Of a stretch of DNA of 64,000 bases, positions 1 through 64,000 are shown piece after piece; within the stretch, counting starts at the first letter, position 1, and every line of letters starts with the position of its first letter. Position numbers and translations under genes: made by a program. The notes under the pieces are model-generated. The model had not been told where the DNA came from. It did not search any database and saw only the letters and a program-made list of their open reading frames with translations. The stretch spans positions 4,858,029-4,922,028 of the forward strand of contig NZ_CP007440.1 of assembly GCF_001579845.1 (NCBI RefSeq), given 5' to 3'. This DNA is from Rhodoplanes sp. Z2-YC6860. Its GTDB lineage: Bacteria; Pseudomonadota; Alphaproteobacteria; Rhizobiales; Xanthobacteraceae.

Positions 1-837
1 CTTACAGATGCCCAACAAAAATTCTTCTCGCAAAAGGGTATTTTGCTGCCGAGGCCGGCAAAACTGAAAGACGTATTGCATCCCTACAAGCTGAAGAGCT
101 CGATTGAACTATTCTTGAATGATCGCGTCACTGAAAACTTCGTCTGGCTCGATGCAGATATATTTGCGCTGCGTGACGGAAGGAACGATCTGACGGAACT
201 GTGGTCGGCTTTGAGGTCCACGGACCGCCGATTCGGTGTCGCGCCGGATCAGGGGCCTAGTTTTTCACTCGACGATTTCACTTCGAAATTCAGAACTCCG
301 AAACTGAAAGGCGCTTTGGCACGCAACCCGGATTGTGGACAACGTCGGTATTTGAATGCTGGCGTGATGATGTTTGCGGACCGCGACGTGCTGCGCGAAT
401 GGCGACAAGGATCGGAAGAACTGGAAGGCGATGTTTGCTGGGAACAGAATGCCCTAAACCTGATGGCCTACGAGGAACGCGGCGCTCTGATACTCGACGC
501 TCATGTTTGGAACGTGCACGCGAGCTTGTTGTCCAAAGTCGAGCGCTCAGGCCCAATCATTCTCTGCGATAACGAACGGCCTGTCTTTGTGCATGGAGCT
601 TCGATCATGTACTCCGATATCACTGACGAAATCGCTTTGCTTTCCAAAGATGACTATCGTTGTGAGACATTCTTTCGGCGTTTCAAGAACCCGGTTCTCC
701 GCGAAGAGCAGAGAAAACTAGTCAACATGTTCTTGGATCACAATTTCGAGGATTTAAGACATCTGGGCCTGCTTAGAAAAGCTCTCGGGGGGATTAGCCA
801 GCCCACTCTCAAATCACCACCTAGCCCATCCGCGTAA
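1..837 (+). CDS. Glycosyltransferase-like protein, 5' truncated by window edge
   Basis: The frame is open from base 1, so the gene begins upstream of the window; 278 residues are visible. A DXD-type motif (VWLDADIF) follows a hydrophobic stretch, and a later segment RYLNAGVMMF resembles the NAGVM motif of family-8-like nucleotide-sugar transferases. This suggests transfer of a sugar from a nucleotide donor with a metal held by the Asp residues. Substrate unknown. A TTG at 43 could be an internal start but has no clear ribosome site. The next gene is convergent. The family assignment rests on two short motifs, so other nucleotide-diphospho-sugar transferases are possible. Confidence 0.6.
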   Translation, partial: LTDAQQKFFSQKGILLPRPAKLKDVLHPYKLKSSIELFLNDRVTENFVWLDADIFALRDGRNDLTELWSALRSTDRRFGVAPDQGPSFSLDDFTSKFRTPKLKGALARNPDCGQRRYLNAGVMMFADRDVLREWRQGSEELEGDVCWEQNALNLMAYEERGALILDAHVWNVHASLLSKVERSGPIILCDNERPVFVHGASIMYSDITDEIALLSKDDYRCETFFRRFKNPVLREEQRKLVNMFLDHNFEDLRHLGLLRKALGGISQPTLKSPPSPSA

Positions 838-1030
838 ACAAGCTGCCGCATCCCGTGTTGCGTCGGCCCTCTCGGCGACAGTTTCCAGGTTGAAAGCCAA
901 AATATCTCTCACCTGATCCGGTTGTCAGCGAGCATCTCGCGCGTCGAACCGTCAGTGCGCGGGCGAGCCTGAATTGGCGGGCTGTTCTTCGACTACGGCT
1001 TGATGTGACAAAGACTGCGGCCTGGCTAGA

Positions 1031-1449
1031 TCAGTGGTTGGAAGCCGCCGCAGTCTGATAGGCCGAGCTTTCGGCAGTCGGCGCCGGCGCGCGCTGAAAT
1101 TGGATGTTGCACTTCTTCTGGATGCTCGCCTGCTCGATCGCAGTCATCTGGCCCTTCATCTGAGCTAGCTGAGCTGCCACTTGACCGTCGCCGCCGACGA
1201 GGAAAGCCGCGGGCCAGAAAACAACGATGGCAACGCCGGTGGCGATTTGATCGTTCGTTTCTGATCCTGCGCGCCTGAGAGCTCCGCGGCCTTAGTCGAG
1301 ACGGCCTGCGCCTCCATGCCGAGCTGCTGACAGCTGTATGACTGATACGTCATCGGCGAGACGTACGCGGCCGTGATCTCGGACGACTTCGACGCGCAAC
1401 TGGCAAGCAAGCACGCGCCTGCAAGCGCGATCCAGACTCGAACGCTCAT
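1031..1449 (-). pseudogene. Small lipoprotein gene with a 1-nt frameshift
   Basis: The N-terminus is a lipoprotein signal with lipobox LLASC, then a region typical of a small exported protein (AAYVSPMTYQSYSCQQLG). The frame as read runs off after GAQDQK. Shifting one base at about 1257-1262 restores a coherent C-terminus: TNDQIATGVAIVVFWPAAFL, VGGDGQVAAQLAQMKGQM, then QASIQKKCNIQFQ, ending at a TGA at 1031-1033. This hydrophobic segment plus late Cys matches a small lipoprotein commonly seen in rhizobia, as I recall it. One base appears to be missing beside an AAA run, either a true mutation or a sequencing error. Function unknown; probably outer-membrane or periplasmic. Confidence 0.75.
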
Positions 1450-1669
1450 TGATAGCCTCCCCAGGTACCACCATCATCGGATAACCAAGGGTTGCAGACA
1501 AGCTTCTGGCGAACGGATAGTTAATCCACGCATCGGACGCGGAACAGAAAGTCCGTGGTAGCCGCCCGCGGCAGACATTTCGCATGATCGCGGAGCAGCG
1601 GCCTCGTTAGCAGCGCATAAAAGTGCGCCGTGCCCGACATCAAATTATTTCAATGAATCAGATAATTAC

Positions 1670-1745
1670 TGGCAGGAGTGGTAGGACTCGAACCTACAAC
1701 CCCCGGTTTTGGAGACCGGTGCTCTAGCCATTGAGCTACACTCCT
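1670..1745 (-). tRNA. tRNA-Trp (CCA)
   Basis: Full cloverleaf on the minus strand. Acceptor AGGAGTG pairs with CACTCCT, the anticodon stem CCGGT/ACCGG encloses loop CTCCAAA with anticodon CCA, and the T-arm contains GTTCGAG. The 3' CCA is encoded. 76 nt. Confidence 0.97.
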
Positions 1746-1811
1746 GCGGGTCAGGCGGGCGGACCATAATGGGCCGACAGCCGTCTGTCATCCCCCGATG
1801 AAAAATCGTCC

Positions 1812-2132
1812 TCAGGCTGGCTCGACGACCACCGCCGAGCCATAAGCCAGCACCTCGGTGATGCCGTCGGTGATCTCATTGGCATCATACCGCATGGCGA
1901 CGATGGCGTTGGCGCCGGCGGAGGCTGCGTGCTCGACCATCAGGTTGAAGGCTTCCTCGCGGGCCTTCTCGGCAAGGCTCGTGTAGATCGAAATGTTGCC
2001 GCCGAACAGCGACTGGATGCCGGCGCCGATGTTGCCGATCACGCTGCGCGAACGCACCGTGATGCCGCGCACCACGCCGAGATGCCGAGTGATGCGGTAG
2101 CCTGCGACGTCATTGGTGGTGGTGACGATCAT
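1812..2132 (-). CDS. YbjQ/UPF0145 family protein
   Basis: 106 residues, the usual length for this family of small pentamer-forming proteins with a heavy-metal-binding-like fold; cellular role is not established. Matching features are the N-terminal [12 protein letters not shown], the central GIVRG-like segment [11 protein letters not shown], and the late [12 protein letters not shown] motif followed by a short strand-rich tail. I placed the start at 2132 rather than 2159 because AAAGAGGGGG lies just upstream at ribosome-site distance and the family begins here. It stands alone between tRNA-Trp and a convergently unrelated dioxygenase gene on the same strand. Confidence 0.85.
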
Positions 2133-2173
2133 GGGTGCCCCCTCTTTGCCTGTCATCACCCGCCGCAGCCGTC

Positions 2174-2205
2174 CGAAGGGAAACGTCCCTTCGCCCCGCT
2201 TTGTG
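2174..2205 (-). terminator. Possible hairpins after the gentisate dioxygenase-like gene
   Basis: Perfect 8-bp inverted repeat CGAAGGGA-aacg-TCCCTTCG (2174-2193) next to a second small hairpin CCCCGCTTTGTGGGG. They lie between the dioxygenase-like stop (2229) and ybjQ. There is no long T-run, so termination is only suggested. Confidence 0.35.
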
Positions 2206-2228
2206 GGGATGACAGCGTTTCGTCGCCG

Positions 2229-3275
2229 TTAAAGCTGCAGCGGTTCATTGGCGCGCTGCTCGCGCCACAGATCGAGCTTTTCCAGCGCCGCGCGGTCCGA
2301 GTAGCTGAGCAGCACAAGATCGTCGCTCGCTTCGACCTGCCACCAGGTCCAGTTCGGCACCACGAAGATGTCGTTCTTGCCGAGCGTATAGGTCTGCTCG
2401 CCAACCGTGGCCTTGCCGGTCCCTTCGGCAGCCATCACCACCGTGGCCTCGGTCGAGCGGTACGGCGCGGTTTTGAAGCCCTTGGGCAAAAGTTGCGCGA
2501 AGGTCGCGATCGTCGGCATCACCCAGTCGCCCGTTGCAGGGTTCGCGAACTTGAGTTTCAACCCGTGGCAGGCGTCCCAGTCGTTGGCCTTGCGCAAATT
2601 CTCGAGGGCCGCACGGGTGCGCTCGTACGGATAGGCGAACACCGGCGAGGAGCGCTGCGTGATCGGCGCGAGCGGCAGCATGCCGGAGCCATAACGCGAG
2701 AACGAGTCATGCGGCGGCCGCGACTGCGGGAAATGGCCGTCGCCTTCATAGTCGTCCGAGAAGGTCGCGCCGAGATGATTGACCAGAGGCACGTCGAGGC
2801 CGTCGAGCCAGATCATGATGCCGTCGGACTCTTTGCCGTGGTCGTGCCACGTCCAGGCCGGCGTCACGATGAAATCGCCCTGGTGCATGTAGATGCGCTC
2901 GCCGTTCACCGCCGTGTAGGCGCCCTCGCCTTCGATGACGAAGCGGAGCGCCGCCTGCGAGTGGCGGTGCGCGGGCGCGATCTCGCCGCCCTTGATTGCC
3001 TGGATGGCGCAGGTGAGCGTGTGGGTGGCGCCGTGTTTGAGTTCCGGATTGTTCAGCACCAGCACGCGGCGATGCGCCTCGGCCGCGGTGATGATGTCGG
3101 CCGCTTCGAGGATGTAGGGCCGGATGTCGCGCTGATAGTTCCAGAACACCGACGGAATCTTCGGCGTCGGTTCCCGCATCACGATCCGGTTGGCGATGGT
3201 CCAGAGCGGCGTGATGTGCTTGGCCTGCATCTTGGCCGTGAAGGCTTGCTGAACCTCGTTCTGCGCGGCTTCCAT
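2229..3275 (-). CDS. Gentisate 1,2-dioxygenase-like bicupin
   Basis: 348 residues with two cupin domains. The first carries the metal ligands in HRHSQ (His103, His105) and WTWHDHG (His144/146), fitting a Fe(II) ring-cleavage enzyme that opens gentisate to maleylpyruvate. The second cupin has lost the equivalent histidines (PNWTWWQ), as is common in this family. The frame extends to 3512, but the start at 3275 has a good GGGAGGA ribosome site and the expected family N-terminus. No maleylpyruvate isomerase or hydrolase lies beside it, so the pathway must be completed elsewhere, or the enzyme acts on a related 2-hydroxy-aromatic such as salicylate. Confidence 0.85.
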   Translation of the reverse strand: MEAAQNEVQQAFTAKMQAKHITPLWTIANRIVMREPTPKIPSVFWNYQRDIRPYILEAADIITAAEAHRRVLVLNNPELKHGATHTLTCAIQAIKGGEIAPAHRHSQAALRFVIEGEGAYTAVNGERIYMHQGDFIVTPAWTWHDHGKESDGIMIWLDGLDVPLVNHLGATFSDDYEGDGHFPQSRPPHDSFSRYGSGMLPLAPITQRSSPVFAYPYERTRAALENLRKANDWDACHGLKLKFANPATGDWVMPTIATFAQLLPKGFKTAPYRSTEATVVMAAEGTGKATVGEQTYTLGKNDIFVVPNWTWWQVEASDDLVLLSYSDRAALEKLDLWREQRANEPLQL

Positions 3276-3576
3276 CGAAATCCTCCCGGAATGCGGTCGG
3301 CCGCAACACATGCAGGCCCACGCTTCGTGGCACCCATCATAGCCGAGGATGACGGCAGAATCGAACGGGCTCGACAGGGGCGGCCATGCCTCGACGGATG
3401 GCAGGATTGCATGGCGACCCTGGTGCAGTTCGACGAGCCCCCTCGACCATCGCACAAATGCCGCGCCCGAGGTCAGCCAATCGGCGATGCGACATCGAAC
3501 AGACTCGGACACCTGTGCAAAAACCGAACGCTCCGCTGGAGGAGCCTGCGGAGCGTTCGGTCCCTGACAGCGCCGT
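3276..3576. other. Intergenic, no gene seen
   Basis: Holds the ribosome site of the dioxygenase-like gene at its left end and the ohr terminator at its right end. Open frames here are antisense artefacts with no recognisable protein. Confidence 0.6.
3517..3561 (-). terminator. Intrinsic terminator of ohr
   Basis: Read on the minus strand: a perfect 14-bp stem ACCGAACGCTCCGC/GCGGAGCGTTCGGT with an 11-nt loop, followed by TTTTGC. It lies 16 bp after the ohr stop codon. Confidence 0.85.
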
Positions 3577-3996
3577 TCAGACGATGTTGAGCGTCACGTC
3601 AATATTACCGCGCGTCGCCTTGGAATAGGGGCAAGTCTGATGCGCGGCCTCGGCCAGCGCCTGCGCCACTGAGCGCTCCAACCCCGGCAGGCTGATGTTA
3701 AGTCGGGCGCTCAGCGAATAGCCGCCGTCGCCGGCATGAAGATCGACCTCCGCGTCGATCGCGGTGTCGGCCGGCAATGCGACCTTCATCTGCTTGGCCA
3801 CCACGCCGAGCGCACCTTCGAAGCAGGCCGACCAGCCGGCCGCGAACAACTGCTCCGGGTTGGTGCCGTTGCCGGGCGCACCCGGGAGCGAAAGCCTGAC
3901 GTCGAGGCGGCCGTCCGAACTGCGGGACGCACCTTCGCGGCCGCCGACAGTGTGGGTCTTCGCGGTGTAGATTACTTTTCCAGCTTGCGTGCTCAT
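3577..3996 (-). CDS. ohr: Organic hydroperoxide resistance protein (OsmC/Ohr family)
   Basis: 139 residues, the standard Ohr length. Ohr is a cytoplasmic thiol peroxidase that reduces organic hydroperoxides with two cysteines; both are visible, one in AAGWSACFEGAL and one in HQTCPYSKATRGN. The N-terminal VIYTAKTHTVGGREG is also typical. The start at 3996 has GGAGAA at good spacing; the longer frame to 4119 has no support. It is divergent from the MarR-type sensor ohrR, with one small gene between, and ends in a strong terminator. Expression is expected to be derepressed when OhrR is oxidised. Confidence 0.95.
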   Translation of the reverse strand: MSTQAGKVIYTAKTHTVGGREGASRSSDGRLDVRLSLPGAPGNGTNPEQLFAAGWSACFEGALGVVAKQMKVALPADTAIDAEVDLHAGDGGYSLSARLNISLPGLERSVAQALAEAAHQTCPYSKATRGNIDVTLNIV

Positions 3997-4036
3997 GGTG
4001 GTTCTCCGTTGTTGAGGGTTGGACAGGCGTGAAGGG

Positions 4037-4228
4037 TCAGCCCCGCACGGCGCGCGGGTCGCCGATGCGGTACGAAACGGCTGGGGCGCGCACGAGCGGC
4101 TGCGACGCGAATGCAGCAATTGGCGCCTGCTCCTGCCCGGTCGAGGCCGCGCGGGCCTCGGCGCTGCACACCAGCGCCACCATCAACGACAGGAAGGACC
4201 GCCCGGCGTAGAGCAGAACGACATTCAT
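4037..4228 (-). CDS. Small exported protein of unknown function
   Basis: 63 residues. The N-terminus (GRSFLSLMVALVCSAEARA) reads as a cleavable signal peptide, leaving about 35 residues without Cys or recognised domain. The start at 4228 is supported by GAGGAGG just upstream. It lies 40 bp upstream of ohr on the same strand and shares the ohr/ohrR intergenic promoter region, so it is probably co-transcribed with ohr. Not recognised as any family; it could be a spurious frame, but the ribosome site and signal sequence argue for a real gene. Confidence 0.55.
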   Translation of the reverse strand: MNVVLLYAGRSFLSLMVALVCSAEARAASTGQEQAPIAAFASQPLVRAPAVSYRIGDPRAVRG

Positions 4229-4291
4229 CTGAGCCTCCTCACAATTCCGAGGACCTGGGGGTTTTCGGGCCACTTCGAGCTCAATCGCTCA

Positions 4292-4356
4292 CGATTAGTT
4301 ATCACGATAAATAATCGACCGACATCCCAGATCAACCGCTTGCGATTAAATCGTGC
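4292..4356. promoter_or_regulatory. Probable OhrR operators
   Basis: The AT-rich divergent promoter region has near-palindromic boxes: CGATT-A-AATCG inside GCGATTAAATCGTGC (4342-4356), and related half-sites CGATTAGTTATCACGAT and CGATAAATAATCG (4292-4317). They sit between the divergent start codons, where a MarR-type repressor would control both directions. Confidence 0.6.
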
Positions 4357-4405
4357 ATCAACTATTTGTGTGGCAACGACAGCCGCCGATCAGGAGGCCA
4401 AGGCC

Positions 4406-4879
4406 ATGGCAACGCAGAAGATTCAGGCCGCCCCGGACGACATCCCGAACCTCGACGATTTCCTGTGCTTTGCGGTCTACTCGGCCAATCTCGCCTTCAA
4501 CCGGGTCTACAAGCCCGTGCTCGACAAGTTGGACCTGACCTATCCGCAATACCTCGTGCTGGTCGTGCTCTATGAGGAGGACAATCAGACGGTCGGCGGC
4601 CTCGGCGAGAAGCTGTTCCTCGATTCCAGCACGCTCACACCCCTGCTCAAACGGATGGAGGCGACGGGCCACATCATCCGGCAGCGCAATCCGGAAGACG
4701 AGCGCCAGGTGCGCATCCGCCTGACCCCGCGCGGCAAGGCGGCACGCGAAAAGGTCGCCTGCACCCGCGGCGGCATGCACAAGGCCACGGGCATGCCGAC
4801 GTCGCGCTTCCGCCAGCTTCGCGATGAACTCGTGACGCTGCGCGACAACCTCAACAAGGCTGCATCGGGAAAGGCCTAG
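4406..4879 (+). CDS. ohrR: OhrR, MarR-family organic peroxide sensor and repressor
   Basis: 157 residues. The reactive cysteine is Cys21 in DDFLCFAVYSANLAFNR, the position where peroxide-sensing OhrR proteins carry it, next to the conserved Tyr. The winged-helix segment LFLDSSTLTPLLKRME and the wing RQRNPEDERQVRI follow. A second Cys occurs late (KVACTRGG), possibly enabling two-Cys sensing. The start at 4406 has CAGGAGG upstream; the longer open frame from 4019 runs through the operators. It is divergent from ohr and ends next to the convergent ycaQ gene. Oxidation of Cys21 should release the operators. Confidence 0.93.
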   Translation: MATQKIQAAPDDIPNLDDFLCFAVYSANLAFNRVYKPVLDKLDLTYPQYLVLVVLYEEDNQTVGGLGEKLFLDSSTLTPLLKRMEATGHIIRQRNPEDERQVRIRLTPRGKAAREKVACTRGGMHKATGMPTSRFRQLRDELVTLRDNLNKAASGKA

Positions 4880-4882
4880 GCG

Positions 4883-6034
4883 TCATTGCGCGAGCTGGAA
4901 CCGCTCGAAGCGGTGCAGCGCTTCTTCGATTTTCGGCTTCACCGCGCGGCGCGGACTTTTGCCGATCCAGTTCCATTTCTGCATCAGGATCTTCCCGTTC
5001 TGGCGGTCGGTCTTCAGATCAATCGCTGCGACAATCGCGTCGCCGACCAGCACCGGCAGGGCGAAATAGCCGAACACCCGCTTCCCTTTCGGCAGGTAAG
5101 CTTCGAAACGGTGCTCGTAGTCGAAGAACAGATGCGTGCGCTTGCGCTGGATGATCAGGGGATCGAACGGCGACAGGATGTGGACAAGCTCGGTGTTCAG
5201 CGCCCGTGCTTCGATCGCCGCAGGTGCCGCCCAATGCTCCTGTTTGCCCGCACCTTCCAGCGCGATCGGGATGAGCTCGCCGCGGCGGACCTGCCGTTCG
5301 ATCAATCGCCGCGTCGCGGCCTTGCCCGGCGCGTCCATGTAGCAGACCGAGTCGAGGCTCACGACGCCTTGCGCGCGCAACGCGCGGTCGAGCCGATAGC
5401 TCGTCACCTCCGCGGCTGTTGCAGGCTTCGGCAGATTGGCCCAGCCGAAATGCCTCTCCATCAACTCGTAGGTCTTGAGCATCCCCTCGCGCTCACTAAT
5501 GGTGAGAACGCCGGTGTAGAAGCCGAGTTGCAGCGCGCGCTTCGACGGCTTGCGGCTCGCCCATGGGTGCGACTTGTCGACCAGCACATCGTCGTCGATG
5601 TCGCGGATGGTCAGCGCGCCGCTGTTTCGGAGGAGCCTCATCACCTTGCGCATGTCGGCGCTTTTGACCGCGGTGAGCCACTTGTGACCCTCGCGCCGGT
5701 GGCGTCGCATCGCCGGCAGGAAGAACCGGAAATCGCGAACCGGCACGTAGGACAAAGCGTGCGTCCAGTATTCGAACACGCTCTTGTCGATGCTCTGGGC
5801 CTGATGCAGATCCCCGCGCCTGTAGGCCGGGATACGCGACCATAGAATGTGATGATGCGAGCGCTCGATGACGTTGATCGTATCGATCTGCACATAGCCG
5901 AGATGCTCGATCGCGGCGCGGGTCGCATCGGGTCCGGCGCCAAAGGGCGCAGACTCGGTCAACCGCTGGGCGCCAAGCCAGATGCGCCTGGCCTGGGCCT
6001 TGGTCAGCGGATGTGGGTTCCGTGTGCGGGACAT
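4883..6034 (-). CDS. YcaQ/AlkX-type winged-helix DNA glycosylase
   Basis: 383 residues, the length of the HTH_42 (DUF1006) family, whose characterised members excise alkylated or cross-linked bases. The catalytic-type motif is visible as YVQIDTINV (Q-hydrophobic-D, the form I recall for the YcaQ branch), followed by ERSHHHILWSR. Other family landmarks are YFEYWTH-like VFEYWTHALSY, ILSPFDPLI and FGYFALPVL. The start at 6034 (MSRTRNPHPLTKAQARR) fits the family N-terminus, although the ribosome site is weak. The same frame is open far upstream only because the preceding oxidoreductase gene carries a frameshift. It may be translated with that gene. Confidence 0.87.
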   Translation of the reverse strand: MSRTRNPHPLTKAQARRIWLGAQRLTESAPFGAGPDATRAAIEHLGYVQIDTINVIERSHHHILWSRIPAYRRGDLHQAQSIDKSVFEYWTHALSYVPVRDFRFFLPAMRRHRREGHKWLTAVKSADMRKVMRLLRNSGALTIRDIDDDVLVDKSHPWASRKPSKRALQLGFYTGVLTISEREGMLKTYELMERHFGWANLPKPATAAEVTSYRLDRALRAQGVVSLDSVCYMDAPGKAATRRLIERQVRRGELIPIALEGAGKQEHWAAPAAIEARALNTELVHILSPFDPLIIQRKRTHLFFDYEHRFEAYLPKGKRVFGYFALPVLVGDAIVAAIDLKTDRQNGKILMQKWNWIGKSPRRAVKPKIEEALHRFERFQLAQ

Positions 6035-6105
6035 CGAGCCGCAATGTAATGCAAGAATGCTCGGTGTGCAGCGACGCGACAGTCGCTGCACACCGAAACG
6101 ATGCC

Positions 6106-8317
6106 TCAGGCGCTCTTCAGTTCGCGAATGTCGATCGGCATCTTTGCGCAAGCGCTTGCCGGTCGCCGCAAAGATCGCGTTCGCGACCGCAGGCGCCAAC
6201 GCCGAGGTTCCCGGCTCGCCGATGCCGCCTGGGGCCTCCGGGCTTTTCACGGTATGCACTTCGATCTTCGGCGCCTCGTTGATCCGCAGGATCTGATAGT
6301 TGTCGAAATTGCTCTGCTCGACGCGTCCTTCCTTGAACGTGATCTCGCCATAGAGCGCCGCGGTCAGTCCGTAGATGATGCCGCTCTGAATTTGCGCCTC
6401 GATGGTGTTGGGATTGATCACCACCCCGGTGTCGACGGCACAGACGACACGTTGGACTTTGACATTGCCGTCGGCCGCGACAGCCACCTCGGCGACCTGC
6501 GCGAGATATGTGCCGAAGCCGAAGAGGAGCGCAACGCCGCGCCCCACGCCCTTCGGCAAGGGCGCGCCCCAGCCGGACTTCTCGGCGACAAGATCGAGCA
6601 CCGCCTTGGCGCGGGGATTGCCGTCGAGATGCATGCGACGAAACTCGACCGGGTCCTTGCCGGCCGCGGCCGCAAGCTCATCCATGAAGCCTTTGACCAT
6701 GAAAGCGTTATGGGTCACGCCGACACCGCGCCACCAGGTGGTGGTGAGCCCCTTCGGTGGCTCCTGCCGGACGTAGTCGACGTGCACATTCGCGAAGCCG
6801 TACGGCCCCGCCGCGCCTTCGACCGCGTCGGGGTCGAGACCGTCCTTGAAGATCTGCGGCACCCAGCGCGCCACGATCGATGAGCCGGTCACGCGGTGGT
6901 CAAACGCCACAGCTTTGCCTGAGGCATCGAGGCCGGCCCGCATCCGGTCGAAGTAATACGGGCGGAAGATGTCGTGCTGGATGTCTTCTTCGCGGGTCCA
7001 GACCACCTTCACCGGTCCATCGACCTGTTTGGCGATCTGCACCGCCTGGGTGATGCTCTCGATCTCGAGTCTGCGGCCGAAGCCGCCGCCGAGATACTGG
7101 TTGTGAACCGCGACCTTCTCCGGCGGCAGGCCGAGAACATCGGCCGCGGTCTTCTGCGCGCGGGTGATCACCTGGGTGCCGCACCAGACCTCGCACGAGT
7201 CCTTCTTCACATGCACCGTGGTGTTGATCGGCTCCATGGTGGCGTGCGCCAGGAACGGCAGCTGATAGACCGCATCGAGCGTTTTCGCGGCGCCGGCGAT
7301 GGCTGCGTTGACGTCGCCTTCGCTGTGCGCCACGACGCCGTTGTTGTGCGAGGCCTTTTCGAGATCGGCCACCATGGTGGCATTCGAGACGTGAGCGTTC
7401 TCGCCCTCGTCCCATTCGATCTTGAGCGCCGCAAGCCCCTTCTTGGCGGCGCCCATGTGATCGGCAACCACCGCGATCGCGTCATCGAGCTTGACGATCT
7501 GCCGCACGCCTTTGACCGACTTGGCCTGCGTGTCGTCGACCGATTTGAGCTTGCCGCCGATCACCGGCGACGCCGCGACCGTCGCGACTTTCATGCCCGG
7601 CAGCCGAACATCGATGCCGAACTGCGCCCGGCCGTTGGTCTTGTCGACGATATCGACACGCTTGGCCGGCGTGCCGATCAGCTTGAAGTCCTTCGGGTCC
7701 TTCAGCTTCACATCGGCCGGGACCGGCACGGTGGCAGCGGCTTCGATCAGCTCGCCGTAGCGGGCTTTGCGGCCGCTGCCGTCGTGGATCACCACGCCCT
7801 TCTCGGCGCGGCAGCTCGAAGCATCGACCTTCCAGGTCTGGGCCGCTGCCGCGATCAGCACCTCGCGGGTGGTGGCGCCGACAACCCGCAGCGGCTGGTA
7901 GAAGCCACGCACCGACGTGGAGCCACCGGTCACCTGGAAACCCAACGCCGGATTGATGTACAGCTTGTCGCTCGGCGGCGCGTGCTCGACCTTGATCTGG
8001 TCGAGCCCGACCTCGAGCTCTTCGGCGATCAGCATCGATATCGACGTATAGGTGCCCTGCCCCATCTCGACCTGCGGCATGATCAGCACGATGCCGCCGT
8101 TCTTCTCGATGCGGATGAAAGCGTTCGGCGCGAACGGCGCGGTGTCGGCCTGCGCCTCCGTGACGATGCTCGGAGCGTCGCCGTCCGGCTGGAAACGCTT
8201 GGCCAGCGAGGGAATGCCGAAAGCCACGAACAGGGCGCCACCGGCGCCCAGGCCCACCTTCAGCATGTCGCGGCGCGACGGTGATTGCGGCGCGGAAAGA
8301 TCGATCTGCCCGGTCAT
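6106..8317 (-). pseudogene. Molybdopterin-binding subunit of a xanthine dehydrogenase-family enzyme, frameshifted near the C-terminus
   Basis: About 736 residues if corrected. A Tat-type signal (SPSRRDMLKVGLGAGG) points to export, as in isoquinoline 1-oxidoreductase/aldehyde dehydrogenase large subunits. MoCo-binding landmarks are GQGTYTSI, GGGFGRRLE, WWRGVGVTHN and the catalytic Glu region GGIGEPGTS. After GKRLRK the frame is wrong: with one T removed from the TTT at 6143-6145 the protein ends KMPIDIRELKSA and stops at 6106-6108, a normal family ending. As sequenced, translation continues into ycaQ. The start at 8317 has AGGGAGG upstream. The iron-sulfur subunit is immediately upstream. The product probably still folds, so it may be a functional gene with a sequencing error. 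Confidence 0.85.
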
Positions 8318-8319
8318 GA

Positions 8320-8793
8320 TCAGCCTCCCTGCCGTCCGGAGGCCACAGCCGCTTGCTTGATGCCGTCGCGGATGCGCGTGTAGGTGCCGCAGCGACAGAT
8401 GTTGCCGGACATGGCGTTGTCGATGTCCCCGTCGGTCGGCTTCGGCGTGCTGGCGAGGAGCGCCGCGGCCGACATGATCTGGCCGGACTGGCAGTAGCCA
8501 CATTGAGGTACTTCGAGGTCGACCCAGGCCTTCTGGATCGCCTGGCCCGCCGGCGTGCGGCCCACCGCCTCGATGGTGGTGATCTCCGAGGTGCCGACGG
8601 TGTCGATGGTGGTGATGCACGAACGCACCGCCTGGCCGTCGACATGCACCGTGCACGCGCCGCACAGCGCCATGCCGCAGCCGAACTTGGTGCCGGTCAT
8701 ACCGAGCACGTCGCGCAGCACCCAGAGCAACGGCGTGTCGTCATCGACATCCACGGTGTGGCTTTGTCCGTTCACTTTGATGGTGGTTGCCAT
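8320..8793 (-). CDS. (2Fe-2S) subunit of a xanthine dehydrogenase-family oxidoreductase
   Basis: 157 residues. It carries both cluster motifs: a ferredoxin-type set in [16 protein letters not shown] with a later Cys in VRSC, and the helical C-terminal set CGYCQSGQ with CRCGTY. These pass electrons from the molybdenum centre of the partner subunit toward an external acceptor, and no FAD subunit is present, as in the two-subunit IorAB type. The start at 8793 is preferred to the ATG at 8799, because GGGAG abuts the latter. It ends 2 bp before its partner gene, so translational coupling is likely. The substrate (aldehyde or N-heterocycle) cannot be read from sequence. Confidence 0.9.
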
Positions 8794-8941
8794 TGTCATC
8801 TCCCGCTTACGTCAATGCGGATGCCGCATTGAGTGCATATGCACGTATTATCGCACCAACATGGTCTAGCCTCCACATTTTTGTTGTTAGACTAGATGTT
8901 GTTAGATCGAACCAATCCCGATCTTTTGATCAGGGGCACGC

Positions 8942-8980
8942 GGATTCCTGGGCCGGATTCCTGGGCCGGATTCCTGGGCC
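8942..8980. repeat. Three perfect 13-bp tandem repeats
   Basis: GGATTCCTGGGCC occurs three times head to tail with no mismatches, followed by GG. It lies just after the stop of the ADP-ribosylglycohydrolase gene and upstream of the oxidoreductase operon. Confidence 0.95.
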
Positions 8981-8989
8981 GGTGCCGGG

Positions 8990-9934
8990 CTACCGGGGAA
9001 GTGTCCGGCGCCGCTCCTCGCTCATCGTCGGATTCCGCCCGTGGAACAGCGCAGCGGCAAGCTTGCGGATGCGCTGCTGCCAGGCAAGCCGCTCGATCCA
9101 CATCCTGGGAATGTCGGACACGCCCCAGACCGCGCCGGCGAGCTGCCCGGTCACGGCCGCGACGGTGTCGGCATCGTCGCCGAGATTGGCGGCGAGCACC
9201 ACGGCGTCGCGAAAATTGTCGGTCTGCCACACCGACCATAGTGCGGCTTCGAGCGTGTGGACCACATAGCCTGAGGACTGGATGTCGGCGCGCTGCTTGC
9301 CGATCCAGGAGCCGCGCGCGATCGCATCGATGTCCCGGTTCGCCGGCCATTGCCGGGGCCGCAGTACATGCTCCTTCGGCTGTGCCTCGATGGCGTCAAG
9401 CAGCACATCGGCGAAATAGGCGCAGGCCTCGACCGCGACCGGCGTGCTATGGGTGGTGAGGCTCTGGTCTCGCGCCGCCTTCAGCGCGTCGGCGCGCTCG
9501 CGATGCCAGTACATCGCGACCGGCGCTAGCCGCATCAGCGAGCCGTTGCCGGCGAATTCGGGATCGGTCAGGTCGGAGATCTGGTTTTCGGTCTTTTCGA
9601 AACGCCGGATCGCCTCCGAGGTGGTGTTGCCGATGCCGACACACGAACCGGTGCAGGAGTTGTCGCCGTAGCGGCGCCAGCGGCTGAAGCGCCGCAGCAG
9701 GTCGTCCTGGTCGAGGCCCTGACAGGCCATGATCGAATCGGCAACACAAAGCGCCAGCGCGGTGTCGTCGGTCCACTCGCCAGGCCGCAGCTCGAACGGA
9801 CCGCCGCCGACAATATCGGAAACCGGCGGCGCGGCGTCGCGCTGGGAGCCCTCGAGCGTCGCGCCGAGCGCGTCGCCGATCGCCAGTCCCACCAGCGCGC
9901 CCACGGACCTGTCCCAGCTGTGACTTTTCAACAT
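8990..9934 (-). CDS. ADP-ribosylglycohydrolase (DraG-like)
   Basis: 314 residues covering the full family fold. The metal-binding motifs that place two Mg ions at the active site are present: N-terminal GLAIGDALGATLEG, GEWTDDTALAL, and C-terminal NLGDDADTVAAVTGQLAGA. Such enzymes hydrolyse ADP-ribose from protein side chains or free ADP-ribosyl compounds. It is not next to a DraT or nitrogenase gene, so a nitrogenase-regulation role has no support here; it may deal with Arg-ADP-ribose or ADP-ribose metabolites. It lies 62 bp downstream of the P450 gene on the same strand. Confidence 0.92.
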   Translation of the reverse strand: MLKSHSWDRSVGALVGLAIGDALGATLEGSQRDAAPPVSDIVGGGPFELRPGEWTDDTALALCVADSIMACQGLDQDDLLRRFSRWRRYGDNSCTGSCVGIGNTTSEAIRRFEKTENQISDLTDPEFAGNGSLMRLAPVAMYWHRERADALKAARDQSLTTHSTPVAVEACAYFADVLLDAIEAQPKEHVLRPRQWPANRDIDAIARGSWIGKQRADIQSSGYVVHTLEAALWSVWQTDNFRDAVVLAANLGDDADTVAAVTGQLAGAVWGVSDIPRMWIERLAWQQRIRKLAAALFHGRNPTMSEERRRTLPR

Positions 9935-9996
9935 GCCGATGCGTTATACCGTGGCGACGGCGGCTGGCCAGCACTGGCATCTCCCCGGCCCACAGA

Positions 9997-11199
9997 TCAT
10001 TGCGCGGCGACCGGCAGGCCTTCGAGCGCCCGGATGCCGAGCCGTTTCCGCCAACGGATATCCGCGGGCGCTGTGGCGAGCCGCAGCTTCGGCCAGCGTT
10101 TGAACAGCGCCTCCAGCGCGCATTTGCCCTCGACGCGCGCAAGCTGATGGCCGAGACAGAAGTGAATGCCGGCGCCGAACGCCACATGGCGGTTCGGCCG
10201 GCGGGCCAGATCGAGCCGCCCGGGGGTCTCGTTGGCGTCCGGGTCCATGTTGGCGGCCGCCACCATGGCCATGATCTTGTCGCCGCGCTTGAGCGCGGCG
10301 CCGCCAAGCTCCATGTCGCGCTTGACGAAGCGCGGCTTGGAGAACTGCACCGGCGACACGAAGCGCAGAAACTCCTCGACCGCGAGATCGGCGCGGCTCC
10401 AGTCTTCCTCGAGCCAATCGCGCAGCGCCGGATTCTTCAGAAGCTCGAACACCGAGCCGCCGATCAGGTGCGTGGTGGTTTCGTGGCCGGCGAACAGCAG
10501 CAGGAAGATGGTCGAAACCATCTCCTCATTGCTGATCTGCGCGCCGTCCTTCCTTGCCCGGACCAACTCGCCAATCAGCCCCTCGCCGTCGCTCGTACCA
10601 ACGGCTTCGATGTGCTGCTCCAGATAGTGCTTGATCGAAAGAATGCTCGGGATGAGCAACACGAAGCCCGCAAGGCTCGACAGGTTGATCAGCCGGTTCG
10701 ACCAGGCGATGAACTTCGGCCGGTCGGCGAGCGGCAGGCCAAGCAATTCGCAGATCACCGACAGCGGCAGCCGCCGCGCATAGCGCACCATCAGGTCGGC
10801 AGGCGCCCCATCCGAGAACAGCTCGCCGGCGAGTTGATCGGCCAGCGCCATGATATGCGGCCGCATTTCAAGCACGGCGCGCCGGCGGAACGCCTCGTCG
10901 ACGATGCCGCGCAGCCGGCTGTGGTCCGGCTCGTCGGTCGTCAGCATGTTGTTCGAGAGCACGCGGATCACCCGCGGCATCCACCAGCGCATGCCAGCGA
11001 CGTTGCCGTCCTTGCGCAGCGTGAAAGTCTCGCTGTCCTTGAGCACCTGACCGGCGATGTCCTGCGTGGTCGTGATCCATGTGCGGCCTATGATCGGCAG
11101 TTTCGCGTCGACCACCGCGCCCGACGCCCGAAGCTTTTCGATCGCCGCAGCGGGATTGCGGAAGAACTCCTGACTGGTGAAATCGATACCGGCTGTCAT
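9997..11199 (-). CDS. Cytochrome P450
   Basis: 400 residues, normal for a soluble bacterial P450. The I-helix oxygen-activation motif is AGHETT (about residues 238-243), an ExxR helix appears in EEFLRF, and the heme-ligand motif is FGAGIHFCLG with Cys348. It would monooxygenate a small hydrophobic substrate with electrons from a ferredoxin and reductase encoded elsewhere; none is adjacent. The start at 11199 has GGGGAAGG upstream. Neighbours do not identify the substrate. Confidence 0.95.
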   Translation of the reverse strand: MTAGIDFTSQEFFRNPAAAIEKLRASGAVVDAKLPIIGRTWITTTQDIAGQVLKDSETFTLRKDGNVAGMRWWMPRVIRVLSNNMLTTDEPDHSRLRGIVDEAFRRRAVLEMRPHIMALADQLAGELFSDGAPADLMVRYARRLPLSVICELLGLPLADRPKFIAWSNRLINLSSLAGFVLLIPSILSIKHYLEQHIEAVGTSDGEGLIGELVRARKDGAQISNEEMVSTIFLLLFAGHETTTHLIGGSVFELLKNPALRDWLEEDWSRADLAVEEFLRFVSPVQFSKPRFVKRDMELGGAALKRGDKIMAMVAAANMDPDANETPGRLDLARRPNRHVAFGAGIHFCLGHQLARVEGKCALEALFKRWPKLRLATAPADIRWRKRLGIRALEGLPVAAQ

Positions 11200-11402
11200 G
11201 GCCTTCCCCGGATCACTTGAAGCCAGCTACACATCAGGTGTCCGCCCCGTCTGCGCATCGGCCTTCAGCGGGCCCGCAGCCCTGCTGCCCGCGGAATGCA
11301 TGCCGGCCGCTTGCCCATTGACCATGCAGCCGCCATCACGCCAGATGGATTTGCTGGGTAACAACAACACGCGCAACGTCAATGCGCCTGCGGGAGGACA
11401 TC

Positions 11403-12701
11403 ATGGCTGGGGAACTGACTTACACGCCGCGTGAGCGCAAAATGGTCGCGTGGTCCGCGATCCTGGGCTACGCGTTCGACTTCTACAATCTGATCGTGAT
11501 CGCGTTTCTGATGATCCCGATCCAGAAATCGCTGAACGTCAGTCAATCGCAGACCGGCCTGATCGTCGCCGGCACGCTCGCCGCATCCGTGCTCGGCGGC
11601 ATCCTGTTCGGCTGGCTCGGCGACAAGATCGGCCGCAAGAACGCGCTGCTCTGGACTTTGCTCCTCCTCGCGCTCGGATCGCTCGCCTCGGCGCTGGCGT
11701 GGGACTTCAACTCGCTGCTCATCTTCCGCATCATCACCGGTATCGGCGTCGGTGGCGAATGGGGCGCCGGCATGGTTCTGCTCAACGAGGTCTGGGACAA
11801 TCGCCGCCGTGGCGTCGGCAGCGCCATCGTGCAGGCGATGTCGTCGGCCGGCACCGCGATGGCCTCGATCGCCGCAACCGTGGCGCTGACCTATTTCGAC
11901 GCCGACACCGCGTGGCGCGTGGCGCTCGGCGTCGGCGGCCTGCCGCTTCTGCTGATGCTGTTCGTGCGATCGAAGATGCCGGAGTCGCGGCTGTGGCAGG
12001 AGTTCAAGCGCCGGGAGAGCGCCGGCGAACTGCCGCCGGAGAAGCTTGCCCAGACCACTCCGATCGTCGAGATATTCAAGGGCGCGTCGCTGCGCTATCT
12101 CGTCGTCGGGGTCATCATCGCGGGCGGCTACATCATCGCCTATCAGAGCATCAGCATCTTCATGCCGACGCTGATCCTGCGTGACCTCGGCGGCAATCTC
12201 GGTGCGTTGCGCGCCATCACGCTGTGGTTTGCCGCGGTCTCTGCGGTCGGCATGATCGGCGGTGGCTATATCAGCGATGCCTTTGGCCGCAGAGTCTCGA
12301 TCATCGTCGCGACACTGATCGGGCTCGCAGGCCTCATCGCCATCCACTCAACGAGCGCCACCCGCTTTCCCGGCGACTATATGAGCTGGGGTCTGTTCTG
12401 GGCGTATCTGCTCTGGGGGTTCGGCCAGGCCTCGATCGGCCAGTTCGGGCCATGGTTCGCCGAGCTTTACCCGGTCGAGATGCGGGCCACCGCGACCTCG
12501 ACGATCTTCAACATCGGCCGCCTGATCGGCAGCATGGCGCCCTATATCGTGCCAGCGATCATCGCGGCAGGCCTCGTCGGCTCGCTCCGCGATGCGATGA
12601 TGCTCGGCATCGTCGGCGCCGCGATCAGCCTCGTCTTCACGTTCTTGCTGCCGGAGACCGTGGGCCGCACCTTTGCGGTGGTCGAGAAGAAAGAGCGCTA
12701 A
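11403..12701 (+). CDS. MFS transporter (aromatic acid/sialate symporter-like)
   Basis: 432 residues with about 12 membrane segments. The signature between segments 2 and 3 is FGWLGDKIGRKNA and a charged motif occurs after segment 1 (YAFDFYNLIVIAF). It resembles the proton symporters of the AAHS and sialate groups, which carry carboxylates. The start at 11403 has GGGAGGA. Its stop overlaps the stop of the convergent cupin gene by 4 bp. Given the nearby catabolic genes, import of an organic acid is a reasonable inference. Confidence 0.85.
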   Translation: MAGELTYTPRERKMVAWSAILGYAFDFYNLIVIAFLMIPIQKSLNVSQSQTGLIVAGTLAASVLGGILFGWLGDKIGRKNALLWTLLLLALGSLASALAWDFNSLLIFRIITGIGVGGEWGAGMVLLNEVWDNRRRGVGSAIVQAMSSAGTAMASIAATVALTYFDADTAWRVALGVGGLPLLLMLFVRSKMPESRLWQEFKRRESAGELPPEKLAQTTPIVEIFKGASLRYLVVGVIIAGGYIIAYQSISIFMPTLILRDLGGNLGALRAITLWFAAVSAVGMIGGGYISDAFGRRVSIIVATLIGLAGLIAIHSTSATRFPGDYMSWGLFWAYLLWGFGQASIGQFGPWFAELYPVEMRATATSTIFNIGRLIGSMAPYIVPAIIAAGLVGSLRDAMMLGIVGAAISLVFTFLLPETVGRTFAVVEKKER

Positions 12702-13063
12702 CAGGCGATGAAATCGAACTTCGAGCCGGCCGGCGCGTAGATCTCGAAAATCTCGAACGGCTCGTCCGACACGTTGCTGAGCGAATGCGGCATGCCGGCC
12801 GGGATGAAGACCACTTGGTCCTTCTTGACGGTGTAGGACTTGCCGTCCGCGATCAGCTCGCCCTCACCGCTCCGCACGATGTAGACGTTGTCGGCCTGGC
12901 TGTGCTTGTGCAGGCTGCCGCGCGGGCCTCCGGGCACGAGCTTGTTCAAATGCACGTCGAGCGTTTCGGTGCCGAGCGACGTGTTGACGAGTTTGATCTT
13001 GCTGCCGCGGCCCTTCTCCATCGGCTCGGCCACGGCGGTGTTGAGGTCGATGATCTTCAGCAC
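12698..13063 (-). CDS. Cupin-domain protein
   Basis: 121 residues making one cupin barrel. Motif 1 is GGPRGSLHKHSQADNVYIV with two His as metal ligands, motif 2 is FIPAGMPHSLSNVSD with a third His. It could be a small metal-dependent oxygenase or isomerase, or a ligand-binding protein. The start is 11 bp after the preceding cyclodeaminase-like gene on the same strand, which suggests co-transcription and a shared pathway. Confidence 0.85.
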   Translation of the reverse strand: MLKIIDLNTAVAEPMEKGRGSKIKLVNTSLGTETLDVHLNKLVPGGPRGSLHKHSQADNVYIVRSGEGELIADGKSYTVKKDQVVFIPAGMPHSLSNVSDEPFEIFEIYAPAGSKFDFIAC

Positions 13064-13074
13064 GGCTTGCTCCC

Positions 13075-14082
13075 TTACACCGGCGCGCGCGCCGCCGGCA
13101 GCGTGATGCCCAGGCCCTTACCTTTGGCCTGCTGATAGAGATAGTGGCAGATCGCGACGTCCTGGGTGACGAGCCCAGTGGTGTGGATCAGGATGCGCTC
13201 GTCGGCCCGCTCGCGGCCGGACTTGGTGCCTGCGACCACCTCGTGAATCTCGCCGTGGAGCTTGTCACGGGTGAAGGTGCCGACATCCACCATCTGCTTG
13301 AAGAACGGCATCAGGTAGTTCATCTCCCAGCTGTCGATCACCACTTTGTCGACCTTCACCCAGCCCTCGGGCTCGAATTCGCGGCGGGCGAGCGAAATGA
13401 ACACCGCGCCAGGCTTGAGCCAAGCCTCGCGGGTCATGACCTCCGACGAGGTGGTGCCGCCGACCGCGATGTCGGCCGCACGAACCACATCCTCGATACG
13501 CTCCTTCGGCACGACCGGAATGCCGAGAGTCTTCGACCATTCCGCCGCGAAAGCCTCTCGGCTTTCCGGCCGCCGCGACGTCACCAGGATCTGCTCGAAC
13601 TTGTACTGCGTGAGAAGGCAGCGCATGGCATTGGTGCCCATCGAGCCGATGCCAACCAGTCCCAGCACCTTCGGCGAAACCGGACCGAGCCACTTGCAAG
13701 GGATCACGGCGGCGGCGGCACTGCGCAGGCCGTAAACCAGATGCTCGTCCACGATCGCAAGCGCATGACCGGTCATCGGATCGGACAAAGCGATCCACCG
13801 TGTGCAATCGAGCCCACCGACGGTGTTGCGATGACCGTCGTTGTAATAGTTGTACATCCGCACGCCGGTCACCGGGATGTCCTTCAGAAGCGTGCCCTTG
13901 ACGTGCCAATGGTTGTGGAAGCCTTCCTCGATGTCGAGCTTGAAACTCGGCGGCTTCGACAGCACGACACTGCCGCGCGCATGCATGCGGTAGACGTCCT
14001 CGCAGACTCTCATCGCATCTTCGACGGAGAGAAGCTTCAGCGTGTCCTGATAGGAAACGAAAAGCACATCAGGATGGCTCAT
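13075..14082 (-). CDS. Ornithine cyclodeaminase/mu-crystallin family protein
   Basis: 335 residues. The Rossmann motif is VLGLVGIGSMGTNAMR, preceded by the conserved DEHLVYGLRSAAAAVIP region; both are standard for this NAD(P)-dependent family, which includes ornithine cyclodeaminase, alanine dehydrogenase and ketimine reductases. The key acid region (SDPMTGHALAIVDE) is present. The start is uncertain: ATGs at 14082 and 14100 are both possible and neither has a strong ribosome site. It sits between two Bug binding-protein genes and a cupin gene, all on the same strand, pointing to catabolism of an imported amino-acid-like or carboxylate compound. Confidence 0.85.
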   Translation of the reverse strand: MSHPDVLFVSYQDTLKLLSVEDAMRVCEDVYRMHARGSVVLSKPPSFKLDIEEGFHNHWHVKGTLLKDIPVTGVRMYNYYNDGHRNTVGGLDCTRWIALSDPMTGHALAIVDEHLVYGLRSAAAAVIPCKWLGPVSPKVLGLVGIGSMGTNAMRCLLTQYKFEQILVTSRRPESREAFAAEWSKTLGIPVVPKERIEDVVRAADIAVGGTTSSEVMTREAWLKPGAVFISLARREFEPEGWVKVDKVVIDSWEMNYLMPFFKQMVDVGTFTRDKLHGEIHEVVAGTKSGRERADERILIHTTGLVTQDVAICHYLYQQAKGKGLGITLPAARAPV

Positions 14083-14235
14083 CAAACCCAGGCCTTTCAT
14101 GAGCGGATGGACGGAGGGGAAGACAAAGACTGTTTCAGGAAAGCAATCGCAGCGCCAGAAAAAATGGCAATGCCTGACGCGCAAATGCGCATGGCCGTTC
14201 CGTCAAACGGACCATGCTTTCTCGCCGCGGTCCCG

Positions 14236-15207
14236 CTACTCCAGCTTTGCGCCGGATGCTTTCACCACGGCGCCCAGCCTTGGGATTTCCGAAGCAACGA
14301 GCGCGCTGAACTCAGCCGGGCCGCCGACCAGCGGCTCGATGCCCTGCTTCGCCATCCAATCCTTGAACTCCTGCTGCTCCATCACCTTGGCGACATCTGC
14401 CCTGACCTTCTCCACGATCTCCGGCGACGTTCCGGCCGGAGCCAGCAGGCCGTACCAGTTCACGATATTGAAGGTCGGGTAGCCGGACTCCGCGATGGTC
14501 GGCGCGTCGGGAAACGCCGGCGATCTGGTTTTGCCCGTCACCGCGAGCACGCGCAGCTTGCCCGCTTCGACATGCTCTTTAATCGATGCCGGACCATTGA
14601 ACATCACCGGGATCTCGCCGGTCAGCTGAGCGAGTGTCGCCGGGGCGCCGCCGCGATAAGGGACGTGCACCAGATTGATGTTCGCAAGCGACTTCAGCAT
14701 CTCCATTGCCAGATGGTGCGCGCTGCCGATGCCCACCGAACCGAAATTGAGCGGCGGCTGATGGTTGCGGGCGTATTCGATGAACTCAGCGAAATTCCTG
14801 GCCGGCACGTCTTTGTTGACGACAAGCATCAACTGGTAGGTGCCAAGCGTCGTGATCGGCGCGAAATCCTTGATCGGGTCATAGCCGACGCTCGGATAAA
14901 GGCTGAGATTGGTCGCGAGCGTCGCGTCCGTACCGAACAGCAGCGTGTACCCATCGGCGGGTGCTTTGGCGACCGAAAGGGTCGCGATGCCGCCGTTGGC
15001 ACCCGGCCGATTCATCGTGATGACGGGCTGCGGCCAGGTCTTGGAAAGCCGCTCAGCGACGGCGCGCGTCAGCACATCCGTCAACCCGCCCGGCGGATAG
15101 GGAACGACGATCTGAACAGGCCTCGTTGGATAGGCCGGGTCGGCATAGGCCGGAATGACGAGACCCGCTGCGAGGAGCAGCGCCGCAAGCAAGCTGAAGC
15201 GTTTCAA
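14236..15207 (-). CDS. Bug-family tricarboxylate transport substrate-binding protein
   Basis: 323 residues with a Sec signal peptide (LLAALLLAAGLVIPAYA). The mature protein begins DPAYPTRPVQIVVPYPPGG, the hallmark N-terminus of the family, with the later ligand loop DGYTLLFGTDATLATN and the GVGIGSAHHL-like segment GSVGIGSAHHLAME. These periplasmic proteins bind carboxylates and many are orphans without a membrane partner, as here. It is 13 bp downstream of a second Bug gene, likely in the same transcript. Confidence 0.92.
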   Translation of the reverse strand: MKRFSLLAALLLAAGLVIPAYADPAYPTRPVQIVVPYPPGGLTDVLTRAVAERLSKTWPQPVITMNRPGANGGIATLSVAKAPADGYTLLFGTDATLATNLSLYPSVGYDPIKDFAPITTLGTYQLMLVVNKDVPARNFAEFIEYARNHQPPLNFGSVGIGSAHHLAMEMLKSLANINLVHVPYRGGAPATLAQLTGEIPVMFNGPASIKEHVEAGKLRVLAVTGKTRSPAFPDAPTIAESGYPTFNIVNWYGLLAPAGTSPEIVEKVRADVAKVMEQQEFKDWMAKQGIEPLVGGPAEFSALVASEIPRLGAVVKASGAKLE

Positions 15208-15220
15208 GATTTGTCCGTCC

Positions 15221-16249
15221 TCAATTTGCGACTGGCGGCACCAGGCCCGCGGCCTTCAACAAGCCGCTATACACCGATTGATCGCGCTTGATGATCTCGG
15301 CGAGTTCTTCCGGCGTTGTGGTCTTGGGATCGATGCCGAGATCGACGAAACGCTTGCCGATATCGGGCTGCTTCGCCGCTTCGATGGTGCCTTGCGAAAT
15401 TTTCTCGACGATCTCGCGCGGTGTGCCGCGCGGCGCGAAAAATCCGTTCCAGGTATCCAGCGCGAAGCCCGGGTAGAATTCTGAAATCGATGGGATGTCG
15501 GGAAGGCTCGAAAGCCGCTTCGCCGACGAGATCGCGAGCACGCGGATATTTTCGTTGGTCATCTGCGCCGCCATGTCGGACACGCCGGTCCAGGCCATCT
15601 CCACGGTGCCCTGCACCAGCGCGGCAGTGGCCTGGGCCGAGCCCTTGAACGGCACGTGGACAATGTCGATGCCCGCGCGTGCGCCGAACCCCGCGCCCAG
15701 AAGATGGCTGGTCGCGCCGCTGCCCGCGGTTGCATAGTTGAGTTTTCCCGGATTGGCTTTCGCATACGCGACGAATTCCGGCACGGTCTTGGCCGGAAGC
15801 GACGCCTTGATGCCGAGCAGGAACGGGATCGTGCCGAACACCGAAGCCGGCGCGAATGAGTCCGGTTCGTAGCCCACCTTCTGGATGTACGGCGAAACGC
15901 CGAACTGCGAAGCCGAGCCAAACAGAAGCGTGTAGCCGTCAGGCGCGGCATTGGCGACGTAGGTTGCGCCAATGGAGCCGCCTGCGCCGAGCCGGTTCTC
16001 GATCACAAAAGGCTGGTTGAATTTTTCCGACAGATGCTTCGAGGCGAGTCTCGCCAGGATGTCGGTGAAGCCGCCGGGCGCGTAGGGCACGACCACAGTG
16101 ACGGTTCGTGTCGGCCAGTCGGCAGCTTGCGCCGGAGTTGCAGCGAGCATCGCCAGCAAGCCAAGAACACAGACACCCCGTCGCGTCACACGGAACCGTC
16201 CTCCCTCACGCTGGGGGCCGCCTGATTGTTGAGCCTGATGGCGCGTCAT
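15221..16249 (-). CDS. Bug-family tricarboxylate transport substrate-binding protein
   Basis: 342 residues. After a basic N-region and hydrophobic core (GVCVLGLLAMLAATPAQA), the mature start DWPTRTVTVVVPYAPGG and the DGYTLLFGSASQFGVS loop are typical. The frame is open to 16384, but the ATG at 16249 has GAGAGAAA upstream and gives a proper signal peptide. It is a paralogue of the adjacent downstream Bug protein yet clearly diverged, so the two probably bind different carboxylates. No TctA/TctB membrane gene is near. Confidence 0.9.
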   Translation of the reverse strand: MTRHQAQQSGGPQREGGRFRVTRRGVCVLGLLAMLAATPAQAADWPTRTVTVVVPYAPGGFTDILARLASKHLSEKFNQPFVIENRLGAGGSIGATYVANAAPDGYTLLFGSASQFGVSPYIQKVGYEPDSFAPASVFGTIPFLLGIKASLPAKTVPEFVAYAKANPGKLNYATAGSGATSHLLGAGFGARAGIDIVHVPFKGSAQATAALVQGTVEMAWTGVSDMAAQMTNENIRVLAISSAKRLSSLPDIPSISEFYPGFALDTWNGFFAPRGTPREIVEKISQGTIEAAKQPDIGKRFVDLGIDPKTTTPEELAEIIKRDQSVYSGLLKAAGLVPPVAN

Positions 16250-16334
16250 CGTTTCTCTCGCAGTGGTCCGGTCGGCATTCGTCGCCGCGCACTGTACGAG
16301 CAACTTCCGGGCCAATGTAGAGAAAGAGTACGGC

Positions 16335-17555
16335 TTAACGATCGGTTCTGGTATGCGTCGTGTCGCCGCCGAACAGCGCGGCAACCATCGAAATCAACGC
16401 CAGCACGATAACCCCGCCGCCATAGATGTATGCGGTGTTGGCGAGCCCGATGCGCGGGATCGCGAGACCGGCCGCGATCGCCGGCAGGCTGAAGGCCAGA
16501 TAGCACTGCACGTAGAAGGCGGACAGCAGCCCTGCCCGCTGATCGGCATGGGCGGTCGGCAACAGCGATTGCAGCGAGCCGGAGAAGCTCGCGCCGAAGC
16601 CGACACCCGCGACGATCGTGCCGGCGAACAGCGCACCGACCGCCTGCTGCTCGATGCCGAACAGCGAAATTGCGGCACCAAGCGACAGCATCACGGTGCC
16701 GACCTGAACCAGAAGCCGCGGCTTGAGGCTGCGCGCGCCCGCGACCGTCATCGCCGCGGTCGCCATCAAGGTGGCGACCACTACGCCGCCGGTCAGCGCC
16801 GATGAAGCATGCATTGCGGTCGCGACGATGGCGGGCATCAGCGCCAGGTAGAACGCACCGAACGCCCACACCGCGACGTTGCCCGGCGTCAGCCGGAGCA
16901 GCGCGGCCCGCGATTGAACAGGCACGGCGACGTGGGGTCGCAACGACGCCCACGCGCCGGCCTTGCCGGCGGTGGTCTCCGGCATGGCCCACAGCGCGAC
17001 GAAAAGCACAGCCGTCACTGCGAGCAGAACCTCGAAGATGAGATGCATGGGATTGGGCGCGAACGCGACCAGCAGGCCCGAGCCGAGCGCTCCGACGGTC
17101 AAGCCCAGAAAGATGAACACGCTGTTGAGCAGCGGGCCGTGTCGCTTGTTGGTGTCGAGGATCGCAGCACCAAGCACCGTGATGCCCGTGCCGACCGAAA
17201 GCCCCTGGACCGCGCGGGCAAACAACAGATGCGCGAGATCGTTGGTCCGCACGAACAGCAGCATCGCGCCGACGTTCAGCAGGAGCGAAGCGACAATGAC
17301 AGGCTTTCGCCCGATGTGGTCCGAGAGGCTCCCGACAGTCAGCAGCGCAACCAGCAAGCTGAAGGCGTAGACCGCAAACACCGTTGTGATCATCAGCGGG
17401 CTCAAGTGCAGCGACTGCTGATAGAGCGGATAAAGCGGCGTTGGCGCGGCGCTCGATGCCGCAAGCAACACCGCAGCAAGAAAGCTGAACACCGTCATCG
17501 CGCTGGTCGGCAGGGTGCGCTTGGCCGCCTGCGATTTGGGAACGGGCGCGTGCAT
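16335..17555 (-). CDS. MFS transporter
   Basis: 406 residues with about 12 membrane segments. The cytoplasmic loop motif GSLSDHIGRKPVIVAS lies between segments 2 and 3, and APTPLYPLYQ near the N-terminus is typical of drug/sugar-efflux-type MFS proteins. The start at 17555 has GGAGAA at good distance; the longer frame to 17636 adds no membrane segment. Substrate unknown. It is 85 bp upstream of the Bug pair and may be separately transcribed. Confidence 0.85.
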   Translation of the reverse strand: MHAPVPKSQAAKRTLPTSAMTVFSFLAAVLLAASSAAPTPLYPLYQQSLHLSPLMITTVFAVYAFSLLVALLTVGSLSDHIGRKPVIVASLLLNVGAMLLFVRTNDLAHLLFARAVQGLSVGTGITVLGAAILDTNKRHGPLLNSVFIFLGLTVGALGSGLLVAFAPNPMHLIFEVLLAVTAVLFVALWAMPETTAGKAGAWASLRPHVAVPVQSRAALLRLTPGNVAVWAFGAFYLALMPAIVATAMHASSALTGGVVVATLMATAAMTVAGARSLKPRLLVQVGTVMLSLGAAISLFGIEQQAVGALFAGTIVAGVGFGASFSGSLQSLLPTAHADQRAGLLSAFYVQCYLAFSLPAIAAGLAIPRIGLANTAYIYGGGVIVLALISMVAALFGGDTTHTRTDR

Positions 17556-17771
17556 GGTAATTCTCCGTCGCTCGGAATTCGGTTTGCCCGCAATCGGTCG
17601 AGCTTCGGCAAATAGGGGTATATGCTCGTATTTCAAGCCACCCGATATCTGCTCGTGGTGAAGACGTGCGACGTCTGGACGTTTGTGACCGATTGGCAGG
17701 ATCAGACCGCCCGGCTGTCTTCGATGGCTGCTATGAAATTATGCTGGCAAGCTGCCGAAGCCCCAATGGCC

Positions 17772-20700
17772 CTATTCGGCCGGAACCGGAACACTCTCGG
17801 TCACTCGCCGCTCGCCGAACCAGCGCGTCAGGCGTTCGAGATAGAGATAGACGACCGGCGTGGTGAACAGCGTCAGCACCTGCGACAGCAACAGCCCGCC
17901 GACGATCGCATAGCCGAGCGGCTGGCGGATTTCCGATCCGGCGCCGGAACCGAGCATCAGCGGCACGCCGCCGAGCAACGCCGCCATGGTGGTCATCAGG
18001 ATCGGGCGAAAGCGCAGCAGGCACGCTTTGTAGATCGATTGCTCCGGGCTCGCGCCTTCGTTGCGCTCCAGATGCAGCGCGAAGTCGACCAGCATGATGC
18101 CGTTCTTCTTGACGATACCGATCAGGAGAATGATGCCGATGATCGCAATGACGCTGAGGTCCATGTGCACTGCCATCAAAAGCAGCAGCGCGCCGATGCC
18201 GGCCGACGGCAGGGTCGACAGGATGGTGATCGGGTGGATGAAGCTCTCATAGAGCACGCCGAGAATGATGTAGATCACCATCAGCGATGCTGCGACCAGG
18301 AGCACCTCGCCGGACAACGCCGACAGGAAGGCATTGGCGTTGCCCTGGAACGCGGTGACCAGCGAGGCCGGCTTGCCGCTCTGCTGCTCGAAGGCGCGGA
18401 TCGCCGCGACCGCGTCGCCGAGCGCCACGCCGGGCTTCAAGTTGAAGGAAATCGTCGCCGACGGAAACATGCCCTGGTGATTGATCACGATCGGCGCCGC
18501 CGTGAGATTGCTCTTGACCAGCGTGCTCAGCGGCACCTGCTGGCCGGTGGATGAGTTCACGTAGATGTTGCGGAGCGCGTCCGGGCCTGTCTGGAAGCGC
18601 GGATCGACCTCGAGCACGACGTGGTACTGGTTGAGCGGCGTGAACATGGTCGAGACGATGCGCTGGCCGAAGGCATCGTCGAGCGTGTTGTCCACGGTCT
18701 GGGGCAGGATGCCGAAACTCGACGCCACCTCGCGATTGACCGTCACGTTGAGGCGCGGCCCGGCGTTCTGCTGGTCGGAGGCGACGTCGGTGATGCCCGG
18801 AATGGTCTTGAGCTTGTCGAGGAACACCGCCGTCCAGTGATTGAGCTCGTTCTGGTCGGCATCGGTGAGCGTGTATTGATACTGCGTCTTGGAGAGCCGC
18901 GCGCCGACCGTGATGTCCTGCGAGGCCTGCATATAGAGCCTGATGCCCTGGATGTTGGCGATCTTGGTGTTCAGGCGGGCGATCACCTGGTCGGCGGTGA
19001 CGTCGCGCTCCGACTGCGGCTTGAGCGTGATGAACATGCGCCCCTGGTTGAGTGTCGCGGTGGCGCCGCCCGCGCCGATATAGGCGACGACTGAGTACAC
19101 GGCCGGATCCTTCTGGACCACCGCGGACACGGCTTTTACGCGATCCGACATCGCCGGGAACGAGATATCCTGCGCCGCCTCGGCGATGCCGACGATGACG
19201 CCGGTGTCCTGCTGCGGGAAGAAGCCCTTGGGAATGACCACATAAAGGTATCCGGTGAGCCCGATGGTGCCGAGCATCACCATCAGGGTGATGAATCTGT
19301 GCCGCAGCGCGACCTTGAGGCCGGCGTCGTAGACCGCGAGCAGCGCATCGAAGCCCTTCTCCGACAGCCGATAGAGCCGTCCATGCTGTCCGCCATTGTG
19401 CTTGAGCAGGCGCGAGCACATCATCGGTGTCAGCGTGAGCGAGACGATGAGCGAGATCACCAGCGAAACGCTCACCGCAATGGCGAACTCCTGAAACAGC
19501 TTGCCGATATACCCACCCATCAGGAACAGCGGAATGAACACGGCAATGAGCGACAGCGTGATCGACACGATGGTGAAGCCGATCTCGCTCGATCCCTTGA
19601 GCGCGGCCTCCATCGGGCTCATGCCCTCTTCGAGGTAGCGGACGATGTTCTCGATCACGACCACGGCGTCGTCGACCACGAAGCCGGTCGCGATCGACAG
19701 CGCCATCAGCGAGAGATTGTCGAGGCTGTAGTTCAGCGCATAGAGCACCGCGAAGGTTCCGATCAGCGACAGCGGCACGGTGACGGCCGGGATGACGGTC
19801 GCCCAGAAATTGCGGAGAAACAGGAAGATCACCATCACGACCAGCGCGATGGTGAGTATCAGCGTGAACTGCACGTCGCTGACCGAAGCGCGGATCGTCT
19901 GGGTGCGGTCCGAGACGATATGCAGCTTGATCGACGGCGGCATGGAGGCCTGGAGCTGCGGCAGCAGCGCCTTGACGCGGTCCACCGTCTCGATGACGTT
20001 GGCGCCGGGCTGGCGCTGGACCTGAAGCGAGATGGCGCGCTGGCCGTTGTACCAGCCCGCGAGCAGGTCGTTCTCAGGTCCTTCGACGGCGTTGCCGATG
20101 TCGCGGATGCGCACCGGCGAGCCGTTGCGATAGGCCACGATCAGGTCGTTATAGGCGTCGGGCTTGATCACCTGGTCGTTGGTGTTGAGCGTGTAGGTCT
20201 GCTGCGGGCTGTTCAGGGTCCCCTTCGGCAGGTCGACATTGGCCTGCGTCAGCACGTTGCGGACGTCCTCCATCGAGATGCCGCGGTTGGCGAGCGCCTC
20301 TGGATTCACCTGGACGCGGATCGCTGGCTTCTGCTGGCCGCCGACACTGACCTGGCCGACGCCGGGCACCTGCGACATCTTCGGCTCGAGGATGCTTTCC
20401 GCATAAGCGTCGATCGTTGTCAGCGGCAGGCTGTCGGAGGTGAGCGCGATCTGGAGAACCGGCGTCTCAGCCGGATTGACCTTCTTGATGGTCGGCGGAT
20501 ACGGGATGTTCTGCGGCAGGAACGGAGACGCCGCGTTGATCGCGGCCAGCACGTCGGTCGCCGCGCTGTCGACGTCGCGACTCAAGTCGAACTGCACGGT
20601 GAGCTGGGTGAATCCCAGCGCGCTCGACGAGGTGAGCTGGGTGAGGCCCGGGATCTGCGAGAACTGCTGCTCCAGCGGCGTCGCGACCGACGACGCCATG

Positions 20701-20873
20701 GTGTCGGGATCAGCGCCGGGAAGCTGCGCCGTCACCTGGATGGTCGGATAGTTGACGTTGGGCAGCGCCGCGACCGGCAGCAGCCGGTAGGTCACAAGCC
20801 CGCACAGCAGCAGGCCTGCCATCAGTAGCACGGTTGCGATCGGCCGGTGAATGAAGGGTGCGGAGATATTCAT
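17772..20873 (-). CDS. RND multidrug efflux permease (MdtB/MdtC-like)
   Basis: 1033 residues with the standard 12-segment RND plan and two large periplasmic loops. The proton-relay acids in segment 4 are visible in GFVVDDAVVVIENIV, and the family start MNISAPFIHRPIATVLLM is present. It would pump drugs or amphipathic compounds with the membrane-fusion protein encoded just upstream (4-bp ATGA overlap) and an outer-membrane channel encoded elsewhere. It is the last gene of a four-gene set; the regulator and kinase at 24.5-26.6 kb probably control it. Single-permease architecture differs from the MdtBC two-permease system. Confidence 0.95.
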   Translation of the reverse strand: MNISAPFIHRPIATVLLMAGLLLCGLVTYRLLPVAALPNVNYPTIQVTAQLPGADPDTMASSVATPLEQQFSQIPGLTQLTSSSALGFTQLTVQFDLSRDVDSAATDVLAAINAASPFLPQNIPYPPTIKKVNPAETPVLQIALTSDSLPLTTIDAYAESILEPKMSQVPGVGQVSVGGQQKPAIRVQVNPEALANRGISMEDVRNVLTQANVDLPKGTLNSPQQTYTLNTNDQVIKPDAYNDLIVAYRNGSPVRIRDIGNAVEGPENDLLAGWYNGQRAISLQVQRQPGANVIETVDRVKALLPQLQASMPPSIKLHIVSDRTQTIRASVSDVQFTLILTIALVVMVIFLFLRNFWATVIPAVTVPLSLIGTFAVLYALNYSLDNLSLMALSIATGFVVDDAVVVIENIVRYLEEGMSPMEAALKGSSEIGFTIVSITLSLIAVFIPLFLMGGYIGKLFQEFAIAVSVSLVISLIVSLTLTPMMCSRLLKHNGGQHGRLYRLSEKGFDALLAVYDAGLKVALRHRFITLMVMLGTIGLTGYLYVVIPKGFFPQQDTGVIVGIAEAAQDISFPAMSDRVKAVSAVVQKDPAVYSVVAYIGAGGATATLNQGRMFITLKPQSERDVTADQVIARLNTKIANIQGIRLYMQASQDITVGARLSKTQYQYTLTDADQNELNHWTAVFLDKLKTIPGITDVASDQQNAGPRLNVTVNREVASSFGILPQTVDNTLDDAFGQRIVSTMFTPLNQYHVVLEVDPRFQTGPDALRNIYVNSSTGQQVPLSTLVKSNLTAAPIVINHQGMFPSATISFNLKPGVALGDAVAAIRAFEQQSGKPASLVTAFQGNANAFLSALSGEVLLVAASLMVIYIILGVLYESFIHPITILSTLPSAGIGALLLLMAVHMDLSVIAIIGIILLIGIVKKNGIMLVDFALHLERNEGASPEQSIYKACLLRFRPILMTTMAALLGGVPLMLGSGAGSEIRQPLGYAIVGGLLLSQVLTLFTTPVVYLYLERLTRWFGERRVTESVPVPAE

Positions 20874-22039
20874 GGGATGGCCTGCTCGACCGCGCTCTGC
20901 AACACGACGTCCTTGGTGGCGTCACCCTTCAGGACGCGGACCTGTGCGCCGGTCTGCAGCCGGTATTGGCCCGCGGTGACCACGGTCGTATTCGGCTGGA
21001 GGCCGGTATCGATCAGCGCCTGGCCGTCGCTGATCTGCGCCATGGTGATGGGCCGGATCTGCGCCGTGCCGTCTGTGCCGACCACCCAGACAAAGGCGCC
21101 ATTCGGCCCCTGCTGGATCGCCTCGGCCGGTACGCTCAATCCGTTGTGGCGGGTCTCGACCAGAAGCCGGGCATTGACGAGCTCGCCCGGCCAGAGCTGG
21201 CGCTTGGTGTTCGGAAAGCTCGCCCGCAACCGGATGGTGCCGGTGGTCTGAATGATCTGGTTGTCGACGAGATCGAGCTTGCCCTCGTCGAGTTCGACCT
21301 TGTCGTCCTGGCTATAGGCGTCGACGGTCAGCGCGCCCTTGGCCATGGCGGGCTGGATCCGGGTGAGATCGGTCTGCGGCAGCGTGAAGATCAGCGAGAT
21401 CGGCTCGATCTGCGTGACATCCACCAGGCCGTTGATGTCGGTCGGATGGATGATGTTGCCGATATCGATCTGGCGGATGCCGGTGACCCCATCAATCGGC
21501 GCGATAAGCCTGGTGTAGGCGAGATTGGTCCGGGCCTGCTCGATAACCGCCTCGTCGGACTGAACGATCGCCGTGAGCTGGGCGAGCTGCGCGCGCTGGG
21601 TGTCGACGAGCTGCTGGGTGGCCCAGCCCTTCTCGGCGAGCGGCACGTAGCGATTGAGATTGGCCTGCGCGTTGACCACCTGGGTCTGATCGCGATCGCG
21701 GTTGGCGATGGCCTGATCGAGCTGTGCCTTGAACGGCCGCGGATCGATCTCGGCGAGCAGGTCGCCCTTGTGCACGGTCTGGCCTTGGGTAAATGCGATG
21801 TTGACGATCTGGCCGGTGATCTGGCTGCGCACGATCACGTTGTTGTAGGCGACGACGGTGCCGACGCCGTGGAGATAAATCGGCACGTCATGCTGCGTCA
21901 CCGTGGTGGCAACGACCGGAACCGACGGCGGCGGCGCGGCCGGGCCGGACACGGGCGCGTCAAAGAAATGGATCGCGGCAAAGCCTGCAGCCGCAGTCAC
22001 GACCGCGGCGGTCAACGCGATTGCGATCGGGTTTCGCAT
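20870..22039 (-). CDS. RND efflux membrane-fusion (periplasmic adaptor) protein
   Basis: 389 residues. An N-terminal membrane anchor (IAIALTAAVVTAAAGFAAI) is followed by the lipoyl-like half VIVRSQITGQIVNIAFTQGQ, a coiled-coil hairpin rich in Gln/Ala (QLDQAIANRDRDQTQVVNAQ), the returning half-lipoyl RLIAPIDGVTGIRQID, and a beta-barrel domain. This is the normal order in MdtA/AcrA adaptors. The start at 22039 has GGAGG; the frame to 22129 is longer but unsupported. It overlaps the RND permease by 4 bp and follows two small exported proteins. Confidence 0.94.
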   Translation of the reverse strand: MRNPIAIALTAAVVTAAAGFAAIHFFDAPVSGPAAPPPSVPVVATTVTQHDVPIYLHGVGTVVAYNNVIVRSQITGQIVNIAFTQGQTVHKGDLLAEIDPRPFKAQLDQAIANRDRDQTQVVNAQANLNRYVPLAEKGWATQQLVDTQRAQLAQLTAIVQSDEAVIEQARTNLAYTRLIAPIDGVTGIRQIDIGNIIHPTDINGLVDVTQIEPISLIFTLPQTDLTRIQPAMAKGALTVDAYSQDDKVELDEGKLDLVDNQIIQTTGTIRLRASFPNTKRQLWPGELVNARLLVETRHNGLSVPAEAIQQGPNGAFVWVVGTDGTAQIRPITMAQISDGQALIDTGLQPNTTVVTAGQYRLQTGAQVRVLKGDATKDVVLQSAVEQAIP

Positions 22040-22056
22040 GGTCGCCTCCGTGCCTG

Positions 22057-22590
22057 TCAGCAGCCCGGCACTGTGCCGAGGTTCATGGATGTCGTCGGAT
22101 CTGACCCGTTCGTCAGCGAACCGGTGCAACCGGTCACGCCGTCCGGCGCCGGAACCACTGGTGCCGGCACCGTGATCATTGGGCTCAAGCCGCCGCCATC
22201 GAGCTCGGTCGAGCCGAGTGGAATCGTGCCCCCCGCGAGGTTCGGCGGCGCGCCGGACAGCGGCGAAGCGATACCCGTCGATGTGATGTTTGGCGTACCC
22301 GACGCGCAGCTCGACGTGGCACTAGCCAGTCCACCGCCATCGAATGTCGAGCCCGTTGCAGACGCGCCCAGCATGGACGGATCGCTCGGCACGCACGCCC
22401 CAAGCGGGCTCAATCCGCCTGGATCGATCTCGGTTGCGCCGAGCGGCACGCCGGTGCCGACTGACGAACTTGAGCCGAGCATGCCAAGCGGCGACGTTGC
22501 GCCGATCCCTGGCGTGGTGCTCGCGCTCTGGGCCTGCGCTGCGCAAGAGCCGAGCAGGATCATGATTGTCATCAAACATGCGCGCCGCAT
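22057..22590 (-). CDS. Exported low-complexity protein of unknown function
   Basis: 177 residues with a signal peptide (LMTIMILLGSCAAQA). The mature part is rich in Gly, Ser, Pro and Thr and has an internal repeat: PLGATEIDPGGLSP near residue 50 and PLGSTELDGGGLSP near residue 124, with related SPLGML and SPLSGAP elements. Four Cys are spread along the mature chain. No family recognised. It lies 12 bp after the preceding small gene and 17 bp before the adaptor gene, so it belongs to the RND operon and may act at the envelope. Confidence 0.7.
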   Translation of the reverse strand: MRRACLMTIMILLGSCAAQAQSASTTPGIGATSPLGMLGSSSSVGTGVPLGATEIDPGGLSPLGACVPSDPSMLGASATGSTFDGGGLASATSSCASGTPNITSTGIASPLSGAPPNLAGGTIPLGSTELDGGGLSPMITVPAPVVPAPDGVTGCTGSLTNGSDPTTSMNLGTVPGC

Positions 22591-22602
22591 CGGATCCTCC
22601 TG

Positions 22603-23085
22603 TCACTCGCAGTCGCGGCAGATCTGGAGTTGCTTGTCGAACTCAATCTGCTGTTCGGTCCGACGGCCCTCGTCCCGCTGCACCTTGCGCGGCAATTGCC
22701 ATTCATGGGGCTGACGATGGCCGATCGGCGCTTCCATGACGTGCCCCGGCGCAGGCTCAGTGCCCGGAGCTTCCTGCGCGCCGGCATTGACGGCTGTCAC
22801 CAAGGCGATCAGCGCCGCGGCAGCGGCGGTGAGTGCGAACTGCCGCAGTGCCGCGGCCGGATCGCGAAACGCGTTCTCATCGATGGTCGCGTTCATCACG
22901 ACCTCCTCGGTTGAGGCCGGCCGATCACCCGCATTGACGCTCGCAACGATGCTCAAGCGCACCGTGGCCGTCTCCGCACGCCGTACCATCGGCGCCAGAT
23001 CGCTGTCGTCTGCCGGCCAATCCTGCCAACCGTCGACAGGCTCCATGGATTCGGAAATGGATTCGAAATCGGAGGGTCTCGTCAT
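22603..23085 (-). CDS. Small exported or membrane protein of unknown function, first gene of the RND operon
   Basis: 160 residues from the ATG at 23085, which has AGGAG upstream. A second ATG at 22896 has an even stronger site (GAGGAGG) and would give a 97-residue protein with signal-like segment AALRQFALTAAAAALIALVT and a mature tail with two Cys (QICRDCE at the end). Either start, or both, may be used. No known domain. The promoter side carries paired AATTTA boxes (23140-23176). Confidence 0.6.
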   Translation of the reverse strand: MTRPSDFESISESMEPVDGWQDWPADDSDLAPMVRRAETATVRLSIVASVNAGDRPASTEEVVMNATIDENAFRDPAAALRQFALTAAAAALIALVTAVNAGAQEAPGTEPAPGHVMEAPIGHRQPHEWQLPRKVQRDEGRRTEQQIEFDKQLQICRDCE

Positions 23086-23139
23086 GGCCAAACTCCTGTT
23101 CTGTCCCATGCGACAGATTAGAAATGGCGCGGCCAACCA

Positions 23140-23176
23140 CCATTAAATTGGCGTTCAGGACGATAAATTCGAATTT
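23140..23176 (-). promoter_or_regulatory. Paired AATTTA boxes upstream of the RND operon
   Basis: On the plus strand TAAATT occurs at 23144 and 23164, exactly 20 bp apart; CCATTAAATTGG and the palindrome AAATTCGAATTT surround them. The same arrangement is found at 26637/26657. Likely operator for the neighbouring OmpR-type regulator. Confidence 0.45.
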
Positions 23177-23196
23177 AGGATTGGCGGCGCAACGCG

Positions 23197-24297
23197 TCAG
23201 GGCGCGACGCTCTTTCCCGACAGGGTGGAACCCCTCGCCCAGTCCTGCACGACGCGTTGCATATCCGCGAAATTGTGCTGAAGCTGCTGAAGCGCAAAGC
23301 CGAGGCCGAAAATGTGCTCGAGGTCGCCGACCGGCAGTCCCTGCGTCAGCCCCGCGGCGCGGATCGCTGCGATCTCCGATGCATAAGCCGCGATGGCGGC
23401 ATCGATCGGCTCAAGCGGCGGCGCAGATTTGCGCGAGGTCAGCGCGGCGGCGCACGCCAAGAAATAGTCGCGACCGGCGGCGCCGAGCTTATTCAACGGC
23501 GTGGGGAGACGCCCCGATATCCGCTCCGGCAACGGAGCCACGCCGGCGCGACCGATGATCACGAGGTCGTGGCGCAGCCGCAGCAAGGTTCGCGCCAGAG
23601 GGCCCGGGTCGGGCTCGGCTATCAGATTGACCATGCGCTCGCGCATCGCCTCGTCCGCCGTCGCCTGGAAAGTGCTCACGGCCTGGCCGATCTCATCTTG
23701 AATGCGGTTATTTTCGAGCGGATCGGTGCTCGCCGTGAAGGCTGCAAGCAGCCGCGGCAATGCGTTTGCCATCAGTTCCAACACGCGCCCCGCCGCATCA
23801 AGGCCGAGCGCGTGGGCGCGCGCTGGAAACACCAGAAGCGAAACCACGACCGCCACGGCGCCGCCGATCACAACCTCCAGCAGCCGGTAGAGCGCCGACT
23901 CGATCGGGGCTTCGCCGAGCTGGCTCGAGATCAGCAGCACGATGACCGCGGTAAACGGCGCGACGCGAAAGCTTGGATTGAGCGCCGCCGCATAGGCGAG
24001 CGGCACGATGGCCAGCGCCAGCGTGCCGGCAACGGCGAGAGGATCGGGGTGCGGCACCAGAACGGCGATCGCGGACCCATAAACCGCTCCGCCCAGCGTG
24101 CCGATGATATAGTCGGTGGTGGCCTTCAGCGATCCGCCGACGCTCATCTGGGTCACCACCACTGCGGTCAACACCGCCCACAAGCCGTGCAGCGGAATGG
24201 ACAGCACCTGCGCCAGGGTAAACGCCACGATCGCACTTGTCGTCACGCGCAGGCAGAAGCGCAGACGCGGATTGCCGAGGATCGTGGTGAGATTCAT
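23197..24297 (-). CDS. FUSC-family (aromatic acid/fusaric acid-type) exporter
   Basis: 366 residues. The N-terminal half has about six membrane segments with the family pattern HGLWAVLTAVVVTQMSVGGS and GTLGGAVYGSAIAVL, followed by a cytoplasmic helical region and a C-terminal domain. Such proteins export hydroxylated aromatic acids or related toxic organics. The start at 24297 fits the family; upstream codons to 24567 are unsupported. It lies between the RND operon and the two-component genes, all consistent with a toxic-compound efflux locus. Confidence 0.8.
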   Translation of the reverse strand: MNLTTILGNPRLRFCLRVTTSAIVAFTLAQVLSIPLHGLWAVLTAVVVTQMSVGGSLKATTDYIIGTLGGAVYGSAIAVLVPHPDPLAVAGTLALAIVPLAYAAALNPSFRVAPFTAVIVLLISSQLGEAPIESALYRLLEVVIGGAVAVVVSLLVFPARAHALGLDAAGRVLELMANALPRLLAAFTASTDPLENNRIQDEIGQAVSTFQATADEAMRERMVNLIAEPDPGPLARTLLRLRHDLVIIGRAGVAPLPERISGRLPTPLNKLGAAGRDYFLACAAALTSRKSAPPLEPIDAAIAAYASEIAAIRAAGLTQGLPVGDLEHIFGLGFALQQLQHNFADMQRVVQDWARGSTLSGKSVAP

Positions 24298-24560
24298 GGT
24301 TCGGATCACAAAAGCTGGCGCGCAGGCTGTGGGGGCATTTTCGTAGATTTGTCCGGTGGCGCGCGACATTAAAATCGAATTTATTGGCCATTCCGGGCGC
24401 TTGAAACTAATTTTAGGCCAACAGCCGGCACGGGCGAAATGCCCACTGGACCGGGGGGGGGCTTGCGACCGTGACAACATTGGCATCAACAGGAAGCTTC
24501 GACGGACCGGCCCAGACGCATGCCCAGGCCGGTGCTTTGGTCCATGCCGCGAGACAAGCC

Positions 24561-25238
24561 ATGCCAAAAGCGCTGCTGATCGAGGACGATCGTGAGACCG
24601 CCGACGAGATCGTGGCCGAGCTCGTCGAGCGCGGCTTCGTCGTCGAATGGGCCGCGACGGGCATCGAAGGCCTGGACAAGGCGCGGCTTGCCGACGCCGA
24701 CGTGATGATCGTCGACCGTTTGCTGCCGGGCCTCGACGGCCTGACCATTATCGAGGTGATCCGCAAGGAACATGTGCGCACGCCGGTTCTGGTGTTGAGC
24801 GCGCTCGGCGCGGTCGACGACCGCATCCGCGGGCTCCGCGCCGGCGGCGACGACTATCTCACCAAGCCGTTCGCGCTTGGCGAGCTCATTGCCCGCATCG
24901 AGGCGTTGCTGCGGCGGCCCGCGGAAAACCGCGACACCGTCGTGCGCGTCGGCCCACTGGAGCTCGATCTTTTGGCGCGCACCGCGAGACGCGGCGAGCG
25001 CGCGATGGATCTGCTGCCGCGCGAATTCCGTCTCCTCGAATACATGATGCGGCGCAAGGACCAACTCCTGACCCGGGCGATGCTGTTCGAAGAGGTCTGG
25101 AACTACAAGTTTGTGCCGCAGAGCAATCTGGTCGACGTGCACATGGGCCGCCTGCGCCGCAAGGTGGACCTGCCCGATGAGCCGCCGATGATCCAAAACA
25201 TCCGTGGCGAGGGTTTCATACTTCGTGCGCCCGCCTGA
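24561..25238 (+). CDS. OmpR-family response regulator
   Basis: 225 residues. The receiver domain has the acid pair in LLIEDDRE, phospho-acceptor Asp52 in DVMIVDRLLPGLDG, and the conserved Lys in YLTKPFALGEL. A winged-helix trans_reg_C domain follows (LLPREFRLLEYMMRR, ending NLVDVHMGRLRRKVD and IRGEGFIL). The ATG at 24561 begins the receiver exactly; the frame from 24471 adds a 30-residue unrelated leader. The kinase gene follows without a gap. It is divergent from the efflux genes and probably controls them. Confidence 0.95.
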   Translation: MPKALLIEDDRETADEIVAELVERGFVVEWAATGIEGLDKARLADADVMIVDRLLPGLDGLTIIEVIRKEHVRTPVLVLSALGAVDDRIRGLRAGGDDYLTKPFALGELIARIEALLRRPAENRDTVVRVGPLELDLLARTARRGERAMDLLPREFRLLEYMMRRKDQLLTRAMLFEEVWNYKFVPQSNLVDVHMGRLRRKVDLPDEPPMIQNIRGEGFILRAPA

Positions 25239-25242
25239 GTTC

Positions 25243-26592
25243 ATGCGAACCACGACCTTCCGCTGGACGCTGGTCGTCTCGGCGGCGTTCACGTTCTGCA
25301 TTCTGTTGATGTTCGCCTTTGTCCTGGCGCAGGCCTACCGGATGATGACGTCCGATGTTGATCGGCTGATCAATAGCGGAGCCGAGGCCATCGCTGCAGG
25401 CGCTACGCCGGACGAGCGGCTGCAGCGGATCGACGAGCATCTGCGCGTCAATCCACGGCAGGCGAAGTTTGCCGCGTTGTTCTCAGCTGACGGCCGCCGT
25501 GTCGGCGGCAACATCGTGTCCGTCCCGCCCGAACTCGCAGTGGACCTGGGGCCGCAGCTTGTCATGGTGCATGCGACCGACGCATCAGGCGGCGAACGGC
25601 AAGGCATACGCGCGGTGGCGCAGAAGCTACCGGATGGTTCGACGCTCATCGTCGGCCGGAGCGACTACGAATTCACCTGGGTCGTCCGCAGCGTGGAGCG
25701 CGCGCTGCTGCTGGGGCTGATCCCCACGCTCTGTCTCGCCTTCGCGGTTGGCCTGTTCCTGAACGGCCGCGCGCAACGCCGCGTCGAGGAGGTGAACCAG
25801 ACAGTGCAACGCTTCGTCGCGGGCGAATTGCGCGAGCGCCTGCCGACGCCCGGAACCAATGATCCGTTCGGCAGGCTCGCGGGCCTCGTCAACGGCATCC
25901 TCGACGAGGTCGAGTCTCTCGTGCGCAGACTCGCCGGCGTCGGCGACGACATCGCCCATGACCTGCGCACGCCGCTCACCCGCGTACGCGTGTCGCTCGA
26001 GCGCGCCCGGCACAAGGCCCATAGCGTCGATGAATTGCGGGGTAGCGTCGATCAGGCCATCTTAGGCCTCGACCAGTCGCTTGCCATCATCACGGCGCTG
26101 TTGCGGATCGCCGAGATCGAACACAGCCGCCGCATGGACGGCTTTCGAGATGTGCCGCTCGCCGAACTTCTCCGCGAGGTCGGCGACCTCTACGAGCCCA
26201 TCGCCGAGGACAAGAAGGTGGCCTTCGCGGTCCATGCTGCGGACGACGCGACCGTGCACGGCGATCGCGATCTCCTGTTCGAGGCGGTTGCCAACATGGT
26301 CGACAACGCCGTGAAGTTCACACCAGCAGGCGGCAAGGTCGCGATCGACCTCCTGCGCCGCGGCGACGATGCCGTCATGCGCGTCAGCGACAGCGGCCCT
26401 GGCATTGCGGCGAACGAAGTGGATCAGGTCGCCAAGCGCTTCTACCGCTCCGACAAGAGCCGCCGCGACCCGGGGCTGGGGCTGGGGCTCAGTCTGGTTG
26501 CCGCGATCGTCAAGCTGCACGGCTTCCGTTTCAACATCTCGGCTGGCCCGGGCTGCGTCGCTGAAATCGTCGGACAACGGATCGCCGCCTGA
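25243..26592 (+). CDS. Sensor histidine kinase, partner of the upstream regulator
   Basis: 449 residues. An N-terminal membrane helix (VVSAAFTFCILLMFAFVLA), a periplasmic domain of about 130 residues, and a second helix (LLLGLIPTLCLAFAVGLFL) precede HAMP and the phospho-acceptor box DIAHDLRTPLTRVR. The ATP-binding N box (NMVDNAVKFT) and G box (DSGPGIA, GLGLGLSLV) are complete. A GTG at 25225 overlapping the regulator is an alternative start. It would sense an envelope or periplasmic cue and phosphorylate Asp52 of the regulator. Confidence 0.94.
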   Translation: MRTTTFRWTLVVSAAFTFCILLMFAFVLAQAYRMMTSDVDRLINSGAEAIAAGATPDERLQRIDEHLRVNPRQAKFAALFSADGRRVGGNIVSVPPELAVDLGPQLVMVHATDASGGERQGIRAVAQKLPDGSTLIVGRSDYEFTWVVRSVERALLLGLIPTLCLAFAVGLFLNGRAQRRVEEVNQTVQRFVAGELRERLPTPGTNDPFGRLAGLVNGILDEVESLVRRLAGVGDDIAHDLRTPLTRVRVSLERARHKAHSVDELRGSVDQAILGLDQSLAIITALLRIAEIEHSRRMDGFRDVPLAELLREVGDLYEPIAEDKKVAFAVHAADDATVHGDRDLLFEAVANMVDNAVKFTPAGGKVAIDLLRRGDDAVMRVSDSGPGIAANEVDQVAKRFYRSDKSRRDPGLGLGLSLVAAIVKLHGFRFNISAGPGCVAEIVGQRIAA

Positions 26593-26636
26593 GCGCATGA
26601 CCGGCGCGGCGCGCCTGCTGCGTATGACTAAATCGC

Positions 26637-26662
26637 AATTTAATCGGCTAAACCCCAATTTA
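26637..26662 (+). promoter_or_regulatory. Paired AATTTA boxes upstream of a small exported protein
   Basis: AATTTA at 26637 and 26657, 20 bp apart, within CAATTTAATCGG and CCAATTTAATGG. The second box shares 12 bp exactly with the site upstream of the RND operon read on the other strand. Confidence 0.45.
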
Positions 26663-26754
26663 ATGGCGGCTCACAACCCGAAGGCGCATCTCCATCACGT
26701 CGGCACGGCCTTTCACCCCCGAATGCTGATGCTCAGATTGAACAGGAGATGACT

Positions 26755-27096
26755 ATGAAGAAGCTCTTTGCGACCGTCGCCCTCGTCACCGTGCTCGCCA
26801 CCCCTGCGCTCGCGCAGTCGTGGGATCCGGATGTCGGCTCCGGCAACATCGCCCCCGCGCCGTACGGCGAAAGCCAGAATGGCTCCAGCATCTATCAGAA
26901 CGAAGGCTTCAATGCGCGGGCCGAGGCGCCGCGTCACATGAGCCGTGTCCGTCACGCGGCCAAGGCCAAGACCTTGCACAAGACGTCGATGAATGCGTCG
27001 GACAGCGTCTATTTCGACGGCCAGAACGTCGGTGCCGATCCGGACATCAACGTCCGCGCCGAGTTGCAGCGCGACAACGAAGAGACCGAGTTTTGA
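26755..27096 (+). CDS. Small exported protein of unknown function
   Basis: 113 residues with a clear Sec signal peptide (LFATVALVTVLATPALAQ). The mature region is hydrophilic, contains no Cys, and ends in an acidic tail (NEETEF). The start at 26755 is preferred to the ATG at 26749 because AGGAG abuts the latter. It follows the kinase gene, carries the paired AATTTA boxes upstream, and ends in a strong terminator, so it is probably a target of the adjacent two-component pair. Family not recognised. Confidence 0.7.
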   Translation: MKKLFATVALVTVLATPALAQSWDPDVGSGNIAPAPYGESQNGSSIYQNEGFNARAEAPRHMSRVRHAAKAKTLHKTSMNASDSVYFDGQNVGADPDINVRAELQRDNEETEF

Positions 27097-27110
27097 CGAG
27101 GTCGAATGAA

Positions 27111-27156
27111 GCTACGGTCTCAAGGCTGCTCCTTGAGCCGTAGCTTCGACTTTTTT
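27111..27156 (+). terminator. Intrinsic terminator
   Basis: Inverted repeat GCTACGG-tCTCAAGG with CCTTGAG-CCGTAGC (27111-27144), followed by a run of T at 27151-27156. It closes the small exported protein gene. Confidence 0.88.
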
Positions 27157-27195
27157 GCCGCATGAACCATCGACGGCTTTACGGGTTAGAATGTC

Positions 27196-27726
27196 ATGAC
27201 CGGCGCGAGAACAATTTTAAGGCACGCATCACTGGCATGGCTGCTGGCCGCCTTGGTGCTCCTGCCAACCTTCGCCCAGGCCGCCTCGAAGCCGCAGCCC
27301 GGCCCGCTGCAAACCCTCACCGTGCTCACCCAAGCCGGCACTGAAACCTTCAAGGTCGAAACCGCAACGACCCGCGAACAGCGCGACCGCGGTCTCATGT
27401 TCCGAACGCACCTTCCCGACCAGCACGGCATGCTGTTCGACTTCGGGCCCGATCAGGAGGTGCGGATGTGGATGAAGAACACGCTCATCCCGCTCGACAT
27501 GGTCTTCATCACAGCCGACGGCCACGTGCACCGGATCGAGCGCAACACCGAACCCCGATCGCTTCGCGTCATACCGTCCGAGGGGCCGGTGCGTTACGTG
27601 CTGGAGCTGAAGGGCGGCGCCGCGGACAAGTACGGCATCAAACCGGGCGACCGGATCGCGGGCAAGCCTGATCCAAAAGCCGACGCGCCGGCGCCATCTC
27701 AAGCCTTGCGGTCGAGGACACGGTGA
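27196..27726 (+). CDS. DUF192-family exported protein
   Basis: 176 residues: a signal peptide (ASLAWLLAALVLLPTFAQA), then the compact DUF192 domain with its signatures EQRDRGLMFRTHLP, GMLFDFG, RMWMKNTLIPLDMVFI and YVLELKGG. The fold is known but the biochemical role is not; these proteins are often exported in alphaproteobacteria. The last 28 bp overlap the end of the convergent dctA-like gene. The C-terminal PKADAPAPSQ tail is probably disordered. Confidence 0.9.
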   Translation: MTGARTILRHASLAWLLAALVLLPTFAQAASKPQPGPLQTLTVLTQAGTETFKVETATTREQRDRGLMFRTHLPDQHGMLFDFGPDQEVRMWMKNTLIPLDMVFITADGHVHRIERNTEPRSLRVIPSEGPVRYVLELKGGAADKYGIKPGDRIAGKPDPKADAPAPSQALRSRTR

Positions 27727-28988
27727 AGCTTGTCCTCGTCCAGCGCCCCCTCCCATTTGGCGACAACGATCGTCGCCACGGCATTTCCGACGAGGTTGGT
27801 CGGCGTCAACCCTTCCGACATGAGGCGATGGATGCCCAGGATCAGCGCGACGCTCTCGACCGGGATGGTCCCGACGGACGCAAGGGTGGCAGCGAGCACG
27901 ACGAAGGCTGCGCCCGCCACCCCCGCCGCGCCCTTCGACGCCAGCAGCAGCACCAGGAGCAAGCCGATTTGATGTTCGATCGTCAGCGGCGTGTTCGTGG
28001 CCTGAGCCAGGAACACGGCGGCCGTCGCAAGATACAGGCATGTGCCGTCGAGATTGAAGGAATACCCGGTGGGGATGACTAGGCCCACCACGCTTTGCTC
28101 GCAGCCGGCCGCCTGCATTTTCGCGATCATGCGCGGCAGGACGGTTTCCGACGACGTCGTGGCGAACACGATGAGCAGCTCTTCCCAGATGTAACGAATG
28201 AGCTTGGGCAGGCTGAAGCCGCACCAGTGAGCAATCGGCCAAAGCACTCCGAACACGAAGATGAGGCACGTCAGATAAAAGCTGATCAGCAACTGCCCCA
28301 ATGAAAGCAGCGACCCCGAACCGAACTTTCCCACCGTGAAGGCGATGGCGCCAAACGCACCAATCGGTGCCGCCCACATCACGATGGCGACGATGCGAAA
28401 CAACATCTCCGTCGCCACGTCGATCAGCGTCGTCAGCGGCTTTGCTTTCTCGCCGAGCCAGCTCAAAGCAAATCCGCACAGCACCGCGACATAGAGCACC
28501 TGAAGCACGTTGCCTTCGGCGAACGCACCGACAAAGGTGTTGGGGATGATGTTGAGCAGGAACTCTTCGGTCGTCTGCTTGTGCGTTTGCGTCAAATAAG
28601 GCGTGAGGCTCGACGTATCGATATGCGACAGGTCCACATTCATCCCGACGCCGGGGCGGAAGACGTTGACCGCCACAAGGCCGATGATCAGCGCGACTGT
28701 CGTCAGCACTTCAAAGTAGATGAGCGCCTTCAAGGCAACGCGGCCCACCTTGGCCATATTCGCCATGCTGGCGATGCCGTGAACGACCGAACAGAAGATG
28801 ATCGGCGCGATCACGACACGGATGGCCTTGATGAAGGCATCTCCGAGCGGCTGCATCTTCGCACCGAGACTGGGATAAAACTGGCCCAGCGCGACGCCGA
28901 CTGCCATCGCGACCAGCACGTAAAACCAGAGTTGCAGGAACCACGGCTGGTTTTGCGCTTTGATGGGAGTCGACGTCGCTTGAGTCAT
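27699..28988 (-). CDS. dctA: Dicarboxylate/amino acid:cation symporter (DctA-like)
   Basis: 429 residues with the DAACS fold. Characteristic motifs include the re-entrant loop FATTSSETVLPRMIAKM, the substrate segment GYSFNLDGTCLYLATAAVF and ASKGAAGVAGAAFVVLA. Members import C4-dicarboxylates such as succinate and malate, or acidic amino acids, with H+ or Na+. The Thr-Ser-Ser-Glu loop and the DctA-like length favour dicarboxylates. No dctB/dctD regulators are adjacent. A ridA-like gene begins about 20 bp downstream of its start side on the same strand (upstream neighbour), so the two may be co-transcribed. Confidence 0.93.
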   Translation of the reverse strand: MTQATSTPIKAQNQPWFLQLWFYVLVAMAVGVALGQFYPSLGAKMQPLGDAFIKAIRVVIAPIIFCSVVHGIASMANMAKVGRVALKALIYFEVLTTVALIIGLVAVNVFRPGVGMNVDLSHIDTSSLTPYLTQTHKQTTEEFLLNIIPNTFVGAFAEGNVLQVLYVAVLCGFALSWLGEKAKPLTTLIDVATEMLFRIVAIVMWAAPIGAFGAIAFTVGKFGSGSLLSLGQLLISFYLTCLIFVFGVLWPIAHWCGFSLPKLIRYIWEELLIVFATTSSETVLPRMIAKMQAAGCEQSVVGLVIPTGYSFNLDGTCLYLATAAVFLAQATNTPLTIEHQIGLLLVLLLASKGAAGVAGAAFVVLAATLASVGTIPVESVALILGIHRLMSEGLTPTNLVGNAVATIVVAKWEGALDEDKLHRVLDRKA

Positions 28989-29010
28989 ACCGCGCAGACC
29001 TTTTATTTTG

Positions 29011-29502
29011 TTATTTTGGCACGACAGCGGTCACGTCGATCTCCAGCAGCATGCCCTGAATCGCAAGGCCGCTGACCACGAGAAACGTGTTGATGGGAAT
29101 CGGGCCGCCGCCATAAGCCTCACGCCGGCATTTGGCGACGGGCGCCTGGTAGCGGATGTCGGTCACATAGACGACTTGCTTGACCACATCGGCCAGCGTG
29201 CCGCCGTGCGCGGCAAGCGCCCGCTTGATCTTGTCGTAGGAGTAGCGGCATTGCTCGTAAGGATCGCCGAGATGGCGAATGGGAGCGAAGGCGCCGGCAG
29301 GTGCGGTTTCGTCCTCAGCACCAACGCCTGCCAGATAGATCGTCTTTCCAGGTCCGTTGACCGTAATGATCTCGGTGAAGACGCCCTTGGTCCATTCCGA
29401 TGGATTGTAGCGCTTGACCTCCAGCGTCTGGCTCATCGCAGACGCGGCAAACCCGACGCTCAGTGCGGCGGCACAAGCAGATATCGTCAATGATCGATTC
29501 AT
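29011..29502 (-). CDS. Exported RidA-family protein
   Basis: 163 residues, longer than cytoplasmic RidA because of a signal peptide (ISACAAALSVGFAASAMS). The RidA core is visible: GKTIYLAGVGAEDE, YDKIKRALAAHGGTLADVVK, VTDIRY and the end GLAIQGMLLEIDVTAVV. RidA enzymes deaminate reactive enamine/imine intermediates; an exported version may act on other substrates. The Arg of the usual catalytic site is not obvious from the segment KCRREAYGGG. It lies 22 bp upstream of the dctA-like gene. Confidence 0.85.
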   Translation of the reverse strand: MNRSLTISACAAALSVGFAASAMSQTLEVKRYNPSEWTKGVFTEIITVNGPGKTIYLAGVGAEDETAPAGAFAPIRHLGDPYEQCRYSYDKIKRALAAHGGTLADVVKQVVYVTDIRYQAPVAKCRREAYGGGPIPINTFLVVSGLAIQGMLLEIDVTAVVPK

Positions 29503-29703
29503 GAGTTGGTCCCGATCGCCCGATCGGCCTCCCGTGTTGACCTTCGCAGTCTAGTGACCCGATGGCTGCCTCTTCAATCGGCGCATGGAGGCCTTGCGAG
29601 GTTGCCGGTCGCAAACCATGACCGCATGCTATGTTCCGCCGTTTGGTACGCTCATTTCATTCAGGCGAGGCAGCTCAGCCTTGCAGATTTGCTGGGAGTG
29701 AAA

Positions 29704-30111
29704 ATGCCTGACAAAGCCGACGAAGACGCCATTCGCGCGATCGAGGACGATTTCAACGAAGCGTGGGGGCGGCATGACCCCGACGCCATGGTGAAATCGC
29801 TGACCGACGATGCCGAGTTCATCACCGTCAACGGCGCGTGGGAAAAGTCCCGCGAAGGCTTTCGCAACCTGATGATCCGCCTCCACGGCCCGACCGGTCC
29901 GTTCCGCATGAGCACACGCGAAGCGTCCGAGCTTCGCATCCGCTTCCTGGCCCCGGACGTCGCGATCGTGCACACGCGCTTTCAGATTCGCGGCGACATC
30001 GACGAAGCCGAGCGCAACAGCGTCGGAATGCGGATCGTTCAGAAGATCGATGGCCGGTGGCGGACCGTTTCGGTTCAGAACACCGACGTCCGCCCCGGAC
30101 GGCGTCACTAG
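29704..30111 (+). CDS. SgcJ/EcaC-like NTF2-fold protein (DUF4440-type)
   Basis: 135 residues. The N-terminal helix DAIRAIEDDFNEAWGRHDPDAMVKSL followed by the strands DDAEFITVNGAWEKSREG is the usual pattern of the SnoaL/DUF4440 cone fold, ending GRWRTVSVQNTDVRP. Members are small enzymes or ligand binders of varied function. The start at 29704 has GGGAG at good spacing; the frame from 29506 is longer without support. It stands alone between a divergent and a convergent gene. Confidence 0.8.
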   Translation: MPDKADEDAIRAIEDDFNEAWGRHDPDAMVKSLTDDAEFITVNGAWEKSREGFRNLMIRLHGPTGPFRMSTREASELRIRFLAPDVAIVHTRFQIRGDIDEAERNSVGMRIVQKIDGRWRTVSVQNTDVRPGRRH

Positions 30112-30142
30112 TTCGCGGCCACTTTGGCGCGCGAACGAAATG

Positions 30143-30934
30143 TCAGGCCGCCCCTAATAGCAACTCGGTCAGTTCGTCAGGCTTGTCCACCATGATGTCA
30201 TGCCCGCTGCCTTCGACGCCGTGGGTGCGCCATGTTGCGTCTGCCTTGCATTGCGCCAGCCATTTGTCGAACGCCGGTTGCGGATAATTGACGGCGCGGA
30301 TGTAGGTTTTCTTCGCCACCTTGTCGCGCGCGCCGGTAAATTTGATGGTGGTGAGCGACGGCCCGAGCGGCTGCGGCGTAAGCTTGGAATCGACCCACGC
30401 CCGATCCTTTTCGTTGACCTGGAACGCCGCGGCGGGCGGCATCGGGCGAGAAATCTCGCCCTTGGCTTGCGCGGCGAGCGTCGCCGCCCGCAAGGCTTCC
30501 GTGGTCATCGACAGCATGGTGTCGCCGTTGACCGGCAAGAAGGCATCGACGAACACGATCGAACCGATCGAAGGCAGCACCTGTTCGGCGACGCCCGTGA
30601 TCACCGCGCCGGCATAGGAGTGGCCGACCAGGACGATGTTTTCGAGGCTCTCGAACTTGATCAGGTTCACCACGTCGGTGATGTGGGTGTTGAGATCGAC
30701 ACCGGCGTTCAACAGGTGGACGCGCTCGCCGAGGCCGGTGAGTGTTGGCGTGAACACCTTGTGGCCGCGCTTCTCGAGCCGGTCGGCGACCCTCCGCCAG
30801 CACCAGCCACCGTGCCAGGAACCGTGCACCAGCACGAAGGTCCGTGGTGCGGCCTGTGCGCGCACCGCGCTCGCTCCCGCCGCGGTGGCGAGCGCTGCGC
30901 CTGCTGCCAGCAGTCTCCGTCGTGAAGTCGCCAT
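30143..30934 (-). CDS. Exported alpha/beta hydrolase (esterase-like)
   Basis: 263 residues. A Tat-like N-terminus (TSRRRLLAAGAALATAAG) suggests folded export. The hydrolase core has the oxyanion segment VLVHGSWHGGWCW, nucleophile elbow VGHSYAG, an Asp in FVDAFLP and the catalytic His in GSGHDIMV, a complete triad. The HGSWHGGWCW pattern resembles plant and bacterial methylesterase/hydroxynitrile-lyase-like hydrolases. Substrate unknown. It is convergent with the NTF2-like gene. Confidence 0.9.
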   Translation of the reverse strand: MATSRRRLLAAGAALATAAGASAVRAQAAPRTFVLVHGSWHGGWCWRRVADRLEKRGHKVFTPTLTGLGERVHLLNAGVDLNTHITDVVNLIKFESLENIVLVGHSYAGAVITGVAEQVLPSIGSIVFVDAFLPVNGDTMLSMTTEALRAATLAAQAKGEISRPMPPAAAFQVNEKDRAWVDSKLTPQPLGPSLTTIKFTGARDKVAKKTYIRAVNYPQPAFDKWLAQCKADATWRTHGVEGSGHDIMVDKPDELTELLLGAA

Positions 30935-31233
30935 GCGTTTCGCTCCCGAATGGTCCGGGATGCTCCGCGCGATCCCTGGACCGTCTGAATGTTAGCTGCG
31001 CGCTGAACCAACCGGAAAGCATGCACCCTGCCCGCCCCGATTACTGCGCTGGGTTGCCTGAATCTCGATGCTGGCATTTCGTACGATCGCGCGCCAGCGT
31101 GGGATCTTGCGGAGCACGAAGCTCGCGCCCTGCGGCCCGACCCGTGTTCGGCAGTACTCCATTGCGACATCGGGTCAGTCGAGTAAACTGCGCTTTACTT
31201 TGGATAGTCAAAACGTGTCGTAAAGGTCGAGAT

Positions 31234-31611
31234 ATGGCTGCGCATCGTGAAGGCGATCCCCACAACGAGCAGTTCAGCTCTGCCCGGGAACCTGGACGCG
31301 GGTATCATGACATCGGGGGCCTCGAGGCGGGCGCGATCGAGCCGAACCTTTCCGAGACCCGTCCGTGGGAGAAGTTGTCTATCGCACTAGGCAATGTTCT
31401 TGGGGCCGGAGGCGCCAAGCTCGTCCGAACCGATGAAGTCCGGCGCAAGCGCGAGGAGCTCGGCGTCGAACTCTATAACGAGCTCGGGTACTTCGAGCGC
31501 GGAACCGAGTCGCTCTGCCGTCTCCTCATCGAAAGGGGCCTGATCGACGCTACCGAGCTCGAAGCCCGCATGAAGACGATCGCAACCCGAATTGCGGAGG
31601 AAGGCCGGTGA
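31234..31611 (+). CDS. N-terminal-half beta-subunit of a nitrile hydratase/thiocyanate hydrolase-like enzyme
   Basis: 125 residues matching the N-terminal half of nitrile hydratase beta: YHDIGGLEAG near residue 24, then the helical part ELGYFERGTESLCRLLIERG and LIDATELEARM. In thiocyanate hydrolase this half is a separate beta subunit, and the RRKREELG stretch recalls that protein. The next gene encodes the missing SH3-like half, starting in a 4-bp overlap, so the two are translationally coupled. The start at 31234 has AAGGTCGAGA upstream. Alternative: split-beta nitrile hydratase of the toyocamycin type. Confidence 0.75.
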   Translation: MAAHREGDPHNEQFSSAREPGRGYHDIGGLEAGAIEPNLSETRPWEKLSIALGNVLGAGGAKLVRTDEVRRKREELGVELYNELGYFERGTESLCRLLIERGLIDATELEARMKTIATRIAEEGR

Positions 31612-31919
31612 GTTCCGAGCAAGATCCTCGGTTCGCCGTCGGCAATCAGGTGAGGGTCATAAGGTCGAATCCCCCAGGCCACCGCCGTACGCCCTTCTAC
31701 ATCCGCGGCAAAACCGGCGTTATCGAGCGCGACTGCGGACGGCATCGCAATCCGGAAGAGCTCGCTTACGGCTGGACCGGGGAGCCCCTGAAGCGGCTCT
31801 ATCGGGTGCGGTTCATGCAGACTGAGGTCTGGCCGGACTACAGCGGCAACCCGACAGATACGATCGACGTCGACATCTACGAGCACTGGCTGACGCCGAC
31901 CACGGCCGCATACCTGTAA
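31608..31919 (+). CDS. SH3-like C-terminal-half beta-subunit of a nitrile hydratase/thiocyanate hydrolase-like enzyme
   Basis: 103 residues forming the SH3-like barrel of nitrile hydratase beta. Landmarks are FAVGNQVRVI, TPFYIRGKTGVIERDCG and the end RFMQTEVWPDYSGNP followed by DIYEHWL. It starts with GTG inside the stop of the previous gene, so subunit amounts are probably matched. A gap of 22 bp separates it from the catalytic subunit. Length and composition fit the alpha subunit of thiocyanate hydrolase better than a full beta chain. Confidence 0.8.
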   Translation: MSSEQDPRFAVGNQVRVIRSNPPGHRRTPFYIRGKTGVIERDCGRHRNPEELAYGWTGEPLKRLYRVRFMQTEVWPDYSGNPTDTIDVDIYEHWLTPTTAAYL

Positions 31920-31941
31920 AGGATTTCCAGGAGAACAGATA

Positions 31942-32595
31942 ATGAGTGGCGGCCACACGCATCCTCACGATCACGATCACGACAAGCCTGGAGCCCACCC
32001 GCTCCAACCTGACGACGTTTCGCCCGCGAGTCGCTACGAGCTGATGACTCTCGCGATGCAAGAGCTTCTCATCGAGAAGGGAGTGCTTACATCGGAGCAG
32101 ATCAGACGTGGACTCGAGGTCATCGATTCCTGGCAACCCTCGCGTGGCGCCGACGTGGTTGCCCGCGCCTGGCTCGAGCCGGAGTTTAAACAGCGCTTGC
32201 TCAAAGACGGCAGTGCAGCCGTTGCCGACTTCGGCGTCGATATGGGTGTGGTCAAGCTAACCGTGGTCGAGAACACGGAGCACGTTCATAACGTGATCGT
32301 TTGCACGCTTTGCTCCTGCTACCCTCGCGGGCTGCTCGGCCTGCCCCCCGACTGGTACCGCTCGAAGCGTTATCGCGCGCGCATCGTGCGGGAGCCGCGC
32401 AAGGTACTCGCCGAGTTTGGCACCGAGATTCCCGATGGCGTCACCGTGCGAGTGCATGACAGCCTTGCCGACCTGCGTTATCTCGTGCTTCCGCGCCGGC
32501 CGGAGGGCACTCAGGGTTGGTCGCGAGAGCAGCTCGCCTCGATCGTGAACCGGGACGCCATGGTGGGCGTCGGGCTGCCGAAGGTGCAGGCCTAG
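31942..32595 (+). CDS. Cobalt-type catalytic subunit of a nitrile hydratase/thiocyanate hydrolase-like enzyme
   Basis: 217 residues. The metal claw is VCTLCSCYPR, where Thr in CTLC indicates a Co(III) rather than Fe(III) site. It is followed by GLLGLPPDWYRSKRYRARIVREPR, the conserved family segment. The residue after CSCYP is Arg, while true nitrile hydratases usually have Trp there; in thiocyanate hydrolase gamma I recall an Arg at this position, which supports SCN- hydrolysis. The His-rich N-terminus (HTHPHDHDHD) may help metal loading. No activator gene for cobalt insertion is adjacent. Reaction: hydration of nitrile, or thiocyanate to carbonyl sulfide and ammonia. Confidence 0.85.
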   Translation: MSGGHTHPHDHDHDKPGAHPLQPDDVSPASRYELMTLAMQELLIEKGVLTSEQIRRGLEVIDSWQPSRGADVVARAWLEPEFKQRLLKDGSAAVADFGVDMGVVKLTVVENTEHVHNVIVCTLCSCYPRGLLGLPPDWYRSKRYRARIVREPRKVLAEFGTEIPDGVTVRVHDSLADLRYLVLPRRPEGTQGWSREQLASIVNRDAMVGVGLPKVQA

Positions 32596-32696
32596 GGCGA
32601 AATTCGCTCGGCGACCGCCAGCCCTGGGCTCGCGCGATCTGCGCGAGCCTTTTCTTGAGCGACCCTGGACTCCAGGTTCGACGGAAAGCCGGCTGT

Positions 32697-33704
32697 TCAC
32701 GTTGGCTTTATTCCGGCCGTCGCCACGACGTTCTTCCAGAACGGTAGCTCGCGCTCCAGTCTCGCCTTCAGAACAGAGGGCGGCCGGGCCGTGACGGCAA
32801 AGCCGAGCGTCAAGAGTTTGGACTGAACATCCGGCCGCTGCAAAATCTCGAGCGAAGCTTTGGACACCCGATCAACAATCTCAAGGGGTGTCTGGGCCGG
32901 AACCAGCAACGCCGTGAAGTTCGCTAGGTCGAAATCGGGAAATCCCGCCTCCTCGACGGTCGGCATCTCGGCAAGATCCGGCCACCGCTTGGCGCTCGTC
33001 ACACCTAGTCCGACCACCAGGCCAGATTTGACATGGGGATGAAGCGCGGGCAGCGCTGCGGAGCAGAACTCGACCGCTCCCGTCATCAGCGTCTGAACGG
33101 CTGGTCCACCGCCGTTATGGGTCGCCGCGACCATGTTGATGCCTGCGCGGCTCTTCAAAACCTCACCGGCCATGTGCGAGACCGTGCCAAAGCCCGGATG
33201 CGAATAGCTGAACGATTTGGATTTGGCGATCTCGACGAATTCCTTGAGATTTTTCGCTCCAAGCTCCGGACGAACTCCAAACGCGGACGGCGTTTCCGCC
33301 AATTCCACCAACGGAATGAAATCGGCGATTGGGTCATACGGAATTTTGGCGAACAGAATCTTGTTGATGACGAAGTTGCTGGCCGCGACCAGAACCGTGT
33401 ACCCGTCCGGCTCAGCCCGTGCAGCAGCGCCGGTCCCGAGGTTGCCGCTCGCGCCTGGCTTGTTCTCCACGAACACCGAGCCGCCCAGTATCTCGCCAAG
33501 CAGCGGCGCCATTACCCGCGCCACAATATCGACAGGGCCACCCACGCCAAACGGCACGAGGAGCTTGATCGGCCTATCAGGATAAGCCGCGGCTGCCGAG
33601 CTGAAGCGCACAAGGAAGGGAGTGGCGAGGCCCGCAAGGCCCACCTTGAGAACCGTGCGCCGACCGGCGTTCCTAGATTCATCTTTCGACCTGGACACGT
33701 TCAT
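32697..33704 (-). CDS. Bug-family substrate-binding protein with a Tat-like signal
   Basis: 335 residues. The leader contains GRRTVLKVG, then a hydrophobic stretch; the mature part begins YPDRPIKLLVPFGVGGPVD and has the loop DGYTVLVAASNFVINK. It therefore belongs to the orphan periplasmic carboxylate-binding proteins. Start choices are 33728, 33704 and a GTG at 33698; AGGAG lies at proper spacing only for the GTG. It is convergent with the thiocyanate hydrolase-like operon and is the third Bug gene in the window. Confidence 0.88.
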   Translation of the reverse strand: MNVSRSKDESRNAGRRTVLKVGLAGLATPFLVRFSSAAAAYPDRPIKLLVPFGVGGPVDIVARVMAPLLGEILGGSVFVENKPGASGNLGTGAAARAEPDGYTVLVAASNFVINKILFAKIPYDPIADFIPLVELAETPSAFGVRPELGAKNLKEFVEIAKSKSFSYSHPGFGTVSHMAGEVLKSRAGINMVAATHNGGGPAVQTLMTGAVEFCSAALPALHPHVKSGLVVGLGVTSAKRWPDLAEMPTVEEAGFPDFDLANFTALLVPAQTPLEIVDRVSKASLEILQRPDVQSKLLTLGFAVTARPPSVLKARLERELPFWKNVVATAGIKPT

Positions 33705-33861
33705 CTCCTGACCAGTTATGGTGGACATCGATGCACACGTTTTTCTTGTCGATTCAACTTCGCTTTTTGTCCTCGCCCTGACTGGGTAAGCACCGCTCCT
33801 TCTGGAGAGGCCAAGTTCAAGCGCCGGTCCAATAATCTTCTGCAGTCAACTCGTGAGAGCA

Positions 33862-34220
33862 TCATTGGACAATCAGCCAGACGCCCTTGTCCTTGATCGC
33901 CATGAACGCCTTTGCCAGCGCCAAGCCGTCTTTAGTCGATAGGAACTGCGCGACGACTGGTGGCAGGTCGGCTTCGCGAGTCTTGCGCGCGGCCGCTGGC
34001 GCGTTCTCGAAGAAGAACGCAGTCGGCACCGCCAGGATGTTGGCGATCTGCAGAAGCTTACTCGCGCTGATCCGGTTGACGCCCTTCTCGTACTTCTGCA
34101 CCTGTTGACGAGGCCGTCGGCGATCTCCGTCCGCGATATGCCCAGCATCATTCACCGCATGCGCAGCTTGGCGCCGACGTGCTGATCGACCGGATTGCTG
34201 AATTTCGTGTGTTTCATCAT
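33862..34220 (-). pseudogene. XRE-family regulator, inactivated
   Basis: From the ATG at 34220 the protein reads KHTKFSNPVDQHVGAKLRMR and hits TGA, where functional relatives continue with Arg; then MMLGISRTEIADGL resumes in the same frame. A deletion then removes most of the recognition-helix link, and QKYEKGVNRISASKLLQIA continues in another frame to the stop at 33862. This is the HTH_3 organisation of alphaproteobacterial regulators, with at least one nonsense change and one deletion. It sits beside insertion-sequence remnants, so the region is decaying. Confidence 0.8.
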
Positions 34221-34384
34221 GTCGCCCCTCACTCAGCCTAGCACCGTCACAGGTGAACAGGCCCGCCGCGATGCCACAGTTGCACGCGGGCGTCAGAGCA
34301 ACGCGTCGATCTCGTCATCAGCGAGCGTGCCGGCCTTTACTAGGCCGGTGAAGCTCCTTATCCCGCCGCCCCGAGATAAATGAG

Positions 34385-34560
34385 CTGTACGGAAAACTCA
34401 GGGACGAGTGCCTCAACGACGAGATATTCTACAGCTTGAAGGAGGCCCAAACCATCTGGCGCTCTACAACACCAAGCGTCCACACTCTGCGCTTGGCTAT
34501 CGACCACCGGTGCCGCTGACGATTGCACCAAAGCTCGACCCAGCGATCATCCTAAATTAA
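34385..34560 (+). pseudogene. IS3-family transposase remnant (C-terminus)
   Basis: Residual coding: GKLRDECLNDEIFYSLKEAQ, then after a deletion and frame change LYNTKRPHSALGYRPPVPL, ending in TAA at 34558. These are the last part of an IS3-type OrfB integrase core (the DDE glutamate region and the HSALGYRPP ending). No start, no first half, and no clear inverted repeats remain, so it cannot transpose itself. Confidence 0.85.
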
Positions 34561-34720
34561 ACTCTCAATGCGTCCGGTACAAAAATCTCAGGCCAATGGC
34601 GCCCGAGGGCCGAACGCATTTCCTCGTTAGAGCGGTTCACTTCTTTTCTGAATCGCTGGGGATTCCGCTGGGCTTCGAATTGTGATTCAAGCTGCTGGCT
34701 GGGTTGGAGGCCAGCAGCTC

Positions 34721-35080
34721 ATGACCCGACCTCTGTCCAATGATCTGCGTGAGCGTGTCGTTGCGGCGGTGCGGAACGGTGAGAGCTGCCGGACGGTGGC
34801 TTCGCGGTTCGGCGTGGCGGTGTCGTCGGTGGTGAAGTGGTCTCAGCGCTATCGGACGACTGGCTCAGTGTCGCCGAGCAAGATGGGTGGATATCGCAAG
34901 CCGGTGCTCGATCCGCATCGGGCCTTCATCCTGGAGCGCATCAGACAGACCCCGCATCTGACCCTGCATGGGCTGAAGGACGAACTTGCCGCGCGTGGGG
35001 TAAAGGTCTCGCACAATGCCGTGTGGCTGTTCCTGCGGCGCGAAGACCTGCGGTTCAAAAAAAACACTGTTCGCGCTTGA
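34721..35080 (+). CDS. IS630-family transposase, N-terminal part (OrfA)
   Basis: 119 residues with a helix-turn-helix that binds the element ends: LSNDLRERVVAAVRNGESC and RTVASRFGVAVSSVVKW, followed by a second winged-helix region (HLTLHGLKDELAARG). Translation ends soon after the A8 run with KKNTVRA. Ribosomal slippage of -1 at AAAAAAAAC would join it to the catalytic part. The start at 34721 follows GGAGG at some distance. Confidence 0.9.
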   Translation: MTRPLSNDLRERVVAAVRNGESCRTVASRFGVAVSSVVKWSQRYRTTGSVSPSKMGGYRKPVLDPHRAFILERIRQTPHLTLHGLKDELAARGVKVSHNAVWLFLRREDLRFKKNTVRA

Positions 35081-35669
35081 ACAGGCCCGGGCCGACATCG
35101 CCCGCAGACGAAAGCGCTGGCGATCCTGGCAGGCCGGTCTCGATCCACGGCGTTTGGTCTTCATCGACGAAACCTGGATCAAGACCAGCATGGCCCCACT
35201 GCGCGGATGGGGACGCAAGGGCGATCGCCTGCGAGCTTACGCGCCGCATGGTCATTGGCGGACGCTGACCTTCCTCGGCGCGCTCCGCCACGACGGCCTC
35301 ACAGCCCCTTGCGTGTTCGATGGCCCGATCAACGGCGAGTGCTTCCGAGCCTATGTCCAGCAGCAACTCGTTCCCGCACTGAAGGCCGGCGATATTGTCG
35401 TCATGGACAACCTCGGAAGCCACAAGGCTGCCGTGCTGCGACAGATCATAAGAGCAGCCGGAGCCAGGCTCTGGTACCTGCCGCCCTACTCGCCGGACCT
35501 CAATCCGATCGAGCAGGCCTTCGCCAAGATCAAACATTGGATGCGCATGGCTCAAAGGCGCACCATCGACGATGTCTGGCGCCAAATCGGCAGCCTCGTC
35601 ACAACCATAGGCCCCCGCGAATGCAGCAACTACTTCGCAAACGCCGGATACGCTTCCGTCAAATTGTGA
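35016..35669 (+). CDS. IS630-family transposase, catalytic part (OrfB, by -1 frameshift)
   Basis: Coherent coding starts at about 35058 in the -1 frame: KKTLFALEQARADIARRR. The DDE catalytic triad is recognisable as FIDETWIKTSM (first Asp), VVMDNLGSHKA (second Asp) and YSPDLNPIEQAFAKIK (Glu/Asp), as in IS630/Tc1-mariner enzymes. The ATG at 35016 lies before the slippage point in this frame and is probably not the natural start; the active product is a fusion of about 316 residues. Confidence 0.88.
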   Translation: MPCGCSCGAKTCGSKKTLFALEQARADIARRRKRWRSWQAGLDPRRLVFIDETWIKTSMAPLRGWGRKGDRLRAYAPHGHWRTLTFLGALRHDGLTAPCVFDGPINGECFRAYVQQQLVPALKAGDIVVMDNLGSHKAAVLRQIIRAAGARLWYLPPYSPDLNPIEQAFAKIKHWMRMAQRRTIDDVWRQIGSLVTTIGPRECSNYFANAGYASVKL

Positions 35670-35724
35670 ACCGCTCTAGGCGCTCCTTAGCTTGGTTTTT
35701 AGTTCTTCAGGGGACTGCCGTAAG

Positions 35725-35853
35725 ATGGGAATAGTAAGCATGCTTCGTGCCGATCCCCGCCAGCGAAGCATTGACGGGCGGATCGCCACGATTGACCCAA
35801 AAGATTTGACGGAAACCGCCTCCGATTATGCGCAATTCCGTACCGTTCATTAA
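35725..35853 (+). CDS. Possible 42-residue small protein
   Basis: Starts ATG GGA ATA and ends TAA at 35853. The peptide contains LRADPRQRSIDGRIATIDPK and no membrane segment or Cys. No clear ribosome site, and it lies just outside the IS630 end, so it may be the tail of an interrupted gene. Not recognised. Confidence 0.25.
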   Translation: MGIVSMLRADPRQRSIDGRIATIDPKDLTETASDYAQFRTVH

Positions 35854-35880
35854 CGTGCACCCGGTAGTTGTGATCTCATA

Positions 35881-36519
35881 ATGGAACCAAACATGCAGGC
35901 GAAGGGCTCAACAGCCGAAACGGAAGCTCCCCAGCATCTCCGCACGCGCGGTCACTCGGGGAAGCTCGCCGCTATAGCCGGCGTCCTCATGTATGTCTCC
36001 TACGGCTGGGCCGCATCGCAGTGGACGAATCCTTGGCTCGTCGTGGCCGCCCTGATCATGGGCACGTTCCTTCCGTTTTACGCACGCGGAACCAACCAGA
36101 TCGACAACGTGCTGGTCGCCTCAAGCTCGCTGGTCACTGCCGGTAGGTTTGGGCGCTATATCGCTCAGTTGCTCTTCAACCTGTTCCTGTTCACTTTGCT
36201 GATCGAAGGCACGGTTATCAGCCATGAGAGCATCGCGCCGATAGGAGGCATATTGGGCGCCGCCGCGTTCACCACGCTGGTGTCGCAAGGCGGCCAATAT
36301 GTCGCCGTGCTACTTGCGTCGAAGGGGTTGGGCAATCGAGACGCCAACGTGCTCGTCTCTCTTTGCGTTACCGTCGTGTTCACCGCGTTCGCGATGCTGG
36401 GCTATGCGGGTGTTCGCGATGCATTCAGAATCGTCAGCCTTACGGTCGGCGGTCTGATGTTCGTCACGGGCCTCGTCCAAGACTTTCGCCGGCTGCGCCG
36501 ACGTCGCGCTTTAGTTTAA
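35881..36519 (+). CDS. Integral membrane protein of unknown function
   Basis: 212 residues with about six hydrophobic segments, for example LAAIAGVLMYVSYGWAA, LVVAALIMGTFLPFYA, LLFNLFLFTLLIEGTVI and VLVSLCVTVVFTAFAML. The N-terminal 25 residues and the C-terminal RRLRRRRALV are charged and probably cytoplasmic. A second possible start is at M5. No family recognised. It sits at the left end of the carbamoyltransferase/methyltransferase/signalling block. Confidence 0.7.
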   Translation: MEPNMQAKGSTAETEAPQHLRTRGHSGKLAAIAGVLMYVSYGWAASQWTNPWLVVAALIMGTFLPFYARGTNQIDNVLVASSSLVTAGRFGRYIAQLLFNLFLFTLLIEGTVISHESIAPIGGILGAAAFTTLVSQGGQYVAVLLASKGLGNRDANVLVSLCVTVVFTAFAMLGYAGVRDAFRIVSLTVGGLMFVTGLVQDFRRLRRRRALV

Positions 36520-36715
36520 AAACAATCGATAAGTACCAGAAGTTGTACAACTTTGGCTCGTTGAAGTCGAAGTTCCAGCGACGTAATTAACCATTCGTTA
36601 ATTCTTTCCTTTCTTCTACGAATCCTTCCGACTAAAATTAATTTTTACCGTGCTGCCGGGAACGCTCGCGCGTGGCGCGACGCCCGCTTCCTCCAGTCGG
36701 ACAGTAGAGTGGAAT

Positions 36716-37768
36716 ATGGTGATACGTAGAGCGCTCACCAAAGCGACCGACACGATCCCGAAGCACGCAATCTCGCTTGAAGATTTCACCCGAGAAGCCA
36801 TCGAAGCCTGCTTCGGTCTGGCTGAAGCCTTCGAACGCTCCCCGACTTCAGCCTATTCATCGCTGGCCGACGGACGGGTCGCCGCCATTCTCTGGTATCA
36901 ACAATCGTTCCGAACACGCATTGGGTTCGAGGTCGCGATGCTTCGTCTCGGCGGCCGCATCACCGGATTTCCGGAACCCAGCAGCAGCCGCTCCAACGGC
37001 TTCTATCAAGAATCCCTCGAGGACGTCGTCCGCTTCGGCGGCGCCATCGTCGATTGCATTATCATGCGGCACTATGAGAAGGGTGCCCTGGCGCGCGCGG
37101 CGGCAGCATCGCCTGTTCCGGTGCTCAGCGGCGGTGATGGTTTCGGCGAGCATCCGAGCCAAGCGCTTGGCGACCTTTATCACCTCCGTAAATCCTTCGG
37201 CCGCATCGACGGCTTGAAAATCGGCATCGTCGGCGATCTCGAATGGCGGGCACTGCGCTCGCTCGCGATCGGCCTTTCGAAATTCGACACCGAGCTCTAC
37301 ATCCTGCCGCCACCGGGCAAGACCGGTATTCCGCCGGACGTACGGGCGTCGCTTGCCGGAAATGGAATGCATCCGAAAACGGCCACAGACATCAACGAAC
37401 TGCTTTCGGTCTGCGATGCCGTCACCACGCTCGGCATCGACCAGAGCGACTTCGACAAGGCCAAGTCGGAAAAAGCCAAAGCCATCTCAACGCCGTCCTC
37501 ACACAAGATCACCGCCCAAGGACTCGCCAGGGCCGGGCATGACGTTGCAGTCATGCATGTCGGACCGATCACCGACGAGATCGACCGCTCGATCGACGGA
37601 ACTACCGCGGCCCACTACTTCGACGAAGCGCGCGATGGCATGTGGATGCGGATGGCCGTCCTGGCCTCGATCTTTGATCGGAGCGCCGCCGTCAGCGAAC
37701 GTTCGCGCCCCGTGCGGATCGTACGCGAAAATTGGTTTCCGAAGCCCAAGGAGCTTGTGGCGTCCTGA
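36716..37768 (+). CDS. Divergent aspartate/ornithine carbamoyltransferase-like protein
   Basis: 350 residues with the transcarbamylase two-domain order. The carbamoyl-phosphate loop is SFRTRIGFEVAMLRLGG where the family has STRTR, so Phe replaces Thr. Other conserved parts remain: IMRHYEKGA, GEHPSQALGDLYHL (family HPTQALLDL) and MHVGPITDEID (family MHPGP). The second-substrate segment is changed: the usual RxQxER element reads LGIDQSDFDKA. It likely keeps carbamoyl-phosphate binding but uses a different acceptor, or has lost catalysis. A methyltransferase gene follows 29 bp later. A weak GTG at 36650 could start a longer form. Confidence 0.75.
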   Translation: MVIRRALTKATDTIPKHAISLEDFTREAIEACFGLAEAFERSPTSAYSSLADGRVAAILWYQQSFRTRIGFEVAMLRLGGRITGFPEPSSSRSNGFYQESLEDVVRFGGAIVDCIIMRHYEKGALARAAAASPVPVLSGGDGFGEHPSQALGDLYHLRKSFGRIDGLKIGIVGDLEWRALRSLAIGLSKFDTELYILPPPGKTGIPPDVRASLAGNGMHPKTATDINELLSVCDAVTTLGIDQSDFDKAKSEKAKAISTPSSHKITAQGLARAGHDVAVMHVGPITDEIDRSIDGTTAAHYFDEARDGMWMRMAVLASIFDRSAAVSERSRPVRIVRENWFPKPKELVAS

Positions 37769-37797
37769 GAATTGCCGCGTCGGAAGGAGTATGCGTC

Positions 37798-38835
37798 ATG
37801 ATGACCACGGACGATCTCTTCGTAGCCGCCTGCAAAATCGGACGTTCGGCACCGGAATTGGCCGATCTCCTGCGCCGCATCTATACCTCGGAGGACTACT
37901 CGGCATGGCGAGGAACGCTCGCCGAACGCGTCCCGTTCCGGCCGGCCGATAAGGGCGAATACGCCGCGCTCGAAGCAGCAGGGCTCGGCCGCGACGGCTC
38001 CCTCGCCGTCAAGATCAACATGATGGAAACCCGCATCTTCATAACGGACGGCGTATGGACGCGCCCCGAAAATCGCGTCTTCCCCTTCTGTGACGAGAGC
38101 GCGACGTTGCTCACCCAGGTCCGGGCGAGAAAACTGGATGAATGGGCCGACGTGGTGGTCGATCTCGCGACCGGGTGCGGTCACAACATCATCGCCATGA
38201 AGGGCGACGCCAGCAAGGCCGGCTTCGACATCAATCCCAGAGCGATCGTCTACGCGGTCATGAACCGGGCCCTCAACGTTCAAGACGGCCGCGATCTCGT
38301 CTTCTGCAGCAACGACATCCGCGATGGCATCCCCAAGCTGTTCGATCCGGGCGCCGGCACCAAAGTGCTGTTCGTCGCGAACATGCCGTTCGCTCCGGCG
38401 CCGCCTCGTTCGGAGGTGCCGGTCACCACCAACGGCGGCAAGTCCGGCATCGACCTCCAGCTCGCGACCTTCACCGCGATCCGCCGTTTCGCGAAAGAAA
38501 CCGGCGCGCAGGTCAGAGCGGTCATCCTGGGCATTACCGCAGGCAATGCCGCTGATGGCGTCTGGGATCTCGCCTCGGAAGCGCAAACCCACCTGGGCGG
38601 CGACGCGGCTTGGAATATCCTGTCCGACGAGAAGATCTTCCGGATCAACGGCGTTCGACAGATCGAGAATCCGTCCCCTGTCGTACCCGCCCTTAGGCGT
38701 TTCGGCTCATGCCGGCTCTACTACGACGCGGATCGGGTCGACACGATGAGTCAACAGTTTGGCGAAGTCGGAGCCGAACTCCTGCGCTCCGGACGGCCGG
38801 ACTTGGCCTACGGCGTGGTCGACGCAAGACTCTGA
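37798..38835 (+). CDS. SAM-dependent methyltransferase-like protein
   Basis: 345 residues. Motif I of class I methyltransferases is VVDLATGCGHN, followed by an acid at the end of strand 2 (GFDINPRAI) and a motif-IV-like VANMPFAPAP. The last is NPPF/NPPY in N- or Q-methyltransferases, here NMPF, so the substrate may be an amide or amine nitrogen or something new. The N-terminal 100 residues are not recognised. The start at 37798 has AAGGAG. It is 29 bp downstream of the carbamoyltransferase-like gene, and the two probably act in one pathway. Confidence 0.7.
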   Translation: MMTTDDLFVAACKIGRSAPELADLLRRIYTSEDYSAWRGTLAERVPFRPADKGEYAALEAAGLGRDGSLAVKINMMETRIFITDGVWTRPENRVFPFCDESATLLTQVRARKLDEWADVVVDLATGCGHNIIAMKGDASKAGFDINPRAIVYAVMNRALNVQDGRDLVFCSNDIRDGIPKLFDPGAGTKVLFVANMPFAPAPPRSEVPVTTNGGKSGIDLQLATFTAIRRFAKETGAQVRAVILGITAGNAADGVWDLASEAQTHLGGDAAWNILSDEKIFRINGVRQIENPSPVVPALRRFGSCRLYYDADRVDTMSQQFGEVGAELLRSGRPDLAYGVVDARL

Positions 38836-38978
38836 GCGCCTGGCCGGACGGCGTCTTCGGCCAGCAGCGTTTGGTGTCCATGGCGCTGGTGAGGCGCGAA
38901 TGACCCGCCCGCCGGCCGCGAGGAAGATCGTCGGCAACGCCTGGATTTTCACGCGCTGGGCAGTCTCACGATTCCGCT

Positions 38979-39294
38979 TCAAGTGGTCGGGAGATCATTG
39001 TGAACCACCTTGACCGCGTTATTCTTGGAGGCTGCCTCGTCCGCCCTGCAGCCGTACTTCGGCGGCTGGACCATGGCGCAGCCGGCCGGGACCCGCTGCT
39101 CGTAGGCCAACACGATATCGAGAGAATGTCAGGATTGACCCAAAGCTTGGTGATCAGGGCATCCGCGATCGCATTGACCGTCTCCTTCGATGGGATTTTT
39201 AGACCTGGCGGCAAGGATTCAGGCGCCCCTGTCCGGAGGCGGGGCCCGGCAGAAACAACAGAAAAGCAGCCGTCAGAACATCAATCTTACGCAT
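38979..39294 (-). pseudogene. Degraded small exported protein
   Basis: On the minus strand the ATG at 39294 opens a signal peptide (KIDVLTAAFLLFLPGPASG). Coding then needs two frame changes: LPPGLKIPSKETVNAIADA with LITKLWVNPDILS, then DIVLAYEQRVPAGCAMVQP with KYGCRADEAASKNNAVKVV, ending at TGA (38979-38981). The pieces share protein-like composition and a Cys pair. It could be chance, but three consecutive coherent segments argue for a decayed gene. Confidence 0.4.
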
Positions 39295-39346
39295 AGATTT
39301 CCATAGATTTCAGAACCTCCGGACCAAAACCGAGCGAAGTCCGCAA

Positions 39347-41611
39347 ATGGCCCGGCGTCAAGCGAGGGTCGCGCCTCGGCAAAGGTTAACAATCTACAAA
39401 CGTCCCCCGCCGACCTCCTTGCAAGCTCAAAAAGAATATCTTTATCGGTGGCCTGTAAAACCGCACGCAGGAGAGGCCCCCTTGCGTGCCGCTGTTGATA
39501 CCTTCGTGGAGCATGTCTTCAAGCGCCACCCGGCAGCTTTCTGGCCTGGCGTCGTGGCAGGGCTTGGTGCGTTCGCTTGCCTCATCGCGGATCGGAGCGG
39601 CACGGCGGCCGCCCTGCTGACGGCGGCGACAATTCTGCTCAGCGCAAGCGGCCGTATCCGCGTTGCCGACTCATCCGGTATCGACGCAGTGCAGCGCGCT
39701 TCGGAGATGGAGAAAGCCCTCGCCCACATGAGCCAGGGCATCGTGCTCGTCGACGAGCACAACGACATCGCCGTCATCAACAAGCGCGCCACGGAGCTGC
39801 TCCACTTGCCCGAGGAGTTCGTGACATCGCGCCCGTCTTATCCGGAAGTCCTTGAATATCAAAAGCAGAGCGGCGAGTACGACAACGCCTCGAAAGCCGT
39901 GAAGGACTTCGTCGCCGCTGGCGCCAAGGTCGAGAAGTTCGGCATCTACGAACGCGCGACGCGCGACGGAAAGACCCTCGAAATCCACAGCGTGCCGTTC
40001 ATCGGGCCCGATGGCCAGCCACGCGGATTTGTCAGGTCGTATTTGGAAGTGACCGAGCGCGCCGAAGCCAAGCGAAACCTTGAGGAAACTCTCCGGCGCT
40101 TGGAAGAGGAACGCGATCGCCGCGAGATATTCTTCGCAAACATCAGCCACGAGATGCGGACGCCCCTGAACGGCATCATCGGCATGATCGAACTCCTCAA
40201 GGACTTGGAACTGGACGATACCCACCACGAATACTTCCGTTCGATCTGCGCCTCCGCCGACCACCTGCAGGGCCTGATAAACGACACCCTCGACATGTCG
40301 AAGATGCGCATCGAAGGCGGCTTGGCGCTCGATCGGGCGCCATTCGACATCGAACGCGCACTCAACGAAGTGATCTCAAATCAGGGGCCGCGCGCCCGCT
40401 CGAAGGGTATCGCCCTCACCGCCGAAATAGACCCGCGTGTTCCGCGCGCACTGATCGGAGACGAGCTTCGCGTTAAACAGATCATGTTCAATCTGATCGG
40501 AAACGCGATCAAGTTCACGGATGCAGGCCAAGTCGTCGTACAGCTGTCCCCGGCGGGGCAAACCGACGAAGAAAAGGCCGGGATCGAATTTCGGGTCGAA
40601 GATACCGGCGTCGGTATCGCCGCCGACGACATCGCAAAACTCTGCACGCCATTCACACAAGTCGACGGCTCCCTGTCCCGTCGCCACGAGGGCAGCGGCC
40701 TGGGTCTGTCGATCTCCAAGGGATTGGTCGAACAGATGGGCGGAAAGCTCTCCATCGAGAGCCAGATCAATCGCGGCTCGACCTTCTCGTTCGCGGTCAG
40801 TTTCCCGCGCGACAACAGCGGCAAACCTGCAGCGCGCCAGTACGCTCGCAACGTCAACGCCCGCTATTCGATCCTGGTCGCCGAAGACAATGAAACGAAC
40901 CAGACTGTCGCCCGTGAAATACTCAAGCGAATGGGCCACGAAGTCGACGTCGTGGTCGACGGCCTACAGGCCGTCCAGGCCGCAGCGCGCAAGCGCTACG
41001 ACCTGATCCTGATGGACCTGATGATGCCGCATCTTAACGGCTTCCAGGCCGCAACGAAGATCCGCGCGCTGCCGACCGGCAGCGCAAACACGCCGATCCT
41101 CGCTCTGACTGCGAGCACTCTCAAGGGACAGATGGATCGCATACGCGGTGCCGGCATGAACGGCGCGGCGGGCAAGCCATTCACGCGCGCCCAGCTGCGG
41201 TCCGCCATCGAACGCGTGATGGCGGGCGTCGAGACAGAGTCTTCGCCCGAGCAGCCTGAGGACGTGACAGCCCGCGGTGACGAGAACGAGCCGCAATGCG
41301 ACCGCACCATCCTGAACGCATTCATGGAAGAGATGGGTGAAGAAGCGGGTCGCGAGATGATCGAGACCTTCATGCGGACCACCCAAAACAAGATCGCCGC
41401 ACTGGCGGTGATCGCGAAGAACGCATCCGCACTGGAGCGGGAGGCGCATTCCCTTAAATCGAGCGCCGGCATCTTTGGATTCCGCGCCCTTTCGGCCAAA
41501 GCCGCCGAAATCGAGATCAACGCACGCAAGATCGACGGGAATGACATCGCTCCCACCTTGGATGAGCTGCGGCGCACGTTTGAGGAAACGCGCCGCAGTA
41601 TCGCGGCATAG
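39347..41611 (+). CDS. Hybrid sensor histidine kinase with PAS, receiver and Hpt domains
   Basis: 754 residues from the ATG at 39347. Order: a membrane pair at about residues 64-100, a PAS domain (about 118-240, MSQGIVLVDEHNDIAVIN), the phospho-acceptor box with His268 (FFANISHEMRTPLNG), an ATP-binding domain (NLIGNAIKFT, DTGVGIA, GSGLGLSI), a receiver with Asp557 (LILMDLMMPHLNG), and a C-terminal Hpt domain with His701 (REAHSLKSSAG). All phosphorelay residues are intact. A TTG at 39482 with AGGAG upstream is a plausible shorter start. The EAL regulator begins 10 bp downstream and is the expected partner. Confidence 0.94.
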   Translation: MARRQARVAPRQRLTIYKRPPPTSLQAQKEYLYRWPVKPHAGEAPLRAAVDTFVEHVFKRHPAAFWPGVVAGLGAFACLIADRSGTAAALLTAATILLSASGRIRVADSSGIDAVQRASEMEKALAHMSQGIVLVDEHNDIAVINKRATELLHLPEEFVTSRPSYPEVLEYQKQSGEYDNASKAVKDFVAAGAKVEKFGIYERATRDGKTLEIHSVPFIGPDGQPRGFVRSYLEVTERAEAKRNLEETLRRLEEERDRREIFFANISHEMRTPLNGIIGMIELLKDLELDDTHHEYFRSICASADHLQGLINDTLDMSKMRIEGGLALDRAPFDIERALNEVISNQGPRARSKGIALTAEIDPRVPRALIGDELRVKQIMFNLIGNAIKFTDAGQVVVQLSPAGQTDEEKAGIEFRVEDTGVGIAADDIAKLCTPFTQVDGSLSRRHEGSGLGLSISKGLVEQMGGKLSIESQINRGSTFSFAVSFPRDNSGKPAARQYARNVNARYSILVAEDNETNQTVAREILKRMGHEVDVVVDGLQAVQAAARKRYDLILMDLMMPHLNGFQAATKIRALPTGSANTPILALTASTLKGQMDRIRGAGMNGAAGKPFTRAQLRSAIERVMAGVETESSPEQPEDVTARGDENEPQCDRTILNAFMEEMGEEAGREMIETFMRTTQNKIAALAVIAKNASALEREAHSLKSSAGIFGFRALSAKAAEIEINARKIDGNDIAPTLDELRRTFEETRRSIAA

Positions 41612-41621
41612 GAGCGTGACG

Positions 41622-42839
41622 ATGATCGCTGGCAAGCTCGCACAATCGATGGGACTCAGACGCGCGCCGACCAAACGCCTGCTCGTGATCGACGATGACG
41701 AGATCCAGCGCATGCACGTGCGCGGACTCGCCCAGACCGTCGGCTATACGGTCGACCCCGCAGCATCGATCGCAGAAGCGCAGCACCAGATGGCTGTGTG
41801 CACCTACGACGTCATGGTGGTCGACCTCGCTCTTGATGGCGAGGATGGGATCGAGGTTCTGCGCGCCATCAAGGCGGCCGGCCAGAATCCCGAAATCGTC
41901 GTCATATCCGGCAGTGAAGATCGCATCCGTGACGCCGTGGTCGGCTACGGCCGCACCATCGGGCTCTCCATGCTGGGCGAGCTTCGCAAGCCGATGCAGC
42001 CCACCCAATTCAAGGCCTACCTGAGCAACGCCTCACAACGCGCAGTCCGAAAGGCAGAGCGCGCGGCCGCTCCGGATATCCTTCGGCCCGAGCTCATGCG
42101 CGCCATCTCCGATGGCGCCATCTACGCGTCGTACCAGCCGCAGATCGATCTTGCCTCCGGCCTGATGGTCGGCGCTGAAGCGCTCGCGCGCTGGCAATCC
42201 CCCATCCACGGCAGCGTCCCACCTGACGTCTTCGTCGCTGCGGCGGAACGTCACGGCCTCGAAAGACAGCTCACCGACCTGATCCTCAGTCAGGCGCTGC
42301 AGGCAGCGAAACCATGGGTCGCTCGTTGTCCGAACTTCCGCGTCGCCGTCAACGTTCCGGCGACGGTATTTTCCAAGATAGAGTTCGCGGACAGCGTCTT
42401 CGCGATGCTCAGCTGGGTCGGCCTGCCGCCAGCCAACCTGACCCTCGAACTGACGGAATCGGGCGCGCTAGGGGACATTGCCGCCAGCATCGACGTCATG
42501 TGTCGGCTCCGCATCGGCGGCGTGCACCTGTCGCTCGACGACTACGGCACAGGCTTCTCGTCTCTCGCTCGCCTGCGCGCCTCTCCGGTCGGAGAGCTCA
42601 AGATCGACCGGTCGTTCGTGACCAACATGGATACGGACAACTATTCGAATATCATCGTGCAGGCGACTATCGCGATGGCCAAAAAGATTGGCATGCGCAT
42701 CGTCGCCGAAGGCATTGAGACCAAGGCTGTGGCCGACATGCTCGCACGCGAAGGCGCCGACATCGGCCAGGGTTACCTCTACGCCAGGCCCATGGTCGCC
42801 GCAGAGATCGCACCACGCCTTCCAGCAAGCTGCTCCTGA
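41622..42839 (+). CDS. Response regulator with EAL domain (cyclic-di-GMP phosphodiesterase)
   Basis: 405 residues. The receiver has LLVIDDDEIQ and phospho-acceptor Asp68 (VMVVDLALDGEDG). The EAL domain is complete: VGAEALARWQSP, the Asn in AVNVPATVFS, Glu in LELTESG, the acid pair in LDDYGTGFSS, Lys in ELKIDRSFV, AEGIET and the closing QGYLYARPM. It should hydrolyse cyclic-di-GMP to pGpG when active. GGAGCG precedes the ATG. The gene is 10 bp after the hybrid kinase, which should phosphorylate it, and 88 bp before the ABC importer genes. Confidence 0.94.
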   Translation: MIAGKLAQSMGLRRAPTKRLLVIDDDEIQRMHVRGLAQTVGYTVDPAASIAEAQHQMAVCTYDVMVVDLALDGEDGIEVLRAIKAAGQNPEIVVISGSEDRIRDAVVGYGRTIGLSMLGELRKPMQPTQFKAYLSNASQRAVRKAERAAAPDILRPELMRAISDGAIYASYQPQIDLASGLMVGAEALARWQSPIHGSVPPDVFVAAAERHGLERQLTDLILSQALQAAKPWVARCPNFRVAVNVPATVFSKIEFADSVFAMLSWVGLPPANLTLELTESGALGDIAASIDVMCRLRIGGVHLSLDDYGTGFSSLARLRASPVGELKIDRSFVTNMDTDNYSNIIVQATIAMAKKIGMRIVAEGIETKAVADMLAREGADIGQGYLYARPMVAAEIAPRLPASCS

Positions 42840-42927
42840 GCTTGGAGTGCCGGCAAAGCATTCGTTAAGAAGTGAGGCATTACAAGGATTACAAGGATAC
42901 CGGAACGGTCTTCAAGGATTCAACGTC

Positions 42928-44529
42928 ATGTACCTGCGCAGGACTACCGGCTCCCTCCTCCTGCTCGCCGCCCTGACCATCACCCCGGCTTCGGCTGGCG
43001 AAATCTTCCGCATTGCCGGCAAGGGAGATTTCAAGTCGCTTGATCCGTTTTCCTTGAACGAAATCCTGACGCTGGGCCTCCATGGCCAAATCAGCGAAGG
43101 ATTGACCAAGCGGGATCGTGACCTGAAGATCGTGCCCGGTCTCGCCGTATCTTGGGAAACTCCGGAGCCGACCCGCTGGCGTTTTCACCTGCGCCGCGGC
43201 GTCAAATTCCAAAGTGGCGACGACTTCACTGCCGATGACGTCGTGTTCTCCGCAGATCGCGTCCGCGCCCAGGGCAGCGACGTCAAAAACATGCTCCCGG
43301 CCGATGTGAAGAGCGTGCTCAAGGTTGACGATTACACGGTCGACTTCGTGCTTGAGCATTCCAACCCGATCCTCAACGCGAGCTTCGACACTTGGTACAT
43401 GGTCTCGAAGAAATGGGCCGAGCGCGTCGGGGCTGTGGCTCCTGTTTCCGCGGCACAGAGTGGCTACGCCTCCACTCACGCGAACGGCACCGGTCCGTTC
43501 TTGGTCGCTGACCACGTCCCCGGCTTGAAGACGACCTTCGTCCCCAACCCGCACTGGTGGGGCAAGCCGCAGCACAATTTCGACCGCGTCGAGTATGTGA
43601 CGATTGCCAACGACGCCACTCGGGTTGCCGCATTGCAGTCCGGCGAAGTTGACATGATCGACCCCGTGCCGCTGCAGGACATCGAGCGCCTTCGCGGCGC
43701 CGGCCTCAAAGTGCTGACGGGCCCGGAAACCCGCTCGATGTTCTTCGGCTTCGATCAAAGCCGCGATGAGCTGCTGGTGTCGGACATCAAGGGCCGCAAC
43801 CCGTTCAAGGACGAGCGCGTTCGCCGTGCCTTTGCGCTGGCATTGAACCTCCAGGCCATCCACGACAAGGTGATGCGAGGAAATTCTGTAATTGCCTCGT
43901 CAATCGTTTCGCCACTGGTGTTTCCGGACGTCAAGAACATTGACCGTCAGCCATACGACCCCGAGGAGGCCAAGCGTCTGCTGGCACAAGCGGGTTATCC
44001 GCACGGATTTTCATTCGGTCTTGCGTGCACAAATGATCGGTACGTTCGCGACGCGGATCTTTGTTCAGTCGGCGCATCCATGCTGGCCAAGGTCGGCCTG
44101 CGTGCTCAACTCGACATCCAGCCGAAGGCTCGTTTCTTCGCCCAGGTCGGCGCGGCGGGTGGCTACAAAGTCCCCGGCGCTTTTCTGCTCGGCTGGGTCG
44201 CCGTCTCCAACGACGCTCTCGATCCGCTGTTCAATTTGATTATGACCAGGGACGGCAAGGGCCAGGGCTCATATAACCTTGGCGGCATCTCGAATGCCAA
44301 GATCGACGCGCTCGGAGCGCAGATCCGCACCGAAACCGACAACCTCAAGCGCCACGGCCTGATCATGCAGGCCCTCCAGACCGTGCGAGACCACACTCTG
44401 GTGGTCCCGCTGCATCAGCAGACCCTCGCATGGGGCACCGCTGCAGACGTCACCGTCGAACAACGGGCCGACGGCCAGATCCAATTCTCGACCTACTCCA
44501 AGCATCCGACCACCGTTGGAGCAAAATGA
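42928..44529 (+). CDS. ABC transporter substrate-binding protein (SBP_bac_5, peptide/nickel type)
   Basis: 533 residues. A signal peptide (GSLLLLAALTITPASAG) precedes the family core: KSLDPFSLNEI, EGLTKRD, WRFHLRRGVKFQSGDDFTADDVVFS, and later NPFKDERVRRAFALALN and YDPEEAKRLLAQAGYPHG. It is a cluster C periplasmic binder for oligopeptides, metal chelates, or other small solutes. The start at 42928 fits the signal peptide; the longer frame from 42688 overlaps the EAL gene. It is followed at 6 bp by the first permease gene. Confidence 0.93.
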   Translation: MYLRRTTGSLLLLAALTITPASAGEIFRIAGKGDFKSLDPFSLNEILTLGLHGQISEGLTKRDRDLKIVPGLAVSWETPEPTRWRFHLRRGVKFQSGDDFTADDVVFSADRVRAQGSDVKNMLPADVKSVLKVDDYTVDFVLEHSNPILNASFDTWYMVSKKWAERVGAVAPVSAAQSGYASTHANGTGPFLVADHVPGLKTTFVPNPHWWGKPQHNFDRVEYVTIANDATRVAALQSGEVDMIDPVPLQDIERLRGAGLKVLTGPETRSMFFGFDQSRDELLVSDIKGRNPFKDERVRRAFALALNLQAIHDKVMRGNSVIASSIVSPLVFPDVKNIDRQPYDPEEAKRLLAQAGYPHGFSFGLACTNDRYVRDADLCSVGASMLAKVGLRAQLDIQPKARFFAQVGAAGGYKVPGAFLLGWVAVSNDALDPLFNLIMTRDGKGQGSYNLGGISNAKIDALGAQIRTETDNLKRHGLIMQALQTVRDHTLVVPLHQQTLAWGTAADVTVEQRADGQIQFSTYSKHPTTVGAK

Positions 44530-44535
44530 GGCGCC

Positions 44536-45513
44536 ATGGTCGTCCTCGCTCTCCGCAGGCTGACGCAGACTGCAGCCGTTCTCGCGGTGGCCTGCGTCCT
44601 TGCCTTTGCGATGGCGAAGAATGCCGGAGACCCGGTCGCGCAGATGCTCGGCAACAGCGCGACCACCCAGGATCAAGCGGATCTGCGACATAAGCTCGGT
44701 CTCGATCGTCCGGCTGCCGAGCAAATGTGGCGCTACGCATCTTCAATGGCCACCGGCGACTTCGGCACCTCCTACCAGTACGGCCGCCCGGTGCTGGCGC
44801 TGGTCGCCGAGCGCATCCCGGCGACCGCCGAGCTCTCCATCGTGGCCGGCGTCCTTTCGTTGCTGATCGCCCTGCCGTTGGGAATGTGCGCCGCGGAAAA
44901 GCCGGATACTTTCGCTGCGCGTGCTGGGATGGCATTCGCTTCCATCGGCGTTTCGCTCCCGACCTTCATGCTGGGCACGCTCGCGGTGATCTTTCTTGCC
45001 GGTCGGTGGCGCCTGTTTCCCTCGTTCGGCCGGGGCGAAGTTATCGACCTCGGATTCTGGAGCACTGGTCTGCTGACAGCGTCGGGCTGGCGTTCCATTG
45101 TCTTGCCGGCGTGCACGCTCGCATTGTTTCAGGCAGCCACGATCGCAAAGATCGTCCGCGCCGAAGCACTCGCGGCCTACGCAGCCCCACACATCGTCGC
45201 CGCACGCGCCCGGGGCCTTCCTGAGGCCGTCGTGCGCCGTCACGTCGCGCGCACGATAACAGTCCCCGTCGCGACCGTTACCGCAGTCCAGTTCGGGACT
45301 ATCGTTGCTTACGCCATCGTGACCGAGTCCGTATTCCAATGGCCCGGGCTCGGTTCTCTGCTGATCGGCGCCGTGCGCTCCGCAGACGTTCCGGTGCTTG
45401 CAGCATACGTCGTGCTTGCGGCCGGCTTCTTCACCGCCATGAGCTTCGTGGTCGACGTTCTGCAGATTCGTCTCGACCCGCGGGTCCGCGATGCCGCGGA
45501 GACGATGCCATGA
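44536..45513 (+). CDS. ABC transporter permease (DppB/NikB-like)
   Basis: 325 residues with six membrane segments. The family segments are LRHKLGLDRPAAEQMWRY, GDFGTSYQYGRPV and the ATPase-contact loop after GYAAPHIVAARARGLPEAVV-like sequence (YAAPHIVAARARGLP), ending near QFGTIVAYAIVTESVFQWPG. It forms the inner-membrane pore together with the next permease, whose start overlaps its stop by 4 bp. The substrate follows that of the adjacent binding protein. Confidence 0.92.
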   Translation: MVVLALRRLTQTAAVLAVACVLAFAMAKNAGDPVAQMLGNSATTQDQADLRHKLGLDRPAAEQMWRYASSMATGDFGTSYQYGRPVLALVAERIPATAELSIVAGVLSLLIALPLGMCAAEKPDTFAARAGMAFASIGVSLPTFMLGTLAVIFLAGRWRLFPSFGRGEVIDLGFWSTGLLTASGWRSIVLPACTLALFQAATIAKIVRAEALAAYAAPHIVAARARGLPEAVVRRHVARTITVPVATVTAVQFGTIVAYAIVTESVFQWPGLGSLLIGAVRSADVPVLAAYVVLAAGFFTAMSFVVDVLQIRLDPRVRDAAETMP

Positions 45514-46364
45514 CGACCGCTGCGCTACGTTCCGTAACCTTATCCACGCGCTCCGCACTCGCGGCGGTGCTCGTGCTGTTTCTGCTGCTCGCATTCCTTG
45601 CTCCGTTGATCGCCCCGCAGAACGTTCTGGATCCGGCTGCAATCGATGTCCTCGACGCCGAGACGGCTCCAGGTTGGGCTCACTGGTTCGGAACAGATAT
45701 GCAGGGGCGCGATATGCTGTCGGCAATTCTCTACGGCCTGCGCATCTCAATCGCGGTGGCTCTCGTTGCAATGATCATGTCCTGCATCCTCGGATCGCTG
45801 CTCGGCGCCGCGGCAGGCGCGTTCGGCGGATGGACCGACGCCATTGTGATGCGCGCTGCCGATCTCCAACTCGCGTTTCCGGCGCTTCTGACGGCCCTCC
45901 TGATTGAGGGCGTGATCGCCGCTGCGACCGGCGGACGACCGGACGCCTTCGGCTTCTGGACAGTCGCCTTTTCCATCGGTTTGACTTACTGGGCGCAATA
46001 CGCGCGCGCAGTGCGCTCAGCTGCGATCGCCGAATCGACCAAGGACTACGTCCTCGCCGCCCGTATGTCGGGCATGTCGACATGGAGGCTTCTCACCCGG
46101 GAGATCCTGCCCAACGCAGCGGTGCCGCTCGCTCCGATCGCAGCTGTGAACTTCGCCTGCGCAATCATGGCGGAAGCCACACTCTCATTCCTGGGCATTG
46201 GTCTTCAGCCGTCGCAACCCTCGCTCGGCACGCTCTTGCGTTTGGGCAACGACGCCGCATTGAGCTTGCCCTGGGTCCTCGCCTTTCCTGCTGCAGTCCT
46301 CGCCATTCTGACCGTGTCCGCAAACCTGTTCGGCGACGAAATATCGCGCGGAACATCGCGATGA
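45510..46364 (+). CDS. ABC transporter permease (DppC/NikC-like)
   Basis: 284 residues with about six membrane segments. The N-terminal segment LAAVLVLFLLLAFLAPLIAP and GTDMQGRDMLSAILYGLRIS are standard for DppC/OppC proteins. The EAA-type loop is DYVLAARMSGMSTWRLLTRE with ILPN. It starts in an ATGA overlap with the previous permease and overlaps the first ATPase by 4 bp, so the operon is translationally tight. Confidence 0.92.
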   Translation: MTTAALRSVTLSTRSALAAVLVLFLLLAFLAPLIAPQNVLDPAAIDVLDAETAPGWAHWFGTDMQGRDMLSAILYGLRISIAVALVAMIMSCILGSLLGAAAGAFGGWTDAIVMRAADLQLAFPALLTALLIEGVIAAATGGRPDAFGFWTVAFSIGLTYWAQYARAVRSAAIAESTKDYVLAARMSGMSTWRLLTREILPNAAVPLAPIAAVNFACAIMAEATLSFLGIGLQPSQPSLGTLLRLGNDAALSLPWVLAFPAAVLAILTVSANLFGDEISRGTSR

Positions 46365-47146
46365 ACGAAGCTCTCAAAATCACAGAGCTCAGCGTGGACT
46401 ACGCGACGCCCTATGGCCGTAAGCCAGCCTTGCGCGAGGTAACGCTCGCCCTGACTGAAGGGCGCGTCCTGGGCATTGTTGGCGAGTCAGGCTCCGGAAA
46501 GTCGACGCTTCTACACGCCATTGCACGTTTGCTGCCTGCCGCCGCCACGATCACCACCGGAACGATCGAGTGCCTTGGCACACGAATAGACGCGATGACC
46601 CCGCGCGAATTCGCTCCGTTCCGCGGGCGGATAATATCCGCAATGGTCCAGGACGCCGGATCTGGTCTGCACCCGTTGATGACGATCGGCGCCCAGATCG
46701 ACGAAACGCTTCGCTATATCGCGCCAGAGACCACTTCAGGCCGGTCCTCGGCCGCGGATCTGATGAAGAGGGTCGGTCTCGACCCGGCGCTTGCGGACCG
46801 CCATCCGCACCGCCTGTCCGGCGGACAACGCCAACGCGTCGGGCTTGCTCTTGCGCTCGCTGGCGCACCCAAGATCCTGCTCGCCGATGAGCCAACCGCC
46901 TCGCTCGACACCATCGGACGGCTCGAATTTGCCGAACTCCTCCGCGATACCGTCAGAACTGCCGGCATTGCCGCCATGCTGGTGTCACACGACGTAGGCC
47001 TGATCGGCGCAGTAGCCGATGACATTGCAGTGGTTCTTGACGGCCGCGTCGTCGAACGGGGAAGCGTCGGTGGCATACTGCGGGCACCACAGCACGGCTA
47101 CACGCAAACCCTGATCGCGGCCTCCGCGCGTGCGAGCGCCGCATGA
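46361..47146 (+). CDS. ABC transporter ATP-binding protein (DppD/NikD-like)
   Basis: 261 residues. Walker A is GESGSGKST, the signature is LSGGQRQR, Walker B is ILLADEPTASLD and the switch His is in VSHDVG. It ends shortly after the nucleotide domain and lacks the C-terminal extension of OppD/DppD, matching the shorter NikD/NikE size, which hints at metal or small-solute import. It overlaps the next ATPase gene by 4 bp, and the two should form a heterodimer. Confidence 0.93.
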   Translation: MNEALKITELSVDYATPYGRKPALREVTLALTEGRVLGIVGESGSGKSTLLHAIARLLPAAATITTGTIECLGTRIDAMTPREFAPFRGRIISAMVQDAGSGLHPLMTIGAQIDETLRYIAPETTSGRSSAADLMKRVGLDPALADRHPHRLSGGQRQRVGLALALAGAPKILLADEPTASLDTIGRLEFAELLRDTVRTAGIAAMLVSHDVGLIGAVADDIAVVLDGRVVERGSVGGILRAPQHGYTQTLIAASARASAA

Positions 47147-47916
47147 TCGAGCTCCGCGGCGTGACCCACCGATACGCCCGCCGGTCGCTCTTCGACGGTC
47201 TGCTGGGTCGTCCGGAGCACGCACCGGTCGTCGAAGACGTAAGCCTGACCATCGCGCCCGGCGAGACGCTCTGCCTGGTGGGCCAGTCAGGCGCCGGCAA
47301 ATCTACCGTCGGCCGCATCGCCGCGGGCATCCTGGCTCCTTCCGCCGGCGTCGTGATCGGCAAGCCCAGGGTTAGGATGGTTTTCCAGGATCATGCCGGC
47401 AGCCTCAATCCACGCCGCCGGATCGGCGCCATGCTAGCGGACGCACTCACGCCGGACGACGGACGGGCCCCCGCCGATCTGCTGCGCGAAGTAGGTCTTC
47501 CGCCGGACTTCGCCGAGCGCCGGCCGCATGAGATGTCCGGCGGACAGCGCCAGCGCGTCGCCATCGCCCGCGCGCTCGCCGGCCTGCCGGACCTGCTGGT
47601 GCTGGACGAGCCGACCTCGGCGCTCGACGTCTCAACCCAAGTCGAGATACTCGGCCTGCTCCGTTCGGTGAAAGAAGCTGGCCGCCTGTCGTTCCTGCTG
47701 ATCACCCACGATCTGTCGGTCGCGGGCAGGCTGGCCGATCGCATCGCGGTGATGCGCAGCGGCCGCGTCCTGGAAACCGGCCCTGCGTCCCAGATCCTTA
47801 CGCCGGGCGGAGCAACCGATCCCTATACCTGCGCGCTCGTCCAGGCATGGCAGCGGATGGCCCCGCCATTGCCGGTGCACGCTAGAGCTCGCGTACCGGC
47901 GTACGCAGCCGCCTGA
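47143..47916 (+). CDS. ABC transporter ATP-binding protein (DppF/NikE-like)
   Basis: 257 residues. Walker A is GQSGAGKST, signature MSGGQRQR, Walker B LLVLDEPTSALD and switch His in ITHDLS. The N-terminal VTHRYARRSLFDG resembles DppF/NikE rather than DppD. The four transporter genes from 44536 onward overlap or are separated by a few bases. About 240 bp of gene-free sequence follow, leading to tRNA-Gly. Confidence 0.92.
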   Translation: MIELRGVTHRYARRSLFDGLLGRPEHAPVVEDVSLTIAPGETLCLVGQSGAGKSTVGRIAAGILAPSAGVVIGKPRVRMVFQDHAGSLNPRRRIGAMLADALTPDDGRAPADLLREVGLPPDFAERRPHEMSGGQRQRVAIARALAGLPDLLVLDEPTSALDVSTQVEILGLLRSVKEAGRLSFLLITHDLSVAGRLADRIAVMRSGRVLETGPASQILTPGGATDPYTCALVQAWQRMAPPLPVHARARVPAYAAA

Positions 47917-48156
47917 CGGCAGGCTGATCGGCAGGAAGACGGCTGCGCAAAGACGGGCCGCGCTGCGCTCGGCATCGTCTCACGACGAACCGAGAGATTG
48001 ATCAACGAATATCTCGGTGTGGCTCAACGCCTTCCTGACGGCATGTTGTTCCGCATGCGAACGGGTTCTGAGTATCGCGAAGCCACACTCGGGCGCGATT
48101 TCGTGACAATCCGTGAGCTTGTGTTTTCCGGCGACAAGCGGCGCCTAATGGATAAA

Positions 48157-48230
48157 TGGAGCGGGTGAAGGGAATCGAACCCTCGTATTCAGCTTGGAAG
48201 GCTGCTGCTCTACCATTGAGCTACACCCGC
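48157..48230 (-). tRNA. tRNA-Gly (TCC)
   Basis: Acceptor GCGGGTG/CACCCGC, anticodon loop CTTCCAA with anticodon TCC, T-loop GTTCGAT, encoded CCA. 74 nt. Confidence 0.97.
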
Positions 48231-48273
48231 GCCGGGCAGAACCAGGTCATAGGACCGGGGCATCAAGCGAAGA

Positions 48274-48359
48274 TGGTGGGAGAGGTAGGACTCGAACCTA
48301 CGAAGGCGTAAGCCAGCGGATTTACAGTCCGCCCCCTTTGCCACTCGGGACACTCTCCC
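48274..48359 (-). tRNA. tRNA-Tyr (GTA)
   Basis: Acceptor GGGAGAG/CTCTCCC, anticodon GTA in CTGTAAA, a long variable arm as expected for tRNA-Tyr, and encoded CCA. 86 nt. Confidence 0.97.
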
Positions 48360-48601
48360 AAACCGTCGCACCGCATTGATCCCAAAGGACAAACAGGGGA
48401 AGCCCCAGTCCGGCGAACAAGTCCGGCGAAACGCCGGGCTTTATGGTCATGGCACCGCTCGAAGTCAAGGAAGGCGCGCGGCCCGCGTCGCACTTTCCCG
48501 CAGGCGAAGGCCTTGGCCGGATTGCAGGAAATCGCTGCGGCCGATATCGAGACCCTTCAGCACCCGCCGCAACCCGTGGCGGCCAGGACGGTTGCCCAGC
48601 G

Positions 48602-49462
48602 ATGCCCAAATTCGAACGACCCAAGGGCGGCCCCCCCGGCGGTCCGCCGCGACCCGGAACCCGGTCCGGAGCCAAGCCGGGCACCACCCACGAGCAAGCC
48701 GACCGGCGCGAACGCTTCGAACGTGCCCGCAGAGACAGCTTGAAGCCTGCCGACGACACCGCGGTGCTCTATGGCTGGCACACCGTGACCGCGGCGCTCG
48801 CCAACCCGAACCGGCAGCTCCGCAAGTTCCTCGCCACCGACAATGCCGCCCGCCGCCTCGCCGACGAAAATATCGCCTCCCCTCGCGCCCCCGAAATCGT
48901 GCGGCCCGACGCGATCGCAGCGCGATTGCCGCCCGACGCCGTGCATCAAGGCCTCTATGTCGAGGCCAATCCCCTGCCCTCGCCCGCGATCGAAGAGCTT
49001 GCGACCACCGGCATGGTGCTGGTGCTCGATCAGATCACCGACCCGCACAACGTCGGCGCAATCTTCCGCTCGGCTGCGGCCTTCGCGGCAACGGCGATCG
49101 TCACCACGGCGCGGCACAGCCCTGAAGCGACCGGCGTGCTGGCCAAGGCCGCGTCCGGTGCGCTGGAGCATGTGCCCCTCGTCACAGTGCAGAATCTTGC
49201 CCGCGCCATGGCGGAATTGAAGGAACGTGGCTTCCTCGTGGTCGGTCTCGACTCGAGCGGCGCGGACGATCTCGCGGCACTGCCGCTGCGCGCACCGCTT
49301 GCGCTGGTGCTTGGCGCCGAAGGCAAAGGACTGCGCCAGCTCACGCGCGATACGTGCGACAGTGTCGCCCGGCTCGATCTGCCGGGCGCGATCCAAAGCC
49401 TCAACGTGTCGAACGCGGCCGCGCTCGCGCTTTACGTCGCGCACACCGGGCTGAAACGCTGA
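48602..49462 (+). CDS. rlmB: 23S rRNA 2'-O-ribose methyltransferase RlmB (SpoU/TrmH family)
   Basis: 286 residues. The first 45 residues are basic and Gly/Pro-rich (PKFERPKGGPPGGPPRPG). The substrate-binding domain begins at VLYGWHTVTAAL, and the SPOUT trefoil-knot motifs are LDQITDPHNVGAIFRSA, LVLGAEGKGL and AIQSLNVSNAAALALY. The enzyme methylates G2251 (E. coli numbering) of 23S rRNA using SAM. It is divergent from tRNA-Tyr and tRNA-Gly, a location I recall for rlmB in related genera. The start at 48602 is chosen because the frame upstream to 48443 reads poorly. Confidence 0.93.
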   Translation: MPKFERPKGGPPGGPPRPGTRSGAKPGTTHEQADRRERFERARRDSLKPADDTAVLYGWHTVTAALANPNRQLRKFLATDNAARRLADENIASPRAPEIVRPDAIAARLPPDAVHQGLYVEANPLPSPAIEELATTGMVLVLDQITDPHNVGAIFRSAAAFAATAIVTTARHSPEATGVLAKAASGALEHVPLVTVQNLARAMAELKERGFLVVGLDSSGADDLAALPLRAPLALVLGAEGKGLRQLTRDTCDSVARLDLPGAIQSLNVSNAAALALYVAHTGLKR

Positions 49463-49516
49463 ACTCCTGGCAGCGTTTCCTCGGCGAGCCGCGTCACACT
49501 TCGCCTGAAAGCGCTC

Positions 49517-50458
49517 CTAGTCGTTCCGCTGGATCGAGATGATGCGGGCGTTCGGCGCCGATACATAACCCGGCACGGTCGGGTAGTTGCGGTATGTGCC
49601 ATAGGGCCGATACCCGCCCTCACCATACGGATGATAGCTGTAGGCGGTGCAGCGATAGGCCCGGTGGCCGAGATCCCGGCTGTCGATCTGACAGAGCTTC
49701 CACGCCGGATCGGGCCGCAGATTTGGATACACCGTGACAAGGCCGTCGCTGGTCTGAACCTCGCCCGGCACTTCGATGACGGCCGCGCTCGCAATCGACG
49801 GCGCCTGCCGCGGCACATCGACCACAACCGGCGGCGGAGCGTAGGCCGGAAAGTGTTCGATGCGGTCCGCAGTGACCGGCGGTTCGTGCCGCTCGGCATG
49901 TTGCGGCATGATACGAGCCGGCTCGCGGTGCGGCCGCGCCTCCTCACGGCGATAGCGTGGTGGGACTTGAGGCTCCGCGATCCGCTGCTGCATGCCCGGT
50001 TGCTGCGTGTTGCGCGCCGCAGGCTCTGCAATCACACTTGAGAGCCCCGCATCCGGCTCGGACTTCGCAATGGCCTGCGCCTTCACCGGCTCGGGCCCGG
50101 TCACGGCGACAGGCTCAGGCTTGGCAATCTTCGCCGGCGGAGCCGTCGCGGGCTCCGGCTTTGCGACAACCACAGGCTCGCGCTTGGCTTCGGGCTTGAT
50201 CTTATCCTTTGCTGCGGCGGCTGCGACCGGTTCGGGCGATACCTTGTTCGGAACGGTGTTGGCGGGATTGCCGGCCGTCGATGCAGCCGGCTTCTGAGCG
50301 GCCCGGGTCTGCGGTTGCGCCGCCCGCTGCGCTGCCGCGGCTTCAGCCGCCGCCTGTGCGCGGCAGGCGTCGTCGAAGCACTCGCGGTCGGCGACGGCGT
50401 GGGTTGCGATCAGAGTGGCCGATGCAGCCAGTGCGATGAACGTGATGCGGCGGGACAT
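49517..50458 (-). CDS. Exported Pro/Ala-rich protein of unknown function
   Basis: 313 residues. A signal peptide (ITFIALAASATLIATHAVA) is followed by DRECFDDACRAQAAAE, a long Ala/Lys/Pro/Glu spacer with repeated KPEP/GPEP units (about residues 80-150), an Arg/His/Pro-rich stretch, and a more compact C-terminus with two Cys (WKLCQIDSRD, YRCTAYSYHPYG). The spacer suggests a periplasm-spanning or cell-wall-associated protein. The start at 50458 has GGGGAT; an in-frame ATG is at 50470. No family recognised. Confidence 0.7.
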   Translation of the reverse strand: MSRRITFIALAASATLIATHAVADRECFDDACRAQAAAEAAAAQRAAQPQTRAAQKPAASTAGNPANTVPNKVSPEPVAAAAAKDKIKPEAKREPVVVAKPEPATAPPAKIAKPEPVAVTGPEPVKAQAIAKSEPDAGLSSVIAEPAARNTQQPGMQQRIAEPQVPPRYRREEARPHREPARIMPQHAERHEPPVTADRIEHFPAYAPPPVVVDVPRQAPSIASAAVIEVPGEVQTSDGLVTVYPNLRPDPAWKLCQIDSRDLGHRAYRCTAYSYHPYGEGGYRPYGTYRNYPTVPGYVSAPNARIISIQRND

Positions 50459-50561
50459 GACGATCCCCATGTATTGGTGCCGTTGTGCCGCATCATTGTA
50501 GCTGCTTTCAGTCTTGCTTCCTCTTGGCCCGCGGTGGCCGCGCGGGCGCTTCAACAAGTTT

Positions 50562-51128
50562 CTAGTGTTGACGCCTGCGCCGCCCGTTGGGCGGGAAGAC
50601 AACATCGGGTTGATAGAACGTCGCTGGATCCGTGACGGTCGCCGGCATGGAGCCGCCATCCGACATGCCGGACGAATACATCTGCTGCGGCGCGCTCGAT
50701 CGCCGGACTGGCGGCGCGACGTCCGATGACGATGACGACCAGTTGCGCGAGAATGGTTCCGCGGCTTGCGGGCCTTCGGGCCCATCGTCGATCTCGTTGC
50801 GGCCGCGCGGCGGCGGACGGCCATAACGCGGATGATACGAGTTGCGCGGCTCGTAAACCGGGTTCGGACGAATCAGCGAACCGCCGTAGACCGTGACCGT
50901 GCCGTGACCCGGCCGCGCCAGACCCCAGTCGCCTTCCACAACCGCATAGGACGCATCGCGGCCGTTGATCACGATCGGGACGCCCGGCCGCGTTGGAATC
51001 GCGATGACAGGCCCCTCTTCGTCGGCGCGCGCGGGCACGGTGGCGGCGAACGCAACGAGTCCCGACAACACCGCGACGCCGAACGCAAACCCACGCACCA
51101 TGGCCGAACTCCACCTCATGAACGGCAT
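50562..51128 (-). CDS. Exported protein of unknown function
   Basis: 188 residues with a signal segment (GFAFGVAVLSGLVAFAATVPARA). The mature region has PVIAIPTRPGVPIVINGRDA with GDWGLARPGHGTVTVYGG, which suggests small beta strands, followed by a Pro/Arg/Ser-rich tail ending PPNGRRRRQH. I have seen similar hypothetical proteins in Bradyrhizobium-like genomes but know no function. ATGs at 51128, 51119 and 51098 are possible starts, none with a strong ribosome site. It is on the same strand as the preceding Pro-rich protein, about 100 bp upstream. Confidence 0.65.
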   Translation of the reverse strand: MPFMRWSSAMVRGFAFGVAVLSGLVAFAATVPARADEEGPVIAIPTRPGVPIVINGRDASYAVVEGDWGLARPGHGTVTVYGGSLIRPNPVYEPRNSYHPRYGRPPPRGRNEIDDGPEGPQAAEPFSRNWSSSSSDVAPPVRRSSAPQQMYSSGMSDGGSMPATVTDPATFYQPDVVFPPNGRRRRQH

Positions 51129-51429
51129 TTTAGACGAACTGTTCCTTCGTCCGGTGAATCGCTCGACGGAATTGCGCGGTATCATTAATTGCGCGTGAGG
51201 CAGCGTCGTCAAAGCGACGTGGCAATCGGGCGACTGAGGGTTAACGCTCTGTGCGTTTATCGCGCGTTCCGGAATTTATTGCGCCGCAAGCCGCATCCCT
51301 ACGACTTTAGACGTAAGACATGATGTGAACAGACGCTCTGTTAACCGCGTCGTATCCCTCTCTGGAGGAGCCGCAATTGCTGGCGTGGCGGCCCCGCACA
51401 AAGGCAACAATCAGAGACAAGGGGGGCCC
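51129..51429. other. Intergenic, divergent promoters
   Basis: Between divergent genes; presumably carries both promoters. An AT-richer stretch (TATCATTAATTG near 51180) is visible, but no clear operator. The ribosome site AAGGGGGG of the MHS transporter lies at its right end. Confidence 0.4.
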
Positions 51430-53061
51430 ATGACAACGGCCACAGCAACAGACTATAGCACATCGACAAAGATGACGTCCGAGCAGCGGATGGTCATCTT
51501 CGCCTCATCACTTGGCACCGTGTTCGAGTGGTACGACTTCTACATTTACGGCACGCTCGGCGTGTTCCTCGCGAAATACTTCTTCTCGAACGTGCCGGCG
51601 AACGTCGGCTTTATTTTTGCGCTGCTCGCCTTCGCGGCCGGCTTCGCGGTGCGGCCGTTCGGCGCGCTGATCTTCGGACGCATCGGCGACATGATCGGCC
51701 GCAAGTACACCTTCCTCGTCACCATGTCGCTGATGGGCGTCGGCACCTTCTTCATCGGCGTTCTGCCCGGTTATGAGAGCTGGGGCCTCGCCGCGCCGAT
51801 CGTGCTGATCGCACTGCGTCTCGTGCAGGGCCTCGCGCTCGGCGGCGAGTACGGCGGCGCTGCGATTTACGTTGCCGAGCACGCGCCCAAGAACAAGCGT
51901 GGTTTCTACACCTCTTGGATCCAAACCACGGCAACGCTCGGCCTGTTCATGGCGCTGCTGCTCATCCTCGGCATCCGCACCGCGATGGGCGAGCAGGCGT
52001 TCGGCGAATGGGGCTGGCGCATTCCCTTCCTGCTCTCCGCCGTGTTGCTCGCGGTGTCGATCTGGATCCGGCTCAAGCTCAACGAGTCGCCGCTGTTCCA
52101 GAAGATGGTCGCGGAAGGCAAGACCTCGAAGCGTCCGCTGACCGAGGCCTTCGGTCAGTGGTCGAACGCCAAGATCGCGATCCTCGCGCTGCTCGGCGCC
52201 ACCGCCGGCGAAGCCGTGGTGTGGTACGGCGGTCAGTTCTACGCGCTGTTCTTCCTCACCCAGACGCTGAAGGTGAACGCCGTCGACGCCCAGATCATGG
52301 TGGCGATTGCGCTTCTCATCGGCACGCCGTGCTTCATCCTGTTCGGCTGGCTATCCGACAAGATCGGCCGCAAGCCGATCATGATGGCGGGCTTCGCGCT
52401 CGCGGCCGTGACCTACTTCCCGATCTTCCAGACGCTGACCCACTTCGCCAACCCGAAGCTGGAAGCAGCGCTGGCGGCCTCGCCGGTGGTCGTCACCGCC
52501 GATCCGTCGGAGTGCTCGTTCCAGTTCAAGGCGACGGGCACCGAGACGTTCACCACGGGTTGCGACCGCATCAAGGCCGCGCTCGTCGGCCTGTCGGTGA
52601 ACTACAGCAACGTCGAGGCGCCGAAAGGCACCAAGGCCAGCGTGAAGATCGGCGATACCAATCTCGCGTCTGACGCCGCCAACCTGCCGGCGGCCATCGC
52701 CGCCGCGGTCAAGAACCACGGCTATCCGGCCGCGGCCGATCCGAACGAGATCAACCGGCCGATGACCATCCTGTTCCTCACCATCCTGGTGATCTACGTG
52801 ACGATGGTCTACGGCCCGATCGCGGCCTGGCTGGTCGAACTGTTCCCGACCCGCATCCGCTACACCGGCCTGTCGCTGCCCTATCACATCGGCAACGGCT
52901 GGTTCGGCGGCTTCCTGCCGGCGACCGTGTTTGCGATCGTGGCCGCGACCGGAAACATCTATTCCGGTCTGTGGTACCCGATCATCGTGGCCTGCATGAG
53001 CTTCGTCGTGGCGCTGATCTTCCTGCCCGAAACGAAGGACCGCGACATCAGCCACATCTGA
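51430..53061 (+). CDS. MHS-family MFS transporter (ProP/ShiA-like)
   Basis: 543 residues, longer than usual because of a hydrophilic insert of about 110 residues (around 335-450) before the last segments; this insert contains two Cys (SECSFQFKATG, TTGCDRIK) and probably faces the periplasm. The signatures GTVFEWYDFYIYGTL and FGRIGDMIGRKYTFL are characteristic of the metabolite:H+ symporter group, which carries proline/betaine, shikimate, citrate or ketoglutarate. AAGGGGGG precedes the start. A strong terminator follows. Confidence 0.9.
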   Translation: MTTATATDYSTSTKMTSEQRMVIFASSLGTVFEWYDFYIYGTLGVFLAKYFFSNVPANVGFIFALLAFAAGFAVRPFGALIFGRIGDMIGRKYTFLVTMSLMGVGTFFIGVLPGYESWGLAAPIVLIALRLVQGLALGGEYGGAAIYVAEHAPKNKRGFYTSWIQTTATLGLFMALLLILGIRTAMGEQAFGEWGWRIPFLLSAVLLAVSIWIRLKLNESPLFQKMVAEGKTSKRPLTEAFGQWSNAKIAILALLGATAGEAVVWYGGQFYALFFLTQTLKVNAVDAQIMVAIALLIGTPCFILFGWLSDKIGRKPIMMAGFALAAVTYFPIFQTLTHFANPKLEAALAASPVVVTADPSECSFQFKATGTETFTTGCDRIKAALVGLSVNYSNVEAPKGTKASVKIGDTNLASDAANLPAAIAAAVKNHGYPAAADPNEINRPMTILFLTILVIYVTMVYGPIAAWLVELFPTRIRYTGLSLPYHIGNGWFGGFLPATVFAIVAATGNIYSGLWYPIIVACMSFVVALIFLPETKDRDISHI

Positions 53062-53107
53062 CCAAACGACATCGGGCGGCCCGCAGAGGCCGCCCGACCT
53101 GCCCATT

Positions 53108-53139
53108 GCGCCCCACGCTTACATGGGGCGCTTCTTTTT
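53108..53139 (+). terminator. Intrinsic terminator of the MHS transporter gene
   Basis: Stem GCGCCCCA/TGGGGCGC with an 8-nt loop followed by TTCTTTTTG. Another GC-rich hairpin (CGGGCGGCC/GGCCGCCCG, 53073-53096) lies just before it. Confidence 0.85.
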
Positions 53140-53143
53140 GCGC

Positions 53144-54169
53144 TTACACGCCGTGATAGGCGCGATACCAGGCAACGAAGCGCGCGACGCCGTCCTCGAT
53201 CGAGGTCGAGGGCCGGAAGCCCACGTCGCGCATCAGGTCGTCGACATCCGCGTAGGTCGCAGGCACATCGCCCGGCTGCATCGGCGCGAGCTCGCGCTGC
53301 GCCGGACGGCCGAGCGCCTTCTCGAGGAGATCGACCACGTAGGGCACGTCGTGCGGCTGGTTGTTGCCGATGTTATAGACGCGCCAGGGCGCATTGCTCG
53401 TCGCCGGGTTCGGATGGTTGCCCGACCAGGCCGGATCGGGCACGGCCGGCCGCTCGATCAGACGGACCACCGACTCCACCACATCGTCGACGTAAGTGAA
53501 GTCGCGCCGCATCTTGCCGTGGTTGAACAGCCGGATCGGCTTTCCCTCCATGATGGCCTTGGCGAAGATCCACATCGCCATGTCGGGACGGCCCCAGGGC
53601 CCGTACACCGTGAAGAAGCGCAGTCCGGTCGTCGGCACCCGGAACAGGTGCGAATACGAATGCGCCATCAGCTCGTTGGCCTTTTTCGACGCCGCATAAA
53701 GGCTGACCGGATGGTCGACGGTGTCGAGAACGCTGAACGGGAGTTTGGTGTTGGCGCCGTAGACCGACGACGACGACGCGTAAAGAAGATGCCGGCAACC
53801 GTGGTGGCGGCTGCCTTCCAGCACGTTGATGAAGCCCTGCAGGTTGGCGTCGACATAAGCGTGCGGATCCTGCAGCGAATAGCGCACGCCGGCCTGCGCC
53901 GCGAGGTGTACCACGTGGGGAAACTTTTCGGCCTTGAACAGGGCTGCGGTTTCGGCACGGTCGGCCAGATCGAGCCTGACGAAACGGAAGCCGTTGCGCT
54001 TCTCAAGCTCCTTCAGCCGGTCCTCTTTGAGCTTCGGATCGTAATAGGGCGTGAGGTTGTCGACACCGATCACCTGCCGGCCTTCGTCGAGGAGCCGCCG
54101 CGACACATGCGAGCCGATGAAGCCCGCGGCGCCCGTCACCAAAACCGGATGCTCGCTCACAGCCGCCAC
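53144..54169 (-). CDS. UDP-glucuronate 4-epimerase-type NAD-dependent epimerase
   Basis: 341 residues. The Rossmann start is VLVTGAAGFIGSHVSRRLL, the catalytic set is SSSSVYG with YAASKKANE (YxxxK), and the segments TTGLRFFTVYGPWGRPDM and PFSVLDTVDHPVSLYA match the LspL/Cap1J group that interconverts UDP-glucuronate and UDP-galacturonate. Its start overlaps the end of the nucleotide-sugar dehydrogenase gene by 13 bp, so the pair supplies uronic-acid sugar nucleotides for capsule, exopolysaccharide or O-antigen. No glycosyltransferase is adjacent. Confidence 0.9.
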   Translation of the reverse strand: MAAVSEHPVLVTGAAGFIGSHVSRRLLDEGRQVIGVDNLTPYYDPKLKEDRLKELEKRNGFRFVRLDLADRAETAALFKAEKFPHVVHLAAQAGVRYSLQDPHAYVDANLQGFINVLEGSRHHGCRHLLYASSSSVYGANTKLPFSVLDTVDHPVSLYAASKKANELMAHSYSHLFRVPTTGLRFFTVYGPWGRPDMAMWIFAKAIMEGKPIRLFNHGKMRRDFTYVDDVVESVVRLIERPAVPDPAWSGNHPNPATSNAPWRVYNIGNNQPHDVPYVVDLLEKALGRPAQRELAPMQPGDVPATYADVDDLMRDVGFRPSTSIEDGVARFVAWYRAYHGV

Positions 54170-55440
54170 AGATCGATCCCTTCAGGCTTGGCCGCGCGAT
54201 CGAGCATGCCGCGCACGTCGAACACGAGCCCTGCCCCGCCGCGCAAAAGCCGCTGAACCAGCCGCCAATTTTCACGCACATAGGGCTCGTGCGCCACGGC
54301 GACAACCACCGCGTCGGCGGGTTGAAGCGCCGCCATCGGCGTGAGCGCGATGCCGTATTCGTGTTTCGTCTCGTCAGCGATCGCCAGCGGGTCGTGCACC
54401 TGCACGGTGACGCCGCTCGCCTGAAGCTCGCGGACGATATCGGCGACCTTGGAGTTGCGCGTGTCCGGCACGTTCTCCTTGAAGGTCATGCCGAGCACCG
54501 TCACCGTTGCGTCTCTGACGCCGCGGCGGAACAGCGAGCGGACGCATTCCAGCGCCACGCGCTTGCCGACGCCGTCATTGATGCGGCGGCCGGCGAGGAT
54601 CACCTGCGGCTGGTAGCCGGCCTTCTCGGCGCGGTGCGTCAGATAATACGGATCGACGCCGATGCAGTGGCCGCCGACGAGCCCCGGCACGAAGGGCAGA
54701 AAATTCCATTTGGTGCGGGCGGCGGCCAGCACATCGCCGGTGTCGATGTGCAGCACCTCGCAGATCGCCGACAGCTCGTTCATGAAGGCGATGTTGAGAT
54801 CGCGCTGCGAGTTTTCGATCACCTTAGCGGCTTCGGCGACTTTGATCGAAGGCGCACGATGCACGCCGGCCTTCACCACGGAGCCATAAACGTCGGCGAT
54901 CAGATCAAGGGTTTTCTCGTCGAAGCCCGACACCACCTTGACGATGTTCTCAAAGCGATGCGCCTTGTCGCCCGGATTGATGCGCTCGGGCGAATAGCCG
55001 ATGGAAAAATCCTTGCCGACCTTGAGCCCGGATACCTGCTCCAGGACCGGTACGCAGTCCTCCTCGACCGCGCCGGGATAGACCGTCGACTCGTAAACCA
55101 CTACGCCGCCCCGCTTCAGCGCCGCGCCAACCGTGCGCGAGGCTGCGAGCATTGCCGTCAGGTCGGGCTGATGCGCTGCGTCGACCGGCGTCGGCACCGT
55201 GACGATGAAAAAGTCGCAACCCGAAAGCGCCGCGGCATCGCTTTCGTAGCGCAAGGTCGGATGATGCAGGTCGGACGGCTCGATCTCGCGGCTCCTGTCG
55301 CGGCCCGCGCGCAGTTCCTCGATCCGGCTCTTGTCGATGTCGAAGCCCAACACCGGCACGCCGCTGCGGGCAAACGCGACCGCAACCGGCAGGCCGACAT
55401 AGCCCAGCCCGATCACCGCAATCTTGCGTCCGTGTGCCAC
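54157..55440 (-). CDS. Nucleotide-sugar 6-dehydrogenase (TviB/WbpO-like)
   Basis: 427 residues. The NAD site is AVIGLGYVGLPVAVAFA, followed by the family segments TVPTPVDAAHQPDL, ESTVYPGAVEEDCVP and GYSPERINPGD. The catalytic Cys lies in GGHCIGVDPYYLTHRAEKAG, the form typical of the UDP-HexNAc dehydrogenases (TviB, WbpA/O) rather than UDP-glucose dehydrogenase. It oxidises C6 to a uronic acid in two NAD steps. It is the first gene of a pair with the overlapping epimerase. Whether the substrate is UDP-GlcNAc, UDP-GalNAc or UDP-glucose cannot be fixed; the epimerase partner argues for a hexuronic acid product. Confidence 0.9.
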   Translation of the reverse strand: MAHGRKIAVIGLGYVGLPVAVAFARSGVPVLGFDIDKSRIEELRAGRDRSREIEPSDLHHPTLRYESDAAALSGCDFFIVTVPTPVDAAHQPDLTAMLAASRTVGAALKRGGVVVYESTVYPGAVEEDCVPVLEQVSGLKVGKDFSIGYSPERINPGDKAHRFENIVKVVSGFDEKTLDLIADVYGSVVKAGVHRAPSIKVAEAAKVIENSQRDLNIAFMNELSAICEVLHIDTGDVLAAARTKWNFLPFVPGLVGGHCIGVDPYYLTHRAEKAGYQPQVILAGRRINDGVGKRVALECVRSLFRRGVRDATVTVLGMTFKENVPDTRNSKVADIVRELQASGVTVQVHDPLAIADETKHEYGIALTPMAALQPADAVVVAVAHEPYVRENWRLVQRLLRGGAGLVFDVRGMLDRAAKPEGIDLWRL

Positions 55441-55643
55441 GATGGTCCCTTATCGGCCCCGGCGCCGCAGCGCGGCCCCGCCGGTGCTTATCCGGACCAG
55501 CCCCCGGGAAGTCAACGGCCAGGCGCCCGCAACCAGCGCAAGCCATGGAAATCGCGCCGGAATTCGCAATCGCCCGCCCGGGCAGGCGGCCCCATACAGG
55601 CAGTGGCAAAATCGACAGGATCGGGTAGTAAGAGAGTCGGAGC

Positions 55644-55718
55644 GCCGGGCTAGCTCAGCGGTAGAGCAGCGGTTTTGTAAACCGAAGGTCGGGGGTTCAA
55701 TCCCCTCGCCCGGCACCA
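55644..55718 (+). tRNA. tRNA-Thr (TGT)
   Basis: Acceptor GCCGGGC/GCCCGGC, anticodon loop TTTGTAA with anticodon TGT, T-arm GGGGGTTCAATCCCC, encoded CCA. 75 nt. Confidence 0.96.
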
Positions 55719-56306
55719 CAGTTTCCCGCGAATTATCGGCATTTTTCTCGCCTTTCCCGCTTCGGCATACGCGGCATAGGCGGCACGCAGCAGCGGTTTT
55801 GCCAGACACAAAAACCGCAACATTCGTTCTCGGATAGTTCGCCTCATTCGAACGCCTCCTGCATGCCAAAGAGGACAGCCCTCGGCTTGCGTACTTGCTT
55901 GCCAAAAATGGGCGAGCTGGCAGCCGGAGCCACCACTCTCAATGGAAGTTTGCACCAACAAGTGCGAGGACCATTGCTATCCGCGCCCGGTGAAATTGCT
56001 CATCCCGCAATCGTCGTCGAAGAGACCTGCAACTGTCCCGCGAAATTTTACCGCGCGACCGTCGGCCACTCTTTACGAACCGACAAATTTTCGCGGCGTG
56101 ACCAACGTCACGCTGGAACGATTTTCCCGTTTGCGAATTGATAGGTCAGTACGAGCAAGTGCCCCTCCCCCGAGAGCTTGCTCGGAACAAGACCCCGCCA
56201 CCCTCCGTGTGCGGGGTCTTCTAATTTTTTGGCTTTGGCGGCAGATCGCTTCACTCACGTTGAGTGCGTTGCCGAATTCCTTCCGGCGAATGCAGTCCCG
56301 GCGAGC
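55719..56306. other. Long stretch without a convincing gene
   Basis: Short overlapping open frames exist on both strands (for example 55863-56141 plus), but codon usage is indistinct and nothing is recognised. The only firm signal is a plus-strand terminator at 56189-56233, which implies some transcript, perhaps a small RNA, ends there. Confidence 0.4.
56189..56233 (+). terminator. Intrinsic terminator
   Basis: Stem AAGACCCCGC/GCGGGGTCTT with loop CACCCTCCGTGT, followed by CTAATTTTTT. No clear gene ends just upstream. The right half is nearly identical to the terminator at 57475-57509. Confidence 0.85.
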
Positions 56307-56624
56307 CTATGCGATGCGGAAGTCTTCCTTTTTGAGCTTCGTCCCCTTCATCTCTTCCTTCATCCAGCGCGGCTCTTGACCGCGTCCGGACCAGGTGAGC
56401 TTCGGATCTTTCTTGCTGCAGAATTGAGGGGCGACCTTGCGGCCCGCCATCTTGGATTTACGACCCGGCTTGGTCTCGGTCCCTGTCAGATGCGCGAGCT
56501 GTTTACGAAGTTCAGAAGCACGGCTCGATATGGCGTCAGCCACTTCGTCTCGCAGCTTGAACAGCGCATCGATCGACATAGCCGCAAGTGGAGCGTCTTT
56601 TGGTTTACGCCTACGCTTAGACAT
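56307..56624 (-). CDS. H-NS/HvrA-family nucleoid protein
   Basis: 105 residues. A basic N-tail (SKRRRKPKD), an oligomerisation helix (IDALFKLRDEVADAISSRASE) and the C-terminal AT-hook-like DNA-binding motif (DPKLTWSGRGQEPRWMKEEM) are visible. Such proteins bridge AT-rich DNA and silence acquired genes; HvrA in phototrophs also tunes metabolic genes. The start at 56624 has CTGGAG upstream. A close paralogue lies at 61909-62208; both end MKGTKLKKE(D/S)FRI. Upstream DNA is AT-rich relative to the window, consistent with autoregulation. Confidence 0.9.
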   Translation of the reverse strand: MSKRRRKPKDAPLAAMSIDALFKLRDEVADAISSRASELRKQLAHLTGTETKPGRKSKMAGRKVAPQFCSKKDPKLTWSGRGQEPRWMKEEMKGTKLKKEDFRIA

Positions 56625-57036
56625 CAAGTTCTCCAGGTTGCGCGAATTTCTGTCAGCGTAAGGTATGCTTTCAATTCGTCGAGTGTCCCTCCTCCATTCA
56701 GATGAGCTTTTACACAGGACGGCCGATATTCACGTCCGCTCCCCGTGAGATCGTCTTTGCGATCTCGAGTCAGTGTATTCCTAACGCTCAAATTTGGAGT
56801 TCGACTAATGCGGACTTGCAACGAGCGCGTCGTGTTCAAGACTCGCCAAAGTCATCGCGTTCTTTTCGAGTGAAGAGACTGATTTGCAACCTTTGATCGT
56901 GGGCGATCACTCTTGGCGTTCGCGACCTTCCCCGCGACAGGATCAGGTTGAGCACGGCCGAAGAGCAGCAAAATTATATACATTCCTGCTTTGTGCTTTA
57001 ACCATGTGACGAGTTCTATCGAAACTCGATGACCGG
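56625..57036. other. AT-rich intergenic region, nothing firm
   Basis: Contains the H-NS promoter on the minus strand. Weak open frames (56624-56839 minus, 56702-56896 plus) give unfamiliar peptides and no ribosome sites. Base composition is lower in GC than flanking genes. Confidence 0.4.
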
Positions 57037-57339
57037 TTGTGCGCATATCCGCCGGCAAGTGTATTGGGTGAAAGTTTGCATTCGAAAGAGATCGAGCAGT
57101 TCATCGCCATTTCGCGAAAGCATCTGGCGGATGCATATATCAAGATCGCGTCGGAGCCCCTGACGCCATCAGAGCAGTCCACGATGTGGTCGCTCATTCG
57201 CGGCGTGGAAGCCGCCATGAAGCTGTGCGGCGTTTCGCTCGAAGATGAACTTGAGCAGTTGGACCGTGACCTGGAGGACCTTCTTCGTCCAAGCAAGCGG
57301 GCACATGAAATTCGAGAGCCGACGGAATTTTTGTTCTGA
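57037..57339 (+). CDS. Small helical protein of unknown function
   Basis: Up to 100 residues, start uncertain: TTG at 57037, TTG at 57064 or TTG at 57076 (with GGTGAAAG upstream). The product is predicted mostly helical, with an acidic C-half (EDELEQLDRDLEDLLRP). One Cys, no membrane segment, no known domain. A terminator at 57475 lies 135 bp downstream. Absence of an ATG lowers confidence, but composition is protein-like. Confidence 0.5.
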   Translation: MCAYPPASVLGESLHSKEIEQFIAISRKHLADAYIKIASEPLTPSEQSTMWSLIRGVEAAMKLCGVSLEDELEQLDRDLEDLLRPSKRAHEIREPTEFLF

Positions 57340-57474
57340 GCCTTGCGGCCGTTCAGACCGCCGGCGCACCCGGTCCTCGTCTGACAGGGACACCACCCTC
57401 CACCAATTCCAAATCACGGAGCTTCACCGCGGAAGGGCCTCGTGATTTACACACGCCATTCCCGTCTTCACCTC

Positions 57475-57509
57475 AGGCCCCGCCTCTCCGTGTGCGGGGC
57501 CTTCTTTTT
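57475..57509 (+). terminator. Intrinsic terminator
   Basis: Stem AGGCCCCGC/GCGGGGCCT with loop CTCTCCGTGT followed by TCTTTTT. Nearly repeats the 56189 terminator (shared CTCCGTGTGCGGGG plus CTTCT). Confidence 0.85.
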
Positions 57510-57549
57510 GGTCTGTGCGATCGAGCGCTGGAGATAGGTCAGCCTACGC

Positions 57550-57816
57550 ATGGTTCGTTCAAGGAAGCTGTCCTTCACCATGGCGATGCTTGCTTCGACC
57601 CCCGTCATTCACACGGCAGGAACTTTTGCTATTTTTCGTCCCATGATCCCCTGGGACTTCGACGGACGCTTGCTCGGCCGTTTCAGAGAGTGGCTCAACC
57701 GCACTCCCGGAAATAATTGGGATGAAGCCTCGTCCATCGCGAAAGTCGGGCGTGTGGTCCTCATTGCTTTGGCGTTGGCCATCATGGTTGGAGTGCCGAT
57801 CTATCTCTTCACTTAG
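57550..57816 (+). CDS. Small single-span membrane protein of unknown function
   Basis: 88 residues from the ATG at 57550; an ATG at 57643 would give 57. The C-terminus is one membrane helix (VGRVVLIALALAIMVGVPIYLF). Before it, DFDGRLLGRFREWLNRTPG is amphipathic. GGAGATAGG precedes the first ATG but a few bases farther than ideal. Function unknown. Confidence 0.5.
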   Translation: MVRSRKLSFTMAMLASTPVIHTAGTFAIFRPMIPWDFDGRLLGRFREWLNRTPGNNWDEASSIAKVGRVVLIALALAIMVGVPIYLFT

Positions 57817-57911
57817 TCGGCAAGATTTTCTCGCAACTCACAACCAACGTCGTCTTCCTCATTGGTTAGGTTTGCGAACTCGACGCTCGCGATGCGGACA
57901 AACGCGCACCG

Positions 57912-58676
57912 TCAATGCGGCATCAGCCCCGGAGCAAACCCGAGATCCGTCCAGATCGCCGCAGCCTCCGGCGTCGTCAGGCTTGCGACGAACGCCCGCG
58001 CGATGTCCGGCTCTTGTGCATTGTTCAGCACACCGGCCGTGAACGGCTCCCGATCTTGCAGGGGACGCGGCAGAGTGCCGGCAAACTTCAAGCCGGGTGT
58101 GGTGACGATCGCGCTCTTGAAGGTGATGCCAAGAGCCGCTTCACCGTTCGCCACCTTCACGACGACGAGATGACTGCCGGCCACCAGCACCGCTTTGCGC
58201 GCCACTTCATCGGCCATACCGATCTCGGCGAGCGCGCGGCCCAGATACTGGCCGAACGCGCCACCGCTCTTGGGGTCCGTATAGGAAATCGACGGCGCGG
58301 CGTGCAGCGCAGCCTTGAACGCCTCGAGGGTGGTCACGTCCGGCGTCGGTGAGTCGGCCCGGACGCCGACGCCCGCCAGGCTCGCTGCGACCGGCACCGG
58401 TTTGTCCAACAGGCCGGCGCCAGCCAGTGCCACCTTGCCCTGCTCCGGCAACACGATGGCATCGGCCGGCTTGCCGGCCTTGATGTCGGCGAGGATCGGC
58501 CCGGTCAGGCCGTAGCTGACAGTGATCTTGTGGCCCGTGGCCCGCGTAAATGTCTGCGCCAGGCGATCGAGCGGATCTTTCACCGCAACGGCGGCAAGCA
58601 CGCGGATTTCGCCGGCCGTGGCGTGTCCGATGTTCACCGCAAGCAAGACCAGCGTGACGACGACATTTCGGAGCAT
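57912..58676 (-). CDS. ModA-like extracellular substrate-binding protein
   Basis: 254 residues with a signal peptide (VVVTLVLLAVNIGHATAG). The core is EIRVLAAVAVKDPLDRLAQ and SYGLTGPILADIKAGKPADAIVLP, the molybdate-binding-protein pattern, followed by GAFGQYLGRALAEIG. No ModB or ModC gene is adjacent, and the usual anion-binding residues differ, so it may bind another oxyanion or organic anion. The start at 58676 has GGGG upstream. It follows the Smr gene by 113 bp on the same strand. Confidence 0.8.
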   Translation of the reverse strand: MLRNVVVTLVLLAVNIGHATAGEIRVLAAVAVKDPLDRLAQTFTRATGHKITVSYGLTGPILADIKAGKPADAIVLPEQGKVALAGAGLLDKPVPVAASLAGVGVRADSPTPDVTTLEAFKAALHAAPSISYTDPKSGGAFGQYLGRALAEIGMADEVARKAVLVAGSHLVVVKVANGEAALGITFKSAIVTTPGLKFAGTLPRPLQDREPFTAGVLNNAQEPDIARAFVASLTTPEAAAIWTDLGFAPGLMPH

Positions 58677-58789
58677 GCGGTTGGTCCCCTCTCGGCCGTC
58701 CCCAAGGCCCAGTTCAACTGAACGGCAGCAGTCTTGCAAACCGTTGGCTTGGCCTGCTGGGCCACCGGCGCCGACTTGGCGCCCTCGCC

Positions 58790-59134
58790 TCACCGAAACC
58801 TCGGCTCAGGCAGGATGTCCGGATCCAACGCCGCTCGTGACGGCGATGGGTTTGCTTTCAGCTTGACGGTCGTTTCGCCCCAGCGACGGCAATCGAGCGT
58901 CGTGTACTTGATCCACTGGCGCAGCAACACGCTGTGCCGAAACCGCCGCCGCAGGGCGAGACCAAAGTATCCCGTCTTGGTGTTGTAAAAGCCCGGCGAG
59001 CGGCCTCGCGCTCTGCCATGCCCGTGGATCAGGCAGAGGCGATCGGCGCCCGTCTCCCACGCTTGCTGAACGATCTTCGTCAGCACGTCGCCCACGATAT
59101 CGTCTGGATGATGGCCGTGGAGATCGATGTTCAT
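58790..59134 (-). CDS. Smr-domain protein
   Basis: 114 residues. Smr motifs are IDLHGHHPDD at the N-terminus and LIHGHGRARG in the middle; Smr domains nick or bind nucleic acid. Here the domain is free, without a MutS core. The start at 59134 begins exactly at the domain. It lies 4 bp after the upstream membrane-protein gene, so translation is probably coupled. Confidence 0.85.
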   Translation of the reverse strand: MNIDLHGHHPDDIVGDVLTKIVQQAWETGADRLCLIHGHGRARGRSPGFYNTKTGYFGLALRRRFRHSVLLRQWIKYTTLDCRRWGETTVKLKANPSPSRAALDPDILPEPRFR

Positions 59135-59138
59135 TGTC

Positions 59139-59453
59139 TTACGGCTTCCGGGCCGCCACGGCCAAAATTCCGATATGCACGGCGGCGATGATGATCGAGG
59201 CAAGCAAGAGTCCGATCTCCGGGCCGTGGACCCTCTCCGGCGTATAAGTCATGGCGAAATAGATCAGAAGCCGCACCATCAGGGCCAGCGCCACCATTCC
59301 CCACATCGCGACACGCTTCGGTGCGTACCAGGTCGGCTTTCCGTCAAAGCCCCATTGCATGGCAATCCGCCCGCCGACCTTCGGCGCGAAATAGAGATTG
59401 GCCCCGATCATGACGGCGAGCGCGGCGAGGAAAGCCAGGTCGGCTGCGAGCAT
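59139..59453 (-). CDS. Small membrane protein, DUF1648-like
   Basis: 104 residues with three or so membrane segments (LAFLAALAVMIGANLYF, MVALALMVRLLIYFAM, IIIAAVHIGILAVAA). The first loop IAMQWGFDGKPTWYAPKRV resembles the DUF1648 motif seen in SdpI-like proteins. It is 4 bp upstream of the Smr gene. Confidence 0.7.
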   Translation of the reverse strand: MLAADLAFLAALAVMIGANLYFAPKVGGRIAMQWGFDGKPTWYAPKRVAMWGMVALALMVRLLIYFAMTYTPERVHGPEIGLLLASIIIAAVHIGILAVAARKP

Positions 59454-59552
59454 TCAGGGTCTCCGGCGTACCGTTTCAAACTCCGCATGCCCCGGAATCG
59501 GATATTTACCGATGGAACCAACAGAGTTTACGACATCTTAACGACTTGATTC

Positions 59553-59577
59553 GCATTCTCCGCAAAACGGAGAATGC
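59553..59577 (+). promoter_or_regulatory. Perfect hairpin covering a ribosome binding site
   Basis: GCATTCTCCG-caaaa-CGGAGAATGC, a 10-bp perfect stem. The right arm contains the GGAG of the gene starting at 59579, one base after the stem. Confidence 0.75.
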
Positions 59578-59578
59578 G

Positions 59579-59929
59579 ATGCGCGCCTATCAGCTTCCGG
59601 TTGAAGAGCCCTGCCCCGTTCCCGAACCCCTCCTGGGGGACCTTTATCGCGCGAACCCCGAAGGGCTCGCCACATTGGTCCGGACCATACCCGCCACCAG
59701 CCGGGCGCTGCTCGCGCTCTATTGCTTCAAGCGGGTGCACTTGAAATCCATCGCGCTTGCGCTCGCCGAAACCTGCAGCAAGGACGATCTCATCGTTCAT
59801 GGCGGCGACTACGGTGCCGACCTCTACGAACGCGCGCGGCGTGCACCGCCGGTCGTCGAACAGCGCCCGAAGATCAGCCTGTCGCGCGGCGCGCTGATGA
59901 AGGTCGTGGTCGATCAGGATCTGATCTGA
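59579..59929 (+). CDS. Small cytoplasmic protein of unknown function
   Basis: 116 residues, no membrane segment or signal. It contains LARTIPATSRALLALYCFK-like sequence (LVRTIPATSRALLALYCFK) and HGGDYGADLYERARRAPP. The ribosome site GGAG lies within a perfect 10-bp hairpin, which would limit initiation unless opened. Family not recognised. It is divergent from the membrane/Smr/ModA genes and convergent with the next small gene. Confidence 0.6.
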   Translation: MRAYQLPVEEPCPVPEPLLGDLYRANPEGLATLVRTIPATSRALLALYCFKRVHLKSIALALAETCSKDDLIVHGGDYGADLYERARRAPPVVEQRPKISLSRGALMKVVVDQDLI

Positions 59930-59960
59930 CCCAATCCGGATTTTCAGGATTTCGCCTGCG

Positions 59961-60203
59961 TTATTCCGCAGCGATCGATTGCGTGCGCCGGCCGACTGGC
60001 GTGATGGTCCAATCCCACCACGCGAATTCGAGCCGGAAGTTCCAGCCTTCGAGCACACAGCCATAGGCAGTGCCATCTGGCCCGCGCGGAAATTTCCGGT
60101 CGCTCGGGCCGCTCAGCGTTCCAACGAAGCTGTACTTGCCGTTGCGGACGCGCACGCGCCGCCCGAGCAGCGCCGCCACCTCATCGTCTTCGAGCGAATG
60201 CAC
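59961..60203 (-). CDS. Small protein of unknown function
   Basis: 80 residues. A compact basic start (LLGRRVRVRNGKYSFVGTL) followed by a Trp-rich end (EGWNFRLEFAWWDWTITPVG). It could be a small beta barrel. No family recognised and the ribosome site is weak. Convergent with the preceding gene. Confidence 0.5.
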   Translation of the reverse strand: MHSLEDDEVAALLGRRVRVRNGKYSFVGTLSGPSDRKFPRGPDGTAYGCVLEGWNFRLEFAWWDWTITPVGRRTQSIAAE

Positions 60204-60274
60204 GACTTAAACCTGCACCGTCAGCCTTTCAGCTTCAGCGGTACTATGTGAAGGAAATAAATCCAGCGGAGCGT

Positions 60275-60308
60275 GATGCTAACGCTAACAGGCAGCGTTA
60301 ATTGCATC
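60275..60308. promoter_or_regulatory. Extended dyad symmetry in intergenic DNA
   Basis: GATGC-TAACGCT-aacaggc-AGCGTTA-att-GCATC, arms of 7 and 5 bp. It lies upstream of the exported Gly-rich protein and upstream of the convergent minus-strand small gene; candidate operator or attenuator. Confidence 0.4.
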
Positions 60309-60451
60309 GCGTGTGCCAAGGTGCGCGTGTACCCCAGCGTGAGCGCGACAGCTTGATGGCGCTCGCCGGAACGTGATCGGCACCCTGCCGCTGTTTGAGC
60401 GGAACGATGCGGAAGCCCACCTGTTGACCCCATGTCCAACAGGAGCAGCCC

Positions 60452-60745
60452 ATGAAGAAAGCTTTGATGGTCACAGCGATCGTGCTGGCGAGCTCGGCCG
60501 GCGCATTGGCGGCAGGCGCGTCACAACAGCCGGGCGAACGCGGCGTCCAGCAGAACAAGCATCACACGAACGGTGCCGGGACCAGATCGATGAACCGCGG
60601 CACCTCCGCCAATGGCGGTGTCGGCACCGGCGGCGTCACCACCGGCAGCGGTCGAACCGGCGATCCATCCAACACCAGCCTGGACCGTTCGGGCCGCTCG
60701 GGCACCAGCGCCTCGCCGGGCGCGAACGGCATGGATTCCCGCTGA
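60452..60745 (+). CDS. Small exported Gly/Ser-rich protein
   Basis: 97 residues. A Sec signal peptide (LMVTAIVLASSAGALAAG) is followed by a Gly/Ser/Thr/Asn-rich, probably disordered chain (GGVGTGGVTTGSGRTG). Such short exported proteins are common in rhizobia-like genomes; function unknown. CAGGAGCAGCCC precedes the ATG. It ends just before a strong terminator. Confidence 0.7.
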   Translation: MKKALMVTAIVLASSAGALAAGASQQPGERGVQQNKHHTNGAGTRSMNRGTSANGGVGTGGVTTGSGRTGDPSNTSLDRSGRSGTSASPGANGMDSR

Positions 60746-60780
60746 TCTGAGCGGGACGGCGCAGAGCGAACAGAAAACCA

Positions 60781-60813
60781 ACAGCCCGCCAATTGCCGGC
60801 GGGCTGTTTTTGC
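60781..60813 (+). terminator. Intrinsic terminator
   Basis: ACAGCCCGCC-aattgccg-GCGGGCTGT followed by TTTTTG. It closes the exported Gly-rich protein gene and faces the convergent next gene. Confidence 0.9.
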
Positions 60814-60823
60814 CGGCTCGCCA

Positions 60824-61189
60824 TCACGTGTTGAAATAGTTCCTGACCGTCCGGCGATCGGCATCGTCCCAGGTCGGCATGATCAATGTACGGCGCAGGC
60901 TCGCCTCAAACTTGCCGCGTGCCGGCTTGAGCTGCGCCACCACCACGACCGGCTCGCAAGCGAATGCGGCGTGGATCGCGCAACAAATCGTCTGATGCAG
61001 CGTCCGCATCAGCACCTCGAGCTCATGACCGATCCATTGCGACGACAACGCCTCGTGCAAATCGTTCAATCCGTCGACCACCAGCCCGTCGCCGGTGTTA
61101 CGCACCGGCAGCCGCAGCACGCCGGGCCATTCGGCGATCACCGTGAGATAGAGTTCGTCGAACGTCGGCAGGCAAGCTTTCACATTCAT
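60824..61189 (-). CDS. Small protein of unknown function
   Basis: 121 residues, no signal or membrane segment. Three Cys, two adjacent (LHQTICCAIHAAFACEP), and a tail MPTWDDADRRTVRNYF. No domain recognised. Convergent with the exported Gly-rich protein gene; the terminator lies between. Confidence 0.55.
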   Translation of the reverse strand: MNVKACLPTFDELYLTVIAEWPGVLRLPVRNTGDGLVVDGLNDLHEALSSQWIGHELEVLMRTLHQTICCAIHAAFACEPVVVVAQLKPARGKFEASLRRTLIMPTWDDADRRTVRNYFNT

Positions 61190-61447
61190 GCTGTAACTCT
61201 AGAAGACGCTCTCGGACGGCGATGTGACCGGCAACACAGTGCCCCCGCGATCTCCCCAAAAACTCCATGGCGGCGTCACTGTCATTCGCCGTCCCTGGAT
61301 CGAGAAATGCATTCCTGCAACCGTCCGCGGTGCCCGGGGCACTCCTCCGCCCGCGCGGTTGCCCTTAACATCATGTGTGCCGGCCTAAGGAAGGCGTAGA
61401 CGCCGGGCGCAGGCAGTGATGAAATACCAAGGGATCACTGGAATCGC

Positions 61448-61819
61448 ATGATCCGCCGATCGGACGTTTTCTTCATCATCCTGGTTGTGGTCGTCGCCGC
61501 CATGTTGTCGTTGCACATGGCGGTGATTGTCGTTGCATTGCTGGGCGCCTTCGCCTGCGGTTCGGTCTACGTCTTCGCCGGGATGATCCCGTCGCGCACC
61601 GAAGGCTTCGGCACCCGGGTGTTCGTTTCGATGTTTCTTGCGGTCGTGGCGGCGTCAATCGTTCTGATCGTGCCTGGCACGTTGGGCCTCACGCGCCCCA
61701 GCCTGGAAAAGCCGGTGCTGACGATTGCAATACTGCTGCCGCTCGCCGCCTTCTGCTTTGAGATCCTGCGAACGCCCGGCCTGTTCGCAGGCGTCATGCG
61801 GTGGCTTGCCCGACGGTAA
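61448..61819 (+). CDS. Small multi-span membrane protein of unknown function
   Basis: 123 residues with about four hydrophobic helices (VFFIILVVVVAAMLSLHMAVIV, LLGAFACGSVYVF, FVSMFLAVVAASIVLIV, LTIAILLPLAAFCFEIL). Charged RR/KR ends suggest inside-positive topology. No family recognised. A terminator follows at 61852. Confidence 0.65.
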   Translation: MIRRSDVFFIILVVVVAAMLSLHMAVIVVALLGAFACGSVYVFAGMIPSRTEGFGTRVFVSMFLAVVAASIVLIVPGTLGLTRPSLEKPVLTIAILLPLAAFCFEILRTPGLFAGVMRWLARR

Positions 61820-61851
61820 GCACTCGTTGCCGAACAGCAATACCACCAATA

Positions 61852-61880
61852 AGAAAGGTCGGCGCAATGCCGACCTTTCT
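61852..61880 (+). terminator. Intrinsic terminator
   Basis: AGAAAGGTCGGC-gcaat-GCCGACCTTTCT, a perfect 12-bp stem whose 3' arm ends TTTCT. Between the membrane-protein gene and the convergent H-NS gene, so possibly bidirectional. Confidence 0.75.
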
Positions 61881-61908
61881 GCAAATCCGGATTGGAATAC
61901 CTCTAATT

Positions 61909-62208
61909 TTATTCTTTGATGCGAAAGCTTTCCTTCTTGAGTTTGGTCCCTTTCATTTCCTCTTTCATCCAGCGCGGCAGTGCCCCGCGACCGGACCAGA
62001 CCAGACTCGGATCCTGCTTGCTGCGAAACTGCGGCGCGACCTTGCGGCCTTTGCGCTTTCTGCCGCTGCCGCGTGTGGGTTTATCACCGGTTAATTTGGA
62101 AAGCTGCTTGCGAAGGTCTTCGGCACGACTCGAAATAGCCTCGGCCACTTCATCGCGAAGTTTGAAAAGGGCTTCCACCGACATCGAGGCGAGACTTTGT
62201 TTAGCCAT
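61909..62208 (-). CDS. H-NS/HvrA-family nucleoid protein (second copy)
   Basis: 99 residues. Oligomerisation helix (VEALFKLRDEVAEAISSRAED), basic linker (RGSGRKRKGRKVAPQF) and DNA-binding motif DPSLVWSGRGALPRWMKEEM. About two-thirds of positions match the copy at 56307-56624, with a shared MKGTKLKKE ending, so the pair arose by duplication. It probably forms homo- or heterodimers with that copy. Upstream DNA of about 260 bp holds its promoter. Confidence 0.9.
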   Translation of the reverse strand: MAKQSLASMSVEALFKLRDEVAEAISSRAEDLRKQLSKLTGDKPTRGSGRKRKGRKVAPQFRSKQDPSLVWSGRGALPRWMKEEMKGTKLKKESFRIKE

Positions 62209-62467
62209 ACCAATCTCCTGGGAAAGCGCGGGTTTTCGCAGAAATCACGCCAAAGGCAAGCACGCCAAAGTGGTATGCATTGATAGCACACGGACTGAAA
62301 GACATTAGGCGGGGATTTCCTTGCACAATGTGCGGCCGATCCGTGCGGAAATTAAGGGCACGGGTATTGTCGGCCCGCAATCTCGTACATCGCTGCGATA
62401 CCTGAGGCGAAAGCTCAAAGTTTGACGCCATGCTTTCGAATTCTCGAACGAGATGTTCGATGGGCGA

Positions 62468-62641
62468 CTATGCCCGAAAAATAGTAAGTCCCAAAACCAA
62501 CAAGACCAGAAAGATCACCACGAAGATGTAAAAGAGAATGCGCGCAATATCTGCACTTGCGGCCGCGATACCGGTGAAGCCGAACAACGCGGCCACGAGA
62601 GAGATCACCAGGAATATCAGCGCCCATTTCAGAAGCGACAT
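62468..62641 (-). CDS. DUF1328-family small membrane protein (YtjA-like)
   Basis: 57 residues, two membrane segments ([20 protein letters not shown] and [18 protein letters not shown]) joined by the family loop [13 protein letters not shown]. The start at 62641 is the usual family start; upstream codons to 62731 are unsupported. Function unknown; members are often stress induced. Confidence 0.9.
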
Positions 62642-63019
62642 GAAGTTTGTCCTCGCACATTCGACCGAACAACAATGCAATGATGCTTTGGTTCCGAAAC
62701 CTTTCCGGTGCGTTGGCGTTGGATTAGGCACACGCCGGGTGGCAACCGGTCACAATGGGGAACGACGGACGCAGTTGATTTTGCCGGTTTCTAACTGCGG
62801 CAGCAGCGCATCGGTACGCGCCGGCGTCTAACCTGTTCCCGGCGCGTGTCCGATTTTCCAGGCACCGGTTATCTTGCATCCGTTCTTCGGGGCGGTACGG
62901 CGCAAAGCCCCTCGCCTCGTCGCAAGGCGCAGCCTATAAGTCTCCATCTCATTCGAAGCCGGATGTCGGCTGGCTTGATCCAAGTCTGTCCCGGACGGCT
63001 GCAATATGGAGGAATTACC
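62642..63019. other. Intergenic, no gene seen
   Basis: Divergent promoter region for the DUF1328 gene (minus) and the GlcG-like gene (plus), whose strong ribosome site GGAGGAA is at 63008. No other recognisable feature. Confidence 0.5.
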
Positions 63020-63544
63020 ATGCGCGCGATCACGCTCGACGAGGCCGTCAAGATCATCAATGAGACCTTCGCCGAAGCGAAGCGCCGCAACGCCTATCCG
63101 CTGACTGCCGTATTGCTCGACGCCGGCGGACGCATGAAATGTGCGATGAAGCAGGACGGCGCCTCGTTGCTGCGCTTCGAAGTCTCCTACGGCAAAGCCT
63201 ATGCGGCGCTGGCCATGGGCCGCGAGTCCCGCCAGGTGCTGCAGAAGGCCAAGGACAAGCCGCTGTTCATGCAGTCTTTCATGGAGCTCGCCGACGGTCC
63301 CATGTTCCTCGAAGGCGGCGGCCAGCTCATTCGCGACAATGAGGGCGAGGTGATCGGCGCGATTGCCACCACCGGCGACACCAACGAGGTCGACGACCTT
63401 TGCGCCATCGCCGGCATCCGCGCATCGGGCTTCAAGACCGACCACGACTTCAGCGAAGCCGACATGCGGCGGTTGAACATCAAGCGCGGCAAGCCCATCG
63501 AAGACCCGGAAAAGGCCGGCAAGACGCACCTGAAAACCGTCTGA
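63020..63544 (+). CDS. GlcG/HbpS-family protein
   Basis: 174 residues. The family fold is read from ITLDEAVKIINETFAEAKRR, PLTAVLLDAGGRMKCAMKQD, KAYAALAMGRESR and EGGGQLIRDNEGEVIGAIATT. Members bind heme or small organic ligands, or sit in glycolate operons, and act as cofactors or sensors. No signal peptide, so cytoplasmic. GGAGGAA precedes the ATG; a GC-rich hairpin follows the stop. It stands alone, not in a glc operon. Confidence 0.88.
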   Translation: MRAITLDEAVKIINETFAEAKRRNAYPLTAVLLDAGGRMKCAMKQDGASLLRFEVSYGKAYAALAMGRESRQVLQKAKDKPLFMQSFMELADGPMFLEGGGQLIRDNEGEVIGAIATTGDTNEVDDLCAIAGIRASGFKTDHDFSEADMRRLNIKRGKPIEDPEKAGKTHLKTV

Positions 63545-63571
63545 GCCCGAAGGCCTGTAGCCGTCCAATCG

Positions 63572-63609
63572 ATCGGGGCGTCCGCTGTGCGGGCGCCCCG
63601 ATGGCTTTT
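63572..63609 (+). terminator. Likely intrinsic terminator
   Basis: ATCGGGGCGTCCGC-tgt-GCGGGCGCCCCGAT (one G-T pair), then GGCTTTT. Follows the GlcG-like gene. Confidence 0.7.
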
Positions 63610-63725
63610 CAGGGGACGGACAATGGCCGGTGGAACCGAACGCGGAACCGTTGGTTATCGGCGCGGCCGGATGTCGGCCCGACATTGTCTCGTATCACGC
63701 CGCCCTCTCGGCGAAAGGATCGGCC

Positions 63726-63887
63726 ATGGCCACGCTCATCAGCGCCCTGATTACCTTTGTTGTTATCATTCTGGTTCTCTATCTGGTGAACTTGCTGCCG
63801 ATCGACGGCCGCGCCAAACAGATCGTCCGCGTCATCGTTGTAATTATCGGCATTCTTTCGCTGCTGCGCTATCTCGCCGTATTCTAG
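63726..63887 (+). CDS. Small membrane protein (Thivi_2564-like)
   Basis: 53 residues, two hydrophobic segments (LISALITFVVIILVLYLVNLLP and IVRVIVVIIGILSLLRYLAVF) separated by a short charged loop (IDGRAKQ). The pattern matches a small two-helix membrane family I recall by the name Thivi_2564. AAGGA lies upstream. The remaining 113 bases to the window end show no gene. Confidence 0.75.
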   Translation: MATLISALITFVVIILVLYLVNLLPIDGRAKQIVRVIVVIIGILSLLRYLAVF

Positions 63888-64000
63888 AAAACATCCGCCG
63901 GTCTAAGGATAAGCTTCCGAGCATGCATTAATAAGATGCCCCGCATTCTAGCGGGTATCTGCACGGCACTCATCGATCGTCGTGCTGGCAGAAGCGCGGC

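What the first reader, a model, noticed from the sequence alone, without database searches (positions are those of the whole stretch)
35881..47916. Carbamoyltransferase-like/methyltransferase pair beside a phosphorelay, EAL protein and ABC importer
Directly downstream of insertion sequences lie a membrane protein, a divergent transcarbamylase, a SAM methyltransferase, a hybrid kinase, an EAL response regulator and five importer genes, all on the plus strand. I know of no described system with this combination. The kinase, EAL and importer genes are especially close. One reading is import of a small molecule that is sensed and lowers cyclic-di-GMP, with the enzyme pair making or modifying the ligand.
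Basis: partly seen in the sequence, partly recalled or inferred. Interest (0 to 1): 0.75.

Follow-up and report, generated by a model that had tools for sequence, protein, structure and literature searches.

The report
Odd carbamoyl enzyme beside signalling genes
A soil bacterium carries a pair of unusual enzymes, one of them a changed copy of a housekeeping enzyme that has lost its normal target site, next to ordinary signalling and transport genes; the neighbourhood as a whole is not conserved in the relatives examined, but the enzyme's closest relatives sit next to other genes for the same bacterial messenger molecule.

Summary
The ten genes are real and in the order described, but behave as three modules. 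(1) B-C: a second transcarbamylase that keeps the carbamoyl-phosphate site but has lost aspartate-binding residues (K84, R229, Q231 in E. coli numbering), and an orphan methyltransferase. The one clear methyltransferase homologue found (Bradyrhizobium nitroreducens TSA1, 44% identity) also adjoins a divergent transcarbamylase, near exporter, nucleoside hydrolase and ATP-grasp genes. (2) D-E: a complete phosphorelay feeding a c-di-GMP phosphodiesterase, a recurring pair. (3) F-J: a peptide/nickel-type importer. Of 14 importer loci fetched from relatives, 13 keep the importer operon and none has A, B, C, D or E. The modules meet beside tRNA-Gly, where three same-genus genomes carry other content. 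One surprise revives part of the idea: the four nearest relatives found for transcarbamylase B (35-40% identity, about two independent lineages) all adjoin an orthologous membrane GGDEF-EAL protein. Best reading: B-C makes or tailors a small carbamoylated, methylated metabolite (inferred); D-J is an independent sensing/uptake operon. Substrates are unknown and nothing was measured.

The parts
34682..35669 (+). IS630-type transposase in two overlapping frames (HTH ORF 34682-35080, DDE_3 ORF 35016-35669)
35881..36519 (+). A: orphan membrane protein, 212 aa, three segments above threshold in a simple hydropathy scan
   Evidence: no Pfam/NCBIfam match; own copy only among 149 family genomes; no plasmid match; hydropathy
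36716..37768 (+). B: divergent transcarbamylase (ATCase branch) with carbamoyl-phosphate residues kept and aspartate-binding residues lost
37798..38835 (+). C: orphan class I methyltransferase with NMPF where NPPY-type enzymes have NPPY (motif position by eye)
39347..41611 (+). D: hybrid histidine kinase PAS-HisKA-HATPase-REC-Hpt; the SHEMRTP, DLMMP and HSLKS relay motifs are present
41622..42839 (+). E: REC-EAL response regulator with EALARW, LELTES, DDYGTG, KIDR and EGIE motifs present
42928..44529 (+). F: SBP_bac_5 substrate-binding protein
44536..45513 (+). G: ABC permease
45510..46364 (+). H: ABC permease
46361..47146 (+). I: ABC ATPase
47143..47916 (+). J: ABC ATPase
48157..48230 (-). 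tRNA-Gly(tcc) that bounds the variable segment

Best explanation
The stretch is a composite of three modules gathered at a variable chromosomal site next to tRNA-Gly. B and C form a two-enzyme cassette for a small metabolite: B transfers the carbamoyl group of carbamoyl phosphate to an amine that is not aspartate, its acceptor loop carrying D-x-S-D in place of the ATCase R-x-Q-x-E-R, and C methylates the same or a related scaffold. D and E are a four-step phosphorelay (His-Asp-His-Asp) that switches a c-di-GMP phosphodiesterase. F-J is a peptide/nickel-type importer, probably co-transcribed with D-E. Shown: gene content, residues kept and lost, relay and EAL motifs present, no conserved ten-gene linkage in the relatives searched, a transcarbamylase beside the one clear C homologue. 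Inferred: enzyme activities, a common product of B and C, co-transcription of D-J, assembly from separate sources.
For: B keeps S52, R54, T55, R105, H134, Q137 and R167 but has Y, G and D at K84, R229 and Q231 and V at P266; the genome's second match, which I take as its PyrB, keeps K84, R167, R229, Q231 and P266. B scores 190.3 bits against an ATCase cut-off of 236.95. C's one clear homologue (45%, 44%) adjoins a divergent transcarbamylase in TSA1, with MATE, IU_nuc_hydro, FlK-type thioesterase and ATP-grasp genes nearby. A distant C relative in Mycetohabitans (hhalign 96%, E 2.3e-9 over 177 columns) lies between a NodU-type carbamoyltransferase and an NRPS. Importer operon without A-E in 13 of 14 loci; the 14th has neither the permeases nor A-E. 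Of five rlmB loci fetched, the three in which tRNA-Gly was found, all same-genus, have other content there.
Against: The window and TSA1 transcarbamylases share only 23% identity and are not each other's nearest kin, and the gene order is reversed. No other biosynthetic gene adjoins B-C in the window. B's nearest relatives go with GGDEF-EAL genes; no C homologue was seen in those four loci. No tyrosine integrase within 570 kb and no direct repeat of the tRNA end beyond 14 bp in the window, so 'island' is not shown. No activity or product has been measured.
Confidence: 0.5

Rival explanations
1. The transcarbamylase is functionally tied to c-di-GMP signalling: its carbamoylated product (or the enzyme itself) is read by, or sets, an adjacent EAL protein, and the window is a variant with a phosphorelay REC-EAL and an added methyltransferase.
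For: All 4 non-window members found of the D-x-S-D transcarbamylase clade (G012, G883, G741, G774, two families) directly adjoin an orthologous membrane GGDEF-EAL gene, 49-98% identical. None of 8 other transcarbamylase loci examined (L001, L002, L050, L080-L083, L006) has a match to that GGDEF-EAL at E 1e-5; L001 and L002 have only about 1-1.5 kb of flank and L082/L083 differ at 5 bases, so they are one case.
Against: Three of the four are one genus, so the independent lineages are about two, and G012 is convergent. In the window the EAL gene is of another architecture, 3.9 kb away behind C and D. B is only 35-40% identical to the clade; the grouping has moderate support (80/93) with a long-branch warning, and B reads HVGP where the clade reads HPLP.
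Confidence: 0.2
2. All ten genes are one uptake-sense-modify system: the importer brings in a molecule, the kinase senses it, c-di-GMP falls, and B-C modify the ligand.
For: Same strand; D-J tightly packed. In G883 the GGDEF-EAL-transcarbamylase pair has a 30%-identical SBP_bac_5 gene just upstream, an ABC ATPase further up and a D-like hybrid kinase (33%, 286 bits) about 4 kb downstream.
Against: 0 of 14 importer loci have A-E; no locus with the full set was found; 511-bp gap C-D; D has no recognised periplasmic sensor; G741, G774 and G012 lack the SBP and kinase matches.
Confidence: 0.1
3. B is a catabolic or purine-pathway pseudo-ATCase such as ureidoglycine transcarbamylase, and C is an unrelated neighbour.
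For: B is ATCase-like and has lost RxQ like published pseudo-ATCases (PMC4016543, passages; PMC4581275, two sections).
Against: B's HVGP and GID match none of the three pseudo-ATCase groups in that table; no carbamate kinase or allantoin-pathway gene among A-J; the one clear C homologue also adjoins a transcarbamylase.
Confidence: 0.12
4. B and C are drifting remnants with no function, stranded beside an IS element.
For: Sporadic distribution and a nearby IS630 element.
Against: Intact frames, the carbamoyl-phosphate residues S52, R54, T55, R105, H134 and Q137 kept, methyltransferase core conserved with TSA1.
Confidence: 0.08

Closest known systems
Aspartate transcarbamylase PyrB (PDB 1ml4 is the best solved match)
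   Same: Both Pfam domains, SxRT, HPxQ, R105 and R167; 30-32% identity to own and E. coli PyrB
   Different: K84, R229 and Q231 lost, HP[LG]P reads HVGP; the genome also has a copy with the canonical residues
Pseudo-ATCases including ureidoglycine transcarbamylase (PMC4016543, passages and Table 1 seen)
   Same: ATCase-like, RxQ lost, carbamoyl-phosphate motifs kept
   Different: HVGP and GID fit none of groups 1-3; no carbamate kinase among A-J
Diaminopropionate/diaminobutyrate transcarbamylases of viomycin, zwittermicin and padanamide clusters (PMC4581275, tool sections 7 and 10 and passages; PMC6022934, passages)
   Same: Transcarbamylase fold recruited to antibiotic biosynthesis with a changed acceptor loop
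   Different: Those are OTCase-branch (TRWQ-type loop, HDLP); B is ATCase-like with D-x-S-D
Crocagin CgnI (carbamoyltransferase) and CgnL (N-methyltransferase) (PMC10070186, passages seen)
   Same: A carbamoyltransferase and a methyltransferase tailoring one small molecule
   Different: No sequence comparison was made; crocagin precursor or CgnB/C/E genes were not looked for
PvrR-type REC-EAL regulators with hybrid kinases (PvrSR/RocSR systems recalled; PvrR is the top NCBIfam hit)
   Same: Hybrid kinase with Hpt beside a REC-EAL phosphodiesterase
   Different: 239.6 bits against the PvrR cut-off of 580
Nik/Opp/Dpp ABC importers
   Same: Five-gene SBP_bac_5 importer; 13 of 14 relatives' loci fetched have the same operon
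   Different: All subunits below the equivalog cut-offs in the rows shown; substrate unknown

Membership tests
Aspartate transcarbamylase (PyrB) | SxRT and HPxQ carbamoyl-phosphate motifs, R105 | tested here: met
   SFRT, HPSQ, R
Aspartate transcarbamylase (PyrB) | RxQxxER in the 240s loop and K84 | tested here: not met
   G-I-D-Q-S-D and Y; the genome's own PyrB-like copy as positive control
Aspartate transcarbamylase (PyrB) | NCBIfam TIGR00670 cut-off 236.95 bits | tested here: not met
   190.3 bits
Ornithine transcarbamylase | DxxxSMG loop and HCLP | tested here: not met
   aligned against the genome's own OTCase-like copy; motif definition from PMC4581275
Published pseudo-ATCases 1-3 / UGTCase | HPLA, H[ST]LP or HSLP with AIA/GX[SC]/VXP | tested here: not met
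   HVGP with GID
D-x-S-D transcarbamylase clade beside GGDEF-EAL | D-x-S-D loop, loss of K84, closest sequence kin | tested here: met
   support 80/93, long-branch warning
D-x-S-D transcarbamylase clade beside GGDEF-EAL | Immediately adjacent membrane GGDEF-EAL gene | tested here: not met
   window has a REC-EAL gene 3.9 kb away instead
HemK/PrmC-type N5-glutamine methyltransferase | Family cut-off and NPPY motif | tested here: not met
   26.9 against 162 bits for PRK14968.1-3, the only NCBIfam row; motif reads NMPF
Methyltransferase-transcarbamylase pair as in TSA1 | Methyltransferase homologue directly adjoining a transcarbamylase gene | tested here: met
   order reversed, transcarbamylases 23% identical
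PvrR-type phosphodiesterase response regulator | REC + EAL with catalytic motifs, hybrid kinase adjacent | tested here: met
PvrR-type phosphodiesterase response regulator | NCBIfam PvrR cut-off | tested here: not met
   239.6 of 580
Nickel importer NikABCDE | Equivalog cut-offs | tested here: not met
   all five subunits below in the rows shown
Genomic island at tRNA-Gly | Site content differs between close relatives | tested here: met
   3 same-genus genomes with tRNA-Gly found, of 5 loci fetched; no A-H match there, only general ABC ATPase similarity to I and J in two
Genomic island at tRNA-Gly | Integrase and direct repeat of the tRNA end | tested here: not met
   no tyrosine integrase within 570 kb (serine recombinases not searched); no direct repeat beyond 14 bp in the window

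The most novel reading that the evidence does not exclude
There is an unrecognised class of transcarbamylases (D-x-S-D acceptor loop) that works with c-di-GMP enzymes: the carbamoylated product of a cationic amine is a signal or effector controlled by, or controlling, the neighbouring GGDEF/EAL protein. The window holds an offshoot in which the enzyme gained a methyltransferase partner and sits beside a phosphorelay-driven EAL regulator.
Probability: 0.13. Interest if true: 0.78.

Novelty: new variant of a known kind. Interest (0 to 1): 0.4.

Why it matters
Transcarbamylases are easily annotated as PyrB or ArgF by domain; B and its relatives form a group that matches those domains yet lacks the residues that hold aspartate. 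Two neighbourhoods (transcarbamylase + methyltransferase C; transcarbamylase + membrane GGDEF-EAL) point to undescribed small molecules, and the second would link carbamoyl-phosphate chemistry to c-di-GMP signalling if it holds up in a wider survey.

Tried and rejected
Structure of C: AlphaFold2 on a two-row alignment gave mean pLDDT 42, so no fold search was run. B was not folded because its family is clear from sequence. The scan of genome contigs with C alone found nothing although TSA1 is in that collection and was found with the two-row profile, so such scans are insensitive. The whole-genome searches score only the top first-look candidates of each genome (5 to 18), so absences are not proofs. 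Weak C matches in G419, G339, G431 and G861 cover 51-123 positions; the first three neighbourhoods showed no transcarbamylase by eye among the ORFs printed; G861 was not looked at. Plasmid hits for the G883 transcarbamylase in Azospirillum and Methylobacterium were PyrB-like with the RxQxxR motif and had no GGDEF-EAL match. Of 11 plasmid records matching the G883 GGDEF-EAL protein at E 1e-100 only one covers 80% of it; the other ten begin near residue 200, i.e. the catalytic domains. Two viral-contig transcarbamylases at 31% were not followed. Crocagin, StdF and Pantoea PNP-1 were read in passages as analogies; the latter two have NodU-type enzymes, another family. PMC8305402 was opened and not relevant. 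The island idea was lowered because no integrase or repeat was found.
Full report
WHAT IS THERE. The window is G000:C1:4858029-4922028 of a one-contig 8.19-Mb genome in the same family as Bradyrhizobium nitroreducens TSA1. All ten reported genes are open on the plus strand. Domain searches confirm B as a transcarbamylase, D as PAS-HisKA-HATPase-REC-Hpt, E as REC-EAL and F-J as an SBP_bac_5 importer. A has no known family, no other copy in 149 family genomes searched, its own included, and no plasmid match. C matches methyltransferases only below cut-offs. D's relay motifs and E's EAL catalytic motifs are present (which residues matter is recalled). A simple hydropathy scan gives D one membrane segment, and no periplasmic ligand domain was recognised. 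Spacing suggests three units, A, B-C and D-J; the motif scan for promoters and terminators was no better than shuffles.

B IS A TRANSCARBAMYLASE THAT HAS LOST ITS ASPARTATE SITE. The genome has three OTCace_N matches: B and two others. Aligned with E. coli PyrB and the PyrB-like copy, B keeps S52, R54, T55, R105, H134, Q137 and R167 but has Y at K84, G at R229, D at Q231 and V at P266. Its G at L267 is also in the genome's PyrB-like copy and is no loss. That copy keeps K84, R167, R229 and Q231, so B is an additional enzyme. Roles of these residues are from PMC4581275 (tool sections 7 and 10). PMC4016543 (passages and Table 1) lists three pseudo-ATCase groups; B's HVGP and GID fit none. NCBIfam's ATCase model gives 190.3 bits against a cut-off of 236.95. 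That B therefore carbamoylates an amine other than aspartate is inference.

B'S NEAREST RELATIVES ADJOIN A c-di-GMP GENE. In 100 family genomes one other match to B passed E 1e-50, G012 at 36%. A two-row profile over 397 order genomes at E 1e-68 gave the own copy and three genomes of one genus, G883, G741 and G774. These four share 65-97% identity in the four pairs computed, and 35-40% with B. All carry D-x-S-D where ATCase has R-x-Q-x-E-R, and so does B. In 4 of 4 the transcarbamylase directly adjoins a membrane GGDEF-EAL gene, tandem in the three same-genus genomes and convergent in G012; the GGDEF-EAL proteins are 49-98% identical. Other neighbours differ between G012, G883 and the G741/G774 pair (by eye). 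Of eight other transcarbamylase loci none has a match to this GGDEF-EAL at E 1e-5, but two loci have only 1-1.5 kb of flank and two are near-identical. Grouping of B with the clade has support 80/93 with a long-branch warning. This is about two independent cases. In G883 an SBP_bac_5 gene (30% to F) lies just upstream and a D-like kinase (33%) about 4 kb downstream, the nearest thing to the window's combination that I saw; G012, G741 and G774 lack both.

C ADJOINS A TRANSCARBAMYLASE ELSEWHERE. C was found in 1 of 11 same-genus genomes (itself), 2 of 296 family genomes (itself and G272), and, beyond itself, only as partial weak matches in 3 of 398 phylum genomes and 1 of 397 order genomes; these sets overlap. 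There the methyltransferase (44% identity) is followed directly by a divergent transcarbamylase and then a MATE exporter, with divergent nucleoside hydrolase, FlK-type thioesterase and ATP-grasp genes and further off an MFS transporter: it looks like a small biosynthetic cluster. The two transcarbamylases share 23% and the gene order is reversed. In the plasmid collection C's only matches at E 1e-3 were 4 records of Mycetohabitans rhizoxinica at 25% over 58%; in the two of these looked at, the methyltransferase lies between a NodU-type carbamoyltransferase and an NRPS. hhalign supports the relation over 177 columns (96%, E 2.3e-9), though other class I methyltransferases might also score; no control was run. 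The TSA1 methyltransferase found no plasmid match. This third case is suggestive only.

THE SIGNALLING AND IMPORT GENES ARE INDEPENDENT MODULES. F matched 29 of 100 family genomes at E 1e-60, own included, 36 places in all. I fetched loci from 14 of the 28 other genomes; 13 of 14 keep F-G-H-I-J in order and 0 of 14 shows an A-E homologue at E 1e-3. E's relatives at E 1e-70 reach only 36-39% in 5 of 99 other genomes; 3 of 5 have an adjacent kinase homologue, one more an Hpt match, one neither, and none an importer gene in about 4.1 kb.

THE SITE. J is followed by tRNA-Gly, tRNA-Tyr and a SpoU rRNA methylase gene. Of five loci fetched around that methylase gene, tRNA-Gly was found in three, all same-genus. 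Their adjoining content differs: an EF-Tu-like gene and tRNA-Trp in G005, ABC transporter genes in G007, nitrate-reductase-like genes in G002 (names by eye). None has an A-H match at E 1e-5; I and J have only general ATPase similarity in G007 and G002. No EF-Tu gene is in the window. No direct repeat of the tRNA end beyond 14 bp was found in the window and no tyrosine integrase within 570 kb. So the site is variable, but an integrative island is not shown.

MECHANISM. Most likely (0.5) B-C is a metabolite-tailoring cassette, and D-J a separate sensing and uptake operon. The boldest reading left open is a transcarbamylase class tied to c-di-GMP turnover.

LITERATURE. Searches of the open library listed no report of a transcarbamylase beside a GGDEF-EAL gene or of this methyltransferase pair; subscription papers are not held. 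Only listings, the abstracts printed there, and the passages and sections named were seen.

Noticed in passing
L077 7213-10366, L078 5029-8242, L079 9082-12296, L027 7121-10260: A conserved pair: membrane GGDEF-EAL protein next to a transcarbamylase that lacks aspartate-binding residues, in two families; no report found in the searches made.
   Followed up: partly
L006 6187-13875 (Bradyrhizobium nitroreducens TSA1): Small cluster with MATE exporter, divergent transcarbamylase, methyltransferase, nucleoside hydrolase, FlK-type thioesterase and ATP-grasp enzyme; looks like an undescribed biosynthetic cluster.
   Followed up: partly
L084 6022-22493 (Mycetohabitans rhizoxinica HKI 454): NodU-type carbamoyltransferase and a methyltransferase distantly like C directly upstream of a 13.5-kb NRPS gene.
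   Followed up: partly
48157-48359: tRNA-Gly/tRNA-Tyr beside a SpoU methylase gene: the adjoining content differs in each of the three same-genus genomes where tRNA-Gly was found.
   Followed up: partly
35881-36519: Orphan membrane protein with no relative found in 149 family genomes or in plasmids.
   Followed up: partly
31608-32595: Nitrile hydratase beta (C-terminal part) and alpha subunit genes upstream of the IS element.
   Followed up: no
34682-35669: IS630-type transposase in two overlapping frames with an A-rich run between them, suggesting programmed frameshifting.
   Followed up: no
L043, L047: Relatives of the REC-EAL/kinase pair lie near a gene that reads like CheR (by eye), hinting at a motility context.
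   Followed up: no
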